Origin: Lutibacter flavus
GTDB lineage: Bacteria; Bacteroidota; Bacteroidia; Flavobacteriales; Flavobacteriaceae
Length of the DNA stretch: 36,410 nucleotides
Direction: 5' to 3'
NCBI GenBank assembly: GCA_945903795.1
Contig: CAMDPE010000007.1
Coordinates: forward strand, 1 to 36,410
Shown here: in pieces, positions 1 through 36,410 of the stretch
Layout: the number at the start of each line of letters is the position of its first letter
Position numbering within the stretch: the stretch's first letter is position 1
Position numbers and translations under genes: made by a program
The notes under the pieces: generated by a model
Told to the model about the DNA's origin: nothing
The model's input: the letters and a program-made list of their open reading frames with translations, nothing else
Databases searched by the model: none

Positions 1-78
1 AGTTTTTCTATTTACCCCATAATAGTTGAGTTTAATTCATTTTATTTGTTGTTTCAAAGAAGATAAAAATTTGTGAAA

Positions 79-162
79 ATGAAACGAGCATTACAACATT
101 TGACACACAACCGAATGATTAATAGTGAACAGCATCTTTTCCCACAAAAAAATAAAAATTAA
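79..162 (+). CDS. Putative small ORF (27 aa, MKRALQHLTHNRMINSEQHLFPQKNKN), tandem copy 1
   Basis: ATG at 79, TAA at 160-162; aligned in frame with the ORF at 167-244; below the length cutoff of the supplied ORF track. Confidence 0.4.
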   Translation: MKRALQHLTHNRMINSEQHLFPQKNKN

Positions 163-166
163 GCAG

Positions 167-244
167 ATGAAACGAGCATTACAAATTTTGATGTGCAATG
201 GAATGATTCATAGCGAACAGCATCTGCTCCCAATAAAAAAATAA
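167..244 (+). CDS. Putative small ORF (25 aa, MKRALQILMCNGMIHSEQHLLPIKK), tandem copy 2
   Basis: ATG at 167, TAA at 242-244; shares MKRALQ.L...N.MI.SEQHL.P with copy 1. Confidence 0.4.
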   Translation: MKRALQILMCNGMIHSEQHLLPIKK

Positions 245-255
245 AAATTAAGCAG

Positions 256-828
256 ATGAAACGTATTGCCATACTGGCCTCAGGATCCGGCACCAATGCT
301 GAAAACATCATCAACTATTTTAAAAACAGCGATGCGATTTCGGTGGATTTGGTATTGTCCAATAAAAAAGAAGCCAAAGTTTTAGAACGCGCCACCAGAT
401 TAAAAATACCAAACAGAAGTTTTGACAAAAATGATTTTGTGGAGACCGATGAAGTGTTAAATCTTTTGAAAGAAAATGCAGATTATGTAATTCTGGCGGG
501 ATTTTTATGGAAAATTCCTACAAAAATTATTGAAGCTTTTCCGAATAAAATCATCAATATTCATCCTGCTTTGTTGCCAAAATATGGCGGAAAGGGTATG
601 TACGGAATGCTTGTGCACAATGCCGTAGTTGAAAATAAGGAAAAACAAACCGGCATTACCATTCATTATGTGAATGAAAATTATGATGAAGGCGCCATTA
701 TTTTTCAGAAAAGTTTTGTGGTTTTGGAAAGCGATTCTGCAGATGACGTTGCCGAAAAAATTCATAAATTAGAATATGAATACTTTCCGACAGTGATTGA
801 AAAAGTGATTTTAGAAAATGGCCGATAA
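256..828 (+). CDS. purN: Phosphoribosylglycinamide formyltransferase
   Basis: MKRIAILASGSGTNAENII N-terminus; NIHPALLPKYGGKGMYG and TGITIHYVNENYDEGAII motifs of PurN. Confidence 0.95.
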   Translation: MKRIAILASGSGTNAENIINYFKNSDAISVDLVLSNKKEAKVLERATRLKIPNRSFDKNDFVETDEVLNLLKENADYVILAGFLWKIPTKIIEAFPNKIINIHPALLPKYGGKGMYGMLVHNAVVENKEKQTGITIHYVNENYDEGAIIFQKSFVVLESDSADDVAEKIHKLEYEYFPTVIEKVILENGR

Positions 829-1303
829 ACCCAAAGTACATATTTATACCGACGGCGCCTGCAGCGGAAATCCGGGTCCGGGCGGCTACGGAATTGTGAT
901 GGAATGGGTTGGTAAACGCTACCGAAAAGAGTTTTCTGAAGGCTATAAAAAAACCACCAACAACCGCATGGAATTGTTGGCGGTAATTGTTGCGCTTGAA
1001 AACATGAAAACCACAGATGTGGATATCACTATTTTTTCCGATTCAAAATATGTGGTGGATGCCGTTGAAAAAAAATGGCTGTTTGGCTGGTATAAAAAGC
1101 AATTTAAAGGCGTTAAAAATCCCGATTTGTGGAAACGATTTTTAGCCATCTACAATCCGAATAACACAAAATTTGAATGGGTAAAAGGGCACAACAACCA
1201 TATGCAAAATGAACGTTGTGATGTGTTGGCTGTTGAAGCTGCAAAAACGGGAAATCTTAAGGAAGATACTGGTTATATCAATCAGGAAAAACCTCTTTTT
1301 TAA
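818..1303 (+). CDS. rnhA: Ribonuclease HI
   Basis: IYTDGACSGNPGPGGYG, NNRMELLAVI, FSDSKYV, WVKGHNNHMQNERCD motifs; 11-bp overlap with purN. Confidence 0.95.
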   Translation: MADKPKVHIYTDGACSGNPGPGGYGIVMEWVGKRYRKEFSEGYKKTTNNRMELLAVIVALENMKTTDVDITIFSDSKYVVDAVEKKWLFGWYKKQFKGVKNPDLWKRFLAIYNPNNTKFEWVKGHNNHMQNERCDVLAVEAAKTGNLKEDTGYINQEKPLF

Positions 1304-1316
1304 TAAATTTCACCCT

Positions 1317-2078
1317 TCACAGAACTTTTCTGATTCCTATAAAAACGAATATCATAGCCGTATATCCAATAAAAAAAGGAATGATAAATGTTACCCATCC
1401 CAACACCAGCATTATGGAAATAATGAGCAACTGAAATCCCAGTCCGAAAGTGGAAACTGCTGTCATAAACAATTTGTGAAAAGGTTTGCTGCCTGTCGCT
1501 TTCTTGTCCAAAAAATAGATTGTTTTGTCGAAAACGCCGTAAAGTAACTTATAAAGCGCAAAAAGAAAATTCACATTTCGCTGATTTTCTCCTTCTAAAG
1601 CGATGGGTGTTTTATCTTCAAAAACGCGACTTGTGGTATCGCCATTAAACTTGTTTCTTAAAATAACGTAATAATAATTGTACAAAGTTCCCTGCAACTG
1701 AATGCCCACAAAAGCGAGCAAGGCATAAATTAAAAGAGAATCGGTGATGTGCCAAAGCGCCAAAAAAATGAAGAAATTTAAAATGATATCGGCAACTGAG
1801 TCAAAATAGCGTCCGGTATAAGAAGGTGTCTTTTTTATGCGCGCCAATTCTCCGTCGGCAGCATCCAGAACAGATTTTAAAATCAGAAAAAAAGCGGCTG
1901 CCCAATAATAACCATAAAGCATACAGGCAATGGCAATCAATCCCGAAATGATAAACAAAACAGTCACTTGAACAGGCGTAAATGAAGTTTTTTTGAGTGA
2001 ATTTGCAATGAGTCTTGCGGCGGGTCTTCCATAATCAGAAAGATCGATGAATTTGTGGTTTTTAGGTAATTTAGACAT
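1317..2078 (-). CDS. CDP-alcohol phosphatidyltransferase family protein
   Basis: DAADGELARIKKTPSYTGRYFDSVAD matches the DGx2ARx8Gx3Dx3D signature; multiple TM segments. Confidence 0.85.
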   Translation of the reverse strand: MSKLPKNHKFIDLSDYGRPAARLIANSLKKTSFTPVQVTVLFIISGLIAIACMLYGYYWAAAFFLILKSVLDAADGELARIKKTPSYTGRYFDSVADIILNFFIFLALWHITDSLLIYALLAFVGIQLQGTLYNYYYVILRNKFNGDTTSRVFEDKTPIALEGENQRNVNFLFALYKLLYGVFDKTIYFLDKKATGSKPFHKLFMTAVSTFGLGFQLLIISIMLVLGWVTFIIPFFIGYTAMIFVFIGIRKVL

Positions 2079-2231
2079 GTTGCTATTTTCTACTGAGCAT
2101 TTTTAATGACTTAGTTTCCTAAACTTTAAAACAGCACATTTTATGAGCGGCAAATATACGCTTTATTATTTTTTAACAGAAGAAGGACAGAAGGCCGAGT
2201 TATGGCTGTTTATAAAATTTTACATGAAGAT

Positions 2232-2648
2232 TTATTGTCTAGCTGTATCAAAGCTTTGCAGTTTGTTGAGCAATTCCTGAATGCTTACTGGTGCATTGTT
2301 GTGGTCAAATTCAAAAGCGTAAAGTTCGCCGTTTAGGTTAAGTTCAAACTCCCCTTTTATGGCTTTGTCCACCGCAAGATCATCGATGGAAATATTGCTT
2401 TTCAGCACATTAAAATCAATTTTTTTGACCATTTTAATTACTTCATTTAGTTGATTTTCAGTCAATTCAATTTGATGAGTTTCATTGTTTTCAGTAATTT
2501 CCAATAAATTGTTTTCCAGTTGAATGGCCAATTGAAAACCCCTTGTTTGTGCTGAATAATTAAGTGAAACAGCGTCTTTTATATCCTGGCTTTTGCAAGA
2601 AGTTATAGATACAAGCAGTAAAATTAAAGTCATTTTAAAAAGTTTCAT
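2232..2648 (-). CDS. Hypothetical lipoprotein
   Basis: ORF with lipobox-like LLVSITSCKS. Confidence 0.6.
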   Translation of the reverse strand: MKLFKMTLILLLVSITSCKSQDIKDAVSLNYSAQTRGFQLAIQLENNLLEITENNETHQIELTENQLNEVIKMVKKIDFNVLKSNISIDDLAVDKAIKGEFELNLNGELYAFEFDHNNAPVSIQELLNKLQSFDTARQ

Positions 2649-2680
2649 TTTCTTAGATTTAAAAATTAAAGTTATAAAAA

Positions 2681-2700
2681 AAGGTGCTGAAAAGCACCTT
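2681..2700 (-). terminator. Rho-independent terminator-like hairpin
   Basis: AAGGTGCT-GAAA-AGCACCTT perfect 8-bp stem flanked by A and T runs, downstream of the M43 gene. Confidence 0.8.
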
Positions 2701-2719
2701 TTTAATTTTTTAAAATTTA

Positions 2720-3754
2720 TTACTGCACGAAGCTTACTCTTGAACCGCCGACAGCAAAAATAGTTCGCATTCTGTCGTTTTGACCTTTTGTAAACACATT
2801 CATACAGGCATCGTCAGTATAATCCATATAGTTCATGGTCATATCAGCAGACTGACAATGAACAGTTGGATAAGTTGGACAACCATAATTTGCTCTGTCT
2901 GAAGACGGTGTGTCTAAAACAAAATCGTCTTGTCTGCATCCTCCATCACCCCAAATATGACGTAGGTTTAACCAGTGACCAACTTCGTGAGTTGCTGTTC
3001 TTCCTAAGCCATAAGCACCACTTGTAACTCCAAAATATTGCGGAGAAATTACGACACCATCTGTAGCAGCGTTACCGCCCGGAAATTGTGCATAACCTAA
3101 AATACCGCCACCAATGTTGCACACCCAAAAGTTTAAATAACCTGCTACAGGAGGATACTTTGTTTTTACTGAAGTATTCGTTCCCCAAGTTGCTGTTGCA
3201 TCAGCATATCTTTTAATATTTGTGCTATTTAAAGTGAAATTAATATTGGTATTGGCTGCGACACTTCTAAAAACTGAAGGAATATCCAAGTAATTAGTAT
3301 CATTAAAATCGTTGTTTAAAACTGTGATTTGTGAATTAATTTGAGCGTCACTAATGTTTTGTGCAGAATTGCTATAAATAACGTGCACATAAACAGGAAT
3401 AGTAACTGTCCCAGAATAAGGCGTTGGAGGAGGAGGTGTTGTGCCGCCACCCGGTTTTCCAGTGGCAGTAACTCCTTTATTGGCGATTAACGTTCTTGTA
3501 TGTTTTTCAATTTCATACATGCGTTGTTCCAATCCTGGATTTTCCTGTAATTGTCTGTTTAGCACTTGCATGCTGTGGCATTTGTCGCCATTGTTTGCGT
3601 CTTTTGTGCTTTTTGCAGAAACGTCATCGGAAGTGTACACATAAAAGTCGCTCATGTCAATAGCGGCTTCTTGGTTTGGAGTTACTTCATCATTATTTTG
3701 ACAAGCTACAATTGCCAACGCTAAAATAGCAAAAGAAAGAATTAGTTTTTTCAT
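2720..3754 (-). CDS. M43 (pappalysin/cytophagalysin)-type zinc metalloprotease, predicted lipoprotein
   Basis: HEVGHWLNLRHIWGD zinc motif, NYMDYTDD Met-turn, N-terminal lipobox LAIVACQN, proline-rich linker GGGTTPPPPTP. Confidence 0.9.
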   Translation of the reverse strand: MKKLILSFAILALAIVACQNNDEVTPNQEAAIDMSDFYVYTSDDVSAKSTKDANNGDKCHSMQVLNRQLQENPGLEQRMYEIEKHTRTLIANKGVTATGKPGGGTTPPPPTPYSGTVTIPVYVHVIYSNSAQNISDAQINSQITVLNNDFNDTNYLDIPSVFRSVAANTNINFTLNSTNIKRYADATATWGTNTSVKTKYPPVAGYLNFWVCNIGGGILGYAQFPGGNAATDGVVISPQYFGVTSGAYGLGRTATHEVGHWLNLRHIWGDGGCRQDDFVLDTPSSDRANYGCPTYPTVHCQSADMTMNYMDYTDDACMNVFTKGQNDRMRTIFAVGGSRVSFVQ

Positions 3755-3927
3755 GGTTAATTAGTTTAAGTTTCATTAATAAAAATGGGTAAATCTTAAA
3801 TTAAAGATGTGCCAATTTATCAATAAAAAGCTAAAAAACAAATAAAAGCTAAAAAATATTGTTAAATAAATGATTGACCAATAAAGTTCTGCAATCTATT
3901 TTCACAAATTCATATATTGTTAAATAC

Positions 3928-5142
3928 TTAAGAAAGCATTGTTTTTGCCTTTAACAATGCGCTGTAAAGCACATCAACTTCTTCAAAAGTGTTGTAAAAT
4001 GAAAAAGAGGCACGAACCGTTCCCGGAATTTTATAAAAATCCATAATAGGTTGTGCACAATGGTGGCCTGTTCTAACTTCTACGCCCAATTTATCTATGA
4101 TGGTGCCAATATCATACGGGTGAATTTCTCCAATATTGAATGAAATTACGGAAGTTTTATGTTCAGAAGTTCCGTAAATTTTTAACCCTTCAATTTGTGA
4201 AAGTTTTTCAGTGGCATACTTTAAAAGGGCAGTTTCATATTCGGCAATGTTGTCAAATCCTATATTGTTTAAATAATCGATGGCCGTTCCAAAAGCAATA
4301 ACACCGGCAATATTTGGTGTTCCTGCTTCAAATTTATGAGGCAAATCGGCATACGTGGTTTTTTCAAAAGTCACTTCTTTGATCATTTCTCCGCCGCCTT
4401 GATACGGTGGCAGTTTGTTGAGCCATACTTCTTTGCCATATAAAATACCAACTCCGGTAGGCCCACATAATTTATGGGCAGAAGCCACATAAAAATCAAC
4501 ATCCAATGCTTGCACATCGGGTTTGATGTGCGGACAAGATTGTGCGCCGTCGATTAAAACCGCTGCGCCAAATTGGTGCGCTTTATCAATAATTTCTTTA
4601 ATCGGGTTGATGGTTCCCAGCGCATTTGAAACGTGGTTTACAAATACCAGTTTTGTTTTATTCGAAAGCAGTTTGTCGTATTCATTCATCAACAATTCTC
4701 CTTCTTGGTTCATAGGAATCACTTTTAAAATGGCTCCGGTGCGTTCGCATAACATTTGCCAGGGAACAATGTTTGAATGGTGTTCCATAGCCGATACGAT
4801 GAGTTCATCATCTTTTTGCAACAACGAAGTAAAACCGGTGGCCACAATATTGATACTGTGCGTTGTGCCTGCAGTAAAAATAATTTCATAACTTTTTTTG
4901 GCATTGAAATGCTGTTGTAATTTTATTCTGGATTGTTCAAAAGCATCGGTCGCCAATTGACTTAGCGTATGAACGCCTCTATGAATATTTGCATTGATGG
5001 TGGTATAGTAATTTACAATGCTGTCTATAACAACTTGAGGTTTTTGGCTGGTTGCGGCATTGTCCAAATAAACCAATGGTTTTCCGTTTATTTGCTGATT
5101 TAAAATAGGAAAATCGGCCCTGATTTTTTCAATATCTAACAT
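3928..5142 (-). CDS. sufS: Cysteine desulfurase, SufS type
   Basis: YLDNAATSQKP, VASAHKLCGPTGVGILYG, RTGHHCAQP group II motif. Confidence 0.95.
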   Translation of the reverse strand: MLDIEKIRADFPILNQQINGKPLVYLDNAATSQKPQVVIDSIVNYYTTINANIHRGVHTLSQLATDAFEQSRIKLQQHFNAKKSYEIIFTAGTTHSINIVATGFTSLLQKDDELIVSAMEHHSNIVPWQMLCERTGAILKVIPMNQEGELLMNEYDKLLSNKTKLVFVNHVSNALGTINPIKEIIDKAHQFGAAVLIDGAQSCPHIKPDVQALDVDFYVASAHKLCGPTGVGILYGKEVWLNKLPPYQGGGEMIKEVTFEKTTYADLPHKFEAGTPNIAGVIAFGTAIDYLNNIGFDNIAEYETALLKYATEKLSQIEGLKIYGTSEHKTSVISFNIGEIHPYDIGTIIDKLGVEVRTGHHCAQPIMDFYKIPGTVRASFSFYNTFEEVDVLYSALLKAKTMLS

Positions 5143-5230
5143 GTTCTTTTTTTAGAATGATTCTAAATACAAAATTACAAAATATTAATGCCTTTTGAAT
5201 AATTGAGTTGATTTATTTGATTTTGCTTTA

Positions 5231-5308
5231 AGGATAGAGCGGTCTGTTTGAGCACTCCCGTTTTTTCGGGATGCGAGTAGCGAAAGCCTGACCCGCAGGG
5301 GAACGCCC
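5231..5308. repeat. Structured intergenic REP-like element
   Basis: GCACTCCCG-TTTTTT-CGGGATGC hairpin followed by GAGTAGCGAAAGCCTGACCCGCAGGGGAACGCCC; GC-rich island in AT-rich intergenic DNA. Confidence 0.55.
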
Positions 5309-5328
5309 AAAACAAAACATCATAAAGA

Positions 5329-6168
5329 TTAAAAATTACATAATTTATGCACTTCGGCCAAAACCAATGCTTTTTGCTTTTCCGAAAAATCTAAATAATC
5401 AAGTGAGTTCGGATTTTTAGAGAGTTCTTTTACCAAAATAATGTCTTTTTCCATCAGCTGAGTTTTTTCCTTTTTTGTTAAGGTAGTTAGGGTGGTTATG
5501 GGATATAAGCCATATTTATCAACATTGTTTTTTAATCCGTTATTTGGCGGATAGTCCCAGCTTAACAGCGTTAAGTCAACACACTTTGCATAATCTACTG
5601 CATCTTTGGTAAAACGCGTATTGGTGGCCAACCAACCTTGTTTTAAATGGGTGGTTTTTCCTGAATTGTTCCAAACTTTTTGAACATCCAAAAATCGGGA
5701 ATTGATATATAGCGGAATTCTTACATTACTAACTGCGGAAGGATCTGTATGAAATTTGCATTCAACGGTATAAACATTGCCGTCTTTTTCAGCCAAAACA
5801 TCTATTTCATGGGTGATGCAGGCTCCTTTTAATATTTCACCAATCTTGGTTTTGTATCCTTTTTCCTTCAGCAGTGCGCTGATTAATCTTTCAAATGGGA
5901 AACCGGTTGGACCCAAGTCGAAAATCGCTCTTTTTAAACTGTATTTGGAAGCAGATACACGGTTGTATTTTTTAAGTAAACTAAAGGCTTTTCTATAAAT
6001 TAAGTTTGATGAAATTCCGTCAAAAAGTTCGGGTTGTATGGCTTCCACAATTTTTTCGATATCCTCGCTCGTTGCGCCGCTATTTTGAAGTGACCTTGAA
6101 AGTTTTGGGATTGAAAACGGTTCTAAATCGCCAGAAATTTTTTTAACTACGACTATTTTATTGTCCAT
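5329..6168 (-). CDS. ATP-cone domain protein fused to Mrr-like PD-(D/E)XK nuclease
   Basis: N-terminal ATP-cone-like VVVKKISGDLEPFSIPKLSRSL; C-terminal HEIDVLAEKDGNVYTVECKFH nuclease motif (D...ExK). Confidence 0.75.
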   Translation of the reverse strand: MDNKIVVVKKISGDLEPFSIPKLSRSLQNSGATSEDIEKIVEAIQPELFDGISSNLIYRKAFSLLKKYNRVSASKYSLKRAIFDLGPTGFPFERLISALLKEKGYKTKIGEILKGACITHEIDVLAEKDGNVYTVECKFHTDPSAVSNVRIPLYINSRFLDVQKVWNNSGKTTHLKQGWLATNTRFTKDAVDYAKCVDLTLLSWDYPPNNGLKNNVDKYGLYPITTLTTLTKKEKTQLMEKDIILVKELSKNPNSLDYLDFSEKQKALVLAEVHKLCNF

Positions 6169-6221
6169 ATTTTTTATTTTACCAAATCAAATTTAGGATA
6201 AAAATAGTTAGTAGGTTCTAT

Positions 6222-7121
6222 TTAGAATCTTAAAACTTCTGTCATTAAACCAAAACGAATGGTGTCAATTTGATGATTGAAGTAAATATTGTAATAGTCC
6301 GCACCGTGATAAAACTGAACAAATAACCCAATATCTTCTAAAAATTTTGGATGGTAATAAAAAGTCAGGCTGGCATTTAACCGTTTTAAATCAAAGGTTT
6401 CCTGATTATTTACATTATCTAACATCAAGGTAGTTTCTGCCTTTAAAGAGAAATTTGACTTTTGGCTTTTGTTAAAATCACCATCCATTGGGAGTTTATA
6501 GGCTAAAAAAGTATTGTGCCAGCGCAATCCGCTATATTTTCCCCTCATTTCATCAAGCATCCAGCTTTTTGGATGGACTTCAAAAGAACTTTTAAAAAAC
6601 TTGAAAGTATTTAATTGATTGCTGTAAGATGATTTGATAAGGCCTAATTCAAAAAAATTGGTGGCAAAATTACCAGATATCAAGTTTATGTTACCATCTT
6701 CATTATAGAAGTTTCCATCCTGGCCGTTTGAATGGTGCGCAAATCGACCGAACAAAGTGAGTTTCTTTGAGGCTTGTTTGTTCCCTGTTAAAAAATAAAA
6801 TGTTATTTGTGGTATATAGCTCGGCGTTCTTATAGGATTTGATGGTTCATCATACATCCTGATAATAATTTGGCCTGTAAGGACACCCATTAATCTGGAA
6901 TCCTTGCGTTCCCGAATTTTAAAGCTAGGACTTACATTTGCTTCAAACATAAGCGGTTCTATATTTCCAAAATCAAACGGAAACGTTACGTAGCTATCGC
7001 CTTGATTGATCTGTGCCATTTTATCCAGATCTAGGATTGATGTGGCTTCTTCATTCGTTTGCGCCAGCGCAAGGTTAGCAACAAAACCAATGAGAAAGAG
7101 TAGGCGGCTATCAAGTTTCAT
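6222..7121 (-). CDS. Predicted outer-membrane beta-barrel protein, possibly OMPLA (phospholipase A)-like
   Basis: Signal peptide, alternating amphipathic strands, FAHHSNGQDG motif resembling the HxSNG of OMPLA, C-terminal F. Confidence 0.5.
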   Translation of the reverse strand: MKLDSRLLFLIGFVANLALAQTNEEATSILDLDKMAQINQGDSYVTFPFDFGNIEPLMFEANVSPSFKIRERKDSRLMGVLTGQIIIRMYDEPSNPIRTPSYIPQITFYFLTGNKQASKKLTLFGRFAHHSNGQDGNFYNEDGNINLISGNFATNFFELGLIKSSYSNQLNTFKFFKSSFEVHPKSWMLDEMRGKYSGLRWHNTFLAYKLPMDGDFNKSQKSNFSLKAETTLMLDNVNNQETFDLKRLNASLTFYYHPKFLEDIGLFVQFYHGADYYNIYFNHQIDTIRFGLMTEVLRF

Positions 7122-7603
7122 TACAGATAAATTACTTTTACCACTTTTTCCATATCAGATTTTACTAAAAAACTCGCTTTAGAAAAGTTAGGGCGATTTG
7201 ACATTCCGATGGATTCATAATTTGAAAATCCGATGCCCTCACTTGGCATTGGCAGAAGGAATTTCTTGTCTATTTTTCCGTTTTTGTTTTCATCGTGTAA
7301 AATATTTACGGCATAACTCCCTTCAGGTAAATTTGTAAAGGTAAAAGTAGCAGTTCCATTTTTATCAATTTTCGAAATACCTTTTTTAAAATAATTCTTA
7401 TATTTTTCATCAGGAATGGAGCCGTCTTTATTGTATAACGCAAATAGGATTTCTCCTTTAGTATTCCTGAATCCTTCTGATTTTACTTTTAAGGAGTGGG
7501 TTTCTTCAGGAGTTGTTTCACTAAAGGAAAGTATTGTAAAAGTCAGTAATAACAGGGCTGTTTTTTTAATCATTTTTTTATTATTGAATTCATTAATAGA
7601 CAA
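7121..7603 (-). CDS. DUF2141 family secreted protein
   Basis: HDENKNGKIDKKFLLPMPSEGIGFSNY; stop overlaps the next start (TAATG); probable start MIKKTALL at residue 11 (about 7573). Confidence 0.8.
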   Translation of the reverse strand: MSINEFNNKKMIKKTALLLLTFTILSFSETTPEETHSLKVKSEGFRNTKGEILFALYNKDGSIPDEKYKNYFKKGISKIDKNGTATFTFTNLPEGSYAVNILHDENKNGKIDKKFLLPMPSEGIGFSNYESIGMSNRPNFSKASFLVKSDMEKVVKVIYL

Positions 7604-7734
7604 ACAAATAGCAGAGAATGCTTATAAAATTTGCTCAAACCACTATAAAAATATTATTGCCTTCTTTTACGCCTATGCCTAACAAATCAAAGATTCGTCT
7701 TTAGACAGTACATATTTTTCTTAAGTATTTAAAT

Positions 7735-8856
7735 TTAAGTCGTTTTTTGATAACTCCAAACGGCCAGGCCATTCATAATAACGGCATAAATTAAGGTTTT
7801 GGTCAGTTGAGGCAAAATATCATTAAAATGGGCACCTTTTAGCATCACCATTCGGGTCACTTGCACAAAATATTTAACCGGATTAAACTCTGTTAAATAT
7901 TGTGCCCACATCGGCATACTTTCAATGGGCGTAAAAAGTCCGCTCATCAATATAAAAATAACCACAAAAAACCAGGAAATAAACATCGCCTGTTGCTGGG
8001 TGTCGGTAAAATTGGAAATAAACAATCCCATTCCCAACACCACCAACAAATAAAATGCCGTGTAAAAATAGATGAGTCCAAGGCTTCCTATAATTGGGAC
8101 ATCAAAAACAACTTTTGCAATGATTAATCCGACTGTTAACAAAACAAATCCCAATATCCAAAATGGAAATAATTTGCCGATGATAAACTGGTTTTTTTTT
8201 ATGGGCGTTACGTTCATTTGTTCCAAGGTCCCAATTTCTTTTTCACGAACAATATTCATTCCCGATAAAAACAGCGTTATCATCGTAACCAGCAAAACCA
8301 ATATTCCCGGCACCATAAATGTTTTATAATTTAGGGTTTTATTGTACCAAAACGAAGGAATTGTCACAATATCCTTTGGTGCATTTGCCATATCTGTGGA
8401 AGAAGACAAGGCAACTTTGGCTTTTTTGTTAAAATCCTGCACAATTTGGTTGATGTATACATTTTCAACGCCAGCCGCAGCGCCGTCAATGGCATTGATG
8501 GCAACAGAAATATCAGTGTTTTTTTGTTTCAATAAATCACGTTCAAAATAGCGGGGAATCTCGAAAATAACATCAATCTTGTCTTTGGCCATCTCGGCAT
8601 ACGCTGCTTTTTTTGAAGAAAATTCCGCAACAACATTAAAGTAAGTTGATGCATCAAACTTCTCGATTAATGCTCTTGAAAAAGAGGTTTTGTCGTGATC
8701 TATATAAGAGAATTTTATGTTTTTAATTTCAAATGTTGCGGCATTAGACAAAATCACCAACTGTAAAATTGGCAACACAAAAATAATGGGAAGCATTCCT
8801 TTATTTCTAAAAATTTGCCTGAATTCCTTCTGAACGATAAATAGAATTGTTTTCAT
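7735..8856 (-). CDS. ABC-2 type efflux permease (YbhR/YbhS-like)
   Basis: QKEFRQIFRNKGMLPIIFVLPILQ, NIVREKEIGTLEQMNVTPI, C-terminal TM bundle. Confidence 0.88.
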   Translation of the reverse strand: MKTILFIVQKEFRQIFRNKGMLPIIFVLPILQLVILSNAATFEIKNIKFSYIDHDKTSFSRALIEKFDASTYFNVVAEFSSKKAAYAEMAKDKIDVIFEIPRYFERDLLKQKNTDISVAINAIDGAAAGVENVYINQIVQDFNKKAKVALSSSTDMANAPKDIVTIPSFWYNKTLNYKTFMVPGILVLLVTMITLFLSGMNIVREKEIGTLEQMNVTPIKKNQFIIGKLFPFWILGFVLLTVGLIIAKVVFDVPIIGSLGLIYFYTAFYLLVVLGMGLFISNFTDTQQQAMFISWFFVVIFILMSGLFTPIESMPMWAQYLTEFNPVKYFVQVTRMVMLKGAHFNDILPQLTKTLIYAVIMNGLAVWSYQKTT

Positions 8857-8874
8857 TTTTTTATTTTTAACTAT

Positions 8875-9981
8875 TTATTCCAGCCTAATTTTATATTTCT
8901 TAACGCTTAACGCTATAAAAAAGAGTGTCATCCCAAATAATATCAATGTCTCTTTCCAAATAAAAGCGAGGCCAACGCCTTTCAGCATAATTCCTTTTAA
9001 AATAAGGATAAACCATTTTGCCGGAATTATATTGCTGATTACCTGCAAAGGCAGCGGCATACTTGAAATGGGGAAAATAAAACCCGACAATAAAATGGTT
9101 GGCAGCATCAATCCCATTAAAGAAATCATCATCGCAGTTTGTTGCGTTGCGGAGACTGTTGAAATTAAAATCCCTAACGATAAGGAAGTGATGATAAACA
9201 AAACACTCTCCAATGCCAACAAAAATAAGCTTCCCTGCACAGGCATTTTAAAGATAAAAATACTTAATATCACAATTACAACCGCGTTAATAATGGACAG
9301 AAATATATAAGGAATCACTTTCCCTATGATTACCTGAAAAGGTTTTAATGGCGAAACCAATAAGATTTCCATTGTTCCCAATTCTTTTTCACGCGTGATG
9401 GAAATTGAGGTCATCATCGCCGATACAAGCATTAAAATAATGGTCATAACGCCTGGAACGAACATAAAAACACTTTTTAATTCGGGATTGTAAACCATTC
9501 TCGATTTGGTTTCAATTTGATATTCCAACGTACTGTTTTTGTTAATTTCTTTTTGGTAACTTCCTATGATGGCGCTGATGTAATTGGTGATGGAATTTGC
9601 CGTATTGGGATCTGTGGCGTCGGTAATCACATGAACTTTTGCCGCGTTGTCTTTGGTTAAATTTTTCTTGAAATCTTTTTCGAAAACAAGTACGGCAAGC
9701 ACATTTCCTTTTTGAAAAACAGTTTCAATTTCAGCTTCGTTTGTGATGTTTTGTTTGATACTGAAATATTTTGATGCCGAAATTTTTTGAATGATTTCCT
9801 GCGTAGTCGCATCGTTTGATTTGTCGAAAATGGCAATATCAACATTGTTAATTTCATTGGTAATGGCAAAACCAAAAAGCAAAATTTGAGCTATAGGCAT
9901 CCCAAACAGGATAAACAGTGACCTTTTGTCCCTAAAAATATGGTAAAATTCTTTTTTTATAAATCCAATAAACCGTTTCAT
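8875..9981 (-). CDS. ABC-2 type efflux permease (YbhS/YbhR-like)
   Basis: KKEFYHIFRDKRSLFILFGMPIAQ, ITREKELGTMEILLVSPL. Confidence 0.88.
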   Translation of the reverse strand: MKRFIGFIKKEFYHIFRDKRSLFILFGMPIAQILLFGFAITNEINNVDIAIFDKSNDATTQEIIQKISASKYFSIKQNITNEAEIETVFQKGNVLAVLVFEKDFKKNLTKDNAAKVHVITDATDPNTANSITNYISAIIGSYQKEINKNSTLEYQIETKSRMVYNPELKSVFMFVPGVMTIILMLVSAMMTSISITREKELGTMEILLVSPLKPFQVIIGKVIPYIFLSIINAVVIVILSIFIFKMPVQGSLFLLALESVLFIITSLSLGILISTVSATQQTAMMISLMGLMLPTILLSGFIFPISSMPLPLQVISNIIPAKWFILILKGIMLKGVGLAFIWKETLILFGMTLFFIALSVKKYKIRLE

Positions 9982-10706
9982 CCTCTAGCCAATTTTAAAA
10001 ATACCTCATTCATATTATCAGCTTTATACTGTTCTTTTAATTTTTTCGGCGTATCCAAAGCTTCAATTTTTCCGTCGACCATAATGGAAACCCGATCGCA
10101 ATATTCGGCTTCATCCATATAATGTGTGGTCACAAAAATGGTGGTGCCGCTGTTCGCCGATTTATAAATCATTTCCCAAAACTGGCGTCGGGTTATGGGA
10201 TCAACGCCTCCGGTTGGCTCATCCAAAAAAACAATGGTCGGACTGTGCAGCAACGCTATTGAAAAGGAGATTTTTTGTTTCCAGCCCAAAGGCAAAGAAC
10301 CTACCAACTCATTCACAATGTCTTCCAAACCCAATTCTTCAACCAACTCATTGCGTTTTTCTTTAATTTTTGCTCTTGACAATCCGTAAATTCCGCCAAA
10401 AAAGGTAATGTTTTCCTTGACTGTTAAATCGTCGTACAGGGCAAATTTTTGGCTCATATAGCCAATATTTTTTTTAATATCTTCAGGATGTGTAAATACA
10501 TCAAAACCTGCAACTTGTGCCTTTCCGGAGGTTGGTTTTGAAATACCGATCAGCATTTTCATTGCGGTGGTTTTTCCTGCGCCGTTTGCGCCTAAGAATC
10601 CAAATATTTCCCCTTTTTTAACTTCAAAACTGATGGAATTTACCGCAGTAAAATCGCCAAATTTTTTGGTCAGGTTTTCAACTTCTATGACATTGTTGTT
10701 TTTCAT
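9978..10706 (-). CDS. ABC transporter ATP-binding protein
   Basis: Walker A GANGAGKTT, Walker B IVFLDEPTGGVD, degenerate signature LPLGWKQ. Confidence 0.93.
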   Translation of the reverse strand: MKNNNVIEVENLTKKFGDFTAVNSISFEVKKGEIFGFLGANGAGKTTAMKMLIGISKPTSGKAQVAGFDVFTHPEDIKKNIGYMSQKFALYDDLTVKENITFFGGIYGLSRAKIKEKRNELVEELGLEDIVNELVGSLPLGWKQKISFSIALLHSPTIVFLDEPTGGVDPITRRQFWEMIYKSANSGTTIFVTTHYMDEAEYCDRVSIMVDGKIEALDTPKKLKEQYKADNMNEVFLKLARG

Positions 10707-10714
10707 TTCGTTGT

Positions 10715-11617
10715 CTATTTTGCCAATTCCATAAAAGTGTCTTCAATGGTGGTTTTTGTGATTTCAATTTTGATGTTTTGATGGTCGTTGGCTGCTAAAT
10801 ATTGTTGTAATTCCTGCGGATTAAAATCATCTCGCTTGTCAGTATAATGCACAAATTCACCAAAAGGATACACGCTGTAATGGTGCTCAAAACTTTTTAA
10901 ACTTTCGATAAGACGGTACATATTATCGGCACGCACATCGTATATTTTTTTCGGATAATGTTTGATGATTTCCTGAGGCGTATCAATTTGCAAAATTTTT
11001 CCATGCTGAATTAAAGCAATTCGGTCGCACAATTCGGCTTCATCCATATAAGGCGTTGAAACCAAAATGGTAATGCCTTTTTGTTGCAAACGTTTCAGCA
11101 TTTCCCAAAATTCTTTGCGCGAAACCGGATCAACGCCGGTGGTTGGTTCATCTAAAAACAATACTTTAGGTTTGTGAATCAGCGCGCAACTTAAGGCCAA
11201 TTTTTGTTTCATTCCGCCCGAAAGCGCTCCAGCCCTACGTTTTTTAAAGGGTTCAATCTGAACGTAAATATCTTTGATCAATTCATAATTTTCTTCAATG
11301 GTCGTTCCAAAAATAGTGGCGAAGAAATCCAAATTTTCTTCCACCGTTAAATCCTGGTACAACGAAAATTTACCAGGCATATAGCCCACATTATTTCTTA
11401 TTTCTTTATAATCATCAACAACATCAAAACCAGCAACGGTTGCTGTGCCTTTATCGGCGAAAAGCAAGGTGGTCAACATTCTGAAAATGGTCGTTTTTCC
11501 GGCACCATCAGGTCCATTCAAGCCAAACAATTCCCCTTCTTTTACTTCAAAAGAAACATCGTTTACGGCAGTCACTTTTTTGAATGATTTGCTGATATGT
11601 TGCACGGAAATACTCAT
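10715..11617 (-). CDS. ABC transporter ATP-binding protein
   Basis: Walker A GPDGAGKTT, signature LSGGMKQK, Walker B VLFLDEPTTGVD. Confidence 0.93.
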   Translation of the reverse strand: MSISVQHISKSFKKVTAVNDVSFEVKEGELFGLNGPDGAGKTTIFRMLTTLLFADKGTATVAGFDVVDDYKEIRNNVGYMPGKFSLYQDLTVEENLDFFATIFGTTIEENYELIKDIYVQIEPFKKRRAGALSGGMKQKLALSCALIHKPKVLFLDEPTTGVDPVSRKEFWEMLKRLQQKGITILVSTPYMDEAELCDRIALIQHGKILQIDTPQEIIKHYPKKIYDVRADNMYRLIESLKSFEHHYSVYPFGEFVHYTDKRDDFNPQELQQYLAANDHQNIKIEITKTTIEDTFMELAK

Positions 11618-11631
11618 TTTAGAATCTTATT

Positions 11632-12093
11632 TTATTTGAAATAGGCGGAATATTCCGACAAATGTTTGTTCAATTTTTCCAGGCCGGCTTTACGAGTTTC
11701 TAAATCTTCGGTTGCCAAATCTTTAAATAATGGTTTCATTGGCAAAAGGTAATTGTGCAATTGGTCGTGGGATTCTCCGGTCATAGTGCATTTGGAGATG
11801 ATGGTTCCAAATTCCGTTTCCAATGTTGTTTTAAGTTCAGCATAGGCTTCCATATTTTCAGATTCGCTGAAATTGGTAATTAATTGTGTCATTTTTTGGA
11901 TTCCCTCGGTGGTTTCGGCATTGGCCATCCACAAATCCCCGTTATTTAATTTTAATACGCCTTCACTTTCGTGAGCTTCTTCTTCAGTTTGAACTGGAAC
12001 TGCGATTTCCTGTTTTTTGGTTTTTTCATTGTTGCATGAAACAACTAAAATAGTTGCCAAAATTGCAATGATTAGAAAATTTGCTTTTTTCAT
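11632..12093 (-). CDS. Small predicted lipoprotein in the efflux operon
   Basis: Lipobox ILVVSCNN; helical, with KCTMTGESHDQLHNYLLPM. Confidence 0.65.
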   Translation of the reverse strand: MKKANFLIIAILATILVVSCNNEKTKKQEIAVPVQTEEEAHESEGVLKLNNGDLWMANAETTEGIQKMTQLITNFSESENMEAYAELKTTLETEFGTIISKCTMTGESHDQLHNYLLPMKPLFKDLATEDLETRKAGLEKLNKHLSEYSAYFK

Positions 12094-12103
12094 TTTGTTT
12101 TAT

Positions 12104-12469
12104 TTATTGGTTAATTATATATTTTTTAAAGGTTAACAAGAGAATGACTGTCCAAACACTTACCCTAAATCCCATCGCTTTTATGCTTTCCAGGGCAACA
12201 TCCTGATTTAAAAAATATAAATACAAGAATACAAGCAGGTGTGAAATTAAAATGGCAAGTATTATTTTTCTCGCAGATTTATTGTTTTTCCATATTAAAA
12301 TCGCGGCAACTATGGACGTTCCGCCTAAAATCACATTATAAACAACCAGCCAATTTAATACGTTATAGTCGGGGATGTTATAATTTAAAAGCACCATCAA
12401 TCCTGAAATAACAGACATTATTCCGATGAGCAATGCGAGTATGGCCGAAATTTTATACAAGATTCTCAT
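12104..12469 (-). CDS. Small multi-spanning membrane protein in the efflux operon
   Basis: Four hydrophobic segments over 121 aa. Confidence 0.6.
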   Translation of the reverse strand: MRILYKISAILALLIGIMSVISGLMVLLNYNIPDYNVLNWLVVYNVILGGTSIVAAILIWKNNKSARKIILAILISHLLVFLYLYFLNQDVALESIKAMGFRVSVWTVILLLTFKKYIINQ

Positions 12470-12518
12470 AAGTATTTACTTTTTAATTATGTAACTGAAA
12501 ACTGCTACTGCCAACAAA

Positions 12519-13406
12519 TTACTGGGCAATCCACATTTCCGCGGGCATTCCAATTTTCAAACTTCCGTCATTTTTTACGTCGATTTTTACCGCATACACC
12601 AAATTGATGCGTTCTTCTTTGGTTTGAATAATTTTTGGGGTAAATTCAGCTTCGGATGCTACCCAGGTAATAATGCCTTTAAAGTTTTTCATAGCATCGC
12701 CGGCATCAATTTTCACTGTAACGTCTTGCCCGATTTTAATGTTCGAAAGTTGGGTTTCACTAACATAAACGCGCAATTCCATGGTGCTTAAATCGGCTAT
12801 TTTGTATAAAGGCCGTCCAAAAGAAGTCAGTTCATTCATCTCTGCATATTTTGTGAGCACCGTGCCGTTTACGGGATTTATAATGTTGCTTTTTTGAAGC
12901 AAATCTTCCACTTGTTTCAATTGCACATCAATGCTTTCCAGTTCATCTATTACTGGGGAATTCTGACTTTCAACGCTCATAATTTGTTTTTGGATCACGT
13001 TAATTTCGCCGTTAATGTCGTCCAATTGTTTTTGGGTTCCGGCATTTTCCCTGATTAGATTTTCTATTCTGTTTTTGTTGACCATTGCCGATTTTAATTG
13101 TGCGTTCAGCACATTTTTTTGCGACAGGACACTTCCCGATTTAGAATAAACAATCGCTTTTGAAGCCAATAACTGATCTCTTTTCAGGCTCAGCGGAATG
13201 GTATCAATAAAACCGACAAAGTCTCCTTTTTTCAGGATCTGGCCTTCTTCAATAGTAAACTGCATCAATTTTCCGCTGTTTTCTGCGGAAACCGTTATTT
13301 CTGTGGCTTCAAAATTTCCGTATCCATCGGCTTTTTCGTTGTTTTTGCAGGCAACAAACAGGTTTCCGAATAGAAGCAAACCGATGATTATTTTAGTAAT
13401 TTTCAT
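12519..13406 (-). CDS. HlyD-family membrane fusion protein (periplasmic adaptor)
   Basis: Likely start MKITKIIIGLLLFGNLFVACKN at 13406 inside the longer ORF; coiled-coil hairpin, VTVKIDAGDAMKNFKGIITWVASEAEFTPKIIQTKEER. Confidence 0.9.
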   Translation of the reverse strand: MKITKIIIGLLLFGNLFVACKNNEKADGYGNFEATEITVSAENSGKLMQFTIEEGQILKKGDFVGFIDTIPLSLKRDQLLASKAIVYSKSGSVLSQKNVLNAQLKSAMVNKNRIENLIRENAGTQKQLDDINGEINVIQKQIMSVESQNSPVIDELESIDVQLKQVEDLLQKSNIINPVNGTVLTKYAEMNELTSFGRPLYKIADLSTMELRVYVSETQLSNIKIGQDVTVKIDAGDAMKNFKGIITWVASEAEFTPKIIQTKEERINLVYAVKIDVKNDGSLKIGMPAEMWIAQ

Positions 13407-13440
13407 TTGAGTTGATTTTAATTTTATATTTTTTTTTGAC

Positions 13441-14697
13441 TTAAAAACCTTTTGTTGTTTTATAATTGGCTTTTGCAAACTGCAGTTGAATGTGATGCGT
13501 GCTTAAGTTATTTTCTGCTTCAAATAAATTGGTCAATTCCGTAACATAAGCAGACGAAGTGATTACGCCATTTTTTAACTGAGAACTGGAAGTTTCCAAA
13601 ATTTTCTTTCTCAAAGCTATAATTTCTTCATCCGAAGCAATAAAAGCCGAGATTTTGTTTATTTCCGATTGCTGTTGGGTTATTTCCATTGCAGTATTCA
13701 GCTCAAAAACCTCTTGCTCACTGTCTATAATTTCTTTGGTCACCTGCAATGATTCGCGTTGTTTTTTGGTCGAATTCCAGTCGAAGACATTCCAGTTCAG
13801 TTTAATTCCGGCGATATAATAAGTTTGAAAAGAATTGTCAAGCATATTCAAGCCCGGATTTCCATAACCGCCTGTGGCAAAACCCGATAATTTTGGTGAA
13901 TTTTTTTTGTTGATGAGCTGTTCGGAAGCATCAACTTTTTCTTTTTGAAGTTGGAACAAATCCAATTCAGGCCGTTCAATTTCTGTTTTTAAATCGACAG
14001 TAATTTCTGTATTTTCCAATATAATATTTGGAGAAACGGGAATTCCGATGAGCATGGAAAGGGTATTCATCAAACTGGTTTTATTTAAATCAACTTCCAT
14101 TAATTGTTGTTCGATTTTAAGCAATTCAGCTTCTAAAACACTGTCTGAATTTGGCAGCAACACCCCAAATTTAATGCCTGATTTTACTTCTTTTAGCGTG
14201 GTTTCCAGTTGTGCTTTTTTAGCAAGTAACAATTCTCTTTTTTCCTGTAACAGCAGAATTGAAAAGTAAAATTGATTTACCTGTTCTTTTAGTTGGTATA
14301 AATTTACTTCAACTTGCTTTTGTTGTGTTTTTAGGGACGCTGATTTTTCAGCCAGTGAAGCATCGATCAAACCACCATCATAAATTAATTGATTTACGGA
14401 AACCGTTGCCTGATATTGGTCTTTATTTGGCGGCGTTATAGTTGATTCTGGTGAAGTAAATGGCAATGAAATAACATCAGATTGATAGGTGGCCTGCGCC
14501 TGAAAATCGATTTTGGGAAGATTGCCGGTTTTAATCACTTCTAAATCCAATTGGTTTTGTGTGGTCAATAATTTTTTTTGTTTGGCTATCGGATAGTTTC
14601 CTTCCGCCAAGGTATAGCACTGTTCCAAACTTAGTTTTTCTTGGGAAAAACTGTTTAGGGAGATAAGTATGAGCATTAACAAACCTGCTTTTTTCAT
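13441..14697 (-). CDS. TolC-family outer-membrane efflux protein
   Basis: Signal peptide, LSLEQCYTLAEGNYP, repeated coiled-coil halves, LIYDGGLIDA. Confidence 0.9.
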   Translation of the reverse strand: MKKAGLLMLILISLNSFSQEKLSLEQCYTLAEGNYPIAKQKKLLTTQNQLDLEVIKTGNLPKIDFQAQATYQSDVISLPFTSPESTITPPNKDQYQATVSVNQLIYDGGLIDASLAEKSASLKTQQKQVEVNLYQLKEQVNQFYFSILLLQEKRELLLAKKAQLETTLKEVKSGIKFGVLLPNSDSVLEAELLKIEQQLMEVDLNKTSLMNTLSMLIGIPVSPNIILENTEITVDLKTEIERPELDLFQLQKEKVDASEQLINKKNSPKLSGFATGGYGNPGLNMLDNSFQTYYIAGIKLNWNVFDWNSTKKQRESLQVTKEIIDSEQEVFELNTAMEITQQQSEINKISAFIASDEEIIALRKKILETSSSQLKNGVITSSAYVTELTNLFEAENNLSTHHIQLQFAKANYKTTKGF

Positions 14698-14701
14698 CTG
14701 T

Positions 14702-15310
14702 TTAAATTTTTATGGCATTAATAATAAAGTCGGAAACTTCGATTTTTCTTTCGTGCATCAGTTTAAGAAAATCTTTATCGTCAATATTTAAGAAACCTTT
14801 GATTAATGGCGCTCCAACAAATGGAAATACATTTAAAGCCAGGATATTGATAAATAATTGTTCGGCATTTATGGGTTTTATGAGACCATTTGTTACGTCA
14901 TTTTCTATCTGTTTTCTGAATTTATCAATATTTGGCATTTTTTCTGAAAATAATTTTCGTGCAAATTCTGGATTCCTGTTTAATTCCTGAATGATAAAAT
15001 TTGGTAAATACGGATGCTTCACAATAAATGTTATATAGTTTTGGGTAAAATTTATAATTTTATCAAATAAGCTATTGTCGGCATTAATTATTTCATTTAA
15101 CTGCGGTGCTAAAGTTGAAAACGCGCTTTTAAAAACGGCTTCAAACAGCAACTGTTTGCTTCGGTAATAGTAATGTAGCATTGATTTATTAATTCCTGCT
15201 TCATCTGCAATTTCCTGCATTCTTGCGGCCGCCATTCCTTTTCGCTGGAATATTCCTTTTGCGGCATTCAAAATTGAAGATTCTGTAGTATTGCTTTCTG
15301 TTATTTCCAT
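14702..15310 (-). CDS. TetR/AcrR-family transcriptional regulator
   Basis: N-terminal HTH ILNAAKGIFQRKGMAAARMQEIADEAGINKSMLHYYYRSKQLLF. Confidence 0.93.
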   Translation of the reverse strand: MEITESNTTESSILNAAKGIFQRKGMAAARMQEIADEAGINKSMLHYYYRSKQLLFEAVFKSAFSTLAPQLNEIINADNSLFDKIINFTQNYITFIVKHPYLPNFIIQELNRNPEFARKLFSEKMPNIDKFRKQIENDVTNGLIKPINAEQLFINILALNVFPFVGAPLIKGFLNIDDKDFLKLMHERKIEVSDFIINAIKI

Positions 15311-15326
15311 AAATTAACTATTTAGT

Positions 15327-15342
15327 TCAACCAAATGGTTGA
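15327..15342. promoter_or_regulatory. Candidate TetR operator TCAACCA-AA-TGGTTGA
   Basis: Perfect 7-bp inverted repeat with 2-nt spacer, 16 bp upstream of the tetR start. Confidence 0.7.
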
Positions 15343-15373
15343 CAAATGTAAACTCTTTTTTTGAACTATCAAA
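15343..15373 (-). promoter_or_regulatory. Bacteroidota-type promoter for tetR: TTTG-N19-TACATTTG
   Basis: Minus strand -33 TTTG (15370-15373) and -7 TACATTTG (15343-15350) with 19-nt spacing, fitting TTTG/TAnnTTTG. Confidence 0.7.
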
Positions 15374-15413
15374 ATAAATGTTATTTTTATAAAATATTTA
15401 AGCCAAACTTATT

Positions 15414-16757
15414 ATGAAAAAAATTTTAAAATACGGTTTGTTCCTACTGGTTTTAGCGCTTGTTTATGTGGTTTACACCAACTATCCGCGACTGGATATT
15501 ATTACCGGATTTTCGGCAAAAAGTGTTTGTTCCTGTACTTTTGAAGCCGGCAGGGACTTGAAATCCATTGAAGAAGGAGATAATGATATTGATATGGTGA
15601 ATTACGCCAGCAATAAAATTAATTTGGAAGAAAAGTCGGTTACCTCTACGGTTTTCGGCCTAAAAAAAAGAAAAGCTGTTTATAAAGAAGGTATTGGTTG
15701 TGTATTGATTCCTGAAGGTGAAAATGCGAACATAGCCTTCAAACCAAATCGAAAAATTTCACAAAGCAGTTTGCCTTATCCTTATGGAAATTCAGCTGAA
15801 AAAGACAGTATTTTTAGCAATATTAATTATGATGTTCTGAATATGGCTGTTGAAAACGCCTTTGATTGTGAGGGTTATGAGCAAAAAAACAGAACCAGGG
15901 CAGTGGTTGTGCTTTATAAGGATCAAGTTGTTGCCGAAAAATATGCAAAGGGATTTTCAAGAGAAACAAAGCTGTTGGGCTGGTCAATGACCAAAAGTAT
16001 TACAAGTGCTGTTTTGGGCGTGCTTGAAAAACAAGGAAAAATTTCGCTGAGCCAAAACAAGTTATTTCAGGAATGGGAAAAGGATGATCGCTCAAAAATT
16101 ACCTTGAACAATTTATTGCAAATGAATAGCGGCTTGGAATGGGTTGAAGATTATAACGCCATTTCTGACGTCACAAAAATGTTGTTTTTGGAACCTGATA
16201 TGACCAAGCCCCAGCTTTATAAATCATTAGCAGGACAACCAAATAAAAGTTGGAATTACTCTTCCGGAACCACAAATTTACTTTCGGGATTCATTAGAAA
16301 TCAGTTTAAGACGCATCAGGAATATTTGGATTTTTGGTATGCGGAACTCATTGATAAAATGGGCATGAGCTCTATGGTCATAGAAACCGATTTGGCCGGA
16401 AATTATGCAGGTTCTTCTTACGGTTGGGCAACGGCGCGCGACTGGGCAAAATTTGGTTTATTGTATTTGCACAAAGGAAATTGGAACGGCGAGCAACTAT
16501 TGAATGAATCTTGGGCAACCTATTCCGCAACACCAACCAACGGTTCCAATGGAGAATATGGAGCGCATTTTTGGCTAAATGCTGGTGGAAAATATCCAAA
16601 TGTGCCAAAAGATTTGTTTTCTTGCAATGGTTATCAGGGACAGCACGTATTTATCATTCCTTCCAAAGACTTGGTAATTGTGAGGTTTGGTTTGGCAGAA
16701 AACCCCGAATTTGATTTGAATATTTTTTTAAGTGAGGTATTGGACGCCATTAAATAA
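15414..16757 (+). CDS. Class C beta-lactamase-like serine hydrolase
   Basis: GWSMTKSITSAVLG (SxxK), YSSGTTNLLSGFIR, signal/TM N-terminus. Confidence 0.85.
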   Translation: MKKILKYGLFLLVLALVYVVYTNYPRLDIITGFSAKSVCSCTFEAGRDLKSIEEGDNDIDMVNYASNKINLEEKSVTSTVFGLKKRKAVYKEGIGCVLIPEGENANIAFKPNRKISQSSLPYPYGNSAEKDSIFSNINYDVLNMAVENAFDCEGYEQKNRTRAVVVLYKDQVVAEKYAKGFSRETKLLGWSMTKSITSAVLGVLEKQGKISLSQNKLFQEWEKDDRSKITLNNLLQMNSGLEWVEDYNAISDVTKMLFLEPDMTKPQLYKSLAGQPNKSWNYSSGTTNLLSGFIRNQFKTHQEYLDFWYAELIDKMGMSSMVIETDLAGNYAGSSYGWATARDWAKFGLLYLHKGNWNGEQLLNESWATYSATPTNGSNGEYGAHFWLNAGGKYPNVPKDLFSCNGYQGQHVFIIPSKDLVIVRFGLAENPEFDLNIFLSEVLDAIK

Positions 16758-16770
16758 TAGAAACAACATA

Positions 16771-16799
16771 AAAAAAAGCCGCTGATTGCGGCTTTTTTT
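16771..16799. terminator. Bidirectional rho-independent terminator
   Basis: AAAAAAAGCCGC-TGATT-GCGGCTTTTTTT between convergent genes. Confidence 0.85.
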
Positions 16800-16854
16800 G
16801 TTAATAAACAAAGATTTAAATTTCAAATCCAAACGATGCATTTAATTATTTATG

Positions 16855-19800
16855 CTAATTTTTTGGACTATTCAAACCTTTGCCGCTTCTGGTTAACATT
16901 GATAAAGTGTACTCTTTTCCATCTATTTTAATTTTTGTTTTTTGGTGTATTTCCAAAATTTGAACTTCTTTACCTTCATTAACAGTATTGATTACCTCAT
17001 ATTTTTGATCTACTGCCCTGAAAATAACCGGTTCAATTGGTGTATTGAGATGAAGTGCTTTACAAATCTCATCTAATACATTTTTATCCAAAGTGAATTC
17101 TTTATTTTTCTGTGTTTTATTTGCGAATTCAGACATTGTTTTTTCGGAAATAGTGCTTTTTACTCCAACGGAAGTGACTTTTATGATATTGTCGTTCACC
17201 AATGCTACATTGGAATTGGTTATTATTTGGTCTTTTTCTAAAGATAAATCACCTAAATTATGATCGTTGGCCAAAGCACCAACTTCTACACGTATACAAA
17301 AGAAAGATCCTGGACTTCCACAGTCAGTGAATCCAACTTTCGTTATTATCGTAATTTTTATGTGGATTGATTCAATATTGTCACCATTTTCCTCTGGTCC
17401 AGCATTCTCCATAATATTGCCTTTTATGGAGCCGTCCCAACCTTTTCGCAAGTTGACAAATGCTTCTGCAATCATTTTTATATCAGCTTCATTCGCTGCA
17501 TTTTCAACTTTATTTCCTTTTATGGAACCATCCCAACCTTTTCGTATGTTGACCAATGTTTCGGCAATAGATTTTACATCAGCTTCATTAGTCAAATTTT
17601 CAATTTTATTGCCTTTTACAGAACCATCCCAGCCTTTTCGCGCCAAGTTCACTAATGTTTGAGCAGTGGATGTTACTAAATTGATATTTTCACTTTTAGC
17701 TTCGTTCTGTTTAAGTCCGTTTTCCTTAATTCCTTTTTTCTCTGCAATGTTTCCTTTTATACTTCCATCCCAGCCTTTTCGAAAGTTGACTAATATTTCG
17801 GCAATGGCTTTTACTTCGGCATCAGTCAAAACGTATTCAGTTTCATTCTTTTTTAAACCGTTTTCTCTAATTCCCTTTCTTTGGGTTTCCTCTGAAGCAG
17901 TTTCAATATCACTCTTTTTTACACCTTGTTCTTTAATAGCTATTTTTTGGGGTCCATCTGAAGCAGTTTCCATTTCATTCTTTGGTAAACCTTGTTCTTT
18001 AATTCCCTTTCGTTGGGTTTCATCTGAAGCAGTTTCCAATTCATTCTTTTTTAAACCGTTTTCTTGAATTCCTTTTTCGGCTATATTTTTCCCTTTAATA
18101 CTTCCGTCCCAACCTTTTCGTTGGGTTTCATTTGAAGCAGTTTCCATTTCATTCTTTGGTAAACCTTTTTCAGTAATTCCTTTTCGTTGGGCTTCATTTG
18201 AAACAGTTTCCACTTCATTCTTTGGCAAACCTTGTTCTTTAATTCCTTTTCGTTGGGCTTCATTTGAAGCAGTTTCAACATCATTCTTCTTTATTCCGCT
18301 TTGTGTAATTCCTTTTCGTTGGGCATCATTTGAAGCAGTTTCCATTTCATTCTTTGGTAAACCTTTTTCGTTAATTCCTTTTCGTTGCGTTTCATTTGAA
18401 GCAGTTTCCACATCACTCTTTTTTACGCCTTGTTCTTTAATTGCTATTTTTTGGGTTCCATCTGAAGCAGTTTCCACCTCATTCTTTTTTAAACCGCCTT
18501 CTTGAATTCCTTTTCGTTGCGTTCCATCTGAAGTAGTTTCAATATCACTCTTTTTTACACCTTGTTCTTTAATAGCTATTTTTTGGGGTCCATCTGAAGC
18601 AGTTTCCACATCACTCTTTTTTACGCCTTGTTCTTTAATTGCTATTTTTTGGGTTCCATCTGAAGCAGTTTCCACCTCATTCTTTTTTAAACCGCCTTCT
18701 TGAATTCCTTTTCGTTGCGTTCCATCTGAAGCAGTTTCAATATCACTCTTTTTTACACCTTGTTCTTTAATTGCTATTTTTTGGGGTCCATCTGAAGCAG
18801 TTTCCATTTCATTCTTTGGTAAACCTTTTTCGTTAATTCCTTTTCGTTGGGTTTCATTTGAAGCAGTTTCCATTTCATTCTTTGGTAAACCTTTTTCAGT
18901 AATTCCTTTTCGTTGCGTTCCATTTGAAGCAGTTTTATTTTTACGACAAGAGCCATCAGGACAACGTCTATAAGTTATTCCAATACCAAAACTCATATAA
19001 TTTTCTGGCCCTTTGGTATTTGTCATTACTTTTGGTGCGGCAGCAATATTTTTTTGAAACTGGTCGGGAGAAATTGGCGGTGCCAAGTTCACGTTAGTCA
19101 AATCTCTATATCCCGTGGTAAATTCTTTTTGCCCGGTTTGCATTAAATACTGTGCATTTGCTGTCAGCGCAAAATTTTCGTTAATCCAATAGTCAAAACC
19201 GATACTTGGTTTCAAACTAAACGCATTTGTTTTATAGTCTTGAGGCGCATTATAACTGGCAATACTTTTTGGTGGCGTGCTTTTATCCATCACGGAGAAT
19301 TCTGGCGCCTTGTTTATGGTCAATCCTCCTTTTAATGCAACTGTAAATGTAAGTTTATTGTGAAAAGGAGTATGTCTTCCCGACTCATTACTTTGAGAAG
19401 GACTTAAGGGAATTGTATATTGTGGCCCAAGCATAAAGTACGTGCTGGTCCATTCACTTTTTGTATTTGTAATGGTCAAAAAATCTAAATTTTGCAATGG
19501 AGCAGCATAAGCATCAAAATCAAAATCAGGTTTGGTGCTGAATGTTCCGGCATCTAAACCAATCCCAAAGTTTTTCCAATGTATTGCGATACCCAAACTT
19601 GGATTAAAACTCAAACTATTGTCAATACCCGTTGAAGAAGAAGTTCCGCCATTGGCATTTAAAGAAACCATCATAGTTGGTTTTGGGTTATGACCAGCTT
19701 TCACACTAATTCCTTTAATAGGGGTGCTTTCTGTTCGTGCTTGTTGATTTCCAGCGTTATTTACAGGAACGCATTCCCCGTTTTGCATTATAAATCCATC

Positions 19801-20265
19801 CGGACAACTAATTGAATTCGTCATAACGGCATCATTCCAACCTAGTTTACCCGAAAGCGTTGCGCCACCTTTTGGAACTGTGATTGTGATGCTGCTATTT
19901 TGTTTGTCAATAGCAAAAACATTTCCTTCTGAAGCTTTTGAATTTACGGTTATTTGCGAATTGTCTAAAACCATTTCAACTCCAGAACCATCGTATTGAT
20001 AGTTGCTTTTGGGAAAATTAGATTTTACAATGCTATTGATACTGGTTTGCAATTGATCCTGCGGAAATGAAAGTTCATAAACACCTTCGCTAAGTTGGGT
20101 TGAGAAACCGCCTCCATTTCCTGTTGGGACTGTAATATTTGCTCCTCCAGGATTTTTTTTAACCACAATTCCAACACCTGGAATTGGGGTAGTATTCGCA
20201 AAACTATTTTGCGCAATTAAAAGGAAAACGATCAGGATTTTGAAAATTGATTTTGAATATTTCAT
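16855..20265 (-). CDS. Large secreted/outer-membrane protein with barrel-like domain and Lys/Glu-rich tandem repeats
   Basis: Signal peptide MKYSKSIFKILIVFLLIAQNSFA; residues about 190-440 barrel-like (FGIGLDAG, YFMLGPQYTIPL, MSFGIGITYRR); long in-frame repeat region; unique C-terminal domain. Confidence 0.8.
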   Translation of the reverse strand: MKYSKSIFKILIVFLLIAQNSFANTTPIPGVGIVVKKNPGGANITVPTGNGGGFSTQLSEGVYELSFPQDQLQTSINSIVKSNFPKSNYQYDGSGVEMVLDNSQITVNSKASEGNVFAIDKQNSSITITVPKGGATLSGKLGWNDAVMTNSISCPDGFIMQNGECVPVNNAGNQQARTESTPIKGISVKAGHNPKPTMMVSLNANGGTSSSTGIDNSLSFNPSLGIAIHWKNFGIGLDAGTFSTKPDFDFDAYAAPLQNLDFLTITNTKSEWTSTYFMLGPQYTIPLSPSQSNESGRHTPFHNKLTFTVALKGGLTINKAPEFSVMDKSTPPKSIASYNAPQDYKTNAFSLKPSIGFDYWINENFALTANAQYLMQTGQKEFTTGYRDLTNVNLAPPISPDQFQKNIAAAPKVMTNTKGPENYMSFGIGITYRRCPDGSCRKNKTASNGTQRKGITEKGLPKNEMETASNETQRKGINEKGLPKNEMETASDGPQKIAIKEQGVKKSDIETASDGTQRKGIQEGGLKKNEVETASDGTQKIAIKEQGVKKSDVETASDGPQKIAIKEQGVKKSDIETTSDGTQRKGIQEGGLKKNEVETASDGTQKIAIKEQGVKKSDVETASNETQRKGINEKGLPKNEMETASNDAQRKGITQSGIKKNDVETASNEAQRKGIKEQGLPKNEVETVSNEAQRKGITEKGLPKNEMETASNETQRKGWDGSIKGKNIAEKGIQENGLKKNELETASDETQRKGIKEQGLPKNEMETASDGPQKIAIKEQGVKKSDIETASEETQRKGIRENGLKKNETEYVLTDAEVKAIAEILVNFRKGWDGSIKGNIAEKKGIKENGLKQNEAKSENINLVTSTAQTLVNLARKGWDGSVKGNKIENLTNEADVKSIAETLVNIRKGWDGSIKGNKVENAANEADIKMIAEAFVNLRKGWDGSIKGNIMENAGPEENGDNIESIHIKITIITKVGFTDCGSPGSFFCIRVEVGALANDHNLGDLSLEKDQIITNSNVALVNDNIIKVTSVGVKSTISEKTMSEFANKTQKNKEFTLDKNVLDEICKALHLNTPIEPVIFRAVDQKYEVINTVNEGKEVQILEIHQKTKIKIDGKEYTLSMLTRSGKGLNSPKN
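17405..17790 (-). repeat. RKGWDGS(I/V)KGN repeats (four copies here, a fifth inside the 22-aa array)
   Basis: Repeated translations RKGWDGSIKGN / RKGWDGSVKGN with ENxxNEADVKxIAExLVNxR linkers in two units. Confidence 0.9.
17836..18933 (-). repeat. Coding tandem array: sixteen units, fifteen of 22 aa (66 bp) and one of 36 aa (108 bp)
   Basis: Units such as TASNETQRKGINEKGLPKNEME / TASDGPQKIAIKEQGVKKSDIE; 15x66 + 108 = 1098 bp, matching the interval. Confidence 0.93.
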
Positions 20266-20366
20266 AGTGATTTAAGTTTAACAATGGAATTAAATGATAA
20301 ATGGTTTTATCCTTTTTTATGAAGGAATTAATTACACTACAAATATCAAAATTTACCAAAAACAAA

Positions 20367-20395
20367 AAATCCCTTAATGTAGGGATAAGGGATTT
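20367..20395 (-). terminator. Hairpin terminator for the response-regulator transcript
   Basis: AAATCCCTTA...TAAGGGATTT stem followed on the minus strand by a T-rich tract. Confidence 0.65.
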
Positions 20396-20451
20396 ATGAA
20401 TTTAGATGACGATTTTAGATTTTTTCACTTCAATTGGTAGCTAACAATATT

Positions 20452-21072
20452 TTATTTCAAATTTTTGTAATAATAGGCAATGGCTTGTCCTAAAGAGGAA
20501 ATATGCAGTTTTTCGTAAATGCGTTTGGTGTGGGTATTAATGGTTGCGTAACTTACCCCAAGTTTGTCGGCGACCATTTTATAACTTAATCCATCGGCCA
20601 AGCAAGCCAAAACTTCATTTTCTTTTGGGCTTAATGGATTTTTATTTTCGTTTGGTTTAAAATAATCCAATACTTTTTGGGCAATTGCAGGATTCATAGC
20701 AGCACCGCCTTGATAAACTTCTTCAATAGCTTGAAGTATGCGCTGAGGTTTATCGTTTTTTAAAATATAACCACTTGCTCCGTTTTTGATGCAGGTAAAA
20801 ATTTTATCGCTATCATCAAAAGCAGTTTGCATAAGCACTTTCACTTCCGGATGATTGGTTTTTATGAGTTTTAACCCTTCAATGCCATCAACTTCAGGCA
20901 TATTGATGTCCATTAAAACTACGTCGGGATAAAAATTTTCAATTTCGGAAAGTACATTTTTACAGTTCATAGCTTCGCCAACAAACTTTAGTTCATCATT
21001 CAGCATCAGCAGGGCTTTTAAGCTGTCTCTGCGTTCATTGCTGTCGTCGTAAATAAAAACTCTAATCGCCAT
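20452..21072 (-). CDS. NarL/LuxR-family response regulator
   Basis: VVLMDINMPEVDGIEGLKLI receiver; LSPKENEVLACLADGLSYKMVADKLGVSYATINTHTKRIYEKL HTH. Confidence 0.95.
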   Translation of the reverse strand: MAIRVFIYDDSNERRDSLKALLMLNDELKFVGEAMNCKNVLSEIENFYPDVVLMDINMPEVDGIEGLKLIKTNHPEVKVLMQTAFDDSDKIFTCIKNGASGYILKNDKPQRILQAIEEVYQGGAAMNPAIAQKVLDYFKPNENKNPLSPKENEVLACLADGLSYKMVADKLGVSYATINTHTKRIYEKLHISSLGQAIAYYYKNLK

Positions 21073-21115
21073 AAAACAAATGTACTAAACAAATTAAGAG
21101 CCAATTGTAACTAAA

Positions 21116-24037
21116 TTAAGGGACAAAGGGAATATTCGCAAAAATTGAAGTTCCTTGTTGTGGCAAAGATGTAATTTTAAAATCTCCCTTTAATTCTTCC
21201 ACTCTTTTTCTCATATTGGCAATGCCGTTACCTGAGGTTTCATTAATTTCAAAACCTATTCCGTTGTCAATAATTTCTATGGCAATCATATTGTCAACAA
21301 ATCCTAATTTTATATTTAATTGGGAAGCTTTGCTATATTTTGCCACATTGTTGACGCCTTCTTTTATGATTAAAACAATATTTTTTCTGATGGTAATATC
21401 TTTAATCAAATTGTCTAAAACAGGATCGGTTTTAATGGTATATTTTATATTGGTAGAACCCAAAATATCATTGACAAAATTCCGAATACGCGTGCTTATG
21501 GTCATAAACTCATCTTTACCGGGTTTCATACTCCAAATAATGTCACCTATTTTGTCGGCAAGATTTTGCGATTGTGTTTCTATTTTTTGTAAAACTTTTT
21601 TTGCTTCACTCGGATTTTTATTTAAAAGTTGGTTTGCAACGGCACTATTAATTTGCAAACTGCTTAAAGTGGCACCAATATCATCGTGTAAATCGGCAGT
21701 GATTTTATTTCTTTGTTGTTCTAATGCCAATTGCTGCTGAAATGCTATTTTTTGTTGCTCGAATTTTCGGTGATTAAACCACCAAAACAAAAGTGCCATC
21801 ATAAATGATATTAACAAAATCCAAAACCATAACTTTTTAAAAAATGGGATGGCTATAAAAAACTTTAGTTCAATTGTTTTAGCACTAATATTATTATTGA
21901 CATCTATTGCTCTAATAAATAAATTGTTGTCTCCGCCTTTTAGGGAAAGATTTATGGTATTTCCATCTAAATCAATCCAATTATTTTTATCATTTAAAGA
22001 ATATTGCAAATTTTTAAAATGGCCAGATAATTCAACGCCTGACAATTGAACACTGATATTTTTTTCATCGTTATTTAGATGATAGCTTTTGGCAATAGCA
22101 ACTTTTTGGCTATTCACAGTAATTGAAATAATAGTTGGGGAAATTTCAAATTTAGAAAATTGAATTTTTGAAGGAATTATAGAAATTCCATTATCAGTAG
22201 CGGCGTAAATAGTGTCGTTATAAAATGCCAATTCATTTACCACATTGGATGTTAACCCATCAGATTTTGACAGTTTGTTTATAGTGTAATCTAATTTGTT
22301 CTTTTCTTCTTTAAAGTTAATAATATAAATTCCCGATTTACTGGCAATCCAAATTTTATTTTGAACGGCAATCATATTCGTTATATTTTCAGGCAAGCCT
22401 TCTTCACCCTTAATTTTATAAAGAACGTCATCATTTTTTAAAATTAAAATATCTCCTTTAATAGTGGCGACCCATAAAAAACGATTATCGCTATAAGCCA
22501 AAACAGCAGGCTTATTCCCTTTTATTTCTTGGTTTAATACTATTTGAGTGTTCGTATTTTTTTGATAGTTGTATTTATATAATCCTTCAGCACCTACAAA
22601 ATAAATAGTATCATTATGCTGCTTTACAATATTTAAAACCCTTTTATCGGGACTATTTAGTTGCTTGTATTTTTCATTTTGAATGTTAAGTTTAAACAAT
22701 CCTCTTGTGGTTCCCACTATTGTAATGCTATCATTTAGTTTGATGGCTGTTTTTAAAGAACAATTAGAATTGTTTTCTAAAAATGATATAATAGGATTAT
22801 TTTTCTTGAAATTAATACTGTAACCTGCATCATTTATTGAAAGTATATTATTATTTGCAAAAATTAATTTTCGAATCCACAAGCTTTGATTTTCATATGG
22901 AATTGTATATTTTTCTTGAATTTTTCCTTTTGATTTTATAATCTGTCCATGATAATTTCCTGCCAGAATTTCACTTTTTGCAGTAACTGCCACACTTAAA
23001 AAATTACTGTTTGCAAAATCGCCTGAGGTTAAAACTCTCTTAATTTTAGATAAATTATAGTACAATAATCCATTATCTAATGTGCCTAACCATAAATTTT
23101 GATGACTGTCAATAAAGGCACAATTTGTTTGTGTAGTGTTTTCTAATTTAGTTTGCAATTTTAAAGTTTGCAAATCATAAATATATATAGCACCGCTATT
23201 GGCTATAATACTTAAATTGTTTGAAGAAAATTTATACCACTTATACGATTCAGGAAGGGTTATTTTATCCATTGTAAATGAAAATGGATTCCGTTTAAAG
23301 TTGGAATATCTATGAATACTGTTTTCTGTAAAAAAACTATAATAATTGTTGGAATGAATAATACGGCTAATTATTTTTGAATTAGATTTTTCAGAAAAGC
23401 TGTCAATTACGTTTCCTTTATATTTTAAATAATTTTTATATTCCGTTAAACTTGTTTTTGAATTGATCTGTTTAGAATGAAAAGAAACTTCTTTAGATTC
23501 AATGAATAAATATCCTAATGTATTATTGAAATTTATTTTTTGAATTTTTTTATCAATAAAATCGAAAGTGCCAATTGAATTATAAAACCGAATTCCTTCC
23601 GTGGGCAGCACTAAATTATTGAGCAAAGCGCTGCTAATTTTATTTACGTTTTCATTGTTATTAATAGAGACAAATTGATTGTTTATTTCATCAAAATAAG
23701 ACGGCACTTCATTATAGCAATTTACCCAAATTGTTCCGTTTTTTTCTTTAATGACCTGTAAAACATCATTGGAAGGCAATCCGTTTTTTACGGTATAATT
23801 ATAGAAATATTTTCCATCGAATCTGGCTATGCCATTATTGGTTGCAATCCATAAAAATCCGTTATTGTCTTCAACAATGTCATAGATATGATTGCTGGGC
23901 AAACCTTCATTTGTGGTAAAAACACTTACTTTGTTGAAGGATTGTGCAAAAATATTTGATCCAATATTTTCGAAAAAAAGCTGGAATAGCATTAAACAAA
24001 AAAATATAGAAGTTATTTTTTTCGAAATTTTAGTCAT
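21116..24037 (-). CDS. Sensor histidine kinase with two-component-regulator propeller (HisKA_3 type)
   Basis: GLPSNHIYDIVEDNNGFLWIATNNGIARFDG propeller repeats; ITADLHDDIGATLSSLQI H-box; IEIIDNGIGFEINETSGNGIANMRKRVEEL ATPase. Confidence 0.93.
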   Translation of the reverse strand: MTKISKKITSIFFCLMLFQLFFENIGSNIFAQSFNKVSVFTTNEGLPSNHIYDIVEDNNGFLWIATNNGIARFDGKYFYNYTVKNGLPSNDVLQVIKEKNGTIWVNCYNEVPSYFDEINNQFVSINNNENVNKISSALLNNLVLPTEGIRFYNSIGTFDFIDKKIQKINFNNTLGYLFIESKEVSFHSKQINSKTSLTEYKNYLKYKGNVIDSFSEKSNSKIISRIIHSNNYYSFFTENSIHRYSNFKRNPFSFTMDKITLPESYKWYKFSSNNLSIIANSGAIYIYDLQTLKLQTKLENTTQTNCAFIDSHQNLWLGTLDNGLLYYNLSKIKRVLTSGDFANSNFLSVAVTAKSEILAGNYHGQIIKSKGKIQEKYTIPYENQSLWIRKLIFANNNILSINDAGYSINFKKNNPIISFLENNSNCSLKTAIKLNDSITIVGTTRGLFKLNIQNEKYKQLNSPDKRVLNIVKQHNDTIYFVGAEGLYKYNYQKNTNTQIVLNQEIKGNKPAVLAYSDNRFLWVATIKGDILILKNDDVLYKIKGEEGLPENITNMIAVQNKIWIASKSGIYIINFKEEKNKLDYTINKLSKSDGLTSNVVNELAFYNDTIYAATDNGISIIPSKIQFSKFEISPTIISITVNSQKVAIAKSYHLNNDEKNISVQLSGVELSGHFKNLQYSLNDKNNWIDLDGNTINLSLKGGDNNLFIRAIDVNNNISAKTIELKFFIAIPFFKKLWFWILLISFMMALLFWWFNHRKFEQQKIAFQQQLALEQQRNKITADLHDDIGATLSSLQINSAVANQLLNKNPSEAKKVLQKIETQSQNLADKIGDIIWSMKPGKDEFMTISTRIRNFVNDILGSTNIKYTIKTDPVLDNLIKDITIRKNIVLIIKEGVNNVAKYSKASQLNIKLGFVDNMIAIEIIDNGIGFEINETSGNGIANMRKRVEELKGDFKITSLPQQGTSIFANIPFVP

Positions 24038-24126
24038 TTACACATTTTGATTGCACTGATTGATGAAAGTTAATTTAATAAAACTACAACTATTTTATGA
24101 AAGCTAATAAATTAATTGTTATAAAC

Positions 24127-24168
24127 AAAAAAGCAGTAAAAAATGAGTTTCAAATTTTACTGCTTTTT
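24127..24168 (-). terminator. Terminator downstream of terC
   Basis: AAAAAGCAGTAAAA ... TTTTACTGCTTTTT stem-loop. Confidence 0.75.
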
Positions 24169-24192
24169 GGTAATAATATATATAATTGCTAT

Positions 24193-25125
24193 TTACAATT
24201 TAGACAACGCCACTTCTTTTTTAGGAAACAACAAGGAAGCTACCACTGAAATTACCAGGATACCAAGAATTGTAAAAAGAGAAATCATCACAGGTATTTT
24301 ATAAAAATCGACCATTGCCATTTTCAATCCAACAAAAATAAGAATCGCAGAAAGCCCGTATTTTATATAATGGAAATATTGCGTAATTCCTGCCAAAGCA
24401 AAATATAAAGCTCTTAATCCCAAAATGGCGAATACATTGGAAGTGAAAATAATAAAAGGATCACTTGTAATTGCCATGATGGCCGGGATGGAATCAACCG
24501 CGAAAATTAAATCGGTAAACTCAACAAGCAATAAAACAACAAATAATGGTGTTGCAAACGTTTTGGCATTGATTTTCACAAAAAACCGGTCACCGTGCAT
24601 CGTATCGGTTACAGGATAAAATCTTTTAAACAATCTTACCAGCGGATTTTTATTAGGATCCATTTTTTCATCTTTTTGAAAAAGCATTTTAATACCGGTA
24701 AAGATTAAGAATGCCCCAAAAATATAGATAATCCAGTGAAATTTGTTGATTAGAGCCACGCCGGCAAAAATGAAAATAGAACGCATAATTAAGGCGCCTA
24801 AAATTCCCCAAAAAAGTACTTTGTGCTGGTATTTTTTATCGACATTGAAATAGGAGAAAATCATGATAAAGACAAATAAATTATCGATACTTAAAGATTT
24901 TTCAATGACATAACCGGTAAGAAATTCCATGGCTTTTACTTCACCCATAAACACATAGATGCCGTAATTAAATACCATTGCCATAGATATCCAAACAACA
25001 CTCCAAATAAGTGCTTCTTTAATTTTAACTTCATGCGATTTTCGGTGAAATATCCCTAAATCCAATGCTAACATTAGCAATACAAAGGCTAAAAAGCCAA
25101 TCCATACATAAATAGTTGCAATCAT
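24193..25125 (-). CDS. TerC family integral membrane protein
   Basis: EKSLSIDNLFVFIMIFSYF, VEFTDLIFAVDSIPAIMAIT, repeated TM segments. Confidence 0.93.
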   Translation of the reverse strand: MIATIYVWIGFLAFVLLMLALDLGIFHRKSHEVKIKEALIWSVVWISMAMVFNYGIYVFMGEVKAMEFLTGYVIEKSLSIDNLFVFIMIFSYFNVDKKYQHKVLFWGILGALIMRSIFIFAGVALINKFHWIIYIFGAFLIFTGIKMLFQKDEKMDPNKNPLVRLFKRFYPVTDTMHGDRFFVKINAKTFATPLFVVLLLVEFTDLIFAVDSIPAIMAITSDPFIIFTSNVFAILGLRALYFALAGITQYFHYIKYGLSAILIFVGLKMAMVDFYKIPVMISLFTILGILVISVVASLLFPKKEVALSKL

Positions 25126-25433
25126 AATTTAATACTTGAGGTTAATTTATTTAGTATATCCATTCCCATTTCTATCAAACCTGAAATGCCATTTTCAGCG
25201 ATGTAATTGAATATTTTAACGATTAAAGGGAATAAAATAACAATCAATCCGATGACAATAATAAGTATTATTGCAATTCCAATGATAATGATATTTCTAA
25301 GTTTTTGGTTTTGTTTAATTTTGTCGTAAATACTTAACCAATTAAATTGAGGCTGTTTCTGTTGGCCATATTCACGCTTGTACTGGTATTTTTGCTGTTT
25401 GCTTCTGTTTGCAAAAAGATCTTCTAAATCCAT
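25122..25433 (-). CDS. Hypothetical single-TM protein
   Basis: Basic, Gln-rich N-terminus and one strong TM; 4-bp overlap with terC. Confidence 0.55.
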   Translation of the reverse strand: MDLEDLFANRSKQQKYQYKREYGQQKQPQFNWLSIYDKIKQNQKLRNIIIIGIAIILIIVIGLIVILFPLIVKIFNYIAENGISGLIEMGMDILNKLTSSIKL

Positions 25434-25545
25434 CTGTTTTCTATTAAAGTTTTATTAATTATGTTTTTCAAAGTGCTTTACACCATTGAATTTTTGCAAC
25501 AAGATGATTTAATCATTGTGCGCTGCAAAAAGAATCAGAAAAAAA

Positions 25546-25845
25546 TTAAGAAATTTTGGGCGGTTGCCAAATAGAAAAGCTGGGCTGGGATAAGACAAAG
25601 AAAGAACTCAAAGTTTTACTTTCAATGAGATTGCTGTCAAAATTTGGAATTTCGTAGCAAATATTAATCTGATCATCAGCTGATACATCAGAAGTGGACA
25701 TTAAATTTTCTGAAGAACTATTATTTTCAGCAGTAATTTCGGTACTAAAAGACATATCAACACCAGAATAATAAATAGTGAAACTTAAAAGTACGCTAAT
25801 AACGACAGCAAAAGTTACCAATATATTTTTCGATGATTTAATCAT
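25546..25845 (-). CDS. Small hypothetical membrane-anchored/secreted protein
   Basis: N-terminal TM ILVTFAVVISVLLSFTIYY, low-complexity Ser region. Confidence 0.5.
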   Translation of the reverse strand: MIKSSKNILVTFAVVISVLLSFTIYYSGVDMSFSTEITAENNSSSENLMSTSDVSADDQINICYEIPNFDSNLIESKTLSSFFVLSQPSFSIWQPPKIS

Positions 25846-25904
25846 GCTGCACCATTATTTTGATGATCAAATTAATATTTAGATTGTTTATATTGTATCA
25901 TATG

Positions 25905-27227
25905 CTAAAGTTCAAATCCTAATTGCACATTTAATTTTTTGGCAATTATTTTTGTAATTAGGGTTTTTAACTGTGGAACTTTAATTTTTTCAACCACATC
26001 ATTGGCAAAAGCATAAAGCAATAAAGCCTTGGCTTCTTTTTTAGGAATTCCCCTTGATTGCATATAAAACAAGGCACTTTCATCCAATTGGCCAATCGTG
26101 CAGCCGTGCGAACATTTTACGTCGTCAGCAAAAATTTCCAACTGCGGTTTTGAATTTATCGTTGCGCCGTCATCAATTAAAATAGAATTGTTTTGCTGAA
26201 AAGCATTCGTTTTTTGGGCCGCTTGCCGCACAATTACTTTTCCGTTAAAAACACCAACAGATTTATCGGCATAAATTCCTTTGTACAACTCGTGACTCTC
26301 GCAATTTGGCGATTTGTGATCTACAAGTGTATGATTGTCAACGTGTTGTTTTTCGTTCAAGACAGAAATTCCGTTGAGGTTGGAAGTAATATTTTCTCCT
26401 TCGTGATAGAATTCCAGATTGTTTCTGGTAATTTTTCCGCCAAATGAAAAGGTACTTACCGATGCCACACTTTGTTGTTTTTGTGAAATAAAAGTGCTGT
26501 CGATTAACGATGATTCATCGGTGTCATTTTGAATTTTATAATAATCAACAATTGCTCTTTTATGGACAAATATTTCAGTAACTGAATTTGTTAGCGTCGT
26601 GTTTTTTGATAAATTTTGATGGCGTTCAATAATTTGAACGTGTGAATTTTCACCAACAACAATTAAATTTCTTGGCTGCAACAACACTTCTTTTTCGCTT
26701 CCTGTTGAAAAATTAATAATTTGAATTGGCTTTGGAACAATGGTGTTTTTCGGAATATTGATGAAAGCGCCTTCTTTAACAAATGCGGTGTTCAATTCCG
26801 ACAAACTGTTGTTTTTGTTGGCAATGGTATTTAAATAATTATCGATAATCATTTTATATTTCGGTCTTGCCAATGCAGATGACAATACGCAAACATCGCA
26901 GTCTTCGTGGGTAGTTTCCGACATAAATGAACTGAAAACACCATCAATAAATATTAGGGTGTACGATTCAATGTCATTGATTAAATAAGGTTCTACATTT
27001 TTAAAGCCAACCGATTTTTCAGCATTTGGAAAAAGGCTGAAATCATATTTAAGTAAAGGGTTTAAGCTTGTATATTTCCATTCTTCATCCCTTTTTGTAG
27101 GAAAACCTTCTTTTTCAAAATTATGAATGGCTTTCAACCTTAAAGCATGGACTGTTGAATCAAGGTCAATATTTCCCTTGTTTTCAAAAGCCAAAAATGA
27201 AGAAACTAATTTTTCTTTTAATTCCAT
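25905..27227 (-). CDS. sufD: Fe-S cluster assembly protein SufD
   Basis: DEEWKYTSLNPL, KCSHGCTIGQLDESALFYMQSRGI. Confidence 0.95.
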   Translation of the reverse strand: MELKEKLVSSFLAFENKGNIDLDSTVHALRLKAIHNFEKEGFPTKRDEEWKYTSLNPLLKYDFSLFPNAEKSVGFKNVEPYLINDIESYTLIFIDGVFSSFMSETTHEDCDVCVLSSALARPKYKMIIDNYLNTIANKNNSLSELNTAFVKEGAFINIPKNTIVPKPIQIINFSTGSEKEVLLQPRNLIVVGENSHVQIIERHQNLSKNTTLTNSVTEIFVHKRAIVDYYKIQNDTDESSLIDSTFISQKQQSVASVSTFSFGGKITRNNLEFYHEGENITSNLNGISVLNEKQHVDNHTLVDHKSPNCESHELYKGIYADKSVGVFNGKVIVRQAAQKTNAFQQNNSILIDDGATINSKPQLEIFADDVKCSHGCTIGQLDESALFYMQSRGIPKKEAKALLLYAFANDVVEKIKVPQLKTLITKIIAKKLNVQLGFEL

Positions 27228-27288
27228 TGTTTTAATGTTATTTGTTTCAGGTATTAATGTTTACTGAAACTTTCTACTTTATTATATT

Positions 27289-28026
27289 TTATTTCAACCA
27301 GTCGTAACCTTTTTCTTCTAATTCGTAAGCCAGTTCTTTTCCGCCCGATTTCACTATTTTTCCATTGTACAACACATGAAAAAAATCAGGAACGATATAA
27401 TCCAGCAAACGTTGGTAATGCGTGATTAACAAAACGGCATTTTTTTCACTTTTAAGTTTGTTAACGCCATTTGCCACAACTTTTAAGGCATCAATATCCA
27501 AACCTGAATCGGTTTCATCCAAAATGGCCAATTGTGGTTCCAACATCGCCATTTGAAATATTTCATTTCGTTTTTTCTCGCCTCCGGAAAATCCTTCATT
27601 TAAAGAGCGCGACAAGAATTTGCGGTCTATTTCCAATAAATCAGCCTTTTCACGAATTAGTTGCAACATTTCTTTTGCAGGCAATTCTGCCATTCCTTGC
27701 GCTTTTCGCGTTTCGTTAATGGCTGTTTTTATAAAGTTTGTAACGGTTACACCAGGAATTTCGATTGGATATTGAAATGATAAAAAGACACCTTTATGTG
27801 CTCTTACTTCAGGAGCGAACTCGGACAAATCTTCTCCATTCAACACTACAGATCCTTCGGTAACCTCAAAATCTTCTTTTCCTGCAATAACAGAGGCAAG
27901 CGTACTTTTTCCAGAACCGTTTGGTCCCATAATCGCGTGAACTTCACCTGCTTTTATTTCGAGATTTATTCCTTTTAAAATCTCTTTGCCATTGATATTG
28001 GCGTGTAAATTATTTATTTTTAACAT
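27289..28026 (-). CDS. sufC: Fe-S cluster assembly ATPase SufC
   Basis: Walker A GPNGSGKST, FSGGEKKRNEIFQM signature, LAILDETDSGLDIDAL. Confidence 0.97.
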   Translation of the reverse strand: MLKINNLHANINGKEILKGINLEIKAGEVHAIMGPNGSGKSTLASVIAGKEDFEVTEGSVVLNGEDLSEFAPEVRAHKGVFLSFQYPIEIPGVTVTNFIKTAINETRKAQGMAELPAKEMLQLIREKADLLEIDRKFLSRSLNEGFSGGEKKRNEIFQMAMLEPQLAILDETDSGLDIDALKVVANGVNKLKSEKNAVLLITHYQRLLDYIVPDFFHVLYNGKIVKSGGKELAYELEEKGYDWLK

Positions 28027-28030
28027 AATT

Positions 28031-28070
28031 AATTTGAAAATTTGAAAAATTTGAAAATTTGAGAATTGAA
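28031..28070. repeat. AATTTGAAAATTTG tract, sufC-side flank of the four-helix-bundle gene
   Basis: aatttgaaaatttgaaaaatttgaaaatttgagaattgaa. Confidence 0.8.
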
Positions 28071-28123
28071 AAAACCTCGTTAATTTGAGATTTTTAATGT
28101 CATAAAACTTTTAATTTATCTTA

Positions 28124-28471
28124 TTATTTTTGTTTTGATGTTATAATTATTTTATTGACTACTCTTGAAATATTACTTATTTGCTCTAATAATTCTTCAA
28201 CATTGGGATAATTCTTTGAATATTTACAAAGCTCTAACCAATAAATTGTTTCTTCTATCTCTTTAGCGGAAATTTTAAATTTATGTATAAAATCCGCTTT
28301 ACTTTCTGCATTTTGTGCTTCTCTTATATTTGCACCGATGGATGTTCCAGATTTAAGAAGTTGATTGGCAATTATAAATCTCCTGTCTTCCTGTAAAACC
28401 TCACAATATTTAATAATTTCTAAAGCAAATTGAAAAGTTAATTTGATAATGATGTTGTCTTTTTCTTCCAT
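28124..28471 (-). CDS. Four-helix-bundle protein (23S rRNA intervening-sequence protein family)
   Basis: QLLKSGTSIGANIREAQNAESKADFIHKFKISAKEIEETIYWLELC, typical of the family. Confidence 0.93.
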   Translation of the reverse strand: MEEKDNIIIKLTFQFALEIIKYCEVLQEDRRFIIANQLLKSGTSIGANIREAQNAESKADFIHKFKISAKEIEETIYWLELCKYSKNYPNVEELLEQISNISRVVNKIIITSKQK

Positions 28472-28545
28472 TTTTTTGATAAGACAATTATTTATTTGTC
28501 TAACTTGAGATATTACAAATTTATTCTAAAATCATCATTTATCAT

Positions 28546-28579
28546 TTCCAAATTTTCAAATTGACTCATTTTCAAATTA
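28546..28579. repeat. Inverted counterpart tract (CAAATTTTCAAATT), sufB-side flank
   Basis: ttccaaattttcaaattgactcattttcaaatta; reverse complement TAATTTGAAAATGAGTCAATTTGAAAATTTGGAA; begins at the sufB stop codon. Confidence 0.8.
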
Positions 28580-30025
28580 CCCTACCGACCCTTCCAAGCT
28601 AATTTCCAACAACTTCTGAGCTTCAACTGCAAATTCCATGGGTAACTTGTTTAGCACTTCTTTACCAAATCCGTTGACGATTAATGCAATCGCTTTTTCT
28701 GTATTGATGCCTCGTTGGTTGCAATAAAACAATTGATCTTCCCCAATTTTACTAGTGGTAGCTTCGTGTTCTATTTGGGCAGATTTATTTTTTACTTCAA
28801 TATATGGAAAAGTATGTGCGCCACATTTGTCGCCCATCAACAAAGAGTCACATTGAGAGAAATTTCTTGCGTTGTTTGCTCTTGGACTTATTTGCACCAA
28901 ACCTCTATAGGAATTGTGCGAATGTCCTGCGGAAATTCCTTTTGAAATAATGGTACTTTTTGTATTATTACCCAAATGAATCATTTTTGTGCCGGTATCT
29001 GCCTGCTGAAAATTATTGGTCACCGCAATGGAGTAAAATTCACCCACAGAGTTGTCACCTTTTAAGATACAGCTTGGATATTTCCAGGTAATTGCACTTC
29101 CTGTTTCCACCTGTGTCCACGAAATTTTAGCGTTTTTTTCGCACAATCCGCGTTTGGTCACAAAATTATAAACACCGCCTTTTCCATCTTTATCACCGGG
29201 AAACCAGTTTTGAACGGTAGAGTATTTTATTTCTGCATCATCCAAAGCGATTAACTCAACAACAGCGGCGTGCAACTGATTTTCATCTCGAGCCGGCGCG
29301 GTACAACCTTCCAAATAACTCACATAACTGCCTTCATCGGCAATTAATAAAGTGCGTTCAAATTGTCCGGTTCCTCCTTCGTTTATTCTGAAATAAGTCG
29401 ACAATTCCATCGGACAAGTAACGCCTTTTGGAATGTAACAAAACGAACCGTCAGAAAAAACCGCTGAATTTAATGCCGCATAAAAATTATCGGTTTTGGG
29501 AACAATGCTTCCCATATATTTTTTAACCAACTCAGGATGTTCTTGAATTGCTTCAGAAATCGGACAAAAAATAATGCCTCTTTCATTTAAAGTCTTTTTA
29601 AAGGTAGTTGCCACAGAAACTGAGTCTATCACGATATCCATTGCTACATTGGACAAACGTTTTTGTTCCCCAATCGAGATGCCTAACTTTTCGAATGTTT
29701 TCAATAATTCCGGATCAACTTCATCCAAACTGTTAAGTTTTGGTTTTTGTTTTGGTGCAGAATAATAGCTGATATCTTGAAATGAAGGTTTTTCATATCG
29801 AACATTTGCCCATTCAGGTTCTTTCATTTCTTTCCAAACACGAAAAGCATCTAAACGCCATTCGGTCATCCATGCAGGCTCATTTTTCTTTTTGGAAATG
29901 GCGATTACAACATCCTCATTTAAACCAACGGGAAACTTATCGGATTCAATATCTGTATAAAAACCATATTCGTACTCTTTTGTTTCGAGTTCTTTTTTTA
30001 AATCGTCTTCAGTAAATTTGCTCAT
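28577..30025 (-). CDS. sufB: Fe-S cluster assembly protein SufB
   Basis: [64 protein letters not shown]. Confidence 0.97.
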
Positions 30026-30097
30026 TTTTGATTATTTTTTAATTGAAAGATGAATGCCTTGATTTACGCAATTTTCAAACTTTCAATTTTTAAATTT

Positions 30098-30427
30098 TTA
30101 TAGTGAAAATGATTCACCACATCCGCAAGTTCTTTGGGCATTCGGATTTTTAAATACAAATCCGGTTCCTTTTAAACCGCCGGAATATTCCAAAGTTGTT
30201 CCCACAAGGTACAAAAAGCTTTTTTTATCAACAATAATTTTTACGCCATTGTCTTCAAAAACCTTGTCGCCTTCAACTTGTTCTTTGTCAAATTTTAAGT
30301 CATAAGACAATCCGGAACAACCGCCGCTTTTTACCCCAACTCTAACAAAGTCATTTTCTGGGTTAAAACCATCGTCTTTCATAAGCTCAATCACTTTATT
30401 TTTCGCTATGTCTGAAACTTTTATCAT
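30098..30427 (-). CDS. A-type Fe-S carrier (SufA/IscA/HesB family)
   Basis: VGVKSGGCSGLSYDL and RTCGCGESFSL; likely start MIKVSDIAK at 30427. Confidence 0.93.
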   Translation of the reverse strand: MIKVSDIAKNKVIELMKDDGFNPENDFVRVGVKSGGCSGLSYDLKFDKEQVEGDKVFEDNGVKIIVDKKSFLYLVGTTLEYSGGLKGTGFVFKNPNAQRTCGCGESFSL

Positions 30428-30554
30428 ATTGCTTATATAGATTAATTCTAAATAAGCGCAAATATAAGCAGAAAAAACGGTATTAAAAACCTTTTTGGTA
30501 TGAATAAATTTAATAGTGCCATAGTTGTTGCCTATAAACATTTATCTTTGCAAA

Positions 30555-31604
30555 ATGATAGAAGATAAAAACGAAACACGCACAAGCTTGTCTGAATTGG
30601 GAGAATTCGGATTGATAAAACACTTAACACAAAACTTTGGTATTCAGCATAAAAGCACCATAAAAGGCGTGGGTGATGATGCAGCAGTTTTAGAAATAAA
30701 AGACAAAAATATTTTGGTGACTACCGATTTATTGGTTGAAGGTGTGCATTTCGATTTAAGTTATATGCCCTTGAAACATTTGGGTTATAAAGCGGTTGTT
30801 GTGAACATATCCGATATTTATGCGATGAACGGAATTGCGACCCAAATTACGGTTTCAATTGCTGTTTCAAACCGATTTCCTTTGGAAGCTGTTGAAGAAT
30901 TGTATGAAGGAATTCATTTGGCATGCAAAACTTTTGGCGTGGATTTGATTGGAGGCGACACCACTTCATCTACCAAAGGTTTGCTGATTAGCATTACCGC
31001 TATCGGTGAAGCAAAAAATGATAATATTGTTTATAGAAATACAGCAAAACCTAATGATTTGTTGGTGGTAACGGGCGATTTGGGTGCAGCATATTTAGGG
31101 TTGCAGGTGTTGGAACGTGAAAAAAGGGTTTTTGAAGTCGATCCAAATTCGCAACCCGATTTAACCAATTATACCTATTTAATTGAAAAACAATTGAAGC
31201 CTGAAGCCCGGAAAGATATGGTTGAATTATTTGTAGCGTTGGACGTGAAACCAACAGCGATGATTGATATTTCCGACGGACTTTCTTCTGAAATATTACA
31301 TATTTGCACGCAATCAAAAGTTGGATGCGATTTGTATGAAGAAAAAATTCCTTTGGATCCGCAAGTGATTGCAACCTGTGAAGAGTTTGATTTAAACAGC
31401 ACAACCATCGCTTTAAGTGGCGGTGAAGATTACGAATTGCTGTTTACCATTTCCCAAAATGATTTTCCAAAAATTAAAGGAAATCCGCATTTAACCGTCA
31501 TTGGGCATATTACCGATGAAAGTAACGGCGTAAATTTAGTGACCCGTGCCGGACAGCAAATAAAATTAACCGCACAAGGCTGGAATGCTTTGTTAAATAA
31601 GTAG
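30555..31604 (+). CDS. thiL: Thiamine-monophosphate kinase
   Basis: GVGDDAAVLEI, TTDLLVEGVHFDLSYMPLKHLGYKAVVVNISDIYAMNG, GGDTTSS, MIDISDGLSSEI, SGGEDYELLFT; likely start MIEDKNETR. Confidence 0.95.
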   Translation: MIEDKNETRTSLSELGEFGLIKHLTQNFGIQHKSTIKGVGDDAAVLEIKDKNILVTTDLLVEGVHFDLSYMPLKHLGYKAVVVNISDIYAMNGIATQITVSIAVSNRFPLEAVEELYEGIHLACKTFGVDLIGGDTTSSTKGLLISITAIGEAKNDNIVYRNTAKPNDLLVVTGDLGAAYLGLQVLEREKRVFEVDPNSQPDLTNYTYLIEKQLKPEARKDMVELFVALDVKPTAMIDISDGLSSEILHICTQSKVGCDLYEEKIPLDPQVIATCEEFDLNSTTIALSGGEDYELLFTISQNDFPKIKGNPHLTVIGHITDESNGVNLVTRAGQQIKLTAQGWNALLNK

Positions 31605-31642
31605 TTAAGTAAAAATATAAGCAACACAAAAACATAATTTCT

Positions 31643-32260
31643 ATGGGTTTTTACGATAAATATGTGTTGCCAAATGCGATAGTTTGGGCTTGCAAGCAAA
31701 AATCCAGCATGAAACAACGGGAAAAGATTATCCCGCTTGCCAGTGGCAATGTGTTGGAAATTGGGATTGGTTCCGGACTAAATTTGCCTTTTTACGACAA
31801 AAATAAAGTAACGCACCTAACGGCAATTGATCCTTCCGCAGCTATTTGGAAGAAAAACACTTTTGATACCAATACGTTGGGTTTTGAATTCGATTTTATG
31901 GAAGCTTTTTCTGAGAATATTCCGGCAGCCAACAATAGTTTTGATACAGTGGTAATTACTTATGCGCTGTGCACCATTCAAGATACCGATAAAGCCTTTG
32001 ATGAAATAAAAAGGGTGCTTAAAAAAGATGGAAAACTGCTATTTTGTGAACATGGAAAAGCGCCTGATAAAAAAATAGTGCGATGGCAAAATATGCTCAA
32101 TCCATTTTGGAAAAAAATAGGCGGCGGCTGTAACTTAAACAGAGACATTCCATTTATGATTGAACGTAACGGCTTTAAAATACTAAAACTTGAAAAAATG
32201 TATATTCCCGTCTGGAAGCCAGCCAGTTTTAATTATTGGGGAATTGCGGAAATTAAGTAA
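31643..32260 (+). CDS. Class I SAM-dependent methyltransferase
   Basis: VLEIGIGSGLNLPFYD, LTAIDPSAAIW, FDTVVITYALCTIQD. Confidence 0.9.
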   Translation: MGFYDKYVLPNAIVWACKQKSSMKQREKIIPLASGNVLEIGIGSGLNLPFYDKNKVTHLTAIDPSAAIWKKNTFDTNTLGFEFDFMEAFSENIPAANNSFDTVVITYALCTIQDTDKAFDEIKRVLKKDGKLLFCEHGKAPDKKIVRWQNMLNPFWKKIGGGCNLNRDIPFMIERNGFKILKLEKMYIPVWKPASFNYWGIAEIK

Positions 32261-32281
32261 AATTTTAAGTTGACGCGACAA

Positions 32282-33073
32282 TTATTCTTTTTGATTGCAT
32301 CTTTTAATAAACGAAGTTAGCGCTTCAATCAGCTCATTTTTATTTTCAATATGACTCATATGTCCGTCCGGAAACTCAACCACTTTTACTTTTGTGTTTT
32401 TTGTTTGGTTGATTAAAGAATCATAATCAAGCGCAGGATCTTGTTTTCCTATGATTATCTGAATTGGAAAATTTGCCGTTTTATAAATGGAAGTCTGGTT
32501 TTTTCTGATTTTCATTCCTTCCAAAGCAGCTATAATTCCTTGAGGTGAAAGTTGTAAGGCTTCATTGGTGATTTGTGCAATTTCCTGGGTAAATATTTCC
32601 CGGTTATTTTCTGAAAAAAGCATTGGAATTGCTTCTTTAATAAAGGTTTTATGATTTTTTTTTAAGACTTTTATCGCCCTGTCCCTGCTTATTTTTTTTT
32701 CTTCTGAATCGGGCAATGCCGAAGAATTCATTAAACTCAGTCCTCTAATGATTGATGGAAATAATTTCGCAAAAGCAAGTGCCACATACCCGCCCATACT
32801 GTGGCCAACAACAACATATTTCCGTAATTTCAAATGATTTAAAACCGCTTTCACCATTTGCGCCTGATCTTCCATGGAATGGATATAACCTAGATTTCCT
32901 GTTTTTCCGTGGCCCAACAAATCAATACAAATTACCCTGTTTTTTCTCGATAGTTCTTGCGAAACTTCTTGCCACATAGAACTGTTTTCTAAAAATCCAT
33001 GGATTAAAACAATTGCATTTCCTTGGCCGATTGAAGTAAAATGGACATTGGTATTTTTATACAGCAAGTTCAT
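32282..33073 (-). CDS. Alpha/beta hydrolase
   Basis: IVLIHGFLENSSMW, VVGHSMGGYVALAFA nucleophile elbow, DGHMSHIEN. Confidence 0.92.
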   Translation of the reverse strand: MNLLYKNTNVHFTSIGQGNAIVLIHGFLENSSMWQEVSQELSRKNRVICIDLLGHGKTGNLGYIHSMEDQAQMVKAVLNHLKLRKYVVVGHSMGGYVALAFAKLFPSIIRGLSLMNSSALPDSEEKKISRDRAIKVLKKNHKTFIKEAIPMLFSENNREIFTQEIAQITNEALQLSPQGIIAALEGMKIRKNQTSIYKTANFPIQIIIGKQDPALDYDSLINQTKNTKVKVVEFPDGHMSHIENKNELIEALTSFIKRCNQKE

Positions 33074-33093
33074 ACTTAAAGGAAAGAATTGCC

Positions 33094-33750
33094 TTAGTTT
33101 TTCAAGCCTTTTATGGCCGAAAATGCTTTATCCACAACTGTATCTTCCACTAAAATGGTAAATTCGTTGGTGGTTGAAAGCACTTCATATAAAGAAATTC
33201 CTTCCCAAGCCAAGCGTTTAAAAAACTGATAATACAAACCTGCGATTTTGGTATTTTCTTTTGGTAAACCTATGGTTATGGCCGATAAATTGTCCTGAAC
33301 CGTGGTGCAGATTTCATTTTTATAACTTTCTTCAATTTGCTTTTTTAAGGCAGTAGTAATTAACACATTGCTTTCGTGAACGCCGCGCGTAAACGTGTAA
33401 AAAATATGCGGATCTTCCTTTATCACTTCCAGCATTTTTAAATGCCCGTGGATTAAACTGCCCGAATTTTTAAAGGTATAATCGGAAATGTCTGAACGAA
33501 CCGTAATGTCGCCCAAATTTTGCAATACCTGATTCAGCTTAATTTTGTTGGCCATTTCTTTGGGAGGACTGTAACGTCTTAAAGCCATCATAATGGCTCC
33601 GGCTTTTACGGGTTTGCGCAACATTTTTGAAATAGGTTCCCGCAATTCTTCTGATAAAGCGCTGAAATTTAGAATATTTCGCGTGAGCGCATCTTCTAAA
33701 AACGGTTGAGAAACCAAAATTTCTTCAACACAGGTAGCAATTGTCTTCAT
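33094..33750 (-). CDS. Conserved protein, helical N-terminus plus aspartokinase-like ACT C-terminus, divergent from lysC
   Basis: C-terminal KIAGLYYQFFKRLAWEGISLYEVLSTTNEFTILVEDTVVDKAFSAIKGL resembles an ACT repeat; N-terminal EDALTRNILNFSALSEEL...KAGAIMMALRRY. Confidence 0.65.
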   Translation of the reverse strand: MKTIATCVEEILVSQPFLEDALTRNILNFSALSEELREPISKMLRKPVKAGAIMMALRRYSPPKEMANKIKLNQVLQNLGDITVRSDISDYTFKNSGSLIHGHLKMLEVIKEDPHIFYTFTRGVHESNVLITTALKKQIEESYKNEICTTVQDNLSAITIGLPKENTKIAGLYYQFFKRLAWEGISLYEVLSTTNEFTILVEDTVVDKAFSAIKGLKN

Positions 33751-33752
33751 AT

Positions 33753-33768
33753 TGTTAAATATTTAACA
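33753..33768. promoter_or_regulatory. 16-bp perfect palindrome TGTTAAATATTTAACA in the divergent intergenic region
   Basis: Read directly; 2 bp upstream of the ATG at 33748-33750. Confidence 0.55.
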
Positions 33769-33854
33769 GTTTGTGCAAAATTAGTATATTATTTTTAAAT
33801 AAACACATAAAGTTGAAAATGATTATAAATTTGCAACATAAAAATAAGCATAAA

Positions 33855-35177
33855 ATGAAGGTTTTAAAATTTGGAGGAACATCGGTAGGTTCCATTGCGA
33901 ACATGAAAATGGTGAAAGACATTATTGCCGACAATGAAAAAAAGATTGTTGTGCTTTCGGCAATGTCTGGCACTACAAACGCTTTGGTTGAAATTTCCAA
34001 TTTCATAAAAAACGACCATATTGAAAAAGCGATTCAAAATACTGAAGCTTTGCACCATAAATATGTGGCGGTAATCAACGATTTGTTGGGAGACGTTGCG
34101 TTAAAACAAGATGTTGAAATTTATGTCGATTCTGTTTTTAGTTTTTTGAAAATATGTGCTTCCGAAAATCATTCACCTTTGCTTTACAATAAAATAGTTG
34201 CCCAAGGTGAATTGTTGTCCACTTATATTTTTACAGCTTATTTAAATCAGGAAGGATTGAATGCCATTTTATTGCCTGCATTGGATTTTATGCGAATAGA
34301 TAAAACAAATGATCCCGATGATTTTTACATCAAACAAAATTTGCAACGCATCATAAAAGAAGCTGCGCCGTCCAATATTTACATTACGCAAGGTTTTATT
34401 TGCCTGGATGCTTATGGAAATATAGCCAATTTACAACGTGGCGGCAGCGATTATACTGCAACTATTATTGGCGCTGCTGTAAATGCGGAAGAGGTTGAAA
34501 TTTGGACGGACATTGACGGAATGCACAACAACGACCCTAGATTTGTTGAAAATACACACGCCATTTCAAACTTGTCTTTTGATGAAGCGGCCGAGCTAGC
34601 TTATTTTGGCGCAAAAATTTTGCATCCGCAAACGGTGATGCCGGCACGCGAAGCCAATATTCCAGTGCGATTAAAAAACACGATGGATCCGGCTTCTTAC
34701 GGAACATTGATTTCTATTGATTTTAAAGGAGAAGGCATTAAAGCCATCGCCGCGAAAGATAATATTACTGCCATAAAAATTAAATCGGCCCGAATGCTGT
34801 TGGCGCACGGATTTTTGAAAAAAGTTTTTGAAATTTTCGAGAAATATGAAACTTCCATAGATATGATCACCACTTCTGAAGTTGCGGTTTCATTGACTAT
34901 TGATGATGATAAAAACCTGGCTTCAATTTTGGAAGAACTGGAAAAATTCTCTGTGGTTGAAGTAGACAAACAGCAAAGTATTATTTGTTTGGTTGGGCAT
35001 TTGGTGGTTAGGCACCACGAAACTCACCGACTTTTCAAAGTATTGCAGGATATTTCTGTTCGGATGATTTCTTACGGGGGAAGCAACAACAACATTTCGC
35101 TTTTGGTTAACACCAACGATAAAATAACCGCACTTAAATGCTTGAATCATTATATTTTTGATGGCGTAACTGCTTAA
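33855..35177 (+). CDS. lysC: Aspartate kinase
   Basis: MKVLKFGGTSVGS, LQRGGSDYTATIIGAAVNAEEVEIWTDIDGMHNNDPR, C-terminal ACT domains. Confidence 0.95.
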   Translation: MKVLKFGGTSVGSIANMKMVKDIIADNEKKIVVLSAMSGTTNALVEISNFIKNDHIEKAIQNTEALHHKYVAVINDLLGDVALKQDVEIYVDSVFSFLKICASENHSPLLYNKIVAQGELLSTYIFTAYLNQEGLNAILLPALDFMRIDKTNDPDDFYIKQNLQRIIKEAAPSNIYITQGFICLDAYGNIANLQRGGSDYTATIIGAAVNAEEVEIWTDIDGMHNNDPRFVENTHAISNLSFDEAAELAYFGAKILHPQTVMPAREANIPVRLKNTMDPASYGTLISIDFKGEGIKAIAAKDNITAIKIKSARMLLAHGFLKKVFEIFEKYETSIDMITTSEVAVSLTIDDDKNLASILEELEKFSVVEVDKQQSIICLVGHLVVRHHETHRLFKVLQDISVRMISYGGSNNNISLLVNTNDKITALKCLNHYIFDGVTA

Positions 35178-35204
35178 ATTTCTATGAAGGAACAATTATT
35201 TGGT

Positions 35205-35244
35205 TAATAAAAAAAAGCCCGAAAACTTAGTTTTCGGGCTTTTT
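35205..35244. terminator. Bidirectional rho-independent terminator
   Basis: GCCCGAAAAC-TTA-GTTTTCGGGC stem flanked by A and T runs between convergent lysC and the aminopeptidase gene. Confidence 0.9.
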
Positions 35245-35262
35245 GATTTAGATGCATAAAAA

Positions 35263-36410
35263 TTATTTATTCATCAATTCCTCAATTTCTTCAATTTCAA
35301 TAGGAATGTTGCGCATTAAATTAAAAGGTTCCCCTGATTTATTGACAACCACGTCATCTTCAATTCTGATGCCCATTTTTTCTTCAGGAATGTAAATTCC
35401 GGGCTCAACGGTAAAAACCATTCCGGCTTTCATCGGTGTTTTTAAGGCGCCATAATCGTGCGTGTCCAACCCCATATGATGCGAAGTTCCGTGCATAAAA
35501 TATTTTTTGTAGGCTGGCCAATCCGGATTTTCATTTTTTACGTCATTTTTATCAATCAAACCAAGTCCAATCAATTCAGAAGACATTATTCTTCCCACTT
35601 CTTTTTGATATTCCGCCCAAAGAACTCCCGGAGCCAACATTTTTGTTGCTTCATTTTTAACCCTTAAAACAGCGCTGTAAACCGCTTTTTGTCGGTCGGA
35701 AAATCGTCCGTTAACAGGAATTGTTCGTGTCATATCACTTGAATAATTGGCATATTCAGCACCAACATCTAATAACAGCATATCGCCGTCTTTACATTCT
35801 TTATTGTTTTCAATATAATGCAACACACAAGCGCTGTAACCGGAGGCAATAATTGGCGTATAGGCGAAATCTTTGGAACGGTTTCTTAGAAATTCGTGCA
35901 TAAATTCGGCTTCAATTTCATATTCCATAATTCCTGGTTTTACGAAAGGCAAAATTCTGCGAAAACCTTTTTCGGTAATGTCACAAGCAGTTTGAATAAT
36001 TTCAATTTCTTCAGGTTCTTTTGCGCCACGAATTTCTTGCAATATCTGATTGCTTTTTTCCCATTTGTGTGCGGGATATTGTGCTTTACATTGTTTTATA
36101 AATCGGTCTTCACGAGATTCCAATTCCTCAGCTTGGCGGTAATGTTCGTTTGTGTTGAAGTAAACGGTATCAGCTTCAGTCATTAAATCATAAAAAACCT
36201 TTTTAAATTCCGAAAGCCAATAAATGGTTTGAATTCCTGAAACTTTTTTGGCTTCTTCTTTGGAATATTTTGCGCCGTACCAAATGGCAATATGTTCATT
36301 TGTTTCTGTTAAAAATAGAATTTCTCTATGATTTATATTGATGGCATCAGGAAAAAGTACCAAAATACTTTCTTCCTGGTCGGCACCGCTTAAATATAAA
36401 ATATCGCTGT
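35263..36410 (-). CDS. pepP: Xaa-Pro aminopeptidase (aminopeptidase P), truncated by the window edge
   Basis: MLLLDVGAEYANYSSDMTRTIPVNG, HGTSHHMGLDTHD, FTVEPGIYIP; frame stays open to 36410 (SDILYLSGADQEESILVLFPDA). Confidence 0.93.
   Translation of the reverse strand, partial: SDILYLSGADQEESILVLFPDAININHREILFLTETNEHIAIWYGAKYSKEEAKKVSGIQTIYWLSEFKKVFYDLMTEADTVYFNTNEHYRQAEELESREDRFIKQCKAQYPAHKWEKSNQILQEIRGAKEPEEIEIIQTACDITEKGFRRILPFVKPGIMEYEIEAEFMHEFLRNRSKDFAYTPIIASGYSACVLHYIENNKECKDGDMLLLDVGAEYANYSSDMTRTIPVNGRFSDRQKAVYSAVLRVKNEATKMLAPGVLWAEYQKEVGRIMSSELIGLGLIDKNDVKNENPDWPAYKKYFMHGTSHHMGLDTHDYGALKTPMKAGMVFTVEPGIYIPEEKMGIRIEDDVVVNKSGEPFNLMRNIPIEIEEIEELMNK

Follow-up and report, generated by a model that had tools for sequence, protein, structure and literature searches.

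At the left edge of a contig of Lutibacter flavus, two similar short open reading frames stand in tandem directly in front of purN, and the sequence at which they meet recurs at the purN start codon. What is this doubled leader, and is it a property of purN? The window analysed here is a stretch of 36,410 nucleotides whose start coincides with the contig edge of a draft assembly (3.17 Mb in 306 contigs). A sequence-only reading had described a tandem pair in which each copy carries its own ATG and a short ORF, and had considered a small-peptide family, translated leader ORFs acting on purN, or a neutral duplication. The description was correct: the units, of 88 and 89 bp, are 83% identical, both open with ATGAAACG, which reappears at the purN start (256), and the TAAAAATTAAGCAGATGAAACG junction is present again at the purN ATG. 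The feature is thus real and unusual, but it was misread as a pair local to purN. The relevant features are as follows.

79 to 166, + strand: element unit 1, 88 bp, ATGAAACGAGC...AAGCAG (nhmmer with the family model, E 2.6e-18; from the window alone, 4.3e-19)
167 to 255, + strand: element unit 2, 89 bp (nhmmer, E 9.7e-20; from the window alone, 1.6e-20)
79 to 162, + strand: upstream ORF 1, 27 codons, stop TAA at 160-162, 4 nt before the next ATG
167 to 244, + strand: upstream ORF 2, 25 codons, stop TAA at 242-244, 11 nt before the purN ATG
221 to 228, + strand: internal pairing segment of unit 2, CATCTGCT, pairing with 251-258; the pair covaries across the family
251 to 258, + strand: 3' terminus of unit 2 and purN start codon, AGCAGATG, together forming the second arm of the stem
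133 to 140, + strand: equivalent internal segment of unit 1, CATCTTTT, which by its sequence pairs only partly with 162-169
256 to 261, + strand: ATGAAA target repeat at the right junction, with further copies at 79-84 and 167-172 (empty site in L110)
256 to 828, + strand: purN, the host gene (TIGR00639, 151 bits, just above the cut-off)

The nearest named relatives of this PurN are encoded in Lutibacter metagenome assemblies (85-90% identity). Within the window, the two units were the only significant nhmmer matches, and a Pfam search with upstream ORFs 1 and 2 gave no match. Elsewhere in the window, positions 16855-20265 encode a predicted protein of 1136 aa with many degenerate tandem ETASDGTQRKGIQEGGLKKNE-like repeats before its C-terminal part. 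An ORF at 28124-28471, between sufB-like and sufC-like genes, encodes a 115-aa protein that we presume, from its appearance by eye, to resemble the four-helix 23S rRNA intervening-sequence protein family.

A dispersed family of short repeats

The first 400 bases of the window gave 44 matches spread over many contigs of this genome, and matches to the unit elsewhere in the genome reached an E value of 4e-52, far beyond chance. Pattern searches of the same genome recovered 61 sites with the core and 59 with the exact 5' end. A profile search of the stretches around these sites identified at least 67 units, which are grouped into 51 arrays containing one to four units each, and an additional copy on contig C234 was seen by pattern search only; these copy numbers are lower bounds, because the counting relied on searches and on the stretches around the copies rather than on the whole genome. 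Most of the 36 sampled congeners carry the element, and a 94-nt consensus had matches of 100% identity in two other genomes. Outside Lutibacter, the element was found in two more genera of Flavobacteriaceae among about 400 genomes of the order, and a weaker resemblance was seen in a genus from a different family (G037, G052).

In oriented alignments, the units begin with ATGAAACGAGC and end with AAACAG, followed directly by ATGA(A). The alignment of 108 units contained no terminal inverted repeats, as ATGAAACGAGC and TTTAAACAG are not inverted copies of each other. An Rfam search of window positions 1-1000 and ten loci returned nothing on the element above the gathering score, and we found no description of such an element in a literature search whose coverage stopped short of subscription journals and preprints. 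In three genomes, units (L089, L091 and L155) contain a nested CCTGCC...GGCAGG palindromic repeat around GCGAAC/CAGCA, at nearly one insertion point within the element. One further locus, L193 (G000:C62, 2041-2079), holds just the 3' half of a unit before a thymidylate-synthase-like gene; the unrelated sequence upstream of it may be another repeat.

Insertion at start codons

The recurrence of the junction at the purN start turned out to be a family-wide rule: about 50 arrays each end at ATGA(A), usually a gene start. Among the arrays with a readable right side, the following ATG began a reading frame that was 60 codons or longer, or that had no stop before the fetched stretch ended, in 46 of 50. 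Non-coding ATGAAA sites in the same DNA coincide with gene starts in 58% of cases, so the 92% for arrays represents an excess (p about 1e-7, a rough value because the gene calls are simple). The units lie directly 5' of ATGA(A), always in the sense orientation relative to the gene, and ATGAAA is therefore found at both junctions. The sequences to the left of the arrays are unrelated to one another, as are the flanks in general. The same six bases stand on both sides of 54 of 83 arrays, and empty sites hold a single copy of the target. In another genome, one copy (L084) interrupts a coding gene, at a GATGAAA within it, and a few copies precede no gene. Host genes were named from N-terminal motifs, PurN alone having been tested by a model; from their first residues we take them to include PurN, phosphoglycerate kinase, thymidylate synthase, pantetheine-phosphate adenylyltransferase, D-Ala ligase, cysteine synthase and many signal-peptide proteins.

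Two loci can be followed among relatives. The purN site is empty in two close relatives, L110 (...AATTTGTGAAA|ATGAAACGTATTG) and L109, holds one unit in L108, of which unit 2 of the window is the recognisable counterpart, and holds two in L155 and in the window genome. The pgk site is empty in G027, whose gene is 94% identical, and in most other genomes; it is occupied in G000, G003 and G005, with one unit in the window genome and two in G005, and G019/G036 have a separate old copy. These occupied and empty sites indicate that insertion is precise and leaves the native promoter and leader in front of the element. We are close to certain that the feature is a mobile element that targets start codons.

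These results dispose of both purN-centred readings. A neutral local tandem duplication would account for two adjacent similar copies and for the higher identity of units within arrays (mean 90%, against 80% overall), but the unit occurs genome-wide before unrelated genes and is present in zero, one or two copies at purN among relatives, which refutes such a duplication as a full explanation and leaves it exceedingly improbable. A leader or attenuator specific to purN is contradicted by the same empty sites and by the presence of the element before dozens of unrelated genes.

A covarying stem that includes the start codon

Within the alignment, an internal segment, CATCTGTT, is complementary to the 3' end of the element together with the start codon of the gene, AACAGATG. 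This is the sole conserved stem, joining positions about 54-61 with the 3' end and the ATG; the loop between them is A-rich and spans about 20 nt. All four Watson-Crick pairs occur between the base immediately 5' of the ATG and its partner, and the two change together: a Watson-Crick pair is present here in 108 of the 115 distinct segments, against a permutation value of 43 +/- 4.8 (C-G 51, G-C 43, A-T 9, T-A 5, with three T-G wobbles), although related copies are not independent and such statistics overstate the certainty. Sliding the partner position as a control gave about 8% pairing.

Matched changes in the deviant copies led to the prediction that the base preceding the ATG is the complement of its partner. 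This was checked by a genus-wide pattern search for units with a non-C partner base, in which only the partner base was fixed. CATATG units had a CATATG end with a single distinct exception; CATTTG units, apart from one mismatch, ended in CAAATG or a wobble form; and CATGTG units had a CACATG end almost throughout. Adjoining pairs also change jointly, as in the CTGCT/AGCAG of the purN units, and orthologous copies before an acyltransferase-like gene have undergone a compensatory change in place, CATATGTT/AACATATG in one form and CATATGCT/AGCATATG in the other, a double change from T-A to C-G. Predicted stem energies range from -4.5 to -9.5 kcal/mol. The 8-bp stem of unit 2 lies at the stable end (-9.5 kcal/mol, both in isolation and within the fold of 201-270); judged by its sequence, that of unit 1 is a decayed version. 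The common CAGCTG-type units carry a mismatch against the A of the ATG, and a different fold is predicted for them. There is hardly any room for doubt that the stem is real; that it acts in the mRNA is, in our judgement, slightly the better bet.

At five of five independent loci with the less common A-T or T-A stems (L032, L197, L204, L206 and L218, with their orthologues), the leftmost ATG and the gene ATG are preceded by an identical base, a match absent from the common types. A guide that selects the base at position -1 of the target was considered and set aside, as these five variants agree with it and the large C-G and G-C classes disagree. A local AACAG-CAT-CTGTT hairpin was likewise discarded, since it is not retained in the CATGTG or CTGCT types.

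The motif GCGAACAGCA is nearly invariant across the family. In set A, an ortholog set from four species, the 3' half of the element is 3% divergent, compared with 16% for the flank and 26% for the 5' half. Of the five clean ortholog sets, two (A and B, not C, D or F) clearly keep the 3' half conserved in place, and in set B one copy may have been replaced by another. The near-invariant motif, the 3' half kept in place in sets A and B, and the 46 of 50 arrays at gene starts, above the expectation from non-coding ATGAAA, would all suit a regulatory leader, that is, a regulon element placed by selection for which mobility is only the means of spread. Its supposed targets, however, look unrelated by N-terminal sequence (PGK-like, PurN, thymidylate-synthase-like and ligase-like), occupancy varies among close relatives, the L084 copy lies inside a coding gene and a few copies precede no gene at all, so that we hold this reading to be improbable.

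Open and closed upstream ORFs

The frame from the left ATG is open to a stop near the next ATG in 24 of 66 units of this genome and in 15 of 42 elsewhere, and the stop of these open units most often lies exactly 4 nt before the next ATG. The remaining units have a stop at codon 5 or a frameshift (e.g., MKRA or MKRAITNFDT..ND, each ending in a stop). An early in-frame stop or frameshift is present in 42 of the 66 units of this genome; the peptide is hence not needed for the spread of the element, and a conserved peptide is unlikely. Although the intact ORFs of 25-27 codons in both window copies and in about one-third of all units had pointed to a small-peptide (microprotein) family, most units are closed, the amino acids of orthologous copies vary freely in the 5' half, and the peptides have no match in Pfam or NCBIfam. 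This reading is largely refuted by the closed frames, and we give it almost no weight.

The idea that the ORFs are translated leaders fared better in part. Many loci have leaders whose ORF is missing or frameshifted, which speaks against it as a general rule. Where the frame is open, it has stayed open: 35 in-register units with a sense codon at position 5 contain no stops in codons 6-20, when 7.9 would be expected for their divergence, and the codon-5-stop class has stops in 4 of 29 units, with 6.3 expected, figures that are only suggestive because the copies are related. The frame is open in all four species of set A, and the usual distance of the stop from the gene ATG would suit translational coupling. 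The early stops in 42 of 66 units rule out coupling as a property of every copy; for the open copies, coupled translation through the upstream ORF is a tentative proposal, to which we give somewhat less than an even chance. In leaders of the translational-attenuator or coupling kind, an upstream ORF traverses a stem in which the start codon is sequestered, and such leaders are locus-specific. The Lutibacter element differs in being a portable leader whose ORF is closed in many copies. Gene start regions in Flavobacterium johnsoniae usually lack structure, have a preference for A at -3 and -6, and tend to be free of additional AUGs (PMC6847099). Against this background, the stem over the AUG, the C at -3 and the upstream AUG that the element brings to a gene start are unusual, and the stem and upstream AUG would fit coupling.

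Search for the mobilising enzyme

The stem may alternatively belong to the DNA. It could represent the pairing of a guide with a cleavage site in single-stranded DNA during transposition, with no role in the mRNA, and start codons would then dominate because ATGAAA is the target and insertions at other sites have been lost. Such pairing is used by IS200/IS605 and REP enzymes (PMC6006769), the stem spans the insertion junction that a strand-transfer enzyme would have to recognise, and in new subfamilies the two sides have changed in step. These points are countered by the compensatory change and strong conservation in orthologous copies that appear to be fixed (sets A and C), and by what was found of Y1 transposases.

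The single Y1 transposase gene of this genome lies on contig C27, bordered by other REPs and unlinked to the element. At this locus (L107, G000:C27, 1376-2680), the Y1 protein is 153 aa long and carries a YIANQEAHH motif that resembles subclass 1.2 of PMC6006769; its gene is followed by closely packed palindromes of other kinds (GCACCATAGGTGC, CCTCTACGAGG and GCTCCAGAGGAGC). Homologues of the C27 enzyme were found in 11 of 38 genomes of the genus and any Y1 in 20 of 38. Y1 genes are present in 15 of 17 element-rich genomes and in 5 of 21 others (p 9e-5), a correlation from which we claim no link, because the rich genomes may be related, two of them lack Y1 and the element does not flank Y1 genes. 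No Y1 transposase was found in the element-rich genomes G018 and G028 (both 88% complete), and at the 47 Y1 loci fetched the element was not bordering, with one locus having it nearby. The Y1-less rich genomes and the Y1 loci free of the element argue against Y1/RAYT as the mobiliser, and we consider a purely transpositional stem possible, with odds well short of even.

In this 306-contig draft, all but two of the exact ATGAAACGAGC sites begin short units, the two others lying in unrelated sequence, and no longer autonomous copy was present among these exact 5' ends. A search of viral contigs for carriage by phages gave no match.

A proposed mechanism and its relation to known repeats

Taken together, the explanation that we favour, by a modest margin over all others combined, is a non-autonomous element, about 88 bp long and lacking terminal inverted repeats, that inserts at ATGA(A), rebuilds the start site, forms the stem and often contributes a coupled upstream ORF. 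Insertion at ATGA(A), nearly always a gene's start codon and invariably in the orientation of that gene, keeps the native promoter and 5' UTR upstream of the left ATGAAA; the gene receives a new start region composed of the A-rich 3' end of the element and the gene's own ATGAAA. In the mRNA, the internal segment would pair with the last bases of the element and the gene AUG. For many copies, the ribosome site native to the gene would drive the short upstream ORF through the stem to a stop shortly before the AUG, and its translation would open the stem and hand ribosomes to the gene by coupled re-initiation, so that the insertion would be tolerated. Such coupling would explain why insertions are tolerated and why a class with open frames exists. 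Where the ORF is closed, copies would have to depend on direct initiation from the A-rich loop or on weak stems. Arrays may grow by further insertion or by local duplication. We infer that this tolerance is the cause of the preference for start codons. More speculatively, the element may represent a new class, in which insertion occurs between the native ribosome site and the AUG, that site is reused for the upstream ORF, expression is kept by the stem and the mobiliser is not of the Y1 type; we would put this at roughly one chance in three.

Several known repeats share some of these properties. MITEs, BOX, RUP, Correia and ERIC are likewise short, mobile, non-autonomous and of high copy number, and MITE-type repeats, like the element, can alter the expression of neighbours (PMC10969869). 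A short direct target duplication, of 6 bases here (54 of 83 arrays), is also a MITE trait, whereas the Lutibacter element has no terminal inverted repeats, a single fixed orientation, the start codon as its target and a junction that pairs with its own internal segment. A text search of that review found mention of neither 'start codon' nor Bacteroidetes. REPs are also short repeats moved in trans, by RAYT/Y1 enzymes, with guide-cleavage pairing as a possible analogy (PMC6006769, PMC3733652), but the element has neither the compact palindromic hairpin nor the 5' guide tetranucleotide, and it is other palindromes (GCACCATAGGTGC) that border the Y1 gene of this genome. Rickettsia palindromic elements are similarly small, mobile, ORF-bearing repeats that enter genes yet spare them; they fuse in frame inside ORFs (PMC10969869), whereas the element inserts at the start codon, 46 of 50 arrays preceding a gene start, and leaves the protein unchanged. 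The TAACTGA repeats of Beggiatoaceae, Cyanobacteria and Bacteroidetes also lie within a few bases of the start codons of many unrelated genes and in their direction, but they are tandem 7-bp heptamers with no ORF, covarying stem or start-codon duplication (PMC4679880).

Implications

For annotators, short ORFs before genes in this group may be repeat copies, and the covarying junction offers a handle for finding the transposition machinery. Pairs of Lutibacter genomes in which the same gene has an occupied and an empty site are natural material on 5' UTR change in bacteria without Shine-Dalgarno sequences, so that the effect of the 5' UTR on translation is directly testable. If the proposed mechanism is true, the element spares its host by exactly re-creating the start codon, and in this way alters the translation start of dozens of genes in a single genome.
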